64,000 nucleotides of DNA. It comes from an uncultured Pelagibacteraceae bacterium (GTDB taxonomy: Bacteria; Pseudomonadota; Alphaproteobacteria; Pelagibacterales; Pelagibacteraceae). The stretch spans positions 124,001 through 188,000 of the forward strand of contig CACAWX010000001.1 in the NCBI GenBank assembly GCA_902536305.1, read 5' to 3'. Each line of letters starts with the position of its first letter. Positions within the stretch are counted from its first letter, which is position 1. The notes under the pieces are model-generated. The model saw only the letters and a program-made list of their open reading frames with translations, did no database searches and was not told the DNA's origin. Positions 1 to 64,000 of the stretch are shown piece by piece. A program made the position numbers and the translations under genes.

Positions 1-655
1 CCAACATGATAACTTTATTTGATGAAGCTAAAGCAATTGCACCTCCTGATCCACCTTCACCAATGATGATTGAGATATTTGGAACAGTTAATGACATGCT
101 ACATTCTATTGAATTCGCAATAGCAGATGCTTGCCCTCTTTGTTCAGCTCCTAAACCAGGATAGGCACCAGGCGTATCTATAAAACTTACTACAGGAATT
201 TGAAAACGATCAGCTAACTTCATTAATCTTATACATTTTCTATAACCTTCCGGTCTCATCATTCCAAAATTTCTTTCAATTCTACTATTTAGATCTTCAC
301 CTTTTTCTTGACCAATAATTAAAACAGATTTTTTATCAATTAATCCAAACCCTGCGATAACAGATTTATCATCACCAAAATAACGATCACCAGATAATAA
401 TGTAAATTGAGAAAAAATTTTTTTAATATAAAAATTTGCTTTAGGTCTATCTTCGTGCCTTGCAACTTGAGTTCGTTGCCAACTATTTAGATTAGCGTAT
501 GTCTCTTTAAGTTTTTCATTGATTTCGTTTTGGGTATTTTTTATTTTTTGCGTATCTACTTCTGAAATTCCTTCAGAGCCAAAAGGGCTTTTTAAACCAT
601 CTACTTCTTGCTCAAGAGCCTTTACTTCTTTCTCAAAATCTAAATAATTTTTCAT
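1..655 (-). CDS. accA: Acetyl-CoA carboxylase carboxyltransferase subunit alpha (3' part beyond window)
   Basis: Reverse-strand reading starts MKNYLDFEKEVKALEQEVDGLKSPFG and continues open to the window edge; AccA-like N-terminus; ATG at 655. Confidence 0.9.
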   Translation of the reverse strand, partial: MKNYLDFEKEVKALEQEVDGLKSPFGSEGISEVDTQKIKNTQNEINEKLKETYANLNSWQRTQVARHEDRPKANFYIKKIFSQFTLLSGDRYFGDDKSVIAGFGLIDKKSVLIIGQEKGEDLNSRIERNFGMMRPEGYRKCIRLMKLADRFQIPVVSFIDTPGAYPGLGAEQRGQASAIANSIECSMSLTVPNISIIIGEGGSGGAIALASSNKVIML

Positions 656-713
656 AATGAGTTAATAATGCTACTATTAATGTATTATAATAAAATGTAA
701 AGAACGGCAGATT

Positions 714-2858
714 ATGAGTTATATTGAGAAAAAAGGCCTTAAAATTAGTTCCATATTATTTGATTTCGTCAATAAAGAAATCATGCCTGGGACAGATATT
801 CAAACTGACAAATTTTGGGATGGTTTCGAAAAAACCGTTCATGAACTTGCCCCTATAAATAAAAGATTGATTGAAAAAAGAGAAACTATTCAAAAACAGA
901 TTGATAATTGGCATAAACAAAATAAAGGTAAAGAGCTAAACAAGAAAGAATACACTGAATTTTTAAAATCAATTTCTTACATTGTTGAAGAAAAAGAAGA
1001 TTTTAATATTGAAACTACTAACGTTGATAGTGAGATTGCTTCAATTGCAGGTCCACAACTTGTTGTGCCGGTAGATAATGCAAGGTACGCTTTGAACGCT
1101 GCTAATGCACGATGGGGTAGTCTTTATGATGCTTTGTACGGAACCGACGTAATCCCTGGAGATAAAGGGAAAGAATTTAACAAGGAAAAAGCAAAAAATG
1201 TAATCACTTATGTTAAAAAATTTTTGGATGAAAGTGTGCCTATTGATGGCTTAAATTGGAGTGAGATATCTGAAATTAAAATTAAAAATAAAGATTTAAT
1301 ATTTTTAAACGATAAAGATGAAAAAAATCTAAAAAATAAAAATCAATTTGTAGCTTTTAATGAAAAAAATGGAAAACTTAGTTCAATCTTAATTCAAAAT
1401 AATAACCTTCATATTGAAATTTCAATGGATCCAAATCATATGGTAGGAAAATTAGATAAAGCTTCAATTTCAGATGTTGTAGTTGAATCAGCAATTTCAA
1501 CTATCGTTGATAATGAAGATTCAGTTGCAGCTGTTGACGCAGAGGATAAAGTTAAATGTTATCGTAATTGGCTCGGTTTGATGAAGGGAGATCTCACGGC
1601 TAATGTGGAAAAAAATGAAAAAAAATTTGTAAGAAAATTAAATTCTGATCGAAATTATACTTCTCGAGATGGAGAAAAAATTTCTCTTCACGGAAGAGCA
1701 CTTTTATTAAATAGGAACGTAGGTCATTTAATGACCAATCCAGCTATTCTGTTAAAAGATGGTTCAGAAATACCTGAAGGAATAATGGACGCTTTTTTTT
1801 CCACAATATGTGCTCTACATGATTTTAAAAATAAAAAGAATTCCCGGACTGGTTCTGTTTATATTGTAAAACCAAAAATGCACGGGCCAGAGGAAGTATC
1901 TTTCACAAATACTCTTTTTGAAAAAGTTGAAGAAGTTTTAGGTATAAAAAAGTTTTCAATTAAGGTTGGAATTATGGATGAAGAAAGAAGAACTACGGTT
2001 AATTTAAAAGAGTGTATTAGACAAGTTAAGAATAGAATTGTTTTTATTAATACTGGTTTCTTAGATCGAACTGGAGATGAAATGCACACATCTTTTGAGG
2101 CAGGTCCTATGATATTTAAAGGAGATATGAAAAAATCAACTTGGCTAGGAACTTATGAAAATTGGAATGTTGATATTGGATTAAATTGTGGTTTTTCGGG
2201 TAAAGCTCAAATAGGAAAAGGTATGTGGGCTATGCCGGATCAAATGGCAAACATGATGGAACAAAAAATTGGTCACCCTAAATCAGGTGCAAATTGTGCA
2301 TGGGTTCCTTCACCAACAGCAGCAACGTTACATTCAATGCACTATCACAAAGTAAATGTTTTTGATGAACAAAATAAAATTAAATCACGAAGTAAAGCTA
2401 AACTAGAGGATATTCTAGAAATTCCAAAAGCAGATAGACCTAACTGGGCATTAGACGACATTAATCGAGAATTAGAAAACAACGCCCAAGGAATTTTAGG
2501 TTATGTTGTAAGATGGATTAACCAAGGTGTTGGTTGCTCAAAGGTGCCTGATATTAATAACGTTGGTTTGATGGAAGATAGAGCTACACTTAGAATTTCA
2601 TCTCAACACATTGCTAATTGGTTACACCATGGAATTTGTAGTAAGGATCAAGTAATGGAAGTAATGAAAAAAATGGCTAAAATTGTAGATGCACAAAATA
2701 AAAATGATCCAGGTTATCAAAATATGTCAGATAATTTTGAAAAGTCAGTGGCTTTTTCTGCGGCTTGCGATCTTGTTTTCAAAGGAAGAGTGCAACCTTC
2801 AGGCTATACAGAACCTTTATTACATCAAAAAAGATTAGAAAGAAAAGCTTCTAATTAA
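714..2858 (+). CDS. glcB: Malate synthase G
   Basis: 714 aa, full-length malate synthase G-like sequence ([51 protein letters not shown]-like motif). Confidence 0.96.
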
Positions 2859-3460
2859 CTTTCAGTTACAGGCACTCTATTTTTAAAAGCTGAAAATAAA
2901 GTTCCATCATCTAATTGTTCAATCTCTCCACCAACCGGTAGGCCTTGAGCTAATTTTGTAATTTTTAACTTATCATTTTTAATGGTATCTTCGATATAAT
3001 GTGCAGTAGTTTGCCCTTCAACAGTAGCACTTGTAGCAATAATTACCTCTTTAAGATTATTTTTTTTAATCCTTTTAACAAGAGACTCAATTAAAAGATT
3101 TTTTTGTTCATAGTTTTCATTAGAATTTAATGTTCCACCTAGGATGTGATAATGGCCTTTATAAATATTGGCAGAGTCTATTACCCACATATCAGCAAGA
3201 TTTTCGACGACGCAAATTTTATCGTAGGAATTATCAGAGGAACAAATGCAAATTTTATCTATAATTTTTAAATTTCCACAATCAACACATCTAACTACTT
3301 TTTTATAAACTTGAGCTAAAGATTTAGCCAAAGGTTTAACCATATTATCTTTATTATTAATTAATTTTAGAATAATCCTTTTTGCAGATTTAGGTCCTAA
3401 ACCAGGCAATTTAGAAAATTGCTGAATTAACTCGTTGATTTCTGGAATTTCATTATCCAT
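2855..3460 (-). CDS. recR: Recombination protein RecR
   Basis: [12 protein letters not shown] HhH motif, C4 zinc finger ([16 protein letters not shown]), Toprim region; downstream of ybaB and dnaX. Confidence 0.95.
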
Positions 3461-3780
3461 TAGAAAGGAAGTTTAAAATCTAGAGGTAAGTTTAGACCAC
3501 CCGTTGCTTTAGATAATTCTTCTGCAGATTTCTTTTTTAGATTTTCTTTAGCGTTATTATAGGCAGCAATTATTAAATCGTTTACTATTTCTTGGTTCTC
3601 TTTTTTCACTGCATCACTAATCGTTATTGATTTAAGTTCATAATCTCCTGATAAAACAACTTTGACAAGATTACCTCCAGCCTCTCCTTCCACTTCAATT
3701 TTTTTAATTTGATCTTGAGCCTCTTTCATTTTTTCTTGCATGGCTTTGGCTTTTGATAACATGTCGGAAAAGTCAGTCAT
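3460..3780 (-). CDS. ybaB: YbaB/EbfC nucleoid-associated protein
   Basis: 106 aa, KAKAMQEKMKEAQDQI...GGNLVKVVLSGDYELKSI; classic dnaX-ybaB-recR order. Confidence 0.94.
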   Translation of the reverse strand: MTDFSDMLSKAKAMQEKMKEAQDQIKKIEVEGEAGGNLVKVVLSGDYELKSITISDAVKKENQEIVNDLIIAAYNNAKENLKKKSAEELSKATGGLNLPLDFKLPF

Positions 3781-5445
3781 TTATTCCTCTTCTTTTAGAT
3801 CAATTAACTTAGCATCTGGGAAAGCTTTTTGGATATCCTGAGCGATTTTACTTTTCTTAAACTCTTCCACCTTGTTGCTTTTATCTTCTAAGTTTTTTTC
3901 ATAGATACTTTTTGCATCTGCATTTTTACTTAAAGATATAATCCATCTTTCACCTGTCCATAGAAGCAATTTTTCTGTAAGATTTTTGATGAAATTTTTG
4001 TTTAGTTTTTCATTGAAACTAATATCAATTGTGCCTTTATTAAAACTTACTAATTTTACATTTCTTTCAAGATCGTACTTAAGTTCTATTTCTTTTTCTT
4101 TGTTTGCCTGATCAATTAAATCTTGAAAACTTGTTATTTCTATTTTGGCACTTTGATTATCTTTTAATAAATTTTTTACAGGATTAGTTTTTATCTGATC
4201 AGTGCTTTTAAGCTGATTTTTAACTTGATTAGGAATGTTGGTCTCAAGTGGCTTATCATCAATTTTTTTTCCAACCAGGCTTTCGTCAGATTGCTGATTA
4301 GTTTGTAAATTTTGAGTTTCTTTTCTCGCATCAATATTTTTTAAATGTACTAATTGCATTATATACATTTCTAACGTTAAATTTTCATTCCCAACAATTC
4401 TTAAATCATCGATGGTTTTAATGGTTAGTTGCCAAAATAAACCAATATCTTGCATGTCTATATTTTTAGAATATTGATCAACCATTTGTACTTCTGCTTC
4501 CGATATAGACATATCTTTTTCAATAGGTCCTAAACTTATTCTTCTGCTAAATAGATAAAGCACCTCAAGAATATCGTTTAAAAAGTTTTTTGCATCTAAT
4601 CCATCATTAATTAGTTCGTGTAAATATTTTAAAGCATCTTTTTCGTTGCCTGTTAACACTTCTTTGAATAACGATATTATTTTACTTTTATCTGCTAACC
4701 CTAACATTTGTCTTACATCGGGCTCTTCTATTTGTTTACCTTCATTAATAGATTGAGATATTAATGCTCGGTCAAGCAAAGAAATAGAGTCTCTGACAGA
4801 TCCTTCTGAAGTTCTTGCGATTAATTTAATGGCATCTTCAGATATTTTACCTTTTTCTTTATCAGCAATAATTTTTAAGTGTTTACATAGCTGCTCAACA
4901 CTTACTCTTTTAAGATCAAATCTTTGGCAACGAGATAAAATAGTAACAGGTATTTTTCTTACTTCTGTTGTAGCTAAAATAAATTTTAAACTTGGTGGTG
5001 GCTCCTCTAAAGTTTTTAGCAAACCATTAAAAGCTTGTTTTGAGAGCATATGAACTTCATCGATTATAAATATTTTAAATTTTGCACTAGTGGGACTATA
5101 TTTTGAATTCTCAATTAATTCTCTAACATCATCAATACCTGTTTTAGAAGCAGCATCCATTTCTAGAATATCCATGTGGTTAGAACTAATAATTTCAGCG
5201 CAATGACAATACTCACCCGTTTTGCACTTTTCTCCTTTGGTAAAATCTTTAGTACAGTTTAGAGCTTTAGCAATTAATCGTGCTGTTGTAGTTTTTCCCA
5301 CTCCTCTAATACCAGTGAGCAAATATGCATTTGGAGTTTTGTTAAGTTTTATTGCGTTAGTAATTGTTTGTGCCATTACCTCTTGGCCAATTAAATCTTT
5401 AAAATCTTGAGGTCTATATTTAAGTGCTAGAATTTTATTTGTCAT
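3781..5445 (-). CDS. dnaX: DNA polymerase III subunits gamma/tau
   Basis: MTNKILALKYRPQDFKDLIGQEVM, GIRGVGKTTTARLIAKALNC, zinc module. The ORF-track start at 5481 overlaps the SRP RNA; ATG at 5445 is the likely start. Confidence 0.95.
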   Translation of the reverse strand: MTNKILALKYRPQDFKDLIGQEVMAQTITNAIKLNKTPNAYLLTGIRGVGKTTTARLIAKALNCTKDFTKGEKCKTGEYCHCAEIISSNHMDILEMDAASKTGIDDVRELIENSKYSPTSAKFKIFIIDEVHMLSKQAFNGLLKTLEEPPPSLKFILATTEVRKIPVTILSRCQRFDLKRVSVEQLCKHLKIIADKEKGKISEDAIKLIARTSEGSVRDSISLLDRALISQSINEGKQIEEPDVRQMLGLADKSKIISLFKEVLTGNEKDALKYLHELINDGLDAKNFLNDILEVLYLFSRRISLGPIEKDMSISEAEVQMVDQYSKNIDMQDIGLFWQLTIKTIDDLRIVGNENLTLEMYIMQLVHLKNIDARKETQNLQTNQQSDESLVGKKIDDKPLETNIPNQVKNQLKSTDQIKTNPVKNLLKDNQSAKIEITSFQDLIDQANKEKEIELKYDLERNVKLVSFNKGTIDISFNEKLNKNFIKNLTEKLLLWTGERWIISLSKNADAKSIYEKNLEDKSNKVEEFKKSKIAQDIQKAFPDAKLIDLKEEE

Positions 5446-5451
5446 TTTTAA

Positions 5452-5541
5452 GAGGCAGGCAACAACCTGAAAAATTTTCACTACGGCTGCTTCTTTTCAG
5501 ACCTGACCGGGTTTATGAAACATCCACCTGATGCCAACCTC
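5452..5541 (-). ncRNA. ffs: Signal recognition particle RNA, small bacterial type
   Basis: Reverse strand contains CCCGGTCAGGTCTGAAAAGAAGCAGCCGTAG, matching the conserved domain IV GGUCAGGUC...GAAGCAGCC, flanked by complementary arms GAGGTTGGCA.../...TGCCTGCCTC. Confidence 0.93.
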
Positions 5542-5547
5542 AATATG

Positions 5548-5577
5548 AGTATATCAAGATCAATTTAAATACTACAA
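5548..5577 (-). promoter_or_regulatory. Probable sigma70-type promoter of SRP RNA
   Basis: Reverse strand TTGTAG, 18 nt spacer, TATACT, with expected start about 7 nt downstream, at the 5' end of the SRP RNA stem. Confidence 0.6.
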
Positions 5578-5599
5578 GACTAGATTTGAATTTTGTGGA

Positions 5600-6442
5600 C
5601 TATTTTTGCCTAAATTTTGAAGATTCGTACACTCCAAGTATGTCCAAAGTTTCTGTATGAAAGCCAAGTTCTTCTAATGCCTTTTTTACTCCAGCTTGCT
5701 CTAAATGACCTTCAAGATCTAAATAAAAGTTTGCTTGATCAAAAGTATTTTTGACAGAAAAACTTTCTAGCTTTGTAAGGTTTACTTGATTGGTAGCGAA
5801 TCCTCCAAGACATTTATAAAGAGCCGATGGTTCACTTTTTACTCTGAAGATGCAGCTAGTAATATACTTTTTATTCTTATCATATTCGGGTTGTTCAATA
5901 TTTTTTCCCATTATTAAAAAACGAGTAACGTTTCCTTTATCGTCTTCTATATTTTTTTGTAAAATTTTTAATTTGTACATTTTTGCTGAAAGATCTGAGG
6001 CTATCGCTGCTATAGTTTTGTCATTTCCCTCAGCTAAATCTTTTGCAGAACCTGCAGTATCTACAGAAATAATAGACTGAAAGTTATTTTTTGAAATAAT
6101 ATTTTGACATTGGCTAATAGCCTGAGCGTGGCTTCTAACATACTTAATATCCTTCATGGTTGCATCGGGTTTTCCAAGAAGATTATGTTCTACAGGAAGA
6201 AAGTATTCACCATGAATTTGTAATTTATATTTTGGTAATAAGTAATGAATATCAGCTACTCTACCAGCTAAAGAATTTTCAATTGGAATTACTATTTTAC
6301 AATTTGGGTCGTTATAAGCTTGTTTAAAAGTATCTTCAAAGGTCGCGCAGGTTTTAATTTCTGTATCCTTATATAATTTTTCTACAGCAATGTGAGAATA
6401 AGCACCTAACTCACCTTGTATTGCAATTTTCATCTTACTCAT
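5600..6442 (-). CDS. pheA: Prephenate dehydratase
   Basis: IAIQGELGAYSHIAVEKLY N-terminus, IPIENSLAGRV, DDKGNVTRFLIMG, C-terminal ACT domain. Confidence 0.94.
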   Translation of the reverse strand: MSKMKIAIQGELGAYSHIAVEKLYKDTEIKTCATFEDTFKQAYNDPNCKIVIPIENSLAGRVADIHYLLPKYKLQIHGEYFLPVEHNLLGKPDATMKDIKYVRSHAQAISQCQNIISKNNFQSIISVDTAGSAKDLAEGNDKTIAAIASDLSAKMYKLKILQKNIEDDKGNVTRFLIMGKNIEQPEYDKNKKYITSCIFRVKSEPSALYKCLGGFATNQVNLTKLESFSVKNTFDQANFYLDLEGHLEQAGVKKALEELGFHTETLDILGVYESSKFRQK

Positions 6443-7172
6443 TTGTTTCCATTATCTGTCTCACTTCCATTAAATCACTTTTCGTATCTACACTTAAAGG
6501 AGAAGAATTTATATATCCAACATGAATTGACATGGAGTTTTCTAAAGCTCTAAGCTGTTCTAACTTTCGTTCTAATTCAAGTTTTGACCTTTTCAAGCTT
6601 ACATACCTTACTAATGCTTTGTTAGTAAAGGCATAAATACCTACATGATGAAAATAGTTTTCATATTCTTTTGTGTCTTGTCTGAAAAAATCTATAGCTT
6701 GATCAAATTGATTAATTTTTAGCTTATTTTTTGTAGCAACTTTAACATTATTCTCGTCTGCTAGTTCTGACTCAGAGCTAAATGTGCTTGCCAAAGTTCC
6801 GATATCACATTTACCTTCGCTCATATAAGATATTAAATTAATTATAGCTTTAGGATCAATGTTGGGCATGTCTCCTTGCAAATTTATAATTAAATCAGGT
6901 TCACTTTTTAAATGGTTTTTAAACACTTCATAAATCCGATCTGTGCCTGTTTGGTGATTTACCTCAGTGAGAATTGCTTTTCCTCCGTTCTTGGTAACTA
7001 CATCTATAATTTTTTGATCAGGTGTAGCTACATAAACATTTCCAGTATTTGTTTTTTGTGCAGCTTCATAAACGTGAAGAATCATCTCTTTGTTTTTTAT
7101 GAGTTCCAAAGGTTTGTTTGGTAATCTTACAGCGTCTAATCTTGAAGGTATTATTATTGCAGTTTTGTCCAT
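6435..7172 (-). CDS. kdsB: 3-deoxy-manno-octulosonate cytidylyltransferase
   Basis: IIIPSRLDAVRLPNKPL; INLQGDMPNIDP; HVGIYAF motif. Start moved to MDKTAIIIPSR. Confidence 0.94.
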   Translation of the reverse strand: MDKTAIIIPSRLDAVRLPNKPLELIKNKEMILHVYEAAQKTNTGNVYVATPDQKIIDVVTKNGGKAILTEVNHQTGTDRIYEVFKNHLKSEPDLIINLQGDMPNIDPKAIINLISYMSEGKCDIGTLASTFSSESELADENNVKVATKNKLKINQFDQAIDFFRQDTKEYENYFHHVGIYAFTNKALVRYVSLKRSKLELERKLEQLRALENSMSIHVGYINSSPLSVDTKSDLMEVRQIMETNE

Positions 7173-7265
7173 AATTATGCGTCCCAAAGACGCAAAAAAA
7201 ATTAAGTAATTTTAAGTTTTTTTATAAAAGTCGTGCTATACGTCACTAAAGTATTTATCAAAAAT

Positions 7266-7811
7266 ATGGATAGTTTTGAATTAAATAAAATTATAGGCGC
7301 AGTTCTTCTTACTGCATTGATTATCATTGGTATTGGAAAATTCACTGATATTTTATTCCACGTTGAGAAACCTAAAGAGTCAGCTTACAAAGTCGAGGGA
7401 TTAGAGGTTGCGTCTACAACTACTTCTGGTCAAGAAGCTGCAAAAGTTGTTGAAGCAGTAGATATAAAAGCACTTTTAGCAATGGGTGACTTAGCACATG
7501 GAGAAAAAGTTTTTAAAAAATGTACTGCTTGCCACATGATTGCAGCTGGGGGGAAAAATATGATTGGTCCTAACTTATGGAGCGTTATAGGTAGACAGGC
7601 TGGAGTAGTAAGTGATTATAAATATTCAAAAGCTATGATCGCCTACGGTAAAGAATGGACTTTTGAGGAAATGAATAGTTATTTAATCAAACCTCAAGCA
7701 TACGTTAAAGGAACTAAAATGGCTTTTGCTGGTTTAAGAAAAGAAAAAGATAGAGCTTCTGTAATTCTTTATATGAATTCAAAAAGCGATAGTCCTAAAG
7801 CATTACCTTAG
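7266..7811 (+). CDS. cycM: Membrane-anchored c-type cytochrome (CycM-like)
   Basis: N-terminal TM segment, haem motif CTACH, distal Met region (KGTKMAFAGLRK). Confidence 0.88.
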   Translation: MDSFELNKIIGAVLLTALIIIGIGKFTDILFHVEKPKESAYKVEGLEVASTTTSGQEAAKVVEAVDIKALLAMGDLAHGEKVFKKCTACHMIAAGGKNMIGPNLWSVIGRQAGVVSDYKYSKAMIAYGKEWTFEEMNSYLIKPQAYVKGTKMAFAGLRKEKDRASVILYMNSKSDSPKALP

Positions 7812-8734
7812 TCTAGACACCACTTAATTATACTTTTTTGAGCATGTACTCTGTTAAGAGCCTGTCTCCATACCACAGACTGTTTTCCATCAATAACTTC
7901 ATCGGTAACTTCTTCACCTCTGCCTACAGGCAAACAATGCATAAAAATTGCATTTGAATTTGCTTTTTTCATTAATTTTTTATTAACTTGAAATGGTTTT
8001 AGAACCTTCTTTTTAGTTTTTTTATTAACTTTATCATTCATCGAAACCCACTTATCAGTCATCACACAGTCTGAGTTTTTTACAGCTTCATCGGGTTTTT
8101 GGGTTATCAAAAGATTAACTTTATTTTTTTTAGCCCATCCTAATATTTTTTTTCCTGGAGCATATTTTTTAGGACAACCAATTTTTAAATTGAATTTAAA
8201 TTTACCGGCTGCTTCGATTAAAGAATTAGACATATTATTATCACCGTCACCTAACCAAGAAACTGTTTTGCCAGTTATAGAACCATTGCTCTCCTCATAT
8301 GTTAAAATATCCGACATAATCTGGCACGGATGACTTTTATCAGAAAGGCCGTTTATAATTGGAATATCTAAATGTTTACCGAACTCCTCTAAATTTTTGT
8401 GCGAAGATGTTCTTAGCATAACTATATCTACATATTCAGTTAAAACTTTTGCAGTATCTTTTAAAGTTTCATCTCCTTTGCCATAATGAATTCCATCTGG
8501 ATTTAAAATAATAGAAGACCCACCTAGTTGCTTAGCAGCAATATCAAAAGACATTCTTGTTCTTGTTGAGGGCTTTTCAAAAATCATTGCCATAGACTTG
8601 CCTTCAAAAGGTTTATCGTCGTCAGGAGCAGATTTATTAAATCCTTTTCTACTAAGTTTTCTAGTCTTAGCCTCATCAATAATGGCTCTTAGATCACTCG
8701 AGGAATGATCTGATATATTTATAAAATTTTTCAT
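7808..8734 (-). CDS. argF: Ornithine carbamoyltransferase
   Basis: FEKPSTRTRMSF, HPCQIMSD, HCLPVGRGEEV motifs. Confidence 0.96.
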   Translation of the reverse strand: MKNFINISDHSSSDLRAIIDEAKTRKLSRKGFNKSAPDDDKPFEGKSMAMIFEKPSTRTRMSFDIAAKQLGGSSIILNPDGIHYGKGDETLKDTAKVLTEYVDIVMLRTSSHKNLEEFGKHLDIPIINGLSDKSHPCQIMSDILTYEESNGSITGKTVSWLGDGDNNMSNSLIEAAGKFKFNLKIGCPKKYAPGKKILGWAKKNKVNLLITQKPDEAVKNSDCVMTDKWVSMNDKVNKKTKKKVLKPFQVNKKLMKKANSNAIFMHCLPVGRGEEVTDEVIDGKQSVVWRQALNRVHAQKSIIKWCLD

Positions 8735-9897
8735 CTATAGTTTTTGCAAACCTTATCTATTATTTTTAAGCTTAAATTAATTTCTTGCTTTGTTACATTT
8801 AAAGGAGGCAAAAGTCTGACAACATTCTCTGCGGCTCTAATTGTAAGCAGATTACTTTTTAATAGTTTATCAATAAAGGGAACTTGATTTTTATGTAAAC
8901 ATAAACCCAGCAATAATCCTTTTCCTCTAACTTCTTTTATAATTTTAGGATATTTATTTTTAAGTTTATTTAATTCGCTTAGAAAATATTTTCCATTTTT
9001 AGCTACGTTAACTAAAAAACCTTTTTTAAACATCACATCCATAATTGCATTGCCCGCACTCATCGCTAATGGATTGCCGCCAAATGTTGATCCATGGGTT
9101 CCTGGTTTCATTCCTGAAGCAACCTTTTTATTAACTAATACGGCGCCTATTGGAAAACCACCCCCTATTCCTTTTGCAATTGGAACAATATCAGGCTTTA
9201 TTTTTGCATGCTCAAATGCAAAAAACTTTCCGCTTCTACCTATTCCACATTGAACTTCATCAAGAATAAGTAATATCTTTTTTTTATTACAAAGTTTTCT
9301 TAATCCAACTAAACAAAAATCTGGAATAACTTTAATTCCACCCTCACCCATAATAGTTTCAACCATAATAGCAGCGGTTCTACTTGTAATAGCCTTTTCC
9401 AAACCTCTATGATCGCCAAAATTAAAATGATCAAAACCATCAACTTTAGGACCAAAACCTTCTATAGCTTTTTTACTATTGCTAGCAAAAATAGTTGCAA
9501 GAGTTCTGCCGTGAAAACTATTATTAATACATAAAATTCTATTTTTTCTTGGTTTGCCTCTAGAATAAAAATATCTTCTCGCAAATTTTATTGCAGCTTC
9601 TGTAGCTTCAGCACCTGAATTTTGAAAAGCAACGTAATCTGCAAAAGTTTTTTGAGTTAATCTTTTGGCTAATCTTTCCTGTTCAGGAATGATAAAAGCA
9701 TTTGAAACATGCCAAAGTTTTTTTGATTGCTTATAAATAGATTTAATTAAATGATTATGAGAGTGACCTAGGCAATTTACGGCTATACCTTGAACAAAAT
9801 CTAAGTATTTTTTACCTTTTGTGTCATATAGAAAACTTCCTTTTCCTCTATTAAAAGAAATTTTTTTTCTATTATAAGTTTTTAATATCGAGCTCAT
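8731..9897 (-). CDS. argD: Acetylornithine/succinyldiaminopimelate aminotransferase
   Basis: Class III aminotransferase; NSGAEATEAAIKFAR, LILDEVQCGIGRSG, PIAKGIGGGFPIGA. Confidence 0.95.
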   Translation of the reverse strand: MSSILKTYNRKKISFNRGKGSFLYDTKGKKYLDFVQGIAVNCLGHSHNHLIKSIYKQSKKLWHVSNAFIIPEQERLAKRLTQKTFADYVAFQNSGAEATEAAIKFARRYFYSRGKPRKNRILCINNSFHGRTLATIFASNSKKAIEGFGPKVDGFDHFNFGDHRGLEKAITSRTAAIMVETIMGEGGIKVIPDFCLVGLRKLCNKKKILLILDEVQCGIGRSGKFFAFEHAKIKPDIVPIAKGIGGGFPIGAVLVNKKVASGMKPGTHGSTFGGNPLAMSAGNAIMDVMFKKGFLVNVAKNGKYFLSELNKLKNKYPKIIKEVRGKGLLLGLCLHKNQVPFIDKLLKSNLLTIRAAENVVRLLPPLNVTKQEINLSLKIIDKVCKNYR

Positions 9898-9898
9898 T

Positions 9899-10711
9899 TT
9901 AAGACTTTATTTTATAACCGTTTTTATACAACAAGTAAGTTATAAACCAACTTACAACACTTAAAATTGTCAAATACACTAAACCAATTGTAATTGATCC
10001 ATCTGCTTGCCCAATAAAACTATATCTAAATCCGTCAATCATATAAAAAAATGGGTTAGCTTTGCTTACAATTTGTAAAAATTCTGGCAATCTGTCTATT
10101 GAATAAAAAGTGCCTGATAAGAAAGATAAAGGAACAATTACAAAATTTGTTACAGTCGCCATGTGATCGAATTTTTCAGCCCATAAACCAGCTATTATTC
10201 CTATGTTCCCCAGTATGAAAGATGAAAGAAGAGTAAATATAATAAGTAATAAATAATTTGTGATTTCTATTTTTATAATAAGTTTAAAAACAATTATCGA
10301 AACTGCAGCTATCATTACACTTCTAGTAACCGCTGCAAGAGAAATGGAGACAGTAACCTCAGCAGCTGACAGAGGAGCGTAAAGAAGGTCAAGTATGTTA
10401 CCTTGAATTTTTCCAATCATAAAAGATGATGATGAATGAGAAAATGATTGTTGGATGACTTGCATTGAGATCAACCCTGGCGCTAAAAAAGTTATAAAAG
10501 GCACACCAAGGATATCGCCTCTATCTGCACCTATTGCTAGAGATAAAACAAGTAAAAAGAGTAAAGATGAAATAAGCGGAGAAAAAATAGTTTGTATCCA
10601 AACAATTAAAAATCTTAAGACCTCTTTTTTATATAAAGTCCAAGCTCCAACCCAATTAATTAATCCAAATCTTCTTGATCCAATTTTATATTTCTTTGTA
10701 AATTCAACCAT
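9899..10711 (-). CDS. ABC-2 type transporter permease
   Basis: 270 aa with six predicted TM segments; ABC-2 membrane type (FLAPGLISMQVIQQSF, LPEFLQIVSKANPFFYMIDGFR). Confidence 0.85.
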   Translation of the reverse strand: MVEFTKKYKIGSRRFGLINWVGAWTLYKKEVLRFLIVWIQTIFSPLISSLLFLLVLSLAIGADRGDILGVPFITFLAPGLISMQVIQQSFSHSSSSFMIGKIQGNILDLLYAPLSAAEVTVSISLAAVTRSVMIAAVSIIVFKLIIKIEITNYLLLIIFTLLSSFILGNIGIIAGLWAEKFDHMATVTNFVIVPLSFLSGTFYSIDRLPEFLQIVSKANPFFYMIDGFRYSFIGQADGSITIGLVYLTILSVVSWFITYLLYKNGYKIKS

Positions 10712-10847
10712 TGATAGTCTTATAACCCTTATTAAAAAAAACTGTGCAAAACTTAACCTACTAACAGGCTAAAGACGTTTTAGTGTTTTAAACCACAATA
10801 TAATGCTCTAAGCCTTAAATAAATACTAAATGCTGTAAAATTATACT

Positions 10848-11345
10848 ATGAGTTGGACAGACGAAAAAGTAGAAAAACTTAAAGAACTTTGGACCAAAGG
10901 ACATACTGCAAGCCAGATAGCAGCAGCATTAGGTGACACTACTCGTAACGCTGTTATTGGTAAAGCTCATAGGCTAAATCTTGAAGCAAGAGCCCCATCT
11001 AAGCATTCTGGAACATCAGTATCTAGAGAAAATAAGCAAATCAGACGAGGACCTGCACCAACTTCTAGAAAAGCAAAATTTCAGTCAATTTTATTAGATA
11101 AGAACTTTGAGCCTGAAAACCCTAAATCCCTAGAAGAGTTAACAGATACAACTTGTAAATGGCCTATCGGTCATCCAAATGAGGAAAAATTCTATTTTTG
11201 TGGAAGAAAACCAGAAGGCGAATTTCCTTATTGTAAGTTACACGTTTTATATGCCTTTCAGCCAAAAGGTACAAAAGAGGAGGTGCTTGATAAAGAAGAT
11301 GAAGTACCAGAATTTATTGAGAAAAAAGTTAAGTCGTCGGCTTAA
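10848..11345 (+). CDS. gcrA: GcrA-family cell cycle regulator
   Basis: MSWTDEKVEKLKELWTKGHTASQIAAALGDTTRNAVIGKAHRL N-terminal domain and Cys-containing C-terminus (CKWPIGHPNEEKFYFCGRK). Confidence 0.94.
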   Translation: MSWTDEKVEKLKELWTKGHTASQIAAALGDTTRNAVIGKAHRLNLEARAPSKHSGTSVSRENKQIRRGPAPTSRKAKFQSILLDKNFEPENPKSLEELTDTTCKWPIGHPNEEKFYFCGRKPEGEFPYCKLHVLYAFQPKGTKEEVLDKEDEVPEFIEKKVKSSA

Positions 11346-11374
11346 TTAATCTTCAAAATTTTAACATATAGCTA

Positions 11375-11602
11375 ATGATATTCATAAAAAAATACCTTAA
11401 ATGGCTAAGCACTTTTCTAGTTCTTACAGGTATTTTACTAACTAATTTAAATATGTATCCAATTAATATAATGTTTCATGGTGCTGGAGTTGTAGGTTGG
11501 ACGATAGCTGGTTTTCTCTCAAAAGATAAAGCAATTCTTACAAACTTCGGGTTGCAAATTCCTTTATTTTTAATAGGATTTTATCAATTGTTATTTCAAT
11601 GA
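11375..11602 (+). CDS. Small hydrophobic membrane protein, unknown function
   Basis: 75 aa, 2-3 hydrophobic segments; stop overlaps start of the aquaporin-like gene (ATGA). Confidence 0.65.
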   Translation: MIFIKKYLKWLSTFLVLTGILLTNLNMYPINIMFHGAGVVGWTIAGFLSKDKAILTNFGLQIPLFLIGFYQLLFQ

Positions 11603-12249
11603 AAAATAGAATATTTATAGGTGAATTTATAGGTAGTGCTTTTTTAGTCATGATCATAGTTGGTTCCGGGATAATGGCTCAAAATTTGACTAGAGACTTT
11701 GCCGTCATGTTATTAGCTAATACTCTTGCCACTGGCGCAGGATTGTTTGTTTTAATTAATTCAATTGCAAATATTTCTGGAGCTCACTTTAATCCTGTTG
11801 TTACAATGACAATGTATTTCACAAAAAAAATTAAAAAGGACTTAATTTTCACTTATATAAGTGCCCAGATTTTAGGATGTTTATTGGGAGTAATGCTTGC
11901 AAATTTTATGTTTGATTTACCCTTAATAGAATTATCAAGCAAAGCTAGACCAGGGTTTAATATTTTTATTGCAGAAGTTATAGCAACTTTTGGTTTAATT
12001 TTCATAATATTTGGTTCACTAAAAAATGGAACTGTTGCAGTTGCTGCATCCGTTGCAACTTATATTACTGCTGGGTATTGGTTTACTTCATCAACTTCTT
12101 TTGCTAACCCTGCGGTTGCACTAGCTAGAACTTTCACTGATACATTTACAGGTATAAACTATTTAAATACACCTACTTACATAGTTGCAGAAATTATCGG
12201 TGCTTTGTTAGCTTTATTTATAATTCAGAAAATTTTTTACAAAAAATAA
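11599..12249 (+). CDS. MIP/aquaporin family channel
   Basis: Six TM segments; SGAHFNPVV and SFANPAVALAR (NPV/NPA) half-helix motifs. Confidence 0.88.
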   Translation: MKNRIFIGEFIGSAFLVMIIVGSGIMAQNLTRDFAVMLLANTLATGAGLFVLINSIANISGAHFNPVVTMTMYFTKKIKKDLIFTYISAQILGCLLGVMLANFMFDLPLIELSSKARPGFNIFIAEVIATFGLIFIIFGSLKNGTVAVAASVATYITAGYWFTSSTSFANPAVALARTFTDTFTGINYLNTPTYIVAEIIGALLALFIIQKIFYKK

Positions 12250-12519
12250 TCCCGTGAAATGAACGCGTGAAACTAGTTTATTTTTGATTAAATTTTTTGA
12301 AATATAATGTTATTTAGTTTTTAAGATAAATATTCTTAATAACAGATAATTAATTTGTAAGTAGTCGAATAATTTTTATAAGCGATCCAAGGCCTATTCG
12401 AAAAAAAAAATTAATAAATTCTTTACTAGATTTGTTTTTAACATGCTTTAAAAGTTCTATTAAGTATGACGATTCCGAAGTCAAGAATAAGAATAAAAAA
12501 ATGACAAAAAAGAAATAAT

Positions 12520-13488
12520 ATGGAACTTACGTTAATATACACGATTATAGGGTTCGGATTAGCAGGTTATAGTGTAATCGCTAACGACTCTATTCAAACA
12601 CTCGGAACTTTTATTGCCTCAAAGCAAAAATGGTTTAAATGGTACACGCTCGCAAGTGCTGCATCACTGGTAATGATTGTTGCAATAACTTGGGGTTGGT
12701 ACAGTTATGATGGAGATATTTCTTACGGAAGATTAACAAGAATACCTTTCCAAGAAATTCAATGGTACCACGCAGTCGCTCCTGCAATTCTATTGGCACT
12801 TACAAGAATAGGTATCCCAGTATCTACAACTTTTTTAGTTTTATCTGCCTTTGCCTCAACAGTTGTTTTGGAAAAAATGCTTGTAAAAAGTATTGTAGGT
12901 TATGGTATAGCGGCAACAGTTGCTTACTTCTGTTGGATTGCAGTTTCTAAATTTATTAATGAGAAACTTGATGAAGTTAAAGGAGATAAATGGATTGCTT
13001 TTTGGCGAAATTCAGTTTGGGTATCTTCAGGCTGGTTATGGTGGGTTTGGTTATCACATGATGTTGCAAACATTGCTGTGTACTTACCTAGACAATTAGA
13101 TCTTTCATTACTTTTAATTGTATTAACATACTTTACCGTTCTACTTTTTTATATCTTCTACATTAAAGGTGGTCCAATACATCAGGTTGTATTAGAAAAA
13201 ACTGGAACGAGATATGCTCGATCAGCAACGATCATCAACGTTATTTATGCTGCAGTTCTTTTCTACTTCAAAGAGTTGAATGATTTACCAATGTCAACGA
13301 CATGGGTGTTCGTAGGCTTATTGTGTGGAAGAGAGTTGGCAATTTCAACTATGAACAAGGATTATAAATTCAAATATGTGTTTCCATTGATTGGAAAAGA
13401 CTTTGTTAAAATGATATTTGGATTAAGTGTCTCGGTAGCAATCGTGCTTGCGATACATTACTTTATAATTCCTAGAGGATTATTTTAA
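12520..13488 (+). CDS. Polytopic membrane protein with PiT-like (inorganic phosphate transporter family) repeated motifs
   Basis: About 9-10 hydrophobic segments; paired motifs IANDSIQTLGTF / LSHDVANIAVYL and IPVSTTFLVLSAF / LPMSTTWVFVGLL resembling PiT signature repeats. Confidence 0.6.
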   Translation: MELTLIYTIIGFGLAGYSVIANDSIQTLGTFIASKQKWFKWYTLASAASLVMIVAITWGWYSYDGDISYGRLTRIPFQEIQWYHAVAPAILLALTRIGIPVSTTFLVLSAFASTVVLEKMLVKSIVGYGIAATVAYFCWIAVSKFINEKLDEVKGDKWIAFWRNSVWVSSGWLWWVWLSHDVANIAVYLPRQLDLSLLLIVLTYFTVLLFYIFYIKGGPIHQVVLEKTGTRYARSATIINVIYAAVLFYFKELNDLPMSTTWVFVGLLCGRELAISTMNKDYKFKYVFPLIGKDFVKMIFGLSVSVAIVLAIHYFIIPRGLF

Positions 13489-13497
13489 TAATCAAGA

Positions 13498-13725
13498 CTA
13501 TTTTTTCTTCTGAAGATCTTCATAAATTTTTTTAAGGTCTTCAGGAGATAGGTTTTTTTCTTTTAATTTATCTAAAATTTCTTCATCTTCTTGGCTAACA
13601 TTTTCACTCGTCTTTTGGTCTTTAACTTCACTTCTTGCTTCAAATCCAGCCTTGATATGTTTTACAGAAACTAGAATAACAATAATGGCGATAATACCTG
13701 CTAGCGATAAAAACAATAAAGTCAT
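13498..13725 (-). CDS. Small single-TM protein, unknown
   Basis: 75 aa, N-terminal TM helix followed by acidic/helical tail. Confidence 0.6.
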   Translation of the reverse strand: MTLLFLSLAGIIAIIVILVSVKHIKAGFEARSEVKDQKTSENVSQEDEEILDKLKEKNLSPEDLKKIYEDLQKKK

Positions 13726-13756
13726 ATTTAGATTATAGCTGATATTTGGCTAAGAG

Positions 13757-13894
13757 TTAAATGAGTTTAGTAAGTATGTAAATTTGTAGCAAAAGGATTA
13801 AAAAAGGCAGTATAGTCCTGATAAGTTCCATTGTATGATTATATTCATCCAATTTTCTTTCTAGCCAATTTCTTTGATATTTTTTTTTTGCCAT
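13757..13894 (-). CDS. Micro-ORF, 45 aa small membrane protein (absent from ORF track)
   Basis: Manual translation: MAKKKYQRNWLERKLDEYNHTMELIRTILPFLILLLQIYILTKLI*; basic N-terminus plus one TM helix. Confidence 0.5.
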   Translation of the reverse strand: MAKKKYQRNWLERKLDEYNHTMELIRTILPFLILLLQIYILTKLI

Positions 13895-13937
13895 GCGTGT
13901 ATTTATATCAAGAAAGTAAAAAAATCAAGTTTTAGAA

Positions 13938-14870
13938 TTAAAACCAAGAAATATTTTTTGCTTTACAAATTTCTTGAACTTTTTTTGGATAGTCAGTTAT
14001 TATTCCATCGACACCATACTCGATCATTCTAATAATATCTTGTTCTCTATTCACTGTCCAAACACAAGTTGCGAGTCCATGTTTGTGTGCAAGTTCAACA
14101 TTTTGTTTTGTTACATCACGGTAAAAAACACTCCACACATGACCTTCTAATGATTTAATAATATTAGGAAGTAAAAATAATTCTTCCATAGGATAATTTT
14201 TAACCATCCATGGAGAGTTCTCATAAATATTTTTTTTAGTTATTGAAAGACCTTGTTGCAAAGTAATGAATCCTCTTAGAACATTTGGGTTTTGTTTTTT
14301 AAGAGCGTAAAGAATTCTAAAATCGTATGAAGTTATTAATGTCCTGTCCTCTAAATTAAATTCTTTAATATCTTTTAAAACTAATGAGACCATTTTTTCA
14401 GGGTCTGGTGTTACATTTTCTTGTGTAGGAGTTGATTTAATCTCTAGATTTAAAAATACGTCTTTATATTTTTCTTCAGTAACTAATTTAAAAAAGTCTG
14501 TTAATCTTGGTATTTTTTCACCTTTAACAGATTTTTGATTTTTAAATCTTTTTGCGTACTTTGTTTCTGGTTTTACACTCTCAATGCTATACTTACTAAT
14601 TTCCTCATAAGTTAATTCTACTAATTTCATGCTTTTATCTGTGATCCAGTTTCCTGAAGCATCTTTGACTAAATCAGGATTTAATCTGTAATCGTGAAAA
14701 ATAGTTGGAATATTATCTTTTGAAATTACGACATCAAATTCAACTGCCTTAATGCCTAGATCAAAAGTGTATTTAAAGCCAGAGATAGAGTTTTCAACAA
14801 TATCGCCTCTTGCTCCCCTATGGCCGTATATTCTTATGTAGTTAGGTTTCGTTAAAAATGGATTGATCAA
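13938..14870 (-). CDS. ugpQ: Glycerophosphodiester phosphodiesterase
   Basis: IYGHRGARGDIVENSISGFKYTFDLGIKAVEFDVVISKD and HDYRLNPD; adjacent to ugp ABC genes. Confidence 0.92.
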   Translation of the reverse strand: MINPFLTKPNYIRIYGHRGARGDIVENSISGFKYTFDLGIKAVEFDVVISKDNIPTIFHDYRLNPDLVKDASGNWITDKSMKLVELTYEEISKYSIESVKPETKYAKRFKNQKSVKGEKIPRLTDFFKLVTEEKYKDVFLNLEIKSTPTQENVTPDPEKMVSLVLKDIKEFNLEDRTLITSYDFRILYALKKQNPNVLRGFITLQQGLSITKKNIYENSPWMVKNYPMEELFLLPNIIKSLEGHVWSVFYRDVTKQNVELAHKHGLATCVWTVNREQDIIRMIEYGVDGIITDYPKKVQEICKAKNISWF

Positions 14871-15922
14871 TTAATCCTCAAATCAGTATTAGTATCAAAC
14901 AGGTGTAGTTTGTCATTTTGAATGGAAAGATTTATATTTTTTCCAATAGTTTCTTCATTAACAACACCTGAGATACTTGCAACTAAAATTTCATTACTAT
15001 TTTCAAGTTTACCATGAATAAGTGTATTCGCTCCAATCAACTCTACAAGTTCAACTTTTAACTTTATTGGACCGTTTTGATCTAATTCAAAATCTTCAGG
15101 TCGCATACCTACATTAACGGGTCCGCTAAATTTTGAATTAATTGAGATTGAGGCTTTGTTTGCAAAATTCACTTTATTACTTTGACAGTTACCTTTTAAT
15201 ATATTCATTGCCGGACTTCCGATGAATTGAGCCGTGAATAAAGTTTTGGGTTTTGTATAAACTTCTAAAGGCGTTCCAATATGTTCTACATTACCTTCAT
15301 TCATTACAATCATACGATCAGCTAATGTCATCGCTTCAACTTGGTCATGTGTAACATAAAGAGATGTAGTTTTTAATTGGGTTTGAAGTTTTTTAATCTC
15401 TAATCTCATTTGAACTCTTAATTTTGCATCAAGATTTGATAATGGTTCATCAAATAAAAATGCTACAGGATTTCTAACAATAGCTCTTCCCATAGCAACT
15501 CTTTGTCTTTGTCCACCAGACAATTGACTAGGTTTTCTCTCTAACAATTCACCAAGCTCTAAAATTTCAGCTGCTTTTTGAACTCTTGATTCAATTTCCT
15601 CTTTTGGCACTTTTGCAATTTTTAGACCATAAGCCATATTACCAAATACAGTCATGTGAGGATAAAGAGCGTAATTTTGAAATACCATGGCAATATTTCT
15701 TTCCATGGGTTCAAGTTCATTTACCTTTTTATTATCAATTAAAATATTTCCTTCATTAGCATCCTCTAACCCCGCAACCATTCTCAATAATGTTGATTTA
15801 CCACAACCAGAATGTCCAACTATAACAATCAGCTCACCATCTTTAACGTCAATACTAAGATCGTGAATAACCTGAGTTTTTCCAAAAGATTTTTTTAAAT
15901 TTTGTAAACTGATTTGAGACAT
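14867..15922 (-). CDS. ugpC: sn-glycerol-3-phosphate ABC transporter ATPase
   Basis: VGHSGCGKSTLLRMVAG, LSGGQRQRVAMGRAIVR, FDEPLSNLDAKLR; MalK/UgpC family, in a ugp-like operon. Confidence 0.93.
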   Translation of the reverse strand: MSQISLQNLKKSFGKTQVIHDLSIDVKDGELIVIVGHSGCGKSTLLRMVAGLEDANEGNILIDNKKVNELEPMERNIAMVFQNYALYPHMTVFGNMAYGLKIAKVPKEEIESRVQKAAEILELGELLERKPSQLSGGQRQRVAMGRAIVRNPVAFLFDEPLSNLDAKLRVQMRLEIKKLQTQLKTTSLYVTHDQVEAMTLADRMIVMNEGNVEHIGTPLEVYTKPKTLFTAQFIGSPAMNILKGNCQSNKVNFANKASISINSKFSGPVNVGMRPEDFELDQNGPIKLKVELVELIGANTLIHGKLENSNEILVASISGVVNEETIGKNINLSIQNDKLHLFDTNTDLRIN

Positions 15923-16776
15923 TATTTATCGCTTTCTAATAGACCTTTAACAAAAAACTTTTGCATACTGATTACTACTATTACTGGAGGAACCATAGCT
16001 AACATTGCCGTTGCCATAACCGTTGGCCAATGTGCATAATCATCTCCTGTAGGTATCATTGAGTCAATTGCCATCACAATAGTTCGCATATCAGGGTCAG
16101 TCGTCATTAATAATGGCCATAAGTATTGGTTCCAACCAAAAATAAACAAAATAACAAATAGAGCTGCAATATTAGTTTTGCTAATTGGAATTAATATATC
16201 AAAAAAGAAACGCATTGGACTACATCCGTCCATTCTAGCTGCTTCAACCATTTCATCGGGTATCGTCATAAAAAATTGTCTAAATAAAAAAGTTGCTGTA
16301 GCTGATGCAATCAATGGGAAGATTAATCCCGTGTATGTATTTAATAGATTTAAATTCGCAACTACTTCATAAGTTGGTACTATTCTTACTTCTACTGGAA
16401 GCATTAAAGTAATAAAGATTAACCAGAAACATAAGTTCCTAAATGGAAATCTAAAATAGACAAATGCAAAAGCTGACAATAATGAAATGATTATTTTTCC
16501 AACTGTAATACCAATGGCCATGATTGCAGAGTTGATCATCATTTTTATCACGGGAACTTTAGCTCCGTATCCTTCTGGCGAACCTCTAAATAATGCATTT
16601 GCATAATTTTCAAAGAATTCTGTCCCTGGTAACATTGGTAATGGAGGATAAATAATTGCATCTTGTGTAACAGTTGATGCAACAAAAGTTAGCCAAACTG
16701 GGAAGAATATAAATAATACCCCAAGAATTAAACCAAGGTGAGTTAACCAATATCCTGATTTCTTTTTCTCAACCAT
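15922..16776 (-). CDS. ugpE: sn-glycerol-3-phosphate ABC transporter permease
   Basis: MalG/UgpE-type permease; EAA loop EAARMDGCSPMRFFFDILIPISKTNIAAL. Confidence 0.92.
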   Translation of the reverse strand: MVEKKKSGYWLTHLGLILGVLFIFFPVWLTFVASTVTQDAIIYPPLPMLPGTEFFENYANALFRGSPEGYGAKVPVIKMMINSAIMAIGITVGKIIISLLSAFAFVYFRFPFRNLCFWLIFITLMLPVEVRIVPTYEVVANLNLLNTYTGLIFPLIASATATFLFRQFFMTIPDEMVEAARMDGCSPMRFFFDILIPISKTNIAALFVILFIFGWNQYLWPLLMTTDPDMRTIVMAIDSMIPTGDDYAHWPTVMATAMLAMVPPVIVVISMQKFFVKGLLESDK

Positions 16777-17657
16777 TAGTAATGAACCTTTCTCTCTATA
16801 TATTTAAATTGTATTACAGTTAAAATTCCAACCAGCACTAAAAGTATTACGGACTGAGCTGCACTTGATCCAAGGTCTTGGCTAACAAAACCATCGGAAA
16901 ATACTTTATATACTAATATGGTGGTCGACTGTTCAGGTCCACCCGAAGTAATGGTGTGAATTACTCCAAAAGTATCAAAGAAAGCATAAACAATATTTAC
17001 TACTAATAAAAAGAATGTGATCGGTGAAAGTAGAGGTATTACAATTGTACCAAATCTTTTCCAAAAACTCGCACCATCTATTGCTGCCGCCTCAATAATC
17101 GATTTTGGAATGGCTTGTAACCCTGCTAAAAAAAATAAAAAGTTATAACTTATTCTTCCCCATGATGAGGCTAGAATAACTAGAAACATTGCTTGATCAC
17201 CTTTTAAAGTATGATTCCATTCGTAACCTAAAGCTTTAAGATAATAAGAAGCCAAACCAATATTTCCGTTAAACATAAATAACCATAAAACTCCTGCAAT
17301 AGCTGGGGCGATAGCGTAAGGCCAAATTAATAATGTTTGATAAACGCCGGCTCCTTTAATTAATCGATCTGCTAACGCAGCTAAATATAATCCTAAAGCC
17401 ATAGATGAAACGGATACTGCAGTTGAAAAAATAATTGTAGTTTTAAAACTTGCTAAATAATAAGGGTCGGATAATAAAAATCTAAAATTATCTAAGCCTA
17501 CAAATTCTGTTTTTAATCCAAAAGGATCCGGTAAAAATAAAGAATTCCAAATGGCTTGTCCTGATGGGTAAAAAAAGAAGACAAAAGAAATCAATAGTTG
17601 AGGTGCAACTAGCAGTGCTGGTAGCCACCAGCCTTTAAAAAAAACTCTTTTGTCCAT
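16776..17657 (-). CDS. ugpA: sn-glycerol-3-phosphate ABC transporter permease
   Basis: MalF/UgpA-type permease; EAAAIDGASFWKRFGTIVIPLLSP. Confidence 0.92.
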   Translation of the reverse strand: MDKRVFFKGWWLPALLVAPQLLISFVFFFYPSGQAIWNSLFLPDPFGLKTEFVGLDNFRFLLSDPYYLASFKTTIIFSTAVSVSSMALGLYLAALADRLIKGAGVYQTLLIWPYAIAPAIAGVLWLFMFNGNIGLASYYLKALGYEWNHTLKGDQAMFLVILASSWGRISYNFLFFLAGLQAIPKSIIEAAAIDGASFWKRFGTIVIPLLSPITFFLLVVNIVYAFFDTFGVIHTITSGGPEQSTTILVYKVFSDGFVSQDLGSSAAQSVILLVLVGILTVIQFKYIERKVHY

Positions 17658-17670
17658 TTGATCTTTAGAA

Positions 17671-17698
17671 GTATACCAGGGGCTTTCGCCCCTGATAC
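17671..17698 (-). promoter_or_regulatory. Intercistronic stem-loop between ugpB and ugpA
   Basis: GTATacCAGGGGC-TTTC-GCCCCTGATAC near-perfect GC-rich hairpin in the 52-nt gap; typical position of an SBP/permease attenuator or mRNA stabiliser. Confidence 0.7.
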
Positions 17699-17709
17699 AT
17701 TAAATTGAT

Positions 17710-19023
17710 TTATTTGTTTGCTCTTTCAAATCTTCTTAAAAGAATGTTACCTCTTTTAACAGCGCTGTCCAAAGCTACTTGGGCAGTTTTGCTGCCATTG
17801 TAAACTCCTTCCATCTCTTCATCGATAATTCCTCTTATCTGATCAAAAGATCCAAGACGTAAGCCTTTAGAGTTTTCAGTAACTTTATTTCTCATCATCT
17901 GTACACCCGCTAAATCAGTTCCAGGATTTGCTTTATAAAATCCTGAACTTTTAGTTTTTTTAGCGGCAGCTGTTGTTACACCTAAATAACCAGTGTCCTG
18001 ATGCCACTTCGCTTGAATGTCAGTTGTTGATAGGAAAGCTAAGAATGCTGCTGTAGCTTTATTCTCTTCTTTAGATTTTCCAGAAAGTGCCCATAGTGAA
18101 GAACCTCCAATAATAGTATTTTGAGGTGCATTTGTTCCACCATAGTAAGGTAAATGTCTAATACCAAATTCGAATTTAGCTTCTTTTTTGATACCAGCAT
18201 AACCAGCAGAAGACTCAGTCATTAACATACATTCGCCAGCTCTAAAATTTTTACCGGCTTCGTTTCTTCTTCCCATGTATTTGAATTTACCTTCTTGTGC
18301 CCACTTACCTAAAGTTTGAATATGTTTGATATGTACTGGGCTATTAAATGATAGCTCAGTATCTAAACCAGCAAATCCATTTGCTTTAGATGCGAACGGT
18401 ATATTGTGATAGGCTGAAAAATTCTCAAGATGGACCCAGCTATGCCAACAAGTACAAAAAGGCATATCAATACCTTTTGCTTTTGCAGCATCAAGCGCGT
18501 TTCCAACTCTTTTCCAAGTACTTAAATCCATCTCCGGATCTAGACCTGCTTTTTTCATTAAATCTTTGTTAACCCATAGAACTGGTGTTGAAGAGTTATA
18601 TGGCATAGATAACATTTTACCGTCTGTCGTAGTGTAATAACCACTTACTGCTGACACAAATCCATTTGGATTAAATCTTTGACCAGCATCTTTCATCAGT
18701 TGGTACATAGGAACATAAGCTCCTTTTGCAGCCATTAAACTTGCAGTACCTACTTCAAATACCATAAGTATATTTGGATGTTGACCAGCTCTAAAAGCTG
18801 CAATACCAGCGTTTAAAGTTTCTGAATAATTACCTTTTCTTGTGTGGACTACAGTGTATTTATTTTGGCTTGCATTAAACTTGTTTACTTGTTCATCAAG
18901 TAATTCACCAAGTCTTCCACCAAAAGCATGCCACCATTGTATTTCAGTTTTTGCTTGAGCAGCAGTTCCTGCAAACATTGCAAAAAGTGCTATCGAGCAA
19001 ATAATTGCTTTTATTGATTTCAT
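17710..19023 (-). CDS. ugpB: sn-glycerol-3-phosphate ABC transporter substrate-binding protein
   Basis: Signal peptide; KTEIQWWHAFGGRLGELLDEQVNKFNASQ; UgpB-like. Start chosen at MKSIKAIICSI. Confidence 0.92.
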   Translation of the reverse strand: MKSIKAIICSIALFAMFAGTAAQAKTEIQWWHAFGGRLGELLDEQVNKFNASQNKYTVVHTRKGNYSETLNAGIAAFRAGQHPNILMVFEVGTASLMAAKGAYVPMYQLMKDAGQRFNPNGFVSAVSGYYTTTDGKMLSMPYNSSTPVLWVNKDLMKKAGLDPEMDLSTWKRVGNALDAAKAKGIDMPFCTCWHSWVHLENFSAYHNIPFASKANGFAGLDTELSFNSPVHIKHIQTLGKWAQEGKFKYMGRRNEAGKNFRAGECMLMTESSAGYAGIKKEAKFEFGIRHLPYYGGTNAPQNTIIGGSSLWALSGKSKEENKATAAFLAFLSTTDIQAKWHQDTGYLGVTTAAAKKTKSSGFYKANPGTDLAGVQMMRNKVTENSKGLRLGSFDQIRGIIDEEMEGVYNGSKTAQVALDSAVKRGNILLRRFERANK

Positions 19024-19118
19024 CATTTTTTCCCCCACGTTTTATTAAAAGAGAAAATGCTAGCACATTATATATATGAAGAGGAGTCCCAGCTAAAATT
19101 AAGATTCTACCTATGGTT

Positions 19119-19463
19119 TTATTTTACTTTACCAAAAACGTTTAAAAGTACTACTCCAGTGATTATTAAGACTAAACCGATAGTTCCATAAAGATTAGGT
19201 GTTTGATTATATTTAAAAACTCCAAACAAAGTTACTGCAGTAATTGTTAAAGCTCCATAAGTTGCATAAGTAAAACCTACTGGAATAATTGTCATAGCTT
19301 TAGAAATACAAAATAAACAAACTATAATGCTTGTTACACAAAAAATGGTTGGATTTAACTTTGTAAATCCCTCAGTAGTTTTCAAAAAGCCGTTAGAAGC
19401 AATTCCTGTAACTATCGCTAGAACTAAATAAATATAACCTGAAAATAAGCTTATGCTTTTCAT
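19119..19463 (-). CDS. SMR-family small four-TM protein (atypical)
   Basis: 114 aa, IYLVLAIVTGIASNGFLKTTEGFTKLNP...IPVGFTYATYGALTITAVTLFG...LIITGVVLLNV; SMR fold pattern. Confidence 0.8.
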   Translation of the reverse strand: MKSISLFSGYIYLVLAIVTGIASNGFLKTTEGFTKLNPTIFCVTSIIVCLFCISKAMTIIPVGFTYATYGALTITAVTLFGVFKYNQTPNLYGTIGLVLIITGVVLLNVFGKVK

Positions 19464-20405
19464 TTAAACTTTTGCGAACTCACCGCCATCTTTATATCTC
19501 CATAACCACTTCTTCATGGCCTCCTCTACATCGGATGGTTTTACATTTAAGTCTTGTAAGGTCATATGATTATTTGAAACCACATTATCTGCTTCTGATA
19601 AAATCTCACACTGATCTTTTGTTATAATTGGAGGGATAGGCAATAAACTTAAAATACTACTTTGAATTTTTGCAATTGGCATGGGCATAGGAACTACAAA
19701 TCTTTTTTTATTAATAGTTTTTAAAATTGATTTAACCATATCACCAAAACTTATGACTTTTGGTCCGCCTATTTCATAAATTTTTCCCTCGTTACCTTTT
19801 AATTCAATAGCATGAACGATTGCATCAGCAACATCATTTACTAAAATAGGTTGAAACTTATAATTTATTCCAACAACAGGAATAACAGGTAAAATACTTA
19901 ATTTTGAGAAAAGATTTGTAAAATTATCTTCAGTTCCACAAACTACACTTGGCCTAATGACCACTGTATTTTTAAAATTTTCTAGCGCTTTAACTTCTCC
20001 TTGATATTTAGATTTTTGGTATAAAGATTTAGAATTTTCACTCGCACCTATTGCAGAAACATGAATAAATTTTTTAACATCTGACTCTGAACAAATTTTA
20101 GCAACGGCTTCGGGTATGTTTGTATGAATGTTGTAAAATTTTTGTTTTCTAGTTTCATAAAGAATACCAATTAAATTTATAACGACATCTGAGTTTTTTA
20201 TAGCCTCTTTTAATTCTGAGAAATTATTTGGGTTCCAATCAATTAACTCTATTGCACCTGGAGTAGCTTGTGTTTTTAAATAACCTTTTTGAAAGGCTTT
20301 TCTAGTAGATATAATGCATCTGTAGTTTTTCTTGGTCAAATTTCGAACAAGATATCTACCTATAAAACCCCCACCACCTAAAATTGTGCAAATTTGATTT
20401 TTCAT
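19464..20405 (-). CDS. NAD(P)-binding epimerase-like protein (NDUFA9-like)
   Basis: TILGGGGFIGRYLVRNLTKKNYR Rossmann motif, HVSAIGASENSKSLYQKSKYQGE, PVVGINYKFQPILVNDVADAI. Confidence 0.85.
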   Translation of the reverse strand: MKNQICTILGGGGFIGRYLVRNLTKKNYRCIISTRKAFQKGYLKTQATPGAIELIDWNPNNFSELKEAIKNSDVVINLIGILYETRKQKFYNIHTNIPEAVAKICSESDVKKFIHVSAIGASENSKSLYQKSKYQGEVKALENFKNTVVIRPSVVCGTEDNFTNLFSKLSILPVIPVVGINYKFQPILVNDVADAIVHAIELKGNEGKIYEIGGPKVISFGDMVKSILKTINKKRFVVPMPMPIAKIQSSILSLLPIPPIITKDQCEILSEADNVVSNNHMTLQDLNVKPSDVEEAMKKWLWRYKDGGEFAKV

Positions 20406-20425
20406 GGTATTTAGAACACTTATAT

Positions 20426-21049
20426 ATGAAAATAACTAAGTTTAAAGAGGACATAACTTCAGAGATAGCTAGCTCATTTAAAAATAGTATTGCAATTGAT
20501 ACAGAAGCAACAGGTCTTCAAATTCCGGAACGAGATAAATTAAGTTTAATTCAAATTTGCGATGAAAAGGGTAATGTATTTATAATTCAGCCGAATAAAA
20601 ATAGTTTTAAGGCACCAAATTTAGTAAAAGTTTTAGAAAACGAAAAAATTTTAAAAATTGGTCATTTCCTAAGATTTGATAAGAATGCTTTGGAATTTTT
20701 TCTTAAATGTAAAATGAAAAATATTTTTGACACTAAAATTGCTTCGAAGATTGTTAGAACTTATACTGACAGCCATGGCTTAAAAAACCTCGTTCAAGAG
20801 TTCTGCAATAAATCTCTTGATAAGAGACAAGGTAGTAGTGACTGGAACAAGGATATAAATGAATTGTCAGAGAAACAATTAGAGTATGCTGCAAACGATG
20901 TAATTTATTTACATAAGATTAAAGTTGAACTAGAAAAAATGCTTATTAGAGAAAAAAGAATTGATATCTTTAACAAATGTCTTGCTTTTTTAGATACTCG
21001 GGTAGTTCTAGATCAAACTGGTTTCAAATTTGATATTTTTGAACATTAA
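20426..21049 (+). CDS. rnd: Ribonuclease D / 3'-5' exonuclease
   Basis: IAIDTEATGL, HFLRFDKNALE, YAANDVIYLHKI (DEDDy motifs). Confidence 0.9.
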   Translation: MKITKFKEDITSEIASSFKNSIAIDTEATGLQIPERDKLSLIQICDEKGNVFIIQPNKNSFKAPNLVKVLENEKILKIGHFLRFDKNALEFFLKCKMKNIFDTKIASKIVRTYTDSHGLKNLVQEFCNKSLDKRQGSSDWNKDINELSEKQLEYAANDVIYLHKIKVELEKMLIREKRIDIFNKCLAFLDTRVVLDQTGFKFDIFEH

Positions 21050-22026
21050 TGAATAAAAAAAAATATATTAGCCTTGCAAAAAAATCAGCAGATATTCAAA
21101 TAAATGAATTAAAGAAAATTAAAAAAATTTTTAATAATTCATTCGTAAAAGCTGTAGACCTTATATTAAATTGTAAAGGTAAAGTGATTTTTGCTGGAGT
21201 TGGAAAGTCAGGATTAATAGCTAGGAAGATATCCGCAACTTTTTCAAGTATAGGAATTCCCAGTTTTTTTTGTGATCCTGCTCAAGCTTTGCATGGAGAT
21301 ATGGGTCAAATAGAGAGAAAAGATATACTAATAATTTTTTCTTACTCTGGAAATACATCTGAACTAAATAACATGTTAAAATTTGCAAATAGATTTCGTA
21401 TCAAGATTATAGGTGTTGCATCAAAACCTGAAAGTATTTTACTTAAAGCAAGCGACATTAAATTAGTTATACCTAAAGTAAAAGAGGCAGATGTTATTGG
21501 TATGGTGCCAACTTCAAGCACATCTATTACTTTATTGCTAGGTGATTGCTTAGCAACAACAGTGATGTATCAAAGAAAATTTTCTAAAGAAAAATTTAAG
21601 GTATTTCATCCTGGTGGAAATATTGGTAATTCACTTCTATTGTCGAAAGATATTATGATTACAGGAAAAAAATTACCTGTCATAAATTACGATAAAACTT
21701 TTAAAGATGCCCTGAGAATAATGAATGAAAAAAAATTAGGTATAATAATTTTGTTAAGAAAAAAGAGTATACTTGGTGTCATGACAGACGGGGACTTAAG
21801 AAGAAATTTAAATCATTATTCATCTGAAGCAAAAATCGAAAAATTTATTAAAAAAAATCCTCTAGTTGTAAGTGAAAATATGCCTGCTTCAAAAGCATTA
21901 GCGATAATGAATGAAAAAAAAATTACTAGCTTACTGGTGGTGTCGGAAAAGAATTATAATAAAAGTAAAAAAACATTAATTGGTGTTATTCATATTCATT
22001 CATTGTTACAAAGTGGAATCAAATGA
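21049..22026 (+). CDS. kdsD: Arabinose-5-phosphate isomerase (KpsF/GutQ), SIS + CBS domains
   Basis: VIFAGVGKSGLIARKISATFSSIGIPSFF, HPGGNIG; paired CBS domains. Confidence 0.93.
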   Translation: MNKKKYISLAKKSADIQINELKKIKKIFNNSFVKAVDLILNCKGKVIFAGVGKSGLIARKISATFSSIGIPSFFCDPAQALHGDMGQIERKDILIIFSYSGNTSELNNMLKFANRFRIKIIGVASKPESILLKASDIKLVIPKVKEADVIGMVPTSSTSITLLLGDCLATTVMYQRKFSKEKFKVFHPGGNIGNSLLLSKDIMITGKKLPVINYDKTFKDALRIMNEKKLGIIILLRKKSILGVMTDGDLRRNLNHYSSEAKIEKFIKKNPLVVSENMPASKALAIMNEKKITSLLVVSEKNYNKSKKTLIGVIHIHSLLQSGIK

Positions 22027-22622
22027 CCGATAGAAAAAAAAAATTACTTTTAATTCAAATTTTTTTATTACTATTGTGTTTAATTTTTATCTTTTACACT
22101 TACAATTTAAAAAAAGAAAAAAGCAGTAAAATAATTATTTCAAAAGACATCGAGCAAAAAATTGAAAAGAGTATGGGTAACCAAGAAGGTGATATTTTTT
22201 TTAATATCGAATATTCTGGTATAGATTTAGAGGGTAATAGATATATCCTAAAATCTAAAGAGGCCAGAAATGATAATAAAAACCAAAATATAATATTTAT
22301 GAAAGAAGTTAGTGGAATTTTTTACTTTAAGGATGGAACTGATTTAAAAATAAACTCTTCTGAGGGTATTTATAATAACCAAACTTTAGATATAATTTTT
22401 ATTAGAAAGGTTATCGCATTTTATAAAGACGGGAAGCTTCTGGCCGAAAGAGCTGAATATAATAATTCTGAAAACAATATTAAAGTAACAAATAATGTTC
22501 ACGTAATTGATATAACAGGGGAAATATTTGCTGACGAACTTTTTTTCGATATGAATGAAAATAAATTAGACATTGCAAGCTATAAAAATAAAAAGATTAA
22601 TGCTAATATTAACTTGAAATGA
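22023..22622 (+). CDS. lptC: LPS export ABC transporter periplasmic protein LptC
   Basis: N-terminal TM anchor plus OstA/LptC beta-jellyroll-like repeats; between kdsD and lptB. Confidence 0.8.
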   Translation: MTDRKKKLLLIQIFLLLLCLIFIFYTYNLKKEKSSKIIISKDIEQKIEKSMGNQEGDIFFNIEYSGIDLEGNRYILKSKEARNDNKNQNIIFMKEVSGIFYFKDGTDLKINSSEGIYNNQTLDIIFIRKVIAFYKDGKLLAERAEYNNSENNIKVTNNVHVIDITGEIFADELFFDMNENKLDIASYKNKKINANINLK

Positions 22623-23377
22623 AAAAAAAATTTAGAATTCTCAAATTCAAAAAAGACAGGCCTATATTTGAAATTAAAGACTTAAGTAAATCTTATGACG
22701 GAAGACCAATACTCAAAAAACTATCTTTAAATGTATTTCCTGGCGAGTGTGTTGGTATTCTTGGACCAAATGGTTGTGGTAAGACAACATTGTTTTCAAT
22801 GTGTATTGGTGAACAAAGTTTAGATGGAGGAAAAATTTATTTAAATAATAAATCTATCGATCAAATTCCAATTCACTTGAGATCTAAAGAAGGTCTAGGA
22901 TATTTACCACAGCAAAGAAGTGTTTTTGATATGTCGGTTTATGATAATATTCTTGGTGTATCTCAAATTACTATAAAAGATGTAGAAGCTCAAAAATCTA
23001 TTACAGAAAAACTTCTTGATGAATTTAATTTACAACATTTAAGGTCATTAAATGCATCGGTTTTATCTGGCGGTGAAATAAGAAGGTTAATGATGGCAAG
23101 AGTAATGATAAATAAACCTAAAATAGTTTTACTCGATGAACCACTTGCCGCATTAGACCCTTTAGTGATTCAAGACATACAAAAGTATATATTAAAAATT
23201 CAATCTAACGGCACTGCGATTTTAGTAACAGATCATAATGTTAAAAATTTGTTTGATATTACAGATAGAAACTATGTTTTAGGAGAACAAACTATTATTG
23301 CTCAAGGAACATCAAGAGAAATTCTTAAATCTACAAAAGCAATAAAACATTATTTTGGATCTGACTACTCACAGTAA
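22619..23377 (+). CDS. lptB: LPS export ABC transporter ATP-binding protein
   Basis: GILGPNGCGKTTLFSM, YLPQQRSVFDMSVYDNI, LSGGEIRRLMMARVM, LLDEPLAALDP. Confidence 0.94.
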   Translation: MKKKFRILKFKKDRPIFEIKDLSKSYDGRPILKKLSLNVFPGECVGILGPNGCGKTTLFSMCIGEQSLDGGKIYLNNKSIDQIPIHLRSKEGLGYLPQQRSVFDMSVYDNILGVSQITIKDVEAQKSITEKLLDEFNLQHLRSLNASVLSGGEIRRLMMARVMINKPKIVLLDEPLAALDPLVIQDIQKYILKIQSNGTAILVTDHNVKNLFDITDRNYVLGEQTIIAQGTSREILKSTKAIKHYFGSDYSQ

Positions 23378-23381
23378 AATA

Positions 23382-24728
23382 ATGTCTCAAAAAAGTTTTA
23401 GTGTAAATATAAATAATAAAGTTAGGCCTTTTAACAAATCTATAAAAGTTGACTCTGATAAATCAATCTCAATTAGGAGTTTTTTAATTGGATCAATTTC
23501 ACAAAATGTTTCAGTTGCAGAGAATGTTTTAGAATCTGAAGATGTATTATCAACAATAAAATGCCTTAAAAAACTAGGAGTTAAGATAAAAAGATCAGGT
23601 GAAAAGAAATTTTCTATATATGGTAAAGGATTAGGTTCCTTGAGTGCTAAAAAAAATACCACTCTTAATTTCGGTAATTCAGGAACTTTAGCAAGACTCT
23701 TGATAGGCATGCTAACAACAACTCCAAACATCAATATAAATGTTAAAGGGGATAATTCACTGAATAAACGTAGTATGAAGGAATTAATTGAATTAATGTC
23801 AAAATTTGGTGGCATTTTTCTTCCTAAAAAAAAATTTAAATTCCCTTTAAAAATTATTTCTTCCAAAATGCCAATAGGAATAAATTACGAAGCTGGGGTT
23901 TCTGCACAATTAAAAAGTGCTGTAATTCTTGCAGGATTAAATGCTTCGGGACATACGATAATAATTGAAAAATCTTTTAGCCGAAATCATACTGAAAACA
24001 TCTTATCTAAAAACAATAATGTAATTAAGATTAAAGGGAATAGAAAAAGAATTATTGAAGTAGTAAGTAAAAAGAATCTAAATCCAATTAAAATAAATGT
24101 TCCTGGAGACCCATCATCTGCTGCATTTTTTACTGCCCTTACATTAATGAATAAAAATTCAGAATTAAAAATTAGAAATGTTGGACTTAATCCAACACGC
24201 ATAGGTTTTTATAAGTTATTAAAGAAACACGGAGCAAAAATTATTTTTAAAAATATAAAAAAAAAAAATAATGAAGCTATTGGTGATATTTATATATCTA
24301 GCTCTAAAATTAGACCAATTAAAGCTACAAAAGAGTATTACGTAAATTCAACTGATGAGTATCCAATATTATTTGTTATTGCGGCACTTGTAAAAGGAAC
24401 TTCGGTATTTAAGGGAGTAAAAGATCTGGCTAATAAAGAGAGTAATAGAATAAAAGAAATGCAAAAAATTTTAAAACAATTAAATGTTAATAGTCTTTTT
24501 GCAAAAGATGATATCAAAATATTTGGTAAAGGCTTGTTCAGTGCTGAGAAAAAAAGAATTTTAGTTCCTAAGCTTGGAGATCATCGGATTTGTATGTCAT
24601 CATTTATTTTATCAATATTAACTGGTGCAAATACCAAAATAAAAAATTTTGAAACAGTTAATACGTCTTCTCCATCTTTTTTAAAAATTATGAAATTGTT
24701 AGGTGTAAATTTTGAAATACAAAACTAA
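23382..24728 (+). CDS. aroA: 3-phosphoshikimate 1-carboxyvinyltransferase
   Basis: VDSDKSISIRSFLIGSIS, LNFGNSGTLARLLIGML, GDPSSAAFFTALT, STDEYPILFVIAAL. Confidence 0.95.
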   Translation: MSQKSFSVNINNKVRPFNKSIKVDSDKSISIRSFLIGSISQNVSVAENVLESEDVLSTIKCLKKLGVKIKRSGEKKFSIYGKGLGSLSAKKNTTLNFGNSGTLARLLIGMLTTTPNININVKGDNSLNKRSMKELIELMSKFGGIFLPKKKFKFPLKIISSKMPIGINYEAGVSAQLKSAVILAGLNASGHTIIIEKSFSRNHTENILSKNNNVIKIKGNRKRIIEVVSKKNLNPIKINVPGDPSSAAFFTALTLMNKNSELKIRNVGLNPTRIGFYKLLKKHGAKIIFKNIKKKNNEAIGDIYISSSKIRPIKATKEYYVNSTDEYPILFVIAALVKGTSVFKGVKDLANKESNRIKEMQKILKQLNVNSLFAKDDIKIFGKGLFSAEKKRILVPKLGDHRICMSSFILSILTGANTKIKNFETVNTSSPSFLKIMKLLGVNFEIQN

Positions 24729-25356
24729 AGATATTAAAATTTCTTGTGATGGTGGCGCTGCTACTGGTAAATCTACTGGTGCTAAGATGATTGCAAAAAA
24801 ATATAAATTAAAATTTCTTTCATCTGGTTTATTATATAGATACGCAGGTTACATGATACTTAAACGTAAACCAAAAAATAAGATTAAATTTTTAAAATTA
24901 ATATTTAAGAATGTGGATTACAAAAAAATTCAAAAAATTAATCTTCAGTCACCAAAGATTTCAGAATACAGTGCTGTCATAGCTAAAATTGGTGAAGTAA
25001 GGAAAATATTGAAAAAATATCAAGTTGATTTTTCAAAAAAATATAAAAGTTGTTGTATAGAGGGCAGAGATATTTCAACAAAAATTCTACCGCAATCAGA
25101 TATAAAATTTTTTTTCAAATGTAATAATCATATCGCCTCGATTAGAAGATACAAAGAGTTAAAGAAAAGAAAAATGAATGTAAAACTTTCAGAGGTTAAA
25201 AAAGCCTTAAGAATTAGGAATATATTAGATACAAAAAGAAAAAACTCCCCTTTACTTAAACATAGAGATTCGGTAGTAATCGACACCGGAAAATTAAGTA
25301 AACAAAGTATGTTAAATAAAATGTCTAAACACGTAGAAAAAATTTTAGAAAATTAA
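24712..25356 (+). CDS. cmk: Cytidylate kinase
   Basis: ISCDGGAATGKSTGAKMIAKKY, SGLLYR, CIEGRDISTKILP; TTG start. Confidence 0.92.
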   Translation: MKYKTKDIKISCDGGAATGKSTGAKMIAKKYKLKFLSSGLLYRYAGYMILKRKPKNKIKFLKLIFKNVDYKKIQKINLQSPKISEYSAVIAKIGEVRKILKKYQVDFSKKYKSCCIEGRDISTKILPQSDIKFFFKCNNHIASIRRYKELKKRKMNVKLSEVKKALRIRNILDTKRKNSPLLKHRDSVVIDTGKLSKQSMLNKMSKHVEKILEN

Positions 25357-25359
25357 AAT

Positions 25360-27078
25360 ATGTCGATTGAACAAGAGCTAGAAAAAGTAAGTTCCTCCCA
25401 AAAAGAATTCCAAAGCCTACTAGATCAAGACTTTAAAGATAGAAAGCTTAAAGAAAATGAAATTATTAAAGCTACTGTGACTGAAGTTACAAAAAATTTT
25501 ATAATTGTTGATTGTAAAGCAAAAATGGAGGGTATGATACCTTTAGAGGAATTTAAGAATGATGATGAGCTATCTAAAATTAAGGTTGGGTCTCAAATAG
25601 ATGTATACCTCGAGAGAATAGAAAGTTTTAAAGGTGAAATAGTAATTTCCAGGGAAAAAGCTAGAAAAATGAAAGCCTGGAAAAAATTGGAAAAAGTTTT
25701 TGAAACACAAGAGGAGATGACAGGATATATTACTGGAAAAGTAAAAGGCGGTTTTATAACAACAGTAGAAGGTTTGCCATGTTTTATGCCCTCATCACAA
25801 ATTGACGTTAAGCCTCTTAAAAGAATAGATCACCTAATGAATACGCCAGTGAGAGTAATAGCTACAAGAATAGATAAAAATCGAGGTAATGTATGTGTTT
25901 CTAGAAGAGCAGTGTTAGAAAAAAGTAAAAACGCGGAAATAATTGAGGCTTTAAAAAAAATTAACGAAGGTGACATAATTGAGGAAGCGATCGTGAAAGC
26001 AACAACTGATTGGGGTATATTTTTGGATATTAATGGTATAGATGCATTGCTTCATGTTTCAGATTTAAGTCATGGAAGAGTAAAAAAACCATCAGACTTA
26101 GTAACTATTGGACAAAAAATTAAAGTAAAAATTACAAAAATTGATAAAGAAACAAATCGTGTTTCAGCGTCTGTCAAAGCACTAACAGAAAACCCCTTCG
26201 AAAATATTGAAAAAAAATATAAAGTTGGGGGAGTCTATGAGGGAATAGTTACTAAAATTATGGATTATGGATGTTTTGTTAAAATTGAAGATGGTGTTGA
26301 AGGTTTAATTCATAATTCTGAGTTAGATTGGACTAATAGAAATATTAAGCCCAACAAAGTGCTTTCTGTTTCTCAAAAAATTAAATTTAAAATTGTAAAT
26401 ATTGATAAAGATACTAAAAGAATTTCACTATCTTATAAAGCTACGACTGAAAACCCATGGGATAAGGTTAAAGACAAAATAGGCAAAGAAGTTAAAATTA
26501 AAATAAATAACATAACTGATAAAGCTATATTTGGAGATCTTGTTGAAACAAAGTTAGCGGGTATGCTTCACTATAAAGAGATATCATATCAAGAAAATAT
26601 AGAAGATCTTAAAAAATTTAAAAAAAATGAAATAATCAATGTAAAAATTATTGAAGTTAAAGATGATAAAATTAGATTTTCAAAAAGAGCTTTAGAGAAA
26701 GACCCTTTAAGCTGGTTTGAAGATAATAGAAAAAAAATTGGAGATGTTATAACTACTAGAATTCACGAAGTTTTAAAAACTGGGGTGAAGGTAGCAATAG
26801 ATCAGGATAAAAAATTAATAATAAATATTAAAAAAATGGACCTAGCTAAAGATGCAGCAGATGCTAGACCAGAGGTGTTTTCTAAAGGAAATGTTTTAGA
26901 TGCTAAAATCACTGAACTCGATATCATAAATAGAAGGGTAAAATTAAGTGTAAAAGCTGCTCAAATAGATGAGGAAAAATCTTTGATAGCAAAATTTGGT
27001 GAAGGTGCAACTAAATCTGGAGCCACATTAAAAGGTATTTTTGAAAAAGCTATTGGTAAAAAAGATAAAAAAAAATAA
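25360..27078 (+). CDS. rpsA: 30S ribosomal protein S1
   Basis: Six S1-type repeats; downstream of cmk, upstream of ihfB. Confidence 0.96.
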   Translation: MSIEQELEKVSSSQKEFQSLLDQDFKDRKLKENEIIKATVTEVTKNFIIVDCKAKMEGMIPLEEFKNDDELSKIKVGSQIDVYLERIESFKGEIVISREKARKMKAWKKLEKVFETQEEMTGYITGKVKGGFITTVEGLPCFMPSSQIDVKPLKRIDHLMNTPVRVIATRIDKNRGNVCVSRRAVLEKSKNAEIIEALKKINEGDIIEEAIVKATTDWGIFLDINGIDALLHVSDLSHGRVKKPSDLVTIGQKIKVKITKIDKETNRVSASVKALTENPFENIEKKYKVGGVYEGIVTKIMDYGCFVKIEDGVEGLIHNSELDWTNRNIKPNKVLSVSQKIKFKIVNIDKDTKRISLSYKATTENPWDKVKDKIGKEVKIKINNITDKAIFGDLVETKLAGMLHYKEISYQENIEDLKKFKKNEIINVKIIEVKDDKIRFSKRALEKDPLSWFEDNRKKIGDVITTRIHEVLKTGVKVAIDQDKKLIINIKKMDLAKDAADARPEVFSKGNVLDAKITELDIINRRVKLSVKAAQIDEEKSLIAKFGEGATKSGATLKGIFEKAIGKKDKKK

Positions 27079-27360
27079 TTGTCACGTTTAAAGCTCATAA
27101 AACAGCTTAAAGAAAAAAATCCTAAACTCAATCGTTCTGAAATAGAAGCTGTAATAGATGTCTTTACTAAAAGTATCTCAAAGGCTTTAAAAAAGGGGTA
27201 TAGCGTAGAGATACGTGGGCTAGGTCGTTGGCATCTTAGAGAATTCAGAGAAAATTTTAGTGCACGTAACCCTGTAACTAATGAATTAATATACAAACCA
27301 AAACGTGTTAAGGTAAAATTTAGACCATCAAAGAAGTTAAATAAAATTATTAACGAATGA
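27079..27360 (+). CDS. ihfB: Integration host factor subunit beta
   Basis: HU/IHF family; GYSVEIRGLGRWHLREFRENFSARNPVTNE; TTG start. Confidence 0.92.
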   Translation: MSRLKLIKQLKEKNPKLNRSEIEAVIDVFTKSISKALKKGYSVEIRGLGRWHLREFRENFSARNPVTNELIYKPKRVKVKFRPSKKLNKIINE

Positions 27361-28043
27361 AAAAATTAATATTCATAGCTTGTGACACGAATAAAATCAG
27401 TAAAGTGAAAAATATAATTTCTAAGACCAGTAATAATAAATTAGATATTGGTTATAAATTTGGCTTAGAGTTTTTATACTCTAAAAATGGACGTAATTTT
27501 ATTTCAAAAATAAAAAGGAAAAAAATATTTTTAGATCTTAAACTAAATGATATTCCAGCAACTTGTTCTAAAGCTTTGATGTCTTTGAAAGACATTAAAA
27601 ATATTAATTATATAACACTACACGCTAATGCAGGTGAAGAAACTATAAAAGAGGTTGTTAAGACAGCTAAAAAAATTAATTCTAAACTTAAGATACTACT
27701 GGTTACTGTTCTAACAAGTATATCAAATTCATCTATTAAAAAGATAGGTCATACAAAATCAATAAAAGAATTAGTCAAAAAACAAGCGCTCCTTGCTAAA
27801 GCTTGCGGTTGTCATGGAATTGTTTGTGCGGGAACTGATTTAAAGTCTGTAAAAAAAATATTTAAAGGTGAAGTAGTTACTCCGGGTATTCGTCTTACAG
27901 GTGATAGTGCCGGAGATCAAAAAAGAGTAATCGGACCTAAAGAAGCTTTTAAAAATGGAAGTACTGCTCTTGTTATGGGAAGATCAATTATTAAAGGGAA
28001 TATCAAGAATAATATTTCTAGATTAATTAAAGAATTAAAGTAA
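27357..28043 (+). CDS. pyrF: Orotidine 5'-phosphate decarboxylase
   Basis: IFLDLKLNDIPAT, VTVLTS, VTPGIRLTGDSAGDQKRV. Confidence 0.93.
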   Translation: MKKLIFIACDTNKISKVKNIISKTSNNKLDIGYKFGLEFLYSKNGRNFISKIKRKKIFLDLKLNDIPATCSKALMSLKDIKNINYITLHANAGEETIKEVVKTAKKINSKLKILLVTVLTSISNSSIKKIGHTKSIKELVKKQALLAKACGCHGIVCAGTDLKSVKKIFKGEVVTPGIRLTGDSAGDQKRVIGPKEAFKNGSTALVMGRSIIKGNIKNNISRLIKELK

Positions 28044-28651
28044 TGAAAATCAAAATTTGTGGTTTGGATATAACCAGAGATGTTCAACTATGTATTGATC
28101 ATAAAGTGAATTTTTTAGGATTTGTATTCTATAAAAAGTCTCCAAGAAATGTAAATATAAAAGATATTAATATCTTATCAACATATAACAAAAAAAACTC
28201 TTCCTTTGTAGCTGTTACCGTTAATCCAACTGATAGTTTTATTAAAGAAAATTTATTAGGTAATTTTGATTACGTACAGCTTCACGGGTCAGAGTCAAAT
28301 GATAGAGTGTCAGAAATTAAAAAAATGGGCTTTAAAATTATCAAAGCTATTAAAATTAAAGAAGAAAAAGATATAGATAAATACAAAGAATTTACTAATG
28401 CTGACATAATATTATTTGATACACCTGGAATGGAAAAATCTTTAGAATTTCCTAAAAATCTAATTACTAAACTTCCTCAAGGAGAAAATTATGCATTAGC
28501 AGGATCAGTCTCTGAGGATAATTTACAAAATATTTATAAATTAGGGGTTAACTTTTTTGATTTATCGTCTAGTTTAGAAAGTCAATTAGGTTACAAGGAT
28601 CATCTAAAAATTAAAAGTTTTATGATTAAAATTAATGAGCTTAAAAATTAA
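28043..28651 (+). CDS. trpF: Phosphoribosylanthranilate isomerase
   Basis: MKIKICGLDITRDVQ, LGFVFYKKSPRNV, VQLHGSES, DLSSSLES. Confidence 0.9.
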   Translation: MKIKICGLDITRDVQLCIDHKVNFLGFVFYKKSPRNVNIKDINILSTYNKKNSSFVAVTVNPTDSFIKENLLGNFDYVQLHGSESNDRVSEIKKMGFKIIKAIKIKEEKDIDKYKEFTNADIILFDTPGMEKSLEFPKNLITKLPQGENYALAGSVSEDNLQNIYKLGVNFFDLSSSLESQLGYKDHLKIKSFMIKINELKN

Positions 28652-29867
28652 AAAAAATACACCTCTTATTGACCAACATGATAACAACTTTATGTATGGT
28701 GGAAAATTTGGTGGAAATTTTATTCCAGAAACTCTCAAAAAACCTATAGACGATTTAACAAAATTATTTGCAAGGTTACGAAAAGATAAAAAATTCCTTA
28801 GAGAGCGAGACCATTATTTTACTTCATATGTTGGCGCTCCAACGCCTTTTATAAAATTAGAAAATTTATCTGATAATCTAGGCGGGGCGCAAATTTATGC
28901 AAAAGTAGTTTCTGAGGCTAATGGTGGAGCTCACAAAATTTATAATGCCACTGTCCACTGTTTGATAGCCAAAAAAGCAGGGAAGAAATACGTTGTTGGA
29001 GATACGGGTGCTGGCTATGCAGGAAAAATGCTTTCGATGGCTGCAAAGAAGTTTGGTCTTAAATGCAAAATTTTTATGGGCGCTAAAGATATTACAAGAC
29101 AACGACCTAATGTTGAGGCTATTAGAAAAAATGGAGCAACAATAGTACCTGTAACCACTGGAAGTCAAACACTTGTTGATGCAGTTAGTGAATGTATGCG
29201 ATATTGGGTTTCTAATTGTGATACTACTCATATGTGCGTTGGTTCAACTGTTGGTCCTAATATATTTATAAAGATTTGCGCTTGGAGCACTGCTCAAATT
29301 TCAAGAGAGTTAATTAAACAAGTTTTTGAGGAATTTGGAAAAATTCCAAAAAATCTAAAATTAATTAATTGTGTTGGTGGAGGAAGTTCTGCAGCAGGTT
29401 TTTGGAATGAATTTATGGATACACACGCTGAGTTCATTGGTGTTGAAGCAGGTGGGCCAAAAAATAGTAAGTTACATGCAGCTCCTTTAACTAATGGATC
29501 TAAAATTGGAATTCTTCATGGCGCTGCTCAATACGTTATTCAAGATAAAGAAGGGCAGATAGGTTCAACAGAGTCAATTTCAGCTGGACTAGATTATCCT
29601 GGGATATCTCCATTGCATTGTTTCCTTAAAGATACAAAAAGAGCAAAGTACACATCTGCAAGTGATGAAGATGCGCTTAAAGCTTATCAATTAGTATCTA
29701 AACTTGAAAATATTTCACCATCCCTAGAACCGTCTCATGCGTTTGCAGAAGCAATACGAATTGCTCCAAAATTAAAATCTTCAGAAGTAATTATAGTCAA
29801 TTCATGTGGTGATAGTCTTAAAGATAAGGATATAATCAAACAAAAATTGGGTTATTACACAAGATGA
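28635..29867 (+). CDS. trpB: Tryptophan synthase beta chain (divergent)
   Basis: PLP-Lys motif GGAHKIYN, GGGSSAAGF, ISAGLDYPGISPLH, between trpF and trpA; several signature residues altered. Confidence 0.85.
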   Translation: MSLKIKKNTPLIDQHDNNFMYGGKFGGNFIPETLKKPIDDLTKLFARLRKDKKFLRERDHYFTSYVGAPTPFIKLENLSDNLGGAQIYAKVVSEANGGAHKIYNATVHCLIAKKAGKKYVVGDTGAGYAGKMLSMAAKKFGLKCKIFMGAKDITRQRPNVEAIRKNGATIVPVTTGSQTLVDAVSECMRYWVSNCDTTHMCVGSTVGPNIFIKICAWSTAQISRELIKQVFEEFGKIPKNLKLINCVGGGSSAAGFWNEFMDTHAEFIGVEAGGPKNSKLHAAPLTNGSKIGILHGAAQYVIQDKEGQIGSTESISAGLDYPGISPLHCFLKDTKRAKYTSASDEDALKAYQLVSKLENISPSLEPSHAFAEAIRIAPKLKSSEVIIVNSCGDSLKDKDIIKQKLGYYTR

Positions 29868-30664
29868 AATCAAAAATTGCTTTAACCTTCGATAAATGTA
29901 AGAAAGCAAAAAGGCCTGCTTTAATAACTTATACGGTGGCTGGCGATAACACTAAAAATAATTCACTTAAAATACTTAATAAAATCTCAAAACATGCTGA
30001 TATTTTAGAACTTGGATTTCCACATAACACACCTATAGCAGATGGAGGTCAGATACAAGGTAGCTCTCATCGAGCTCTTAAAAATGGAATTAAGTTAAAA
30101 GATGTTTTTCAAATTGTTAAAAAATTCAAAAAAAATAATCCTAGCAAGCCTATTATTCTTATGGGCTATTTTAATCTAATCTATCAAAATGGAGAAGATA
30201 GCTTTTTAAAAAGTTGTAAGTCGTCAGGAGTAGACGGTATAATTATAGTTGATCTTCCGTATCCTGAAAATAAGATATTTGCCAATAAATGTAAAAAAAA
30301 ATCAATAAACTTTATTCAACTACTATCCCCAACCACATCTAAGGAAAGGATGAAAAAAATTGTTAAAGATTCCCATGATATGATTTATTATATATCGATG
30401 TTATCAACCACTGGCGGTAAACTTAAAGTTTCACCTAAGAAAATTCTTAAAAACTATAATATTATTAAAAGAGTCAATCCGAGAAAGAACTTGGTAATTG
30501 GTTTTGGAATCACAGATAAGAGCATATCTGCTCTAAAATCAGCTGATGGATTAGTTGTGGGCAGTATGCTGTGTAAAACTATAACAAATTCACTCAAAAT
30601 GAGACAAAATCCTGTCACAAATTTAGATAAAGTTGTGTACAGTCTTAAAAGAAAAATAATATGA
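29864..30664 (+). CDS. trpA: Tryptophan synthase alpha chain
   Basis: LELGFPHNTPIADGGQIQ, PIILMGYFNLIYQNG, VDGIIIVDLP; catalytic Glu/Asp equivalents retained. Confidence 0.88.
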   Translation: MKSKIALTFDKCKKAKRPALITYTVAGDNTKNNSLKILNKISKHADILELGFPHNTPIADGGQIQGSSHRALKNGIKLKDVFQIVKKFKKNNPSKPIILMGYFNLIYQNGEDSFLKSCKSSGVDGIIIVDLPYPENKIFANKCKKKSINFIQLLSPTTSKERMKKIVKDSHDMIYYISMLSTTGGKLKVSPKKILKNYNIIKRVNPRKNLVIGFGITDKSISALKSADGLVVGSMLCKTITNSLKMRQNPVTNLDKVVYSLKRKII

Positions 30665-31575
30665 ATTGGATATCAAAATTTATCAAGCCAAAAATAAAGT
30701 CTCTTTTTGAAAAGAAATCCTCAAAAAATGAGGAAAATCTTTGGACAACATGTGGGTGTAAAAATCTAATTTACAAAGAAGATATGGAGGCAAATCTAAA
30801 AGTTTGTCCGAAGTGTGGAGCTCATCATAAATTAACTTGTAAAGAAAGATTTGAAACTTTTTTTGACAGTAAAGAATTCGAAATTATCCAAACTCCATTA
30901 CCAAAAGACGATCCTTTAAGTTTTGAAGATAAAAAAAAATATTCTGATCGGTTAAAAACAGCTCGTAAATTAACTGGTCAAGATGATGCAGTTTTAATCG
31001 CAAAAGGAAAAGTTCAAAATATTGATATAATTGTAGGAGCTCAAGATTTTAGATTTATAGGTGGATCATTTGGTGCAGCGTCAGGTGAGGCTTTTATTGC
31101 TGGCGCTCAGAATGCTATAGCTAATAATGTGCCCTATGTATTCTTTAGTTGTTCCGGGGGACAGCGAATGATGGAGTCATCTATTGCTTTGATGCAAATG
31201 TCTAGAACAGCTTTAGCCGTAAACGAATTGAAGAAAAAAAATGTTCCTTTCGTTGTAGTTCTAACTGATCCTACAACAGGTGGCGTTACTGCTTCGTGGG
31301 CAATGCTAGGTGATATTTTAATTGCAGAACCTAAAGCAACTATTGGTTTTGCAGGTAGACGTGTTATTCAAGATACCGTTAGAGAGACTTTGCCTGATGA
31401 ATTTCAAACAGCAGAATATGTGAAAGATCACGGAGGAATTGATTTAGTTGTCGAAAGACAATACCTAAGCTCTACAATTGGAACATTACTAAATGTTCTA
31501 TTGAAAAAGACAGAAGCTCAAGCTAAACAAGATTCGAATGTCACAGTCGATAAGTCTCTACAAGCAGTTAGCTAA
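30661..31575 (+). CDS. accD: Acetyl-CoA carboxylase carboxyltransferase subunit beta
   Basis: N-terminal zinc ribbon, PYVFFSCSGGQRMMESSIALMQM, LTDPTTGGVTASWAMLGD. Confidence 0.95.
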   Translation: MNWISKFIKPKIKSLFEKKSSKNEENLWTTCGCKNLIYKEDMEANLKVCPKCGAHHKLTCKERFETFFDSKEFEIIQTPLPKDDPLSFEDKKKYSDRLKTARKLTGQDDAVLIAKGKVQNIDIIVGAQDFRFIGGSFGAASGEAFIAGAQNAIANNVPYVFFSCSGGQRMMESSIALMQMSRTALAVNELKKKNVPFVVVLTDPTTGGVTASWAMLGDILIAEPKATIGFAGRRVIQDTVRETLPDEFQTAEYVKDHGGIDLVVERQYLSSTIGTLLNVLLKKTEAQAKQDSNVTVDKSLQAVS

Positions 31576-32806
31576 ACATAAGCTTTTTAATAAAACTATA
31601 AATTTTGATTTAACGCGAATTAAATTAGTTCTTAAAAAGTTAAATCATCCTGAAAAAAAGCTTAAAAATGTAATTAATTTTCTAGGTTCCAGTGGAAAAT
31701 TTACAACTCTTAACTCTATTAAAAGTTTCATCGAAGCTAATAATCAAACAGCTACAGCCTATATTTCACCATCACTTAAAGATATTAAAGAAAGGTTTTG
31801 GATGGGTGAAAGATATTTAACTCATCAAGAAATTAAACAATCTATTAAATTAATCGAAGAAATTAAAGTCCCTCTAACTATTTTTGAGGTCCTCACGGTG
31901 ATTTATATAATGAATGCTTCAAAACAAAATGTTGATTATCACTTAGTTGAGGCTGGAGCGCTTTTTGCCAAAGATTCCACTAATGTTTTTGATTTTCCAC
32001 TAGCTCAAGTAGTTGTTAATATTAATAAACAACATCTTAACTTTTTAGAAAAAAACAAAAAAACACTTGATGAAGTAATTTATCAAAAGGTAGGTTTTCT
32101 TAGCAATTTTACTCATATTTATGTAGGCAGACAAAAACCTAATGTTTTAAAAAAAATTAAAAGAAATTTAAAAAAAAATAGAAGTAAAATAAATTATTCA
32201 AATACTTGGAAATTGTTTAAAAAAAATAAGAAATATTATTATCAAGATGATAAAAATAAAATAATACTTAACTCTAAAAATATTCATTCAAAAGGATTAC
32301 TCGAGAACCTTTGTCATGCTATAAAGATAGCTTTAGATCTTAAAATAAATAAAAAAGTAATAGAAAAAACAATACCTAAAATTATTTTTGAGGGACGTTT
32401 TCAGTATCTAAATAGCGGCAAGATTAAAAGAAAGCTTCATAAAAATGAAAAAATTATGATCGACGGCGCTCATGCTGAAATTGATGCCAAAAATCTTTCT
32501 GATTACTTAAAGTCAATAAAAATTCCAAGATATGGTATATGGGCAATGATGAAAAATAAAGAGCCTGATTTATTTATAAAACAATTTAAAAATATATTTA
32601 AAAAAATAATCACTATTCCAATTGAGAATGAAAAGGGTACTTTAAATAGTAAAAAACTTTATCAAATAGCTCTTAAAAATAATATTACCGTCAATAAAGC
32701 TAATAATTTTAATGAAGCTTTAAAAAAAATTTCTTCAAAAGAAAAAAAGCTTATAGTTTGCTTTGGCTCGCTTTATAATGCTGGAAATATCCTAAATAAA
32801 AATTAG
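31538..32806 (+). CDS. folC: Dihydrofolate synthase/folylpolyglutamate synthase-like (divergent FolC)
   Basis: Mur ligase-like layout; LGSSGKFTTLNSI in place of GTNGKGST, FWMGERYL, IMIDGAHAEIDA; canonical accD-folC synteny. Confidence 0.82.
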   Translation: MSQSISLYKQLAKHKLFNKTINFDLTRIKLVLKKLNHPEKKLKNVINFLGSSGKFTTLNSIKSFIEANNQTATAYISPSLKDIKERFWMGERYLTHQEIKQSIKLIEEIKVPLTIFEVLTVIYIMNASKQNVDYHLVEAGALFAKDSTNVFDFPLAQVVVNINKQHLNFLEKNKKTLDEVIYQKVGFLSNFTHIYVGRQKPNVLKKIKRNLKKNRSKINYSNTWKLFKKNKKYYYQDDKNKIILNSKNIHSKGLLENLCHAIKIALDLKINKKVIEKTIPKIIFEGRFQYLNSGKIKRKLHKNEKIMIDGAHAEIDAKNLSDYLKSIKIPRYGIWAMMKNKEPDLFIKQFKNIFKKIITIPIENEKGTLNSKKLYQIALKNNITVNKANNFNEALKKISSKEKKLIVCFGSLYNAGNILNKN

Positions 32807-33120
32807 ATATGAGGCTGGATAAATTCTAGCATATCTTTTTCACTAGTAGCGCCTACTTTTGTTCCTAAAAGTTTTCCATCTTTAAACAATAAAACAGTTG
32901 GAACTCCTCTAACTGAATATTTGGTAGGTTCATTAGGCTGACTCTCAATGTCATGATAATAACAATCTATTTTATCGGGCATATCGTTAGAAATTTTTTC
33001 AATGATTGGCTTTAATTGTTGACATGGTCCACACCAACTTGCAGAAAATTGAATTAAATTCAATTTACTTCCATTAATTTGATCTTGAAATTTTTCGTCT
33101 GTAGAATCTTTAAATGCCAT
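32803..33120 (-). CDS. trxA: Thioredoxin
   Basis: FSASWCGPCQQLKPIIEKI; 105 aa. Confidence 0.95.
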   Translation of the reverse strand: MAFKDSTDEKFQDQINGSKLNLIQFSASWCGPCQQLKPIIEKISNDMPDKIDCYYHDIESQPNEPTKYSVRGVPTVLLFKDGKLLGTKVGATSEKDMLEFIQPHI

Positions 33121-33154
33121 ACACCCTAATTAAGTATTTTTAATTTATTGTCAA

Positions 33155-34576
33155 CTACGCAGATGAATAATGTTTTTCTAATTCTTCAACGTACGCGTTA
33201 ATATCATCTAAAATTTTTAATTTTTCAGACTCTCCTAGTTTTTCAAATTTAGCTCTCAAAGTATCAATTTCTGAATAAGTTCTGGGAATAGTATTCCACT
33301 TTTCATTATTAGTACTCAAAAGTTTTTTAGCCGTATCTTTGTGTATTAAATTATAATCTTCTTTGCTCAAAACTTCAGGTTTTTCCGCATATAGCAATTT
33401 TTTACCAAAATATTGAAGCCTCTCATCTTTAAATTTTGAAATTACATTTATCTTTTTATTCCATTCGACTGAATGAAATTCGGGCATAATTTTATTATCC
33501 TCAGCTGTGGTAAATTTAGCGTAAATACTCTCTTCATTATACAAATCCTCTTGCGATTTACTTTGTGCTTTTTCTTCAACTTCTGATCTCTTGATCGATT
33601 GAATTTTTTCTCCAAATTCTTTATTTTCTCTAACTAATTTTGCTCTAGTTTCAAGTTTTGCTAATCCAATAATTTTGTATTCATCAAATTTATTTCCGTA
33701 AGATGGGTTCATGATTACAGGATGCTTGTTGTGTCTGACAGTTCTAATAAACTTTGGTTGCTTTTTCATTGCTGCCTCTAATTCCTTTAAAGGCATGTTC
33801 AAATATGGAGTTGGATCATGTCTTAAATCAAAACATAATGGCCACTGGTATTGTGGATGCTGGCAGATAAAAGTTTGTACATAAGGTCTACTTTTTCCGT
33901 AAAAATATTCATTAGTACAAAATAATAATTCCTTTTTAATAACTTCTAAAGATTGAGTTTTATCCATGGTTAACATGCTAGCTTTCCAAACATTAGGGGC
34001 CTTTTTAGAAATAAGTTTAGCAATGCCTACAGTGGCCATGACATCGCCTATAGCGCTATGTGCATCTCCATGTTCAATGCCATTTAATGGAGCCATTTGA
34101 TCTAGTTTGTAAACATCATTTCCTTTTTCATTTACAGGATTTTTTAAAGTGTCTGGATAATAAAGATTAGCTGCTCTTGCCAAACTCAAAACATCTCCCC
34201 TAGTATTTCCGTTTGTACTAGTTAGATATGGATATTCCAAAGTTTGGAACAGAGTAGATCGTAAAAATTCTTCATCAAACTCTATACTATTAAATCCAAT
34301 ATAAGTCGCCTTGCCCCACCTTTTTAAAGTTTCAACAAATTGTCTTATCATTTCATAATGGGATAAATTTGAATTCTTTAACATTTGAGGAGATGATTTA
34401 TTTACAATTAATGCCATTGCCTCAGGAATAATTCCTGGACTTAGTCTGCATCTAGCATCAAATCTATCAAGTTCATCCAGATTGTCATTAGTTAGGACAG
34501 CTCCTATTTGAATAATCTGACCCCAATACTTATTAGATGAGCTGGTCTCAAAATCATAAAAGACAAAATTTGACAT
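33155..34576 (-). CDS. sbcB: Exodeoxyribonuclease I
   Basis: FVFYDFETSSSNKYWGQIIQIGAVLTND DEDD exonuclease; YIGFNSIEFDEEFLRSTLF. Confidence 0.9.
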   Translation of the reverse strand: MSNFVFYDFETSSSNKYWGQIIQIGAVLTNDNLDELDRFDARCRLSPGIIPEAMALIVNKSSPQMLKNSNLSHYEMIRQFVETLKRWGKATYIGFNSIEFDEEFLRSTLFQTLEYPYLTSTNGNTRGDVLSLARAANLYYPDTLKNPVNEKGNDVYKLDQMAPLNGIEHGDAHSAIGDVMATVGIAKLISKKAPNVWKASMLTMDKTQSLEVIKKELLFCTNEYFYGKSRPYVQTFICQHPQYQWPLCFDLRHDPTPYLNMPLKELEAAMKKQPKFIRTVRHNKHPVIMNPSYGNKFDEYKIIGLAKLETRAKLVRENKEFGEKIQSIKRSEVEEKAQSKSQEDLYNEESIYAKFTTAEDNKIMPEFHSVEWNKKINVISKFKDERLQYFGKKLLYAEKPEVLSKEDYNLIHKDTAKKLLSTNNEKWNTIPRTYSEIDTLRAKFEKLGESEKLKILDDINAYVEELEKHYSSA

Positions 34577-34582
34577 TATAAT

Positions 34583-35614
34583 TTACTTTAAAATTTTAAT
34601 CTTTTCAGAATTTTCTTCTAAAGTTTCCTTAACTTGCTGAGGATCTTTAATATTGGAAAGAGTGTTCATTATTGATCTGGCATCTCGTCCGAAGCCATCT
34701 GTTGCTGTCATTGCTTGTTCGAGTTTTTTCCTTAAATCTTTAATACCATCAAAATGTTTATCAAACCTAGAACTGATATTTCTTAAATCACTATAAATTT
34801 GTGTCGCATGTTGTTGAACTTTTAATGTTTGAAATCCTAGATGATAAGATTGAAGTAAAGCAGACAAGGTGTTGGGTCCTGAAATAGTTACTTTATATTT
34901 TGTTCTTAATTCGTGTAATAAAAGCTCTTTAGTTTTTGGATCTCTGTAACTTGAAAGCTCGGCAAATAGTCCCTCGGTTGGAACATAAACTATTGCAAAG
35001 TCAGTACTTTTTGGTGGCGCAATATATTTGGAATTCACCAATTTTGCTTTTAATCTAAAAGCAGATGCTAAATCTTTTCTTGCCTCTACCTGGGCTCCTT
35101 TGTCATTTGCATTATAAGCATCGTCAATAGCTTTATATTTTTCTACAGGCCAATGGCTATCAATTGGCAATAAAACATCTTGAAGCTTTATAGCAAATTC
35201 AACTGTATCAGATGTTTCTTCAGGTTTTAATTTAACGTTAGCAATGTATTGTGATGCTGGTAAAAGGTCTTTTAGTAAAGATCCTAGTCCAAATTCCGCT
35301 AACGTTCCGTAAGTTTTAACTCCACTTAAAATCTTACTAAAATTATCCTGACTTCTGTTTAATTCATTAACTTGTCTGTTAAATACTCCTACTTTCTCAT
35401 CAACTTTAGTTAATGCTCCTGTCATATCTTTTGCTATTTCTTTGCTCATTGAGCCAAATGACTGGCTAAAAGAATTTTTGAGTGAACTCACTTCATCTTT
35501 AAAAATTTGACTATTATCGACCTGTTCCGGTTGTTTTTTCTTTAACAATAAAATAACTGCTACTAAATTAGCTACTAGTAATACTATAACAATTAAAACG
35601 AGTATCGAATCCAT
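34583..35614 (-). CDS. rmuC: DNA recombination protein RmuC
   Basis: N-terminal TM plus coiled coil; GSLLKDLLPASQYIANVKLKPEETSDTVEFAIKL, PIDSHWPVEKY. Confidence 0.92.
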   Translation of the reverse strand: MDSILVLIVIVLLVANLVAVILLLKKKQPEQVDNSQIFKDEVSSLKNSFSQSFGSMSKEIAKDMTGALTKVDEKVGVFNRQVNELNRSQDNFSKILSGVKTYGTLAEFGLGSLLKDLLPASQYIANVKLKPEETSDTVEFAIKLQDVLLPIDSHWPVEKYKAIDDAYNANDKGAQVEARKDLASAFRLKAKLVNSKYIAPPKSTDFAIVYVPTEGLFAELSSYRDPKTKELLLHELRTKYKVTISGPNTLSALLQSYHLGFQTLKVQQHATQIYSDLRNISSRFDKHFDGIKDLRKKLEQAMTATDGFGRDARSIMNTLSNIKDPQQVKETLEENSEKIKILK

Positions 35615-35627
35615 AAACTATTATATA

Positions 35628-36569
35628 TCATTTTATAATACTTTTTGCTGATTTCGTTTTATTTATCCATTGTAATGGAATGTTTTTAACTCCATTCGCT
35701 GCTGCAAAATAAGCGCCAACAAAATTTGCCCTTGAACAATTGCAACCTCCTGCTTTTATCGTTTTAATCACAGCAGTTTTATAATTTTTTGAAGTAATCA
35801 TAGCGTGAATAGATCCCATAAATGTTCCGGGATAGCTACAGGCTTTTCCAAATTTTTTAACAATCTTGATATGATTGTGTTTTTTAAGTCTAATAACTTT
35901 TTTAATATTACTTACTACCTCTCTAAAATATCTATTTTTTTCATACTTCTTCACAAAAGAGTGAATTGCATTTTCATCTCCGTTATTTGCAAAATTTATG
36001 ATTTTTAGTTTTGCTAAGGCATAAGTTTCATTGATTTTTGAATTAGCTACACTTTTAATAACTTTTTTTAGATCTTTCTCTGAGTTATTATAAAGGTAGT
36101 AAGGTAAAGCTGCGCAATACCCATCTGACTCGTTAACTTTTGTGCCTCCTGTTGTATTTTTTCTAGATTTAATATTTTGAATAGTCTCCAATATATTTTG
36201 ATGAATCCAAGGACCATTTATGGGGCCCTTCCATTTAATCTTTTTATATTTTTTTCTTAGTTTTAAGTTTCTCCAATATGCTGAGCCTGGACCAAAGTTT
36301 TTTATAATGTTTTTTTTAAAATTTTTGAGGATATCTGATTTCTTTTTAGTAGAAACTAGGGTCTCAAACATTACTTGTCCCACATCATTATAACCAGAGA
36401 CATTACCTGTTTCAATTGAGTAAAATGGACTCTTATTTTTTTTCATAAAAGTAATGTCTTTTTTACCTTTAATATATTTTTTTAATTTTTTTGGATCGTA
36501 AACCCAATGCAGGGGTCTTGCAGCTGCATCGGCAACAGTTGCGCCTAAAAAAATATGTAAATTATCCAT
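35628..36569 (-). CDS. ADP-ribosylglycohydrolase (ARH/J-crystallin-like) family protein
   Basis: MDNLHIFLGATVADAAARPLHWVYD, GYNDVGQVMFETL, AGGCNCSRANFVGAYFAAANG. Confidence 0.8.
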   Translation of the reverse strand: MDNLHIFLGATVADAAARPLHWVYDPKKLKKYIKGKKDITFMKKNKSPFYSIETGNVSGYNDVGQVMFETLVSTKKKSDILKNFKKNIIKNFGPGSAYWRNLKLRKKYKKIKWKGPINGPWIHQNILETIQNIKSRKNTTGGTKVNESDGYCAALPYYLYNNSEKDLKKVIKSVANSKINETYALAKLKIINFANNGDENAIHSFVKKYEKNRYFREVVSNIKKVIRLKKHNHIKIVKKFGKACSYPGTFMGSIHAMITSKNYKTAVIKTIKAGGCNCSRANFVGAYFAAANGVKNIPLQWINKTKSAKSIIK

Positions 36570-37653
36570 TCCTTATTGCTTTCTTATTTGCTAAAGAACC
36601 GCAAGAAGCATTAATGTCTCTCCCTCTACTTCGTCTAAACAAAGATAAGAATCCATTATCTTGAATAGTTTTTGAAAACTTATCTATATTTTCTTGAGAG
36701 GCAGGTTTAAAGTCTTTGTTGGCTAAAGGATTAAATTCAATTAAATTTAATTTAGATGGAACTTTTTTCATAATCTTAACAAGTTCTTTAGCGTGCTTGT
36801 CTGTCATGTTTTCCTCCAAACAAATCCACTCGATAAAAATTGGTAATTTAGTTTGATCATAATATTTTTTTAATTGTGGAATTAAAGAGTCAATGGAGTA
36901 TTTATCATTAATTGGCATAATTTCTGATCGGTGTTTTGGAATAGAACTATGTAAACTCCAAGCTAAATAAACATCTAATTCCTTTGCAGCCCATTCAATT
37001 GCATCTTTGTCATTTTTTTTAATCCCTACCCCAACAGTGCTTACTGTTATTCTAGTGCGACCATACTCTAATCCATCTTTATTTTTTGAATTATCGATAG
37101 CAACTTTTACATTATCTAAATTTAAAAAAGGCGAACCCTCACCCATTAAAACTTGATTAGTAATTTTTTTTTGTGTCGACCAGTCATCAATATAATTTTT
37201 GCTTAAAATAATTTGGCAGATAATTTCACCTGGTGTTAAATTTCTTACGAGATTTTTGGAAATTTGTGCAGTGGCACAAAATTCACAAGAGAGATAACAG
37301 CCAACGGATACTGATAAACATATAGTATAGCGGCTTTGAGATTTATCAGGAATTAAAACAGTCTCTACGTTTCTTTTATCTTTTAACTCTAATAAAAATT
37401 TGATTGTTCCATCTTTTGATTTTTGTACATCAACTATTTTGGGTTTTTCTAAACTTATAAGTTTTTTAATTTTTTCTCTAAGCTCTAAACTAAAGGTTGT
37501 CAATCCATCGAAATTTTTGATATTTTTTTTATAGACAGCATTAAACATTTGCTGAGCTCTCATCTTAGCTTTTGAGCTGTCTACCTCAACTTTATTAGTT
37601 AAAAAGTTTTTTAATTGATCAAAATTTAGATCATAGAAATTTTGTTTTTCCAT
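36562..37653 (-). CDS. rlmN: Dual-specificity rRNA/tRNA adenine C2 methyltransferase RlmN
   Basis: VGCYLSCEFCATA radical-SAM CxxxCxxC, C-terminal RRSRGRDINASCGSL. Confidence 0.9.
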   Translation of the reverse strand: MEKQNFYDLNFDQLKNFLTNKVEVDSSKAKMRAQQMFNAVYKKNIKNFDGLTTFSLELREKIKKLISLEKPKIVDVQKSKDGTIKFLLELKDKRNVETVLIPDKSQSRYTICLSVSVGCYLSCEFCATAQISKNLVRNLTPGEIICQIILSKNYIDDWSTQKKITNQVLMGEGSPFLNLDNVKVAIDNSKNKDGLEYGRTRITVSTVGVGIKKNDKDAIEWAAKELDVYLAWSLHSSIPKHRSEIMPINDKYSIDSLIPQLKKYYDQTKLPIFIEWICLEENMTDKHAKELVKIMKKVPSKLNLIEFNPLANKDFKPASQENIDKFSKTIQDNGFLSLFRRSRGRDINASCGSLANKKAIRNG

Positions 37654-37811
37654 TGCGTGAAGATAATAAAGAATTGAGTAAGGTATTTAAACCCTGATCT
37701 TTAAAGATTTATTAAAACTTTGTTAAATCAGTTTTTATTTCGTTAGTACTTTTCCAGCATTTTTACATGAAATATTAATTAATAAACTTTATTATAATGT
37801 TATAAATAATA

Positions 37812-37967
37812 ATGGATAATAAATTATTAGGAGTGATCATTATAGGATTTGGAATTTTAGTTCTTTTTAGTGATCAGGAATATAATTGGATTATATCAGC
37901 TGCAGCAGTGGGGATAGGTTCAGGATTTCTAATTCGTAAAGAAGAAAAAAATGATATAGACAAATAA
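37812..37967 (+). CDS. Micro-ORF, 51 aa small membrane protein (absent from ORF track)
   Basis: Manual translation MDNKLLGVIIIGFGILVLFSDQEYNWIISAAAVGIGSGFLIRKEEKNDIDK*; two hydrophobic stretches; ends 2 nt before the next gene's ATG. Confidence 0.55.
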   Translation: MDNKLLGVIIIGFGILVLFSDQEYNWIISAAAVGIGSGFLIRKEEKNDIDK

Positions 37968-37969
37968 AA

Positions 37970-38548
37970 ATGTCTAAAAAAATATTTATTGTTTATGGTC
38001 ATCATAATACTAAGGACTCTTTTAATGCATCTATAAGAAATACTTTCATCGATGAAGCTAAAAAATTAGGTCATGAGATCGATTTAATCAATTTACATGA
38101 AGAAAAGCCAATACCTTTTTTTGATGGTTCAAAACCGAGTGAACAGATTCTTGATTATAGAAAAAGATTAGAGCAATGCGATATATTGTTTATGATTTCT
38201 CCGTGCTACAATCTAAGAGCAACTGCAATTTTAGAAAATTGGATTGATTTAGTACTTGCACCTAAATGGTTTTTTTCTTTTAAAAGATTAGTAGGAAATT
38301 GGGGGTACCCTGTACCAGGAGCAATGAAAGATAAAAAAGCTATCATGTCAATGACCTATGGGGGGAATTGGTTTTCAATTCAAACCTGGTTTCAAAATAT
38401 ACCTTTTCGAAGAATAAAAGCTGGAGTTCTAAAACTTGGAAAAATGAAAACCGCCTATATAAGATTTTATGAGGTGTTGCCTGGAATGTCTGAAAAAAGA
38501 TTTCAAGAACACATGAAAAAAGTAAGAAAAACCGTGCAACAATTGTAA
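37970..38548 (+). CDS. Flavodoxin-fold NAD(P)H dehydrogenase (quinone) family
   Basis: KIFIVYGHHNTKDSFNASIRNTF, DILFMISPCYNLRATAILENWIDLVL, MTYGGNWF. Confidence 0.85.
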   Translation: MSKKIFIVYGHHNTKDSFNASIRNTFIDEAKKLGHEIDLINLHEEKPIPFFDGSKPSEQILDYRKRLEQCDILFMISPCYNLRATAILENWIDLVLAPKWFFSFKRLVGNWGYPVPGAMKDKKAIMSMTYGGNWFSIQTWFQNIPFRRIKAGVLKLGKMKTAYIRFYEVLPGMSEKRFQEHMKKVRKTVQQL

Positions 38549-38586
38549 TATTTTACTTTTAAGTTTTAAGAGATATAAGTTTTAAT

Positions 38587-39036
38587 ATGTTAGAAAAATT
38601 AAGAAACTTTATGGTTGAATCAGCCAACATCATGTTTGATGATACTAAAAATGACTTAAGAAGTTTGCCTAAAGCCGTAAGATTACAAATATTAATTGTA
38701 CTTTCATTTGTTTGGTCTACTGTTTTTAGTTTGTACGTATTCTCAATGACGTCGTTCATTTTTGGTTGGGCAGGAGTAGTCATGGGTCACATTGGTTTAA
38801 TCATAGCAGTTTATTTGACATTCAAGTTTTTTCACAAAAAAAAAGAGCAGCCAGTAAGTGTCTTTCAATCAGGTAACTACAATCCTGCTAAAATCTTTGC
38901 TGTATTTTTTGTTATATTTTTTATTTTTATCTTCACTAAAGGTATTGATGTTTTAACAAGAACTAATTCTTATGAAACACCTTACGGCGAACCTGATACA
39001 ACGACTGAAGAGCGAATTAAAAGATTTGTAAAATAA
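38587..39036 (+). CDS. Membrane protein of unknown function
   Basis: 149 aa, about three TM segments, no recognised family. Confidence 0.65.
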   Translation: MLEKLRNFMVESANIMFDDTKNDLRSLPKAVRLQILIVLSFVWSTVFSLYVFSMTSFIFGWAGVVMGHIGLIIAVYLTFKFFHKKKEQPVSVFQSGNYNPAKIFAVFFVIFFIFIFTKGIDVLTRTNSYETPYGEPDTTTEERIKRFVK

Positions 39037-39060
39037 CAATATCTTATCTAAAATTAATCT

Positions 39061-39900
39061 ATGAAATTATTGAGAGTCGGTGAAAAAGGCCAAGAGAAAG
39101 TTGCTGCCGTAGACTCTGATAACTTAATAAGAGATTTGTCTCAATATTTAAAAGATTTAGATCCTAATACCTTAAATGAAGTCACTTTAAATAAATTAAC
39201 TCAAATAGATTTATCCAAATTAAATAAAATTAATTCAAATGTTAGAATAGGAAGTTGTATATCTAATCCTGTAGATTTTTTAGCCATAGGTTTAAATTAT
39301 AAAGCACACGCAGAGGGTACTAATTCAAAATTGCCAACAGAACCTATACTTTTTAATAAGAGCTCTGGCTGTATACAAGGTCCTAACGATCCAATTCTAA
39401 AGCCAATAGCTGCTAATAAAATGGACTATGAAGTAGAAGTTGCAATGGTAATTGGTAAAGAAGGCAAAAATATTTCTGAAAATAATGCTCAAGAATATGT
39501 TTTTGGTTATTGTATTGTTAATGATATTTCTGAACGCTCTTGGCAAAAAGAACGTGGAGGTCAATGGATTAAAGGTAAATCTATCGCTGGTCCAACAGGA
39601 CCTTATCTCGTAACGAAAGATGAAATTGTGGACATTAACAATTTAAATCTTTCTTTAGATGTAAATGGAGAAAGAAGACAAACAGGAAATACAGAAAGAA
39701 TGATATTTAATTTTAATTTCTTAATATCTCATATCAGTCATTTTATGACATTATATCCAGGCACAATTATAACTACTGGTACTCCAGCTGGAACAGCCAT
39801 GGAAATGGATAAGCCAAAATTTCTTCAGGTAGGTGACAAATTAAATCTTAAAGTTGATCATTTAGGCGAACAGAACCATATAGTGGCAGAGGAAAGTTAG
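39061..39900 (+). CDS. Fumarylacetoacetate hydrolase family protein
   Basis: FLAIGLNYKAHAEG, DYEVEVAMVIGKEGKNI, PGTIITTGTPAG. Confidence 0.93.
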   Translation: MKLLRVGEKGQEKVAAVDSDNLIRDLSQYLKDLDPNTLNEVTLNKLTQIDLSKLNKINSNVRIGSCISNPVDFLAIGLNYKAHAEGTNSKLPTEPILFNKSSGCIQGPNDPILKPIAANKMDYEVEVAMVIGKEGKNISENNAQEYVFGYCIVNDISERSWQKERGGQWIKGKSIAGPTGPYLVTKDEIVDINNLNLSLDVNGERRQTGNTERMIFNFNFLISHISHFMTLYPGTIITTGTPAGTAMEMDKPKFLQVGDKLNLKVDHLGEQNHIVAEES

Positions 39901-41201
39901 TCTCTAAAGTTTCGTCTTCGTTTTGAAAATTTACCTTTTTTTTTGAAAGACTTATTATCTTTAAACTTTTTTTTAAATTTAAAGTTTTTTTTCTTTTTAA
40001 AATTATCGTTCCTATTATCATCTCTTTTATCAAATCTTTTTTTTCCTCTTCGTCCTCGTCTATCAAATGATTTACGCCCTCTTCTTTTACTAGAATTTGA
40101 TCCTCTCTCTGCTGATTTAAAATTAGGGTCAATCAATCTTTGAATGGCGTTCCATTTACTTCTATCTTCATCTGCAACAAAACTTAGAGCCGAGCCCGCT
40201 GATCCTGCTCTAGCTGTTCTGCCAATTCTATGAATGAAATCCTCTGGAACTTGTGGTAAATCAAAATTTATAACATGCTTAATCGCTGGAATATCTAAAC
40301 CTCTGCTCGCCACATCTGTACCAACCAAAATTCTAAAATGATTGTTTCTAAAAGCTTTAATTACTCGATCTCTTTTATTTTGTCTTAAGTTTCCATGAAT
40401 AGCGTCTGCATCATGATCGTCGTACTTTAAACGTTTAACCATTTTTTCAGCATTACGTCTTGTCTTTACAAAAATTAGAATAGAACCTTGTCTGATGTAA
40501 ATTTCTTTAATCAACTGATTGTATTTGTCACCTTGTTTTACTCTAAGAACTTCTTGTTTAATTTTTTCTATAGGCATTGATGTTGAGCCGACTGAAATTC
40601 TCTCAGGATTGTTTAAATATTTTTCAGCAAGTCTTAAAATATTGCCGGGTAAAGTTGCTGAAAATAGTAAAGTTTGATGAATTCTAGGAACTGTTTCTAA
40701 AACTTGATTTATTTGAGGAGTAAAACCCATATCTAACATTCGATCTACCTCATCTAAAACTAAAAAAGCAGTATTGCGTAAATTTAATGTTTTTCTTTTT
40801 AGATGATCATTTATTCGTCCCGGGGTTCCAACAATTAAACGAGGATTTCTTCTCATTTGCTTTAATTGCTTTTGCATAGAGTCTCCTCCAATTAATAATG
40901 CCGTTCTAATATTACCTCGACCGACTAAACTGTTCATTGTTTGCATAACTTGGGAAGCGAGTTCTCGAGTAGGCGTCATGATTAAAGCTGTCTCTTTTTT
41001 AGTTTTGAGAAGAAAATTAATTAGTGGAATTCCAAAAGCAGCAGTTTTACCTGTCCCGGTTTGTGCTGTACCTAGAATATCTTTACCTTCTAGAGCTATG
41101 GGTATTGCTTTAGCTTGAATAGGAGTAGGGGTTTTAAAATTAATTTTTGCTATAGACTCAATTAGTGTTGGTTCTAAATTAAGAGATAAGAAATTTTCCA
41201 T
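39897..41201 (-). CDS. rhlE: DEAD-box RNA helicase (RhlE-like)
   Basis: GTAQTGTGKTAAF, VLDEVDRMLDMGF (DEVD variant), SATLP, HRIGRTARAG; Lys/Arg-rich tail. Confidence 0.92.
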   Translation of the reverse strand: MENFLSLNLEPTLIESIAKINFKTPTPIQAKAIPIALEGKDILGTAQTGTGKTAAFGIPLINFLLKTKKETALIMTPTRELASQVMQTMNSLVGRGNIRTALLIGGDSMQKQLKQMRRNPRLIVGTPGRINDHLKRKTLNLRNTAFLVLDEVDRMLDMGFTPQINQVLETVPRIHQTLLFSATLPGNILRLAEKYLNNPERISVGSTSMPIEKIKQEVLRVKQGDKYNQLIKEIYIRQGSILIFVKTRRNAEKMVKRLKYDDHDADAIHGNLRQNKRDRVIKAFRNNHFRILVGTDVASRGLDIPAIKHVINFDLPQVPEDFIHRIGRTARAGSAGSALSFVADEDRSKWNAIQRLIDPNFKSAERGSNSSKRRGRKSFDRRGRRGKKRFDKRDDNRNDNFKKKKNFKFKKKFKDNKSFKKKGKFSKRRRNFRD

Positions 41202-41287
41202 GTATGATTTAAAGTTTTAAATAAATAACGAATACTTATGCCTTATACCCTTGGTTGAACCTTAGCAAGACTTTGTTATGATTGGGC

Positions 41288-41401
41288 GTGAAAAAAAGAA
41301 AGAAAAGAAAGAGCTTTAGACTTAAAATGAAAAGAAGGCGACAAAAAAGAAATACAAAAGGTATTTTAAAAATTATAAAAAAAGGTATTAAAAATGTCTA
41401 A
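41288..41401 (+). CDS. Micro-ORF, 37 aa polybasic peptide (GTG start)
   Basis: Manual translation: (M)KKRKKRKSFRLKMKRRRQKRNTKGILKIIKKGIKNV*; overlaps next micro-ORF by 8 nt (ATGTCTAA). Confidence 0.45.
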   Translation: MKKRKKRKSFRLKMKRRRQKRNTKGILKIIKKGIKNV

Positions 41402-41504
41402 AAGATACTCGGGGAAAAGCTTTAAAGATTCAAGTTTAATGAAAAAAGCAAAATTAACGTTTAAAGAAAAAAGAAAACTTAAAAAAGAAAAGAAGAAGAA
41501 ATAA
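41394..41504 (+). CDS. Micro-ORF, 36 aa lysine-rich peptide
   Basis: Manual translation: MSKRYSGKSFKDSSLMKKAKLTFKEKRKLKKEKKKK*; stop/start overlap TAATG with SRAP gene. Confidence 0.5.
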   Translation: MSKRYSGKSFKDSSLMKKAKLTFKEKRKLKKEKKKK

Positions 41505-42130
41505 TGTGTGGTCGTTATAAAATCACTAAGCCTCTAACTAAAACAGTCGATCTTGTTAAAACTAATATTAAGGTTGAAGATACTGATAATTATAATGCGC
41601 ATCCAACTCAACAGTTGCCTATAATTAAATCTTATACTAATGGAAAGGCTTTAGAATTATGTGAGTGGGGTCTTGTTCCTGGCTGGTCTAAAAAACTTGA
41701 TAAATTCTCACCATTAATTAACGCAAGAAAAGAGACACTAATGGAAAAGGTTACGTTTAAAAATTTGATACAAACTTCAAGATGTGTAGTCCCTGCAGAT
41801 GGTTATTATGAATGGAAAAGAGAGGATAAAATTAAAATTCCCTATTATTTTTCTAAGGAAGATGATGAGATTATGTTTTTTGCAGGTATTCATCAAAACA
41901 ATCAATTTTGTATCATAACCAGAGAAGCAACAGAAAAAATCAGCTCCATACATCATCGTGAACCCTTGATCATCAATCAAAGTCAGATTAATAATTATTT
42001 AAATGTTAAAAAAGACGCTATGGAAATCTTAAATTCTATAAAACCCCCAAGCCTAAAATTTCATGAAATATCTAGGGATGTAAACAATCCTGTAAATAAT
42101 GATCCTGCTTTAATCAAACCTTTAAATTAA
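41504..42130 (+). CDS. SOS response-associated peptidase (SRAP / YedK / HMCES-like)
   Basis: MCGRYKITKPL catalytic Cys2, NAHPTQQLPII, LINARKETL, RCVVPADGYYEWKR, HHREPLIIN. Confidence 0.94.
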   Translation: MCGRYKITKPLTKTVDLVKTNIKVEDTDNYNAHPTQQLPIIKSYTNGKALELCEWGLVPGWSKKLDKFSPLINARKETLMEKVTFKNLIQTSRCVVPADGYYEWKREDKIKIPYYFSKEDDEIMFFAGIHQNNQFCIITREATEKISSIHHREPLIINQSQINNYLNVKKDAMEILNSIKPPSLKFHEISRDVNNPVNNDPALIKPLN

Positions 42131-42940
42131 ATGAACTTATCTATTACGCCGGGAATAAATAACGTTGGGGCCTATATAAATGATATTGATCTTAAAATTT
42201 TAAATAAAGAACAGGCAAAAGAAATAAAAAATATATTAAACCAATTTGGTGTTGTCTTTATCAAAAAACAAAACCTAGATCCCGAGTCTTATCAAAAATT
42301 TGCAAAAGATATAGGTCAGCCGGTTGTTTATCCGAGATTAAAGGGGTTAGATGCTAAATTTCCATTTATAAATGTCATAGAGAGAAAACCTAGTGATAAA
42401 AATTTAAGTTTTGGTTCCAGTTGGCTGCATCAAGATACTAGTTATCTGGCTAATGATCGTCCTCGTTATACCATGTTGATGGGAATAGAAATTCCAACCG
42501 GACAAGGAAATACGATCTTCTCATCTGGATTTAATGCCTACGAAAAATTACCTCAAGATATTAAAGATAAAATTAAAAGTGCTACAGGTGTTTTTTCTTC
42601 TGCAGGGCCCATTGCAGTCACAAGACTAGAAAGAGAGAAAGAAATGGGTATAAAATCCTCTGAAAGCATGGAAGCTGAACATCCCATTGTAAAAACTGTC
42701 AATGGTAAAAAGACTTTATATGTTTCCCCAGGCCATTTGATTAAAATTAAAAATGTTAAAGAAGAGGATGCGGAATATCTAAAAAATTATTTGATAAATC
42801 ATGTTAATAAAGAAGAGTTTATATTTTCATATGAATGGAGTAAAAATGATATTTGTGTCTGGGATAATTTATCTATTTTGCACATGGCGAGTGAAATAAA
42901 AAATTGCAAAAGGGTGATGCATCGAATTACAATTAAATAG
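42131..42940 (+). CDS. TauD/TfdA-family Fe(II)/2-oxoglutarate dioxygenase
   Basis: SSWLHQDTSY (HxD), ICVWDNLSILHMAS, MHRITIK. Confidence 0.9.
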   Translation: MNLSITPGINNVGAYINDIDLKILNKEQAKEIKNILNQFGVVFIKKQNLDPESYQKFAKDIGQPVVYPRLKGLDAKFPFINVIERKPSDKNLSFGSSWLHQDTSYLANDRPRYTMLMGIEIPTGQGNTIFSSGFNAYEKLPQDIKDKIKSATGVFSSAGPIAVTRLEREKEMGIKSSESMEAEHPIVKTVNGKKTLYVSPGHLIKIKNVKEEDAEYLKNYLINHVNKEEFIFSYEWSKNDICVWDNLSILHMASEIKNCKRVMHRITIK

Positions 42941-43984
42941 TCATTTTTTCAATATTGTAAGGTGACCCATTTTTCTTTTTTCTTTGATTATCTTTTTTCC
43001 GTAGTCAAAAAAGAATTCGTCCTCTTTAAAAGTTTTCGATCTGTATTCCTCAATTTCTTTACCTAAAATATTGATCATTTCAGCATTTGAATTTTTTTTT
43101 GGTTTTTCAAACTTAAGCCCGCATACTGCTCTAATATGATTTTCAAACTGACTAATATTAAAAGCGTTAATAGTTAAATGACCAGAATTATGTACTCTAG
43201 GTGCAATTTCGTTAACCAATAAATTATCGTCTTGATCTATAAAATACTCAACACACATGCTTCCTACATAACCAAGTTTATCAGCAATTAACTTAGCGTT
43301 TTTTTGAGCTTTCTTATAAGTTTTTTCGTCGATGTTAGCTGGAATTTTTGAATGTTTTAAAATTTGATCTTTGTGTAAATTCTCAATAGGTTCGTAAATA
43401 AAAGTTTCACCATCGATAAATCTTGTAATAATTATTGAAATTTCTTTTTTTAAATTAACCTTTTTCTCTAAAATATAGTCAGCAGTGAAACACCAATCTT
43501 TTTTTACATCAGCTAATGATTTCAGTATAAATTGACCTTGTCCATCGTAACCAAGAGTATTAGTTTTTAAAATTCCTGGCAATAAGTTACTGTTTTTAGT
43601 CACATCTTCTGCCTTTTCTATAAAAGCCCATTTAGTTGTTTCAATGCCGAGTTCATTAATAAAAGATTTTTCCAATTTTCTGTTTTGGATAATTCTATTA
43701 ATTTCAGGTTTTGGTAAAACTTTTTTTTCTTTTTCTATTTGTTTTAAGATACTGATTGGAATGTTTTCAAATTCAAAAGTAACTACATCTGCTTTATCTA
43801 TAAATTGCTTTATTTTTTGTTGATTATCATATTTTGCAAAAATGAATTGATCGGCATATGTTTGGGCTGGACCTTGTTCATCATCAGATATCACAACTGT
43901 TCTGACGTTAAGTTTTTTAGCTGCCTGGCAAAGCATTGAACCTAATTGACCAGAGCCTATGATACCTAATATGCTGTCAGACAT
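42941..43984 (-). CDS. purK: 5-(carboxyamino)imidazole ribonucleotide synthase
   Basis: ILGIIGSGQLGSMLCQAAKKL, TNTLGYDGQGQFIL, NEIAPRVHNSGHLTINAF. Confidence 0.95.
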   Translation of the reverse strand: MSDSILGIIGSGQLGSMLCQAAKKLNVRTVVISDDEQGPAQTYADQFIFAKYDNQQKIKQFIDKADVVTFEFENIPISILKQIEKEKKVLPKPEINRIIQNRKLEKSFINELGIETTKWAFIEKAEDVTKNSNLLPGILKTNTLGYDGQGQFILKSLADVKKDWCFTADYILEKKVNLKKEISIIITRFIDGETFIYEPIENLHKDQILKHSKIPANIDEKTYKKAQKNAKLIADKLGYVGSMCVEYFIDQDDNLLVNEIAPRVHNSGHLTINAFNISQFENHIRAVCGLKFEKPKKNSNAEMINILGKEIEEYRSKTFKEDEFFFDYGKKIIKEKRKMGHLTILKK

Positions 43985-43987
43985 TAA

Positions 43988-44476
43988 TTACTTAGGTTTT
44001 TTTTTAATGGATTGAGTTTGAAGACGTTTCCATTTTTCTAAATTTGATTTTACTTTATGATCAAAATTACCGATAATAGATGCCGCTAGTAGTCCGGCAT
44101 TAAATGCTCCATCAATAGCTAAACAGCCAATTGGAACACCTTTTGGCATTTGTGCCATAGAAAGTAAACTGTCGAGACCCTTTAATTTTTTTGTTTCCAT
44201 TGGAACTCCAAGCACCGGTAGCGGGGTCAAAGATGCAATCATACCAGCTAAATGGGCCGCTCCTCCAGCCCCAGCAATAACTACACTAAAACCATTTTTT
44301 TCTGCGGACTCTGCAAATTGAAACATTCGTTTTGGTGTTCTGTGGGCACTCACTATTAAAACTTGATATTTTATTTTTAAAATTTTAAGAATTTTTTCGC
44401 AATCTTTCATTATAGGATAATCTGACTGAGATCCCATAATAATGGCTACTTTACTATTTTGTTTGTTGCTTTTCAC
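43988..44476 (-). CDS. purE: 5-(carboxyamino)imidazole ribonucleotide mutase
   Basis: VAIIMGSQSDYPIMK, VSAHRTPKRMF, IAGAGGAAHLAGM. Confidence 0.96.
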   Translation of the reverse strand: MKSNKQNSKVAIIMGSQSDYPIMKDCEKILKILKIKYQVLIVSAHRTPKRMFQFAESAEKNGFSVVIAGAGGAAHLAGMIASLTPLPVLGVPMETKKLKGLDSLLSMAQMPKGVPIGCLAIDGAFNAGLLAASIIGNFDHKVKSNLEKWKRLQTQSIKKKPK

Positions 44477-44507
44477 AAATTAATTTAACAATTTTGGCTA
44501 TAAAAAC

Positions 44508-44533
44508 AATGGCCTAATCAAAATTAGGCCATT
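44508..44533 (-). terminator. Intrinsic terminator (reads on minus strand)
   Basis: AATGGCCTAAT-loop-ATTAGGCCATT perfect 11-bp stem; T-rich tail (GTTTTTAT) only on the minus strand. Confidence 0.75.
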
Positions 44534-44556
44534 AATCAATTAAGGGAGAAAGAATA

Positions 44557-44673
44557 TTATGCTCGAGCTCTAAAAAGTAAAGCTTTTGGGGAGTTTTGAA
44601 GCTCGAAAAGAGAAATTTTTTTAATTTTTTTACTAGTATTTTTACTTTTAATTTTTCTAGGTTTTAATCTCAT
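44557..44673 (-). CDS. Micro-ORF, 38 aa basic peptide (absent from ORF track)
   Basis: Manual translation: MRLKPRKIKSKNTSKKIKKISLFELQNSPKALLFRARA*; AAGG SD-like sequence upstream, intrinsic terminator downstream. Confidence 0.55.
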   Translation of the reverse strand: MRLKPRKIKSKNTSKKIKKISLFELQNSPKALLFRARA

Positions 44674-44780
44674 ATTTACCTTATAGTTTATATTTAATTG
44701 AGTAAGTATTGCTAAAATTGCAAACTAGATTTGTAGTTAATGGCAAATTTTGGCGAACATTTGACCTCTATTCGTCAAAT

Positions 44781-45176
44781 TTATATTTTTTCTAGTAATT
44801 TTTGAGATAATTTACTAATCGACCCATTACTGTCAATTACGGCCAATTCTACCTCTGCTGTTACCAAAATTTCATCTGCTCGTATTACTTGTTGTTTTAG
44901 ATTTAACCTCACAGGTGTTTTCTTTATAACATGCGTATGTATTTCTAATTGATCCTCAAAATTAGCTGATTTATGATACTTTATATTACATTCTCTTACT
45001 ACAAACACAGCGTTGTAATCTTTTTTAAGCTTAGCATGATTTAGTCTTAAGTGGTCATAAATCATCTCCGTTCTAGCTCTTTCAATGAAATTTAAGTATC
45101 TGGCGTAATAAACAATTCCTCCAGCATCTGTATCCTCATAATAAACTTTAATTTTAAAGATGTGAAAATTTGACAT
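44781..45176 (-). CDS. ybgC: YbgC-family acyl-CoA thioesterase
   Basis: KVYYEDTDAGGIVYYARYLNFIERARTEM hotdog-fold signature. Confidence 0.93.
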   Translation of the reverse strand: MSNFHIFKIKVYYEDTDAGGIVYYARYLNFIERARTEMIYDHLRLNHAKLKKDYNAVFVVRECNIKYHKSANFEDQLEIHTHVIKKTPVRLNLKQQVIRADEILVTAEVELAVIDSNGSISKLSQKLLEKI

Positions 45177-45193
45177 ATTAAAACATATGCGGA

Positions 45194-45286
45194 ATGAAGA
45201 AACTTTTCAATAAAGTAAAACATTCTTTTTTTGGTCTAATTTATGCCAATCAAAACGCAGAATTTAGAATTACTTTTAAAATATGA
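45194..45286 (+). other. 30-codon ORF resembling the N-terminus of diacylglycerol kinase (DgkA) - remnant or micro-ORF
   Basis: Manual translation MKKLFNKVKHSFFGLIYANQNAEFRITFKI*; compare the DgkA pattern F..K.(x)YS..GL..A..NE.AFR; ATGA overlap with next ORF. Confidence 0.4.
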
Positions 45287-45486
45287 AAACATTATCTATT
45301 ATATTTTTATTGCTTTTGTTAACTAATTGCGCAGGTAATAACATGGCCAAAGTAAAAATTGGCAAACGTTGTACAACGGCTGATGCAAATAAATTGCAGG
45401 AGTCTTCTTATGTTTGGTTTGTAAGCAAAGATGCCGCAAAAGATTTTGATAAAAGAATCAATAAATTAAATTGTTTAGGTAGCTAA
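45283..45486 (+). CDS. Small putative lipoprotein
   Basis: MKTLSIIFLLLLLTNCAGNN signal peptide with lipobox-like TNC; 67 aa. Confidence 0.7.
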   Translation: MKTLSIIFLLLLLTNCAGNNMAKVKIGKRCTTADANKLQESSYVWFVSKDAAKDFDKRINKLNCLGS

Positions 45487-45511
45487 ATAATTCTTTAAAA
45501 TTAAATAATCT

Positions 45512-45694
45512 ATGATAGTAAGGGATATGAATTTATCCCTTATTATTTCTTGTATTCTTATTATAATAGCTTTAATTATATTACCGTTAATAATTTCTTA
45601 TAAAGCAGAAAAAAAGGACAAAAATATTAATGAATGGGAAAAAATCAAAAAATTTGGTGAGAATATTAATGACGAAACTAGAAATAAAAATTAA
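45512..45694 (+). CDS. Small single-TM protein, unknown
   Basis: 60 aa with one strong TM helix and charged tail. Confidence 0.5.
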   Translation: MIVRDMNLSLIISCILIIIALIILPLIISYKAEKKDKNINEWEKIKKFGENINDETRNKN

Positions 45695-45702
45695 TAATAC
45701 TC

Positions 45703-46755
45703 ATGAAGAAATTTTCTACTTTCATTTTAATCATTATTTTTTTTAGTTTAGATTTATTCGCTATGAAAAAAAAACCCTACCACCATTTACCAGATGGTAC
45801 TTTTAGAAATCCAATGGGTTCACCTGAACGAGACTCTAACGTGAAATGGTCTTATAAAATTTTCAATGAGGAGAGAAAAAAAATTAAGATAGAAATACCT
45901 GAAGATCATGTTGTTCCCCGAACTAAAGTCCTAAAGGATTTAAAAGATAATGAAAACAATGACTATATAGCTTGGATTGGCCATGCTACATTCTTGATTA
46001 AGCTAGGTAATACAACAATTATAACAGATCCTGTTTTTTCAAAGAATACAGGACCATTAATTTTTGGACCGAAAAGATATGTGCCACCTGCTGTAAACCT
46101 TAATGAAATACCTCCTATTGATTTATTTCTTCTAACTCATAATCATTACGACCATCACGATATGTCAACGATTAGAAATTTTCCTTACAAAAAATCTAAA
46201 GTAGTTTTACCTTTAAAGCTTGGAAAATATTTTAAAAATTATAAGGACGTAAATGAATTAGACTGGTACCAAGAAATTAAAGTTAACGATAATGTGAAAG
46301 TTACTTTACTTCCTGCTGTACACTGGTCAAAGAGAAGTTTATGGGATACTAATAAAACTTTGTGGGGAAACTTTTTAATAGAGTACAAAGGAAAAAAGAT
46401 TTTATTTGCTTGTGACACAGGCTACGGAAATATTTATAAAGAACTTGGTAAAAAATATGGCCCTATTGATATTACCTTCATCAATATTGGCGCTTATAAT
46501 TTTTTTCCTATGATGCCGGTAAAAGACAAGTCAGTTTATCACACTAATCCTGAGGAGGCTTTGCAAATTGCACGGGACTTAAGAAGTAAAAAGATAATTG
46601 GTATGCATTGGGGAACTATTGTACTTTCTTTAGAACCAATAATGGAACCTCGTGAAAGATTTAAAAATGGGGCTGAAAAGTTTGGTTATGAAAAAAATGA
46701 TGCAATTATTTTTAAAATCGGTGAAGTCAGAAAATTAAGTCAAATTATTAATTAA
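45703..46755 (+). CDS. NAPE-PLD/UlaG-like metallo-beta-lactamase-fold hydrolase
   Basis: Signal peptide; WIGHATFLIKLGNTTIITDPVFSKNTGP, LLTHNHYDHHDMSTI, GMHWGTIVLSLEP. Confidence 0.9.
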   Translation: MKKFSTFILIIIFFSLDLFAMKKKPYHHLPDGTFRNPMGSPERDSNVKWSYKIFNEERKKIKIEIPEDHVVPRTKVLKDLKDNENNDYIAWIGHATFLIKLGNTTIITDPVFSKNTGPLIFGPKRYVPPAVNLNEIPPIDLFLLTHNHYDHHDMSTIRNFPYKKSKVVLPLKLGKYFKNYKDVNELDWYQEIKVNDNVKVTLLPAVHWSKRSLWDTNKTLWGNFLIEYKGKKILFACDTGYGNIYKELGKKYGPIDITFINIGAYNFFPMMPVKDKSVYHTNPEEALQIARDLRSKKIIGMHWGTIVLSLEPIMEPRERFKNGAEKFGYEKNDAIIFKIGEVRKLSQIIN

Positions 46756-47968
46756 CTTTTCTTTTGTTTCTCTCCCTGTCTAAAAGTTTAGTTAATGCGT
46801 CAACCATAGCATCTGAGGCTTTGAATATTTCATTAGGTTGAAATTCATATGTTGAATTATTTTCAGGGTTAGTTTTATCTTCGATTACAATTCCTTCGTC
46901 AGGAGAATTATTTTTTATATAAATTAAAATTAACCAATCATCATCAGCTGAGTCATCCCACTTAATATATATCTCACCAGTTTCAAATCTTTTATCAATA
47001 CATCTTATAATACTTAGATATTTTGGAATATATTTTTTATTCAACTGAAAACATAAACTATGTGCCGATCTATAAAAACTTTCGAGAGCGTATTCAATCT
47101 TGCGACGTTCTTCGCTATAAACTCTTTCTTTTTCTAATAATATTTCTTTGCTATCACCTTCTTCAATTTTAATACCAAGACTAGCTACCCTTTCTTTTAT
47201 GGCTTCATTTATTTTTTGTTCTCTAATTAGTTTGTATTTTTCTTTTATTTTATCTATACGTTGCTGGACTTCTTCGTAAGACTCTCGCTGTTGACTAAGA
47301 ACATATTTTTCAAGACTTCTGATCTCTAAAGCTTCTCTTTTTCTAAATTGATCTATTTTTTTCTCTAATTTTATTTGTTCTAAAAACTGCCTTTGTTTTT
47401 CTGCCCTTTCTTTTCTAAGTTCAGCCTGTTCGAGTTTTATAAATTTTTGAAGATCTAGTTTTCTTTCTCTTTCTAGTTTTTGCTCTTCCCTTAGCTCAGT
47501 TTTTTTAGCTAATAAAGCAAGTTTTTCTTGCTCAAGCAGTTTTTTTTGAGCTTCTTTTTTTTCTTGCTCCATTAATCTTAATTTTATTTTTTTCTGTTTT
47601 TCACGTTCTTCTAAAATTATCTTTTTGACACTTGATATTTTTTTAGAAACTCCAACAAAAAAGTTTTCAAGTGATTGGTCTATATTAAAATTAAATCTAA
47701 CTAGTGATTTAATTTTGTCATTTAATTTTAATAAGCTAGATACTACAGCTCTTGTTTTTTTGTTGGTTTTATCAAACTTTTTTATTTTGATAATTTTATT
47801 ATATTTGATTTTTCTTTTAGTTTTTGATCTTTTGCCTTTTTTTTTATATTTTCTTCTTTTAGTTCTTTTATTTTTTATTTTTTTGCTATTAATTCTATTT
47901 TTTTTTGTAAAACGTTTTTGAAATCTTTTGAATTTTTTTTTAGTAGATTTTTCTTTTTTCTTTTTCAT
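46748..47968 (-). CDS. Polybasic, coiled-coil / charged-helix protein of unknown function
   Basis: 406 aa; first ~75 residues mostly Lys/Arg, then long E/K/R helix, then a globular C-terminal region (RSAHSLCFQLNKKYIPKYLSIIRCIDKRFETGEIYIKWDDSADDDWLILIYI). Confidence 0.75.
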   Translation of the reverse strand: MKKKKEKSTKKKFKRFQKRFTKKNRINSKKIKNKRTKRRKYKKKGKRSKTKRKIKYNKIIKIKKFDKTNKKTRAVVSSLLKLNDKIKSLVRFNFNIDQSLENFFVGVSKKISSVKKIILEEREKQKKIKLRLMEQEKKEAQKKLLEQEKLALLAKKTELREEQKLERERKLDLQKFIKLEQAELRKERAEKQRQFLEQIKLEKKIDQFRKREALEIRSLEKYVLSQQRESYEEVQQRIDKIKEKYKLIREQKINEAIKERVASLGIKIEEGDSKEILLEKERVYSEERRKIEYALESFYRSAHSLCFQLNKKYIPKYLSIIRCIDKRFETGEIYIKWDDSADDDWLILIYIKNNSPDEGIVIEDKTNPENNSTYEFQPNEIFKASDAMVDALTKLLDRERNKRKVN

Positions 47969-47994
47969 ACCTGCTACTAATTAAATAGCAGTTT

Positions 47995-49200
47995 TTATGA
48001 ATATATATAGTCTCTTGTACGATGTGCTGATTGAAACTTCTTAACAATTTGTAATTGAAAAACAACAAGATCCCTATATCTAAATGCTGCCGCACAACTT
48101 GCCATGTAATATTCCCACATTTTGACAAATTTTTCGTCAAATAAATCTTTCACTTCGTTTTTTTTATTCATAAATCGCTCTAACCAACTTTCTAAAGTTT
48201 TATCATAATGTCTAATAAGTGTTTCAGTATCACAAACAATAAGGCCTGTTTTTTCTATTGGTGTAATAATTTGACTGAATGAAGGGCAAGTTCCTCCTGG
48301 AAAAATGTATTTATTAATGAATTTATTAGGTGGAGATGGTTTATCTACTACTCCAATGGTATGGAGCAAGAATATACCATCATCTTTAAGAAGCTTATTC
48401 ATTGACTTAAAAAACTTGTTATAAAATTTTTTTCCTACATGCTCAAACATTCCAACAGAAAAAATACGATCATATTTTCCTTTTGCCTCTCTATAGTCAA
48501 TTAGCTCAAATTTAACTTGATTATCTAAGTTTAATTTTTTTGCTTTAAGTTTACAGTATTCAATTTGATTTTTACTTAAAGATATTCCAGTTACCTCACA
48601 TTTTTTTTGTTTAGCTATTTCAAAGGCCATACCCCCCCATCCACATCCAACCTCTAATACTTTTTGTCCTTCCTTAATATCAAGTTTCTTAACAATGTGA
48701 TCAATTTTATTTTGCTGAGCTTCCTCTAAAGTCTTTGTGTCATTTTTCCAATAGGCGCAGGAATACAAACGATGATTTTTATCTAAAAAAATATCGTATA
48801 ACTTTTCACCTTTTTCTCCGCCAATATCATAATGATGTTCGACATTCTTTCTAGACTTCCCAGGTAAATTATAATTTGTAATAGTTCTCCAAACTTGGTA
48901 AATTTTTTTTGTTATTAAGCTTGCTGTGGAAATTTCGCCTCTTCCTAAATTCTTTACTAGATCCATCAGAAAATCTTTTAGTGATCCATTTTCAATAATA
49001 ATTTCATTTCTCATGTAAGCTTCAGGAAATTCAAGCTCAGGATTTAACAACAGTTTCCAATTTAAATTTTCTTTCAACAATTTTAAAGTAATAGGCTTTT
49101 CTTTTTTTGGATCGCCACAAATATATTTTTGTCCTTTGGCATCAATTAAAATAATGCCACCTTCCTTATAAATATTAGTAAATATTCTTGCTAAAATCAT
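47995..49200 (-). CDS. cfa: Cyclopropane-fatty-acyl-phospholipid synthase
   Basis: HHYDIGGEKGEKLYDIFLDKNHRLYSCAYW, VLEVGCGWGGMAFEIAK, GMFEHVGKKFY. Confidence 0.95.
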   Translation of the reverse strand: MILARIFTNIYKEGGIILIDAKGQKYICGDPKKEKPITLKLLKENLNWKLLLNPELEFPEAYMRNEIIIENGSLKDFLMDLVKNLGRGEISTASLITKKIYQVWRTITNYNLPGKSRKNVEHHYDIGGEKGEKLYDIFLDKNHRLYSCAYWKNDTKTLEEAQQNKIDHIVKKLDIKEGQKVLEVGCGWGGMAFEIAKQKKCEVTGISLSKNQIEYCKLKAKKLNLDNQVKFELIDYREAKGKYDRIFSVGMFEHVGKKFYNKFFKSMNKLLKDDGIFLLHTIGVVDKPSPPNKFINKYIFPGGTCPSFSQIITPIEKTGLIVCDTETLIRHYDKTLESWLERFMNKKNEVKDLFDEKFVKMWEYYMASCAAAFRYRDLVVFQLQIVKKFQSAHRTRDYIYS

Positions 49201-49203
49201 AAA

Positions 49204-50088
49204 TCATGCGGCTAAATTTTTTTCTGAAACAAATTCTAATTTTTTTAACTTGTCTATTAATTCTTTTTTCTTTTCCTCTGATAATAAAACTAAAGGCGGC
49301 ATTATATTTTTGAATGTTTCATCTTTAACTGATAAAAAGCTATGAAGTGCAGATATTAAATTATATTGATCAAATGTCTCTCTAACGTTAATTAATTGTT
49401 TGTTCTTAGATTGAGATATTTTATTTTCAAAATCGTCAAACACTTTTCTAGCTAAAGAGTGCGTAACATTCGTCACCGCAGAAATACAGCCTGAACAGCC
49501 AAGCTCTAAACCTTTTAATAGTTTGGACTCTGATCCTGGAAACATCAAAAAGTTCGGTAATTTAAGATTTTCATATAAATTGTAACTTGAATCTTTGCAT
49601 CCAATAATATTTTCTGGATAAGCTTTAACAAGTTTTATTACTGCTTCTTCTGAAAACTTATAACCACTTAATTTTTCAAAATTATATAAAATAATTTTTA
49701 CCTTAGGGATTGCACTAATCAATCTCGAGTAAAAATCAAAAACACCTTCATTAGTATTTCCTTTGTAATAGGCAGGCGGCATTATTAGAAATTCTTTAAA
49801 ATCATACTCCATTGCATATTTAACAATATCAATATTTTCATTTAAAGAATTATTACCTGTTCCTAAAAAAAAATTCTTTTTTAATTTATTGTTCGCAATT
49901 TTAGCAATAAGTTCTTTTTTTTCATTTGTAGAAATTAATTGACTTTGACCTGTTGAACCAAAAAAGAAAATTCCGTGTAAACCGCTTTGAATAGCTTGAC
50001 TTGCATGTGCAATAGTTGCATCTATATTCAAGGTCCTATCAGCATTCAATAGGCTCAAACCAGCTGCGTATACTCCTTTTTTAATCAT
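49204..50088 (-). CDS. Dihydrodipicolinate synthase/N-acetylneuraminate lyase family protein
   Basis: GLHGIFFFGSTGQSQLIS, KIILYNFEKLSGYKFS, IIGCKDSSYNL Schiff-base Lys region. Confidence 0.88.
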   Translation of the reverse strand: MIKKGVYAAGLSLLNADRTLNIDATIAHASQAIQSGLHGIFFFGSTGQSQLISTNEKKELIAKIANNKLKKNFFLGTGNNSLNENIDIVKYAMEYDFKEFLIMPPAYYKGNTNEGVFDFYSRLISAIPKVKIILYNFEKLSGYKFSEEAVIKLVKAYPENIIGCKDSSYNLYENLKLPNFLMFPGSESKLLKGLELGCSGCISAVTNVTHSLARKVFDDFENKISQSKNKQLINVRETFDQYNLISALHSFLSVKDETFKNIMPPLVLLSEEKKKELIDKLKKLEFVSEKNLAA

Positions 50089-50135
50089 AATCTTACCTAA
50101 ATTATTCTGTCTAAGTTATATTAATAAAATTAAAA

Positions 50136-51092
50136 ATGAAAGTTTTAGTAATTCAACCAAAAATTGGTATGGGAGATATGGTAATTTATTTGCCCTATAT
50201 TCACGCTATATCGAAAAAGTATCAAACTCCTGTATCGATTTTAGTAAAAGAAAACTCTCGAGCAAATCAACTGTTAGCTGAAGACAGACATATTGATGAA
50301 ATTATATTATTAGACAGATCCAAAAATAATTCTGGATCTCATGATGGCCTTTCGGGTTTTTTAAAATTAAGTAAAGAAATAAAATTAAAAAATTTCAGTA
50401 AAGTTTTTATCTTCAATAGTTCATTAAGATATCTTTTAATTTCAAAATTGGCAGGCATAAAAAATATATCTCAATATCCATTATTTAGAAAAAAAGATAA
50501 TATCGTAACCTCAGCAAAAATTTTTACTGAACATGAACTAGGTTCAATTGTATCTACACAACCCGAACTAAGGATAAACCAAGAAAGTTTTAATAAAGTT
50601 AATCAAAGTTTTTCTAAGGAATTTAAACATATATGCTTAGGAGTCTCTGCTAGTGGCCCCACCAAAAGATGGAATATTGAAAATTTTATAACTCTTTGTA
50701 AAAAGATAAACGAGAAAATTCCATCAAAATTTTACTTAGCAGCAGGTAATAATGATAAAAACCTAATCGATAAGTTCCTTAATTCTAAAATTAGTAAAAA
50801 CTGTACTTCGTTCCAAGACTTAAAGATAAAAGAAACAATGCCTATTATTAAAAATTGTGATCTCTATATAGGAAATGATACAGGCTGGTTGCATATTTCT
50901 TCAGCGCTAGGAATTAAATGTTTAGCATTATTCATGGATAGTCCAGTGCAAGCGTACGGTAAATATTCTAAAAATATTAATATTATTTTACCAGAAGGTG
51001 AAACTGAAGAGACAACTACACATGATACTTTAGGAGCAGATAAAATTTCATTTGAGAAGGTTTTTGAGAAATCTATAGAACTTTTGAATTAG
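50136..51092 (+). CDS. Glycosyltransferase family 9 (heptosyltransferase-like)
   Basis: IQPKIGMGDMVIYLPYIHAIS, GVSASGPTKRWNIENFI, IGNDTGWLHISSALGIK. Confidence 0.88.
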   Translation: MKVLVIQPKIGMGDMVIYLPYIHAISKKYQTPVSILVKENSRANQLLAEDRHIDEIILLDRSKNNSGSHDGLSGFLKLSKEIKLKNFSKVFIFNSSLRYLLISKLAGIKNISQYPLFRKKDNIVTSAKIFTEHELGSIVSTQPELRINQESFNKVNQSFSKEFKHICLGVSASGPTKRWNIENFITLCKKINEKIPSKFYLAAGNNDKNLIDKFLNSKISKNCTSFQDLKIKETMPIIKNCDLYIGNDTGWLHISSALGIKCLALFMDSPVQAYGKYSKNINIILPEGETEETTTHDTLGADKISFEKVFEKSIELLN

Positions 51093-51598
51093 CTAAAATC
51101 TGTTTTAATTATTTTTTCTTTCGCCTCGTTAACTAACTGGCTGAGTCTTTCTGTTTTTACATCTCTATTCATATCTGGATGTATTTTTTTTTGAAGCTGA
51201 TTAGCTGCTTTAAGTACCTCATCTTTAGAACACCCCCTTTTTAATCCAAGTAACTTATATGCCTCGTCGTTAGTAACACTTGATGATCCTTGAGTTTGAC
51301 CAAACTGACCTTGAGAAAATCGCCCTGAATTTTTTAAAAATTGGATCAATCTCCATAGCTGAAACATTTGAAGAGCAGTTAAACCTTTAATTTTTAGCCC
51401 ACTTAAAATTACGAATAGAAATGGAAGTGAAAAGATATACTTTCCCCCAATTGCTAAAAGAGCAGCGAGTATCAATGAAAAATAAACTGCAATTTTTTTA
51501 ATTGTAGTTGCAATTTTTTTTGAACTAGTGCGTGCAAACCAGTTTAAAAACAAATAAACAATGACAAAAATGATAATTCCTATTAGAAACAAATTCAT
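51089..51598 (-). CDS. Membrane-anchored J-domain protein
   Basis: N-terminal TMs; C-terminal EAYKLLGLKRGCSKDEVLKAANQLQKKIHPDMNRD with HPD. Confidence 0.88.
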   Translation of the reverse strand: MNLFLIGIIIFVIVYLFLNWFARTSSKKIATTIKKIAVYFSLILAALLAIGGKYIFSLPFLFVILSGLKIKGLTALQMFQLWRLIQFLKNSGRFSQGQFGQTQGSSSVTNDEAYKLLGLKRGCSKDEVLKAANQLQKKIHPDMNRDVKTERLSQLVNEAKEKIIKTDFS

Positions 51599-51611
51599 AT
51601 AATTTTCTATT

Positions 51612-53696
51612 ATGAGTATACCAAAACTAAAAAAAATTAAGAGTGAGAAAAAATACCACGACCTAAATTTAATAGATGAATATGCTTGGGTAGACCAGCC
51701 AAATATCCTTGAAGTGTTAAAAGATGCAAATAAGCTTGATCCAGAAGTTAAAAACTACATTAAAGCTAATAATAACATTACTGATCAATATTTTGATGAT
51801 GTAAAGAACTTACAAAAAAATTTATTTAAGGAAATTAAATCTAAAATTAAACTTGATGACACTTCGCTTAAGTTTAAAGATAAGAAATACTATTATTGGG
51901 TAAAAACAGAGGCTAAAGGCAATTACGGAAAAAGAATAAGACAATTAATCGATGGTTCTAAACCTGAGGAAGTTTTTTTTGATGGTGATCTTGAAAAGAA
52001 AAATTATGGATCCGAATATTTTGGTTTAGGTTCAGTAAGCACATCTCACTGTGATGATCTTATGGCTTACTCGTTAGACTTAAAAGGATCTGAATACTAT
52101 ACAATATACCTTAGAGATTTAAGAACTGGAAAAAATAAGCAGGATGTTATCGAAAATACAAGTGGAGGAATAACCTGGTCTTTAGATAGTAAAAGTTTTT
52201 TTTATTCAAAATTAGATAAATTTCATAGACCTAGAAAAATTTATAAACATATTATCGGCCATCCTGTTAAAGAGGACGAACTCATATTCGAAGAAAAAGA
52301 TGATACATTTACTTGCAACATTAGTCTTACCTCAGATGAAAAATTTTTTATTATTTCCACATCTGATCATATCACTACTGAAGAATACTTTTTTCAATCA
52401 AATAATTTAAAAATTAAGCCTGTTTTATTTAAAAAAAGAAAAAAGGATACAAGGTATTCGATAGATTCTTGGAAAGGATATTTTTATATTCATACCAATG
52501 AAGATGCCAGAGACTATAAAGTATTGAGATGTAAGACTGATCAGATCAATAAATTAGAAACTTTTATTCCTGCTAAAAAAGAAACTGTTATTGGTGGCCT
52601 CGATTTTCTTGATAATTATATTTTACGTGGCGAAAAATCTGATGCTATTCCAAAGTTATTTGTAAGAAATATTAAAACAAATAAAGAAGAGGAAATAAAA
52701 ATTTCTGATGAAGCTATTGGAGTACCTGGAGCTTCTCTAATGCAAAAAGATACAAATACAACAAAAATAAGAGTTAGTTGGGAAAGCATGGCAACACCTG
52801 GGAAAATCTTCGAATATGATATTCTTACAAAAGAAAAAAAATTAGTTAAAGAAACAGAAATTCCATCAGGTCATGATCCAAATAAATATGTGGTAGAGCG
52901 GATCAAGGCTAAATCACACGATGGCAGAATGATACCTATAAGTTTAGTAAGATTAAAAAATACAAAGCAAGATGCTAAATCTAAAGTATTACTATACGCG
53001 TATGGTGCCTATAAGCATAGTATTTCACCATCATTTAGTGCCTCAAGATTTTGTTTAATTGATAGAGGTATTACATTTGCCATTGCACATATAAGAGGCG
53101 GGGGAGATCTTGGAGATGCGTGGCATGAGGAGGGTAAAAAGAAATTAAAAAGAAATACTTTTTTAGATTACATTGCTTGCGCTAATCATTTAATTGAACA
53201 AAGATACACTTATAAAGGTGGCATTTGTTTTTACGGTGGCAGCGCTGGAGGTCTGACTGGTGGAGCAGTAGCAAATATGGCTCCAGAATTATTTTTCTCA
53301 ATGTTATTGTTAGTTCCTTTTGTAGATACAATGACAACAATGTTAAATGAGAAATTACCATTAACTCCTGCAGAATGGGAATTGTGGGGCAATCCAATTA
53401 AAGATAAGGATTATTTTGAGTATATTCTTTCTTATGCTCCATACAATAATCTTGGAAAGAAAGATTATCCTTCGATGTTAATTACAACATCTCTATTTGA
53501 TAACCGCGTTCTATATTCAGAGCCAATTAAATATATTGCAAAACTTAGAGATATTAAAACAGATAATAATGCTCAATTACTTAAGTGTAAAATGAAAGCT
53601 GCTGGTCACGGGGGAATGAGTGGGCGAGATAATGCAATTACAGAATTAGCAGAAGAATACTCTTTTATTTTAAAGTCTGCAAAAATTTTAAAATAA
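51612..53696 (+). CDS. ptrB: Oligopeptidase B (prolyl oligopeptidase family)
   Basis: 694 aa; FYGGSAGGLTGGAVANMAPELF, HIRGGGDLGDAWHEEGK, AGHGGMSGR. Confidence 0.94.
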   Translation: MSIPKLKKIKSEKKYHDLNLIDEYAWVDQPNILEVLKDANKLDPEVKNYIKANNNITDQYFDDVKNLQKNLFKEIKSKIKLDDTSLKFKDKKYYYWVKTEAKGNYGKRIRQLIDGSKPEEVFFDGDLEKKNYGSEYFGLGSVSTSHCDDLMAYSLDLKGSEYYTIYLRDLRTGKNKQDVIENTSGGITWSLDSKSFFYSKLDKFHRPRKIYKHIIGHPVKEDELIFEEKDDTFTCNISLTSDEKFFIISTSDHITTEEYFFQSNNLKIKPVLFKKRKKDTRYSIDSWKGYFYIHTNEDARDYKVLRCKTDQINKLETFIPAKKETVIGGLDFLDNYILRGEKSDAIPKLFVRNIKTNKEEEIKISDEAIGVPGASLMQKDTNTTKIRVSWESMATPGKIFEYDILTKEKKLVKETEIPSGHDPNKYVVERIKAKSHDGRMIPISLVRLKNTKQDAKSKVLLYAYGAYKHSISPSFSASRFCLIDRGITFAIAHIRGGGDLGDAWHEEGKKKLKRNTFLDYIACANHLIEQRYTYKGGICFYGGSAGGLTGGAVANMAPELFFSMLLLVPFVDTMTTMLNEKLPLTPAEWELWGNPIKDKDYFEYILSYAPYNNLGKKDYPSMLITTSLFDNRVLYSEPIKYIAKLRDIKTDNNAQLLKCKMKAAGHGGMSGRDNAITELAEEYSFILKSAKILK

Positions 53697-53786
53697 CTAT
53701 CTTGAAAATTTAAAAATAATTATTACATATTCAATGTTGGTTGCCAAATGGGGCTGACAAGTAACCTTGCTAACAAAGGAGGATAT

Positions 53787-54230
53787 ATGACAAGTAAGGA
53801 TCTATCGATCTTTAATTCACTCAGACCTTATAGCATCGGATTTGATGACATGTTTGATCAGTTCGAGTCTATATTGGGAAATGGCAGTCTTGCTATGCAA
53901 AGCAATTATCCGCCATATAACATCCGAAAAGTAGGCAATGATAAGTACGCTATTGAAGTAGCGGTTGCTGGCTTTAACAAAAACGATGTTGAAGTTGAAT
54001 ATGAAGATAATCTTTTAACTGTTAAGACTAAAGACGTTAAAAGATCTGAAGAAAAAGATGGTGATGAAGTTATTCATCGAGGAATCTCACAAAGATCTTT
54101 TGCTAGATCATTTACGATTGCAGATGATGTGAAAGTAAATGGTGCTGAGCTTAAAGATGGTTTGCTTACAATTTCTTGTGAAAAAATCATACCAGAAATG
54201 AAGAAAAAAAAACTTATTGAAATTAAATAA
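53787..54230 (+). CDS. ibpA: Small heat shock protein Hsp20 (IbpA-like)
   Basis: Alpha-crystallin domain (YPPYNIRKVGNDKYAIEVAVAGFNKNDVEVEYEDNLLTVKT...AELKDGLLTISCEKIIPE). Start moved to ATG at 53787, preceded by AAGGAGG at 53776. Confidence 0.94.
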   Translation: MTSKDLSIFNSLRPYSIGFDDMFDQFESILGNGSLAMQSNYPPYNIRKVGNDKYAIEVAVAGFNKNDVEVEYEDNLLTVKTKDVKRSEEKDGDEVIHRGISQRSFARSFTIADDVKVNGAELKDGLLTISCEKIIPEMKKKKLIEIK

Positions 54231-54239
54231 GTTTACCTT

Positions 54240-54266
54240 ACTTGCGGAGTTAAATGCTCCGCAGGT
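54240..54266. terminator. Hairpin between convergent hsp20 and gshB
   Basis: ACTTGCGGAG-TTAAATG-CTCCGCAGGT, 10-bp stem (one G-U); weak T-tract on either side. Confidence 0.55.
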
Positions 54267-54267
54267 A

Positions 54268-55188
54268 TTAAATATTATCAAAAAAATACTTACCTAAATT
54301 AACGCCTGTTAAATCGTAATAAGTCTTCAAACCTGTTGGACTTGTAACATTTATGTCCCCAATAAGTTTTCCTTGAATAAAGTCTATGCCTGCAAAATAA
54401 ATATTTTGTTTTTTTAATTCGATAGCTACGATCTTACTAATCTCCATTTCATTCTGGCTAATCTCTATTTTTTTTGCGGATGCTCCCTTGCTCATATTTG
54501 AAAGTATACTGCCTTTTTTTGGAAGCCTTGAGATAGCTCCTTTTATTTTTCCATTAATTATAAATACTCTTTTATCTCCTTTTGAAATCTGAGGAATAAA
54601 CTTTTGAAACATTAAATGATGATATTTTTTTATAAATTTATTTATTAATGATTTATTAAATTTAGTTATGAGTTTTACGTCATTACCACTGTAACTTTCG
54701 ATTGGCTTCATCACTATTTTTTTATTCCTTTTTAAAAATAATTTAATTTCATTTAAATTTTCACTGATTAAAGTCTTGGGCATAAACTTGGTTAATCTTA
54801 GAGAAAAGAGTTTTTCAGGTACTTCCCTTAAAGCTTTAGGATAATTAATTATTCTAACTTTTTTTGAAATATGCTCCAAAATAAATGTCGTATTAATATA
54901 TTGTTGGTTAAACGGAGGTTCGCTTCGTATTAATATCAATTTTGCTTGCAAAAGATTTAATACTTTTTTATTGAGTACTTTTACTGGTTTCTTTGAATTA
55001 TCTACGAATTTTACTTTGGAGCATAAGGCTGTCACTTTACCGTTGATAAAACTTAGATCTCTAGGTTCATAATAATAGATTTGATAACTTCTTCTTTGAG
55101 CCTCTAAGCCTAAGAAAAAAGAGGTATCGGTTTTAATGTTTATTTTTTTTAAACTAGAACCCTGAATAATTAAAATTTTCTTTTTCAT
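54268..55188 (-). CDS. gshB: Glutathione synthetase
   Basis: IRSEPPFNQQYINTTFILE, IVMKPIESYSGNDV, FAGIDFIQGKLIGDINVTSPTG. Confidence 0.92.
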   Translation of the reverse strand: MKKKILIIQGSSLKKINIKTDTSFFLGLEAQRRSYQIYYYEPRDLSFINGKVTALCSKVKFVDNSKKPVKVLNKKVLNLLQAKLILIRSEPPFNQQYINTTFILEHISKKVRIINYPKALREVPEKLFSLRLTKFMPKTLISENLNEIKLFLKRNKKIVMKPIESYSGNDVKLITKFNKSLINKFIKKYHHLMFQKFIPQISKGDKRVFIINGKIKGAISRLPKKGSILSNMSKGASAKKIEISQNEMEISKIVAIELKKQNIYFAGIDFIQGKLIGDINVTSPTGLKTYYDLTGVNLGKYFFDNI

Positions 55189-56476
55189 TTTTAAAAAAAT
55201 CTAAGTTTTTAGTCTTCTTATATTGATCTAATAAAAGCTGCGCTCTATTCTTTTTATTCTTAATTACATTTTCAACATGTTTTAAATAAACTGTTTCATC
55301 GTTTCCTTTAGAATTAATCTGCTTTCTTTCTACTAAACCTCTTTTAGCAATATCGAAAAATATATTTCCCCACTCATGTAATTTTTTACCTTCAAGTTCT
55401 GTTTCAAGACCTTTTTTAGGAGACTCTAAATATGCATTCATTACATTTTCTTTTTTCCATTTCATTGCGATCTCGAAAGCTTCATCAAGCCCTTTATAAA
55501 ATATACCTGTAAAAAATGCTGGACCATCGCAGAGACATTCCCAATCGCAAGCATCTAAAGATCTTACTTCAATAAATTGTTTTAATCTTACTTCTGTAAA
55601 TATAGTTGCAAGATGAGTTTCAAAATCTTGTAAGCTTGCTTCATCTTTAAGATTTGAATAATTACCTAAAATAAAATCTTTAAAAGGTTGTCCGTTAGGT
55701 TCAATATAATTTTTATCTCTAATTACAAATAAAATAGGATACTCGGTCACGTGATCAAAATATTTTTCAAAGCTTACCTTTTCAAAAGCTATAGGCATTA
55801 TTCCTCCACGAGAAGTGTTTTGCCAAACTTTATTTCTATATGAATAATAACCAACCGGTTGACCTGACTCAAAAGGTGAATTTGAATAAAGAGCTATTGT
55901 TATAGGTGTTAAATAATTACCTAGTCTAAAAATTTTTTCAAAGTTTTCTTCTGAAGTGTAATCGTAATTAATTTGTATGCCGCAAGTTCTATACATCATT
56001 TCTAAACTCTGCTTGCCTCCTTTGGGCATTTCCTTGGTCATAATTTTATATCTACTTTTTGGACTCTGAGGAATATCTGACAAACTATTAAAAGGATCGA
56101 AACCAATTGATACAGTGTTTACATCTAAGCTTTTGCTCGCAATTTCTATTTCTTTTAAAAATTTTGAACTCTCGCTACAAACTTGGTGAATATTTTCTAG
56201 CGGCGCACCAGACAACTCACATTGTAATCCTGGTTCTGTGGTAATTCGCTGTTTGTTTCTTTGCATACCAATAATATTTCCTTTTTCATAAAGAGGTTCC
56301 CAATTATTAACTTTTAAGTTCTCAAAAAGTTTTTTTAAAGTTTTATAAGAAATCCTTTTTTTATTTTGTCCCTCGAACAAAAATCTTTCATGTTCAACAC
56401 CTATCTTAAGATTATTTGAACTTTTTGTTCCTTTTAAAAAATATTCTATGAATTGAGATTTATTTTTTATGTCCAT
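55154..56476 (-). CDS. gshA: Glutamate-cysteine ligase (plant/alphaproteobacterial type)
   Basis: KIGVEHERFLFEGQNKKRISY, ITTEPGLQCELSGAPLENIHQ, MMYRTCGIQINYDY, EVRSLDACDWE. Confidence 0.93.
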   Translation of the reverse strand: MDIKNKSQFIEYFLKGTKSSNNLKIGVEHERFLFEGQNKKRISYKTLKKLFENLKVNNWEPLYEKGNIIGMQRNKQRITTEPGLQCELSGAPLENIHQVCSESSKFLKEIEIASKSLDVNTVSIGFDPFNSLSDIPQSPKSRYKIMTKEMPKGGKQSLEMMYRTCGIQINYDYTSEENFEKIFRLGNYLTPITIALYSNSPFESGQPVGYYSYRNKVWQNTSRGGIMPIAFEKVSFEKYFDHVTEYPILFVIRDKNYIEPNGQPFKDFILGNYSNLKDEASLQDFETHLATIFTEVRLKQFIEVRSLDACDWECLCDGPAFFTGIFYKGLDEAFEIAMKWKKENVMNAYLESPKKGLETELEGKKLHEWGNIFFDIAKRGLVERKQINSKGNDETVYLKHVENVIKNKKNRAQLLLDQYKKTKNLDFFKNEKENFNYSGF

Positions 56477-56479
56477 GCT

Positions 56480-56785
56480 TTAAAAACAGTTTTTACTGCT
56501 AAAGCCTACTACCATATTTCTAGGATTTACCTCAAACTTTCGGACACACTTAATCTTATATTTTTCTGTGACATAAACGTAATTTCTATTTTTAGAATTA
56601 AGAAACTCAACCTTATCCGGTTGCCCATAAAAGCTTTTGAGTTCCGATTCTGATTTGTTTAACCATTTGCTCAACTCTTTTTGCTCTATTATAGTTTTAT
56701 CATCAATCTTTTTGGAGACGGTCTGACATGCATTAATTGCAATAGAGAGTAAAACTAATAAAAAGATTGTTTTAATTTTATTCAT
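56480..56785 (-). CDS. Putative lipoprotein
   Basis: MNKIKTIFLLVLLSIAINACQTVSKK lipobox; 101 aa. Confidence 0.7.
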   Translation of the reverse strand: MNKIKTIFLLVLLSIAINACQTVSKKIDDKTIIEQKELSKWLNKSESELKSFYGQPDKVEFLNSKNRNYVYVTEKYKIKCVRKFEVNPRNMVVGFSSKNCF

Positions 56786-56920
56786 TTTAATTTGTTAGAT
56801 TTTACTATGAAAACTTATAAACAGAAATATTAAGTGTAGGTTGTATAATTTGAAAAACCTTAAATTTATTAAGATTTTAAACAAGATATAGAGTATTTAG
56901 CATTAACAGGAGGTCTTTGA

Positions 56921-58231
56921 ATGTTAAATAAATATTTTGAATATAGAAAACACAAAACAAATTTTAAAACAGAAGTTATCGCTGGTGTAACGACCTTTCT
57001 TACAATGGCTTACATAATGTTTTTAAATCCCTTTATTCTCTCTGGAGAGTTTGCTGGAACAGAAAAAGGTTTTTTTGATTTTGGCGCAGTGTTCACTGCA
57101 ACAATTTTAGCGACCGCTCTGGCATGTTTTATCATGGCTTTCCATGGAAAAACTTGGCCAATAGGTTTAGCGCCTGGAATGGGAATCAACGCGTTCGTTG
57201 CGTATGGTGTCGTTGCAGGAATGGGTTACACTCCTCAAGCAGCTTTAGGTGCTGTTCTTGTTGCAGGTGTAATCTTCTTAGTAATATCATTAACACCAAT
57301 AAGAGCTTGGTTAATCAATTCAATACCAAAAAGTCTTAAGCTTGGAATAGGTGCTGGTATAGGATTATTTTTAGCTATCATTGGTTTAGAAATAATGGGT
57401 GTAGTAGGAGATCATCCAGTAACACTTGTTACTCTTGGTGATATTAAAAATCCTTTAGTGCTTTTAGCCTGTTTAACTTTTGTTTTTATGATCGTGTTAG
57501 AAAAAATGAAAATAAGAGGAAATATTATTATCGGTATTCTTTTATTTAGTATTATCGCTTGGTCGACAGGTTTAGCAAAATTCAATGGTGTAGTAGGATC
57601 AATTCCTCCAATGACTTACCTATTTGAATTTGACCTAAAAGCTGCTTTTACTGCTGGAATGGCATCAATTGTCTTTACTTTATTATTTATAGATTTTTTT
57701 GATACAGCCGGAACATTAACGTCTGTGGCTAATGTTGCGGGTAAAGTTGATAAGAAAGGTAAAGTGCAAGATATTGATAAAGCTATGTTATCTGACAGTG
57801 TGGGTACTGTTGCTGGGGCGATGATGGGCACAACAACTGTCACAAGTTATGTTGAGTCAGGTGCAGGTGTGAAAGCTGGTGGCAGAACGGGAATGACGTC
57901 ATTAGTCATAGGTATTTTATTTTTAGCTTGTTTATTTTTTGCTCCTTTGGCAACAAGTTTACCTAAAGAAATCGATGGAGCAGCTTTATTATATGTTGCA
58001 ATACTATTTGTAAGAAATATTACAGATATTGATTGGAATGATATAGCAGAGTCAGGTCCTGCAGTCCTAGCTATGATAGTTATGCCTCTTACTTACAGTA
58101 TAAGTAATGGTATTGCTCTAGCTTTTATTGCTTACGCTTTAATCAGAATTTTTACTGGTAAGTTTGGACAAACTTCTCCAGCAATTTGGGTTATAGCTGT
58201 ATTTAGTGTTTTAAGCTTTTACGTAGCTTAA
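56921..58231 (+). CDS. NCS2/AzgA-type purine permease
   Basis: TEVIAGVTTFLTMAYIMFLNPFILS, GLAPGMGINAFVAYGVV; strong SD AGGAGG. Confidence 0.92.
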   Translation: MLNKYFEYRKHKTNFKTEVIAGVTTFLTMAYIMFLNPFILSGEFAGTEKGFFDFGAVFTATILATALACFIMAFHGKTWPIGLAPGMGINAFVAYGVVAGMGYTPQAALGAVLVAGVIFLVISLTPIRAWLINSIPKSLKLGIGAGIGLFLAIIGLEIMGVVGDHPVTLVTLGDIKNPLVLLACLTFVFMIVLEKMKIRGNIIIGILLFSIIAWSTGLAKFNGVVGSIPPMTYLFEFDLKAAFTAGMASIVFTLLFIDFFDTAGTLTSVANVAGKVDKKGKVQDIDKAMLSDSVGTVAGAMMGTTTVTSYVESGAGVKAGGRTGMTSLVIGILFLACLFFAPLATSLPKEIDGAALLYVAILFVRNITDIDWNDIAESGPAVLAMIVMPLTYSISNGIALAFIAYALIRIFTGKFGQTSPAIWVIAVFSVLSFYVA

Positions 58232-58237
58232 AGATTT

Positions 58238-58260
58238 AGGGCCAGTATAAGCTGGCCCTT
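58238..58260. terminator. Bidirectional intrinsic terminator
   Basis: GGGCCAG-TATAAG-CTGGCCC followed by T-rich sequence, between convergent genes. Confidence 0.75.
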
Positions 58261-58787
58261 TAGCTTTTTTTATGTTTTTTAACTAAATCCTCTATACGCA
58301 CTTCCTCATAATTTTCAAATGGTTGTACAATCCAAGGATTGCTATTTAGTTTTTGTGCACAATAATCAGGCTCAAATGTTGAGTCTTTTTTTTTCCAAAG
58401 AACAGCTGTTTTTATCACTTTTATATTTTCTTGAAGTGGAGGATATTTTTTTAACCAGTCAATACTTTTATTTAAAGTTACTCCGGTGTCAGATAAATCA
58501 TCACACAGAAGAATATTTCCTTTCATCTCTTGTATCGTTGAACTCATTTCTCTTGAAAAAACTAGTTCACCTTGTTGATCTTCTGTTCCTTCTCCAGAAT
58601 AGGACTCGACTGCTAAATACGCACATTTAAGTTTAAACACTCTGCTAAGAACATCTATAATAGGTGCTCCACCTCGCATAATACCAATTAATATATCTGG
58701 TTTGAAACTACTTTGATGAATTTGTATTGCTAATTTTTCAACGATTAGATTATACTCTTTCCAATCGATAATAAGTTTATCTGCCAT
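58260..58787 (-). CDS. Purine phosphoribosyltransferase family protein
   Basis: DILIGIMRGGAPIIDVLSR, ILLCDDLSDTGVTLN PRPP-binding motif. Confidence 0.88.
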   Translation of the reverse strand: MADKLIIDWKEYNLIVEKLAIQIHQSSFKPDILIGIMRGGAPIIDVLSRVFKLKCAYLAVESYSGEGTEDQQGELVFSREMSSTIQEMKGNILLCDDLSDTGVTLNKSIDWLKKYPPLQENIKVIKTAVLWKKKDSTFEPDYCAQKLNSNPWIVQPFENYEEVRIEDLVKKHKKS

Positions 58788-58820
58788 GAAAAAAATTAGT
58801 TTATTTTAAAGGAGTTGTAA

Positions 58821-59108
58821 ATGAAAGGTTACGTAGTTTGTGTTTATAAGAGCATAACGAATGAGGAAAAGCTCAAAGAATATGCAGTTAAAGCAAGGAC
58901 AGCAGTTGAGAAATATAAAGGTAAATTTTTAATAAGAGGTGGCAAGGCTACCACTAACGAGGGAGATAGTTCACCCAGAACAGTAGTAATTGAATTTCCA
59001 TCATACAATGAGGCTAATACTTTTTATAATTCTAATGAATATCAAGAAGCTCACGCGATCCTAAAAGGTCATGCTATTAGACATCACCAAACTATAGAGG
59101 GTTCTTAA
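58821..59108 (+). CDS. DUF1330 family protein
   Basis: FLIRGGKATTNEGDSSPRTVVIEFPSYNEANTFYNSNEYQEAHAIL. Confidence 0.88.
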   Translation: MKGYVVCVYKSITNEEKLKEYAVKARTAVEKYKGKFLIRGGKATTNEGDSSPRTVVIEFPSYNEANTFYNSNEYQEAHAILKGHAIRHHQTIEGS

Positions 59109-59731
59109 TACTGTATTGGTTCATCATCGATTGATCTCCATAAATACCATGTCGCTACGGAACAATATGGAGTAAAATTTTTATAAAGCTTATTTAAAAA
59201 GTTTTTAGGTGGAAAATATTTCTTGTTGTAGTTATTTGAAATTGCTCTAAGTAATCCAATATCTTGAAGAGGCCATATATTTGATCTATTAAAAGTAAAT
59301 AATAAAATCATTTCTGCTGACCATCTACCGATTTGTCTTAAATCTGATAAATACTCTATTGCTTCTTCATCAGTCATATTTTTTATCAAACTTGGTTTAA
59401 AACTTTTATTTAAAGTTCTTTTAGCAAGTTCTTTTATGCCTTTGACTTTTTGTTTACTCAAACCACAGCTTTTAAGAGAACTAAAAGATAATTTACTTAC
59501 AGTCTTAGGATTTATTTTATTTTTACATTTTTTTTTAAATTTAAAAAAAACTGAGTTTGCAGCTGCTACACTTATTTGTTGACCAATTATACTTTTACAA
59601 AGGGAAAAAAATACGTCATTACGAGTAATAAGATTTCCATCCTTATAATTAGCTATAAGTTTTTTCATTACTTTATCTCTTTTTGATAAAAACTTTTTTG
59701 CCTTAGCCCAGTATTTTGGGGGTTTAGTCAT
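59105..59731 (-). CDS. DNA-3-methyladenine glycosylase II-like HhH-GPD glycosylase
   Basis: SIIGQQISVAAANSVFFKF, SDLRQIGRWSAEMILLFTFNRSNIWPLQDIGLLRAI. Confidence 0.9.
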   Translation of the reverse strand: MTKPPKYWAKAKKFLSKRDKVMKKLIANYKDGNLITRNDVFFSLCKSIIGQQISVAAANSVFFKFKKKCKNKINPKTVSKLSFSSLKSCGLSKQKVKGIKELAKRTLNKSFKPSLIKNMTDEEAIEYLSDLRQIGRWSAEMILLFTFNRSNIWPLQDIGLLRAISNNYNKKYFPPKNFLNKLYKNFTPYCSVATWYLWRSIDDEPIQY

Positions 59732-60609
59732 GTTCTTGGAGTAATTATTTGTTTCTTTAATTTATTTTCTCTCATAAAGATTATCAAAGAACTAGCGATG
59801 ACTAAGGCTGCTCCAAGCAAAGTTAAAATTTTTGGCACTTCGCTCCATATAAAGTATCCAAAAATAATTGCAAATACTAAACTCAAATATTTAATTGGTG
59901 TAACAAGAGATGCTTCTGCTAATCTATAGCTTTGAGTTAATAATAAATTTGCTATACTTCCGCATAAGCCAAGTATAAAAAATAATAAAAAATCTACAGG
60001 TGTTGGCATTACCCAATTACTAAAAAAGACTGTACTTAACCCTAATAGAGTGCAAAGAAGTGTAAAATAAAATGCGATAGTATAATTTGCTTCTGTTTTA
60101 GAAAGTGATCGAACACTTATAGCTACGCAAGCAAAACCTATACAAAATATTATAGGTGTAATGTAGAAATAATTTAAATCAGTAAAAGCTGGCTGAACAA
60201 TTAATAACATTCCTAAAAATCCAAGAAATACTGCAGACCACCTTCTGACTCCAACTCTTTCAGATAAAAAAATTATTGAAGCAATTGTGACAAATATTGG
60301 TCCACCAAAAGTTAATGACACTACATCCGCTAACGGTAATTCTCTTAAACCAAAAAATAATGCTATAATAGCTAACGCACCACTCACTGCTCGGAAACCA
60401 TGAAGCCCAGGACGTGAAGTTTTGTAAAAGGAAAATATTTTATCTTTTGGTATAATAAAAAATATTGGTATGAACCCAATAAAAAATCTTAAAAAGAGAA
60501 CTTGTCCAATTGGATAATAGTCTAACCACTTTACGCAGATATCCATTATAGAGAAGCAAATAACACTTCCTACCATGTACAATACGCCTATTTGATTTTG
60601 CGTTAACAA
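59728..60609 (-). CDS. EamA/DMT superfamily transporter
   Basis: Ten TM segments, two EamA repeats. Confidence 0.9.
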   Translation of the reverse strand: MLTQNQIGVLYMVGSVICFSIMDICVKWLDYYPIGQVLFLRFFIGFIPIFFIIPKDKIFSFYKTSRPGLHGFRAVSGALAIIALFFGLRELPLADVVSLTFGGPIFVTIASIIFLSERVGVRRWSAVFLGFLGMLLIVQPAFTDLNYFYITPIIFCIGFACVAISVRSLSKTEANYTIAFYFTLLCTLLGLSTVFFSNWVMPTPVDFLLFFILGLCGSIANLLLTQSYRLAEASLVTPIKYLSLVFAIIFGYFIWSEVPKILTLLGAALVIASSLIIFMRENKLKKQIITPRT

Positions 60610-60648
60610 TTTACTATCCTTTCAATTTCATATTATATTAAATAACTT

Positions 60649-61095
60649 ATGCAGAAATGTACACTTGCTCTTGGATGTTTTTGGAAACCTGAGGAAAACT
60701 TTAAAAGTAAGCCTGGTATATTAGAAACTGAAGTTGGTTATGCTGGAGGATCCAGTGAACAAGTTACTTACGAAGAAGTATGTACTGGAAACACAGGGCA
60801 TGCTGAAGTTGTGAGGCTTACTTTTGATGAAACTAAAATCACATATAAAAAAATTCTTGATTTATTTTTTAAAATGCATGACCCAACCCAAAAAGATATG
60901 CAATACCCTGATGTAGGAACACAATATAGAAGTGAAATTTTTTATGAAACTGATCTTCAAAAAATTGAGGCTACTGATGTCCTTAGCCAGTTCAATAAAA
61001 AGCTAGATGGAAAAATACAAACCAACATTTCAAAAATTAAAAATTATTGTAAGGCAGAAGAGTACCACCAAAAATATATCGAAAAAAATAGATAA
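60649..61095 (+). CDS. msrA: Peptide methionine sulfoxide reductase MsrA
   Basis: LALGCFWKPEENFKSKPGILETEVGYAGG, DPTQKDMQYPDVGTQYRSEIFY. Confidence 0.95.
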   Translation: MQKCTLALGCFWKPEENFKSKPGILETEVGYAGGSSEQVTYEEVCTGNTGHAEVVRLTFDETKITYKKILDLFFKMHDPTQKDMQYPDVGTQYRSEIFYETDLQKIEATDVLSQFNKKLDGKIQTNISKIKNYCKAEEYHQKYIEKNR

Positions 61096-61907
61096 TGAAT
61101 CAATTAGTTTCATCGGAGTGGTTAAATCAAAATTTAGATAAGGTAAAAATTTTAGATGCTAGTTGGCATCTCCCAACTGTAAAAAGAAATTCTTTTGAGG
61201 AATATAAGGCAAGTCACATTACTAATTCTATTTTCTTTGATATTGATAGATATTCCAACCAAAAAACTAACCTTCCACACATGCTTCCATCTAAAGAAGA
61301 TTGGGAAATTATTGTTTCAAATCTAGGGATTAATAATTCTGATCATATAATTGTTTATGACAATTCTGAAGTATTTAGTTCATGCAGAGTGTGGTATACA
61401 TTTTTGTATTTTGGTCACGATCCAGATCTTATTTCAGTCTTAGATGGAAATTTCGAAAAGTGGGTAACTGAAAAACGCCCAGTCTCAAAGGAAATAATAA
61501 AAAATGATAAGACAAATTATAAGTCTAATGAAAATTCAACTTTAGTAATTAACAAAAGTAAGGTTAATGAAAATATAACTCAAAATAAATTTCAATTAAT
61601 TGATGCAAGAGGAGAACAAAGGTTTCTCGGCTTACAACCAGAACCTCGCAAAGAGCTTAGAAGTGGAAATATTAAAGGATCTATTAATCTTCCTTTTCAG
61701 AATATTATTAATAAGAATAGAACTTTTAAAAAAAAAGATGAATTAATTAAGATTTTTAAATCTAAAGATATATCTTTTGAGAAAGAGATGGCTTTTACTT
61801 GCGGATCAGGAGTCACTGCGTGTATTTTAGGTCTAGCTAATTCTATTATAAGTGGTAGAAAACCTATTATTTACGACGGCTCATGGGCTGAATACGGGTT
61901 AAAATAA
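61095..61907 (+). CDS. sseA: Sulfurtransferase (thiosulfate/3-mercaptopyruvate, rhodanese family)
   Basis: Two rhodanese domains; active-site CGSGVTAC. Confidence 0.93.
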   Translation: MNQLVSSEWLNQNLDKVKILDASWHLPTVKRNSFEEYKASHITNSIFFDIDRYSNQKTNLPHMLPSKEDWEIIVSNLGINNSDHIIVYDNSEVFSSCRVWYTFLYFGHDPDLISVLDGNFEKWVTEKRPVSKEIIKNDKTNYKSNENSTLVINKSKVNENITQNKFQLIDARGEQRFLGLQPEPRKELRSGNIKGSINLPFQNIINKNRTFKKKDELIKIFKSKDISFEKEMAFTCGSGVTACILGLANSIISGRKPIIYDGSWAEYGLK

Positions 61908-61913
61908 TAAAAT

Positions 61914-62786
61914 ATGAAAACCTCTACAAAAATCAAAGGATTTTTAATAATATTTTTTATAGCTATATTTGCTGTAATAGCAGCAAGGCATTTTATAGGA
62001 CTACATTTTAAGAAAAAATTTAGTGTTAGGCCTGCCCCTGGTGTTATTGTAACCACTGCAGAAAAGTCTCTTTTCTACAACAGTATAGAAACATTTGGAA
62101 CGGCCATCGCACAAAATTCAAAAACATATAGAGTTCAAGCAAGTGAAATTGAAGGTAAACTCAAAATTGAAAATAGATTTGTAAATAAGGACGAGGTAAT
62201 TTTATCACTTAAAGATGGTGAAGAAATAATAGCTGCCTTTGCTGGTAAAGTTGGAAAAAGAGAAATAGCTCAAGGTGTACTTGGTTCTGAAAGTTTAATA
62301 ATTACACTTGATGACTTAAAAAAAATTATTATTGATATCAAGGTCCCTGAAAATTATGTGAGTGTTCTCAAAAGTGGTCTTAAAGCTGAAGTAACAAGTT
62401 CAGCATACAAAAAGATCTTTAAGGGTAAAATTGGAACAATTAGTTCTCGTATAGACCCTTCAACTAGATCAATTTTGTCAAGAATAATAGTGGATAATTC
62501 AGATTTTGAAATTATTCCAGGACAACTAATGACTGTAAAAATTATTTATAATGAAACAAATCAAATAGGTGTGCCTGAAAGTGCTGTAACTGTTCAAGGA
62601 AATACAGCTTTTGTTTATGTGATTAATGATGATACTGCTGAAAAGAAAAGTATTAAAATTGGAAAAAGAAACTTTGGAAAAGTCTCAGTATTATCTGGGT
62701 TAAACGAGGGCGATGTAGTTATAGCTGAAGGTGTTTCTAAAGTAAGAGATAAAGTAAAAGTCAAAATTGTTAAACCCTCTAAATAA
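61914..62786 (+). CDS. RND efflux periplasmic adaptor subunit
   Basis: HlyD/MFP-like, GVPESAVTVQGNTAFVYVI, GLNEGDVVIAEG; precedes RND permease. Confidence 0.92.
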   Translation: MKTSTKIKGFLIIFFIAIFAVIAARHFIGLHFKKKFSVRPAPGVIVTTAEKSLFYNSIETFGTAIAQNSKTYRVQASEIEGKLKIENRFVNKDEVILSLKDGEEIIAAFAGKVGKREIAQGVLGSESLIITLDDLKKIIIDIKVPENYVSVLKSGLKAEVTSSAYKKIFKGKIGTISSRIDPSTRSILSRIIVDNSDFEIIPGQLMTVKIIYNETNQIGVPESAVTVQGNTAFVYVINDDTAEKKSIKIGKRNFGKVSVLSGLNEGDVVIAEGVSKVRDKVKVKIVKPSK

Positions 62787-64000
62787 ATGTTCTTAACTGA
62801 CCTATCTATTAAAAGACCTGTAGTAGCCTCGGTAATGAGTTTAGTGTTAGTAATCTTCGGATTGGTTACATTTCAAGAAATTCCAACTGATGAATTGCCA
62901 GATGTGCAGCCTCCAGTAGTTACAATACAAACTGAATATAAAGGTGCCTCTGCAGAGATAGTTGATACACAAATTACACAAAAAATTGAAGATTTTGTTG
63001 GAGGCACACCTGGTTTAGAGACGATCGACTCTTTTAGCGAAGATGAAAGTTCGAGAATTACTTTAACATTCGAAACTGACTTAGACTTAGATGATGTAGC
63101 AAATGATGTCAGGAGTTCTGTCTCTAGAGTTTTAGATAATCTTCCAGATGGAGCCGAACAACCTGAAATTTTTAAACAAAGTGCGGGTATGCGAACAACT
63201 ATGTGGTTATCTTTTAATTCTGAAACAATGACAGATTTAGAACTTACTGATTACGCAGATAGATATTTAACTGACACTTTTTCCACTGTTGATGGTGTAG
63301 GAAGAGTTAGATTGGGAGGTCAAAGAGAATTATCCTTAAGAGTTTGGTTAGATCCAATGGCACTTGCAGCAAGAGATTTGACAACACAAGAAGTGGAGAA
63401 TGTTTTAAGAAAAGAAAATGTAGAATTTCCAGCAGGAAGAATAGAGTCTAAAGATGTAGACCTAACAATCAAATTGGATAAGCCATATAGTAATTTAGAG
63501 AACTACAAAAATTTGCCCTTAAAAAGAGCTGCGGATGGATCTATTATAACACTTTCTGATGTTGCCAGAGTGGAGCTTGGAGCAGAGTCTACACGAACTT
63601 TATTTAAAGGAAATGGTAAACAAGTGGTTGGAATAGGAATTTACCAGCAATCAGATGCTAATACGATAGCCGTTGCTAAAGGGATAAAAAAGAAAATTGA
63701 AGAGCTCAAGCCGAGTTTGCCTCCAGGCACTATATTAGAAGTTTCATTTGATAGGAGTAATTATATAAAAGCTGCAATTAAAGAGGTTTATAAAACTCTA
63801 CTTATAGCTTTAATTTTAGTAACCATTATAATTTATTTATTTTTAGGAAATATAAGAGCTTTAGTGGTTCCTCTTGTAGCTTTGCCAGTGTCATTAATTT
63901 CAACTTTCCTAGCTATATATATTTTCGATTTTTCAATAAATCTCTTTACGTTAATGGCTTTAGTTCTAGCAATTGGAATTGTAGTTGATGACGCGATAGT
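62787..64000 (+). CDS. RND efflux permease (AcrB/MexF-like), 5' part, runs off window
   Basis: MFLTDLSIKRPVVASVMSLVLVIFGLVTFQEIPTDELPDVQPPVVTIQTEYKGASAEIVDTQIT... open to the window end. Confidence 0.95.
   Translation, partial: MFLTDLSIKRPVVASVMSLVLVIFGLVTFQEIPTDELPDVQPPVVTIQTEYKGASAEIVDTQITQKIEDFVGGTPGLETIDSFSEDESSRITLTFETDLDLDDVANDVRSSVSRVLDNLPDGAEQPEIFKQSAGMRTTMWLSFNSETMTDLELTDYADRYLTDTFSTVDGVGRVRLGGQRELSLRVWLDPMALAARDLTTQEVENVLRKENVEFPAGRIESKDVDLTIKLDKPYSNLENYKNLPLKRAADGSIITLSDVARVELGAESTRTLFKGNGKQVVGIGIYQQSDANTIAVAKGIKKKIEELKPSLPPGTILEVSFDRSNYIKAAIKEVYKTLLIALILVTIIIYLFLGNIRALVVPLVALPVSLISTFLAIYIFDFSINLFTLMALVLAIGIVVDDAI

Follow-up and report, generated by a model that had tools for sequence, protein, structure and literature searches.

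A diverged PiT-like membrane protein in the pst slot of SAR11 genomes and on marine viral contigs

The question raised by this locus is whether a membrane protein that escapes family annotation serves phosphate uptake in SAR11 bacteria, and how it relates to known phosphate transporters. The window analyzed, a stretch of 64,000 nucleotides, belongs to a Pelagibacterales (SAR11) assembly that totals 878,096 bases and is 73% complete, and the protein encoded at window positions 12520-13488 is named PITL in the present analysis. A first-pass annotation had called the protein unannotated, and searched alone against Pfam, NCBIfam, PHROG and PDB sequences it indeed matched no family and no entry. 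Weak matches to YpmT, prismane, CrcB and a complex I subunit were dismissed as chance. On the basis of its position in the slot that holds an eight-gene pst operon in sister strains, and of its presence on hundreds of marine virus fragments, PITL is very probably an alternative phosphate-uptake route for SAR11 and their viruses.

Relation of PITL to the PiT transporters

PiT (Pho4) phosphate transporters carry duplicated G-A-N-D-x-A-N and P-V-S-T-T-H signatures. The first-pass annotation had proposed two pairs of related motifs, and they are present in both halves of the protein where it had placed them, starting with IANDSIQTLGTF at residue 20, IPVSTTFLVLSAF at residue 99, LSHDVANIAVYL at residue 178 and LPMSTTWVFVGLL at residue 256. 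The gene and its motifs are as follows.

12520..13488, + strand: PITL, predicted PiT-like membrane transporter of 322 aa with an ATG start (open reading frame; remote PHO4/PiT homology; fold match to TmPiT, 6l85)
12583..12600, + strand: N-half motif N22-D-S-I-Q26-T27, counterpart of GANDxAN (N22, D23, Q26 and T27 in 50/50 homologs; hhalign pairs the motif with GANDVAN)
12817..12834, + strand: N-half motif P100-V-S-T-T-F105, counterpart of PVSTTH with Phe for His (F105 in 50/50 PITL proteins; His in 12/13 canonical PiT)
13057..13071, + strand: C-half motif H180-D-V-A-N184, counterpart of G-N-D-x-A-N with His for Asn (H180, D181 and N184 in 50/50; Asn in 13/13 canonical PiT C-halves)
13288..13305, + strand: C-half motif P257-M-S-T-T-W262, counterpart of PVSTTH with Trp for His (W262 in 50/50; His in 12/13 canonical PiT)

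Across 50 PITL homologs, extending to about 51% identity, residues N22, D23, Q26, P100, S102, T103, F105, H180, D181, N184, P257, S259, T260 and W262 are invariant, so the motif pattern is more than chance. The alignment of these 50 diverse members gives the signature [AG]-N-D-[SA]-x-Q-T-L-G ... P-V-S-T-[TS]-F ... H-D-x-A-N-I ... P-M-S-T-[TS]-W. PITL departs from both strict PiT signatures. The Asp of G-A-N-D-x-A-N is kept in both halves, yet the motifs read [AG]-N-D-[SA]-x-Q-T, with Gln for the second Asn, and H-D-x-A-N; similarly, P-x-S-T-[TS] occurs in both halves, and the His that completes P-x-S-[TS]-[TS]-H is replaced by Phe or Trp in 50/50 members.

The proposal that PITL is a remote PiT relative with Phe or Trp in place of the His after STT gained support from three independent comparisons. 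Alignment of the 50-member PITL profile with 13 bona fide alphaproteobacterial PiT proteins by hhalign gave P 2.8e-7 across 246 columns and brought all four motifs into register. When the 50 members were scanned against all of Pfam with hmmscan, PHO4 was the sole recurrent family, detected in 21/50 (best E 5.2e-7), with one stray match otherwise. An AlphaFold model of PITL (pLDDT 86, pTM 0.84, from an alignment only 50 deep and not very diverse) was compared with the PDB using Foldseek, which returned two chains of TmPiT (6l85) at probability 1.00 and TM 0.64-0.65, the other listed matches having probabilities of at most 0.15. PITL is thus a PiT homologue with a predicted PiT fold.

The gathering score of the Pfam PHO4 model (PF01384) is 33.7 bits. 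At this cut-off the window PITL has no match and none of 61 related genomes (0/61) contains a canonical PHO4 protein above it; weaker PF01384 matches in these relatives fell only at PITL loci and were half-length (best E 1.7e-6, 26.1 bits). As PiT homology and fold are accompanied by departure from the strict signatures and the Pfam threshold, we place PITL in a separate, diverged subfamily and not among the filed members of the family. With the PiT/PHO4 family (PF01384; TC 2.A.20) and TmPiT it shares the modeled fold, an end-to-end profile alignment, Asp in both ND motifs and P-x-S-[TS]-[TS] in both halves. It differs in being 322 aa long versus about 400, some 80 residues shorter than TmPiT, in falling under the Pfam cut-off, in the loss of His from both PVSTTH motifs, and in its N-half NDSxQ and C-half HDxAN. 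Because PITL passes under the Pfam and NCBIfam cut-offs, metagenome counts of pst and pit made with those models would underestimate phosphate uptake in both cells and viruses.

Proteins of the E. coli PitA type, which are low-affinity transporters, resemble PITL in that one half carries HDxAN and the other an ND motif that includes Gln. However, the HDxAN of PitA-type proteins belongs to the N-half and their C-half has NDGQK, whereas PITL has HDxAN in the C-half, lacks the large inserts and has lost the His residues. This opposite placement, together with cross-half PHO4 matches, raised the idea that PITL might be circularly permuted, or have its halves exchanged, compared with PiT. That idea found no support: the PITL N-half aligns as well with one PiT half as with the other, and the PITL C-half favors the C-half of PiT.

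The suggestion of an internal two-fold repeat gained indirect support. Compared with PiT, the PITL N-half scored P 2.9e-5 against the N-half and P 1.9e-5 against the C-half, evidence in favor of a two-fold origin. Compared directly, however, the two halves of PITL gave no significant similarity (P 0.02, with column shuffles scoring as well).

The phosphate slot and its neighbors

The ugp locus had been offered as the genomic context of the gene. The distance to the GDPD gene (at 13938) is about 450 bp as noted, but the neighborhood is not conserved, GDPD lying near PITL at only 9 of the best 80 loci, and ugp adjacency was set aside as a functional clue. The meaningful context is the pst slot with its ArsC-aquaporin module; two window genes belonging to this context are as follows.

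11375..11602, + strand: s75, 75-aa membrane protein (DUF6552) at the left edge of the phosphate slot (PF20189, E 1e-9)
11599..12249, + strand: AqpS-like aquaporin (MIP family), a partner in the SAR11 arsenic module (PF00230, E 4e-25)

Gene order in the window is kdsB-cycC-argF-argD-ABC2-GcrA-s75-AQP-PITL. Two relatives with Pst (G006 and G007) show kdsB-cycC-argF-argD-ABC2-GcrA-s75-ArsC-AQP-ppx-ppk-sixA-phoB-phoU-pstBACS, and a third (G014) has the same order plus a znu-zur insert. Another genus offers the same pair of alternatives between other flanks, mdh-znuABC-zur-s75-(AQP)-PITL-GMP-ilvD-valS in PITL genomes and mdh-znuABC-zur-s75-(ArsC-AQP)-phoB-phoU-pstBACS-phoR-GMP-ilvD-valS in Pst+ genomes, with single genes somewhat rearranged. 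For the second family, a TMEM164-like protein of 240 aa lies between pstS and phoR in one genome (G037) and adjoins PITL in three PITL genomes. The identical flanks around either PITL or pst indicate that PITL stands at the locus of the phosphate island and in its place. The PstSCAB-PhoU-PhoBR island shares with PITL the chromosomal slot and the arsenic-module neighbor; it is an ABC system with regulators, and its proteins are unrelated to PITL.

Among the best 80 PITL genome loci, s75 is present at 57 and the aquaporin upstream of PITL at 44, and s75 also lies to the left of pst in Pst+ genomes. By hand count, the aquaporin is directly upstream of PITL in 4/4 carriers of the 61-genome set, and in 25/27 Pst+ genomes that have it, pstC is found on the same contig at a distance of 4-9 kb. 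Together with ArsC, this aquaporin makes up the known SAR11 arsenic module (PMC6426599).

These neighbors bear on what PITL carries. With both PVSTTH His residues and one ND Asn replaced in all members, substrate or coupling could differ from that of PiT. CysP is a PiT relative that transports sulfate. It is accordingly conceivable that PITL carries another oxyanion, either sulfate or, with the ArsC-aquaporin module, arsenate or arsenite, its place in the pst slot being secondary; the site changes common to all members and the ArsC and/or aquaporin genes adjoining PITL in many genomes fit such a substrate. We consider this improbable. The ArsC-aquaporin pair also stands beside pst in Pst+ genomes that have no PITL, so the module follows the phosphate locus and not PITL, and it makes sense beside whichever transporter admits arsenate with phosphate. 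A Pst-less genome would moreover be left without a known dedicated phosphate importer, the phage linkage of PITL is to pstS, and SAR11 is reported to lack assimilatory sulfate reduction (PMC5069961). The genetics point to phosphate over another anion.

A search upstream of PITL for a conserved regulatory element gave no convincing one. In one genome (G027, C1:118397-119041) the aquaporin gene adjoining PITL has one in-frame TAA stop, possibly reflecting decay of the arsenic module. Elsewhere in the window, a bacterial small SRP RNA (RF00169) lies at 5448-5542 on the - strand.

Distribution of PITL, exclusion of Pst and proposed function

PITL homologs were detected in 14/61 sampled relatives, namely 10/37 genomes of the genus and 4/24 others of the order, with the window's own genome counted. 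In a sample of the class, 8/289 genomes gave matches (own genome and weak or partial matches counted), the full-length ones at 52-64% identity, and a thin phylum-wide sample of 399 genomes yielded no PITL beyond the window's own genome. A scan of 84,980 species genomes found at least 574 confirmed loci, the best 80 of which are nearly all from Pelagibacteraceae, and near-identical proteins were found on Pelagibacteraceae contigs. At least 573 confirmed loci came from a scan of viral contigs; a search of plasmids found none. The homologs in relatives, the genome collection and viral contigs identify PITL as a real gene.

Among 247 Pelagibacterales genomes, PITL is present in 43 and PstC in 175, with both in 1 versus 30.5 expected (Fisher P about 1e-26, a value that ignores kinship and, as the genomes are phylogenetically related, overstates the independence of events). 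The exclusion is seen in two families and at least three genera. Within the 61 relatives, PstC above the cut-off is absent from all 14 PITL genomes, and PITL from all 33 PstC genomes. Additional searches showed PstS and PhoU to be absent from 13/13 near-complete PITL-only genomes and both present in 5/5 Pst+ controls.

Such a pattern might be produced by phylogeny or assembly gaps without any functional replacement, as many of the assemblies derive from single cells or metagenomes, kinship makes the genomes non-independent, and 30/247 genomes have neither PITL nor PstC (many of them incomplete, several about 97% complete). This explanation is very improbable, as long contigs show PITL or pst between identical flanks in distinct genera and likewise, between different flanks, in the second family, and a 99% complete genome (G358) has PITL and lacks PstC, PstS and PhoU. 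A search for a canonical PHO4 transporter in 12 genomes without PITL and Pst found none. In five genomes of about 97% completeness that lack PITL, PstC and a PHO4 protein (G367, G369, G378, G382 and G388), the phosphate importer may lie in assembly gaps. The sole double carrier of the 247 (G352) has a divergent PITL 76 bp from phoR, followed by pstSCAB-phoU-phoB (L193 9930-13147), an arrangement that is possibly an intermediate state of allele exchange.

The two states of this locus can be related to earlier observations. The SAR11 PstS region was termed 'effectively bimorphic' in 2007, with pst scarce in Pacific samples (PMC1821060). According to the main-text section on this topic in a 2025 ISME J paper (PMC12636525), pst occurs in only 55% of offshore Pelagibacteraceae genomes and the remainder seem to rely solely on 'pitA', a gene presumed to encode a lower-affinity transporter. 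Like PITL, this 'pitA' belongs to offshore Pelagibacteraceae without pst, and since no canonical PHO4 protein was found in the 61 relatives, it is probably PITL; the account in that section comes without sequence, motif, locus or phage analysis.

The pitA annotation and the bimorphic pst region would suit an ordinary low-affinity PitA importer, with the allele marking only a phosphate-replete life and conferring no special properties. We give this an appreciable chance, short of even. It is compatible with, and overlaps, the explanation that we prefer. PITL is nevertheless far from PitA: it scores under the PHO4 cut-off, falls some 80 residues short of TmPiT in length, lacks the His residues and has HDxAN in the opposite half.

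From remote homology, modeled fold, co-occurrence, synteny and phage linkage we infer that the substrate is phosphate and the direction inward. It is highly probable that PITL is a PiT-fold secondary active phosphate importer, the only dedicated one in the SAR11 that carry it, which replaces PstSCAB-PhoU-PhoB-PhoR at the same slot beside the arsenate-reductase/aquaporin module. The best reading of PITL is therefore a one-gene alternative to Pst. In the mechanism we propose, two inverted halves would form a central site in which the two conserved Asp residues and the two P-x-S-T loops bind phosphate, probably with Na+, and the protein would alternate access; Na+ is a likely coupling ion in sea water. 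The Phe/Trp, His and Gln substitutions may adjust affinity, the coupling to an ion or the discrimination against arsenate.

The other allele would then consist of a single diverged PiT-like gene that stands in for the full pst operon with its regulators and adjoins an arsenic-detoxification module. With regard to regulation, PITL-only cells should lack the classical Pho regulon, as genome-wide searches found no PhoU, PstS or PstC in them. The allele thus predicts which SAR11 cells are without a Pho regulon and how their phosphate uptake and As/P stress differ. New in the present analysis are the diverged PITL signature, the replacement at the same slot and the pstS-PITL cassettes of phages; no published account of the replacement or the cassettes was found in the open-access literature.

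PITL on viral contigs

The viral set consists of 158 loci with 123 distinct PITL genes, drawn from the best-80 lists of two viral scans, which are samples and not frequencies. Genes around viral PITL are T4-like and include gp32 and UvsX as well as gp47-, gp46-, DNA polymerase-, helicase- and late sigma factor-like genes. In a tree, SAR11 PITL proteins form one clade and most viral copies another, with two viral rows among the cellular ones. Searches of 50,697 GenBank phage records and of a viral structure library found no PITL. A phage-derived pho4 clone near HIMB59 was reported in 2012 (PMC3429862). As with PITL, it is a PHO4-like gene on a marine phage clone that branches near an alphaproteobacterium; it differs in being one clone only, with neither pstS nor a SAR11 locus around it.

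Among the matches listed, pstS is immediately adjacent to PITL on the same strand at 9/123 distinct viral loci, and every pstS in the flanks of viral PITL is directly adjacent. One contig (L240) has the order late sigma factor, gp47-like, PITL, pstS, BMP-type binding protein, gp46-like. T4-like marine phages carry this predicted phosphate transporter, sometimes with pstS, presumably keeping phosphate flowing into infected cells. From pstS lying directly before or after PITL, and from a porin or small beta-barrel-like protein beside other copies, one might further propose that in the phage cassettes PstS hands phosphate to PITL without PstCAB, making PITL a binding-protein-assisted secondary phosphate transporter. 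We regard this as unlikely; if true, a phage would rewire host phosphate uptake with two genes.

Other neighbors recur among the matches listed: PhoH nearby in two viral PITL loci, a 5'-nucleotidase directly upstream of PITL in 6 and a porin-like protein adjoining it in 7. A general rule of an outer-membrane protein upstream of phage PITL was rejected, as a crude test found one at only 9/61 loci. The three-gene cassette of PITL, pstS and the BMP-type binding protein is found on viral contigs L240, L245 and L246. On five T4-like viral contigs (L148, L157, L160, L165 and L167), a porin-like gene whose product has an outer-membrane-type aromatic end residue lies directly upstream of PITL, and in several of these it is preceded by heme-oxygenase-like and ferredoxin-oxidoreductase-like genes. 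A 5-aminolevulinate-synthase-like gene is located near viral PITL at 15/123 loci among the matches listed (for example L111, L113, L119, L153 and L172).
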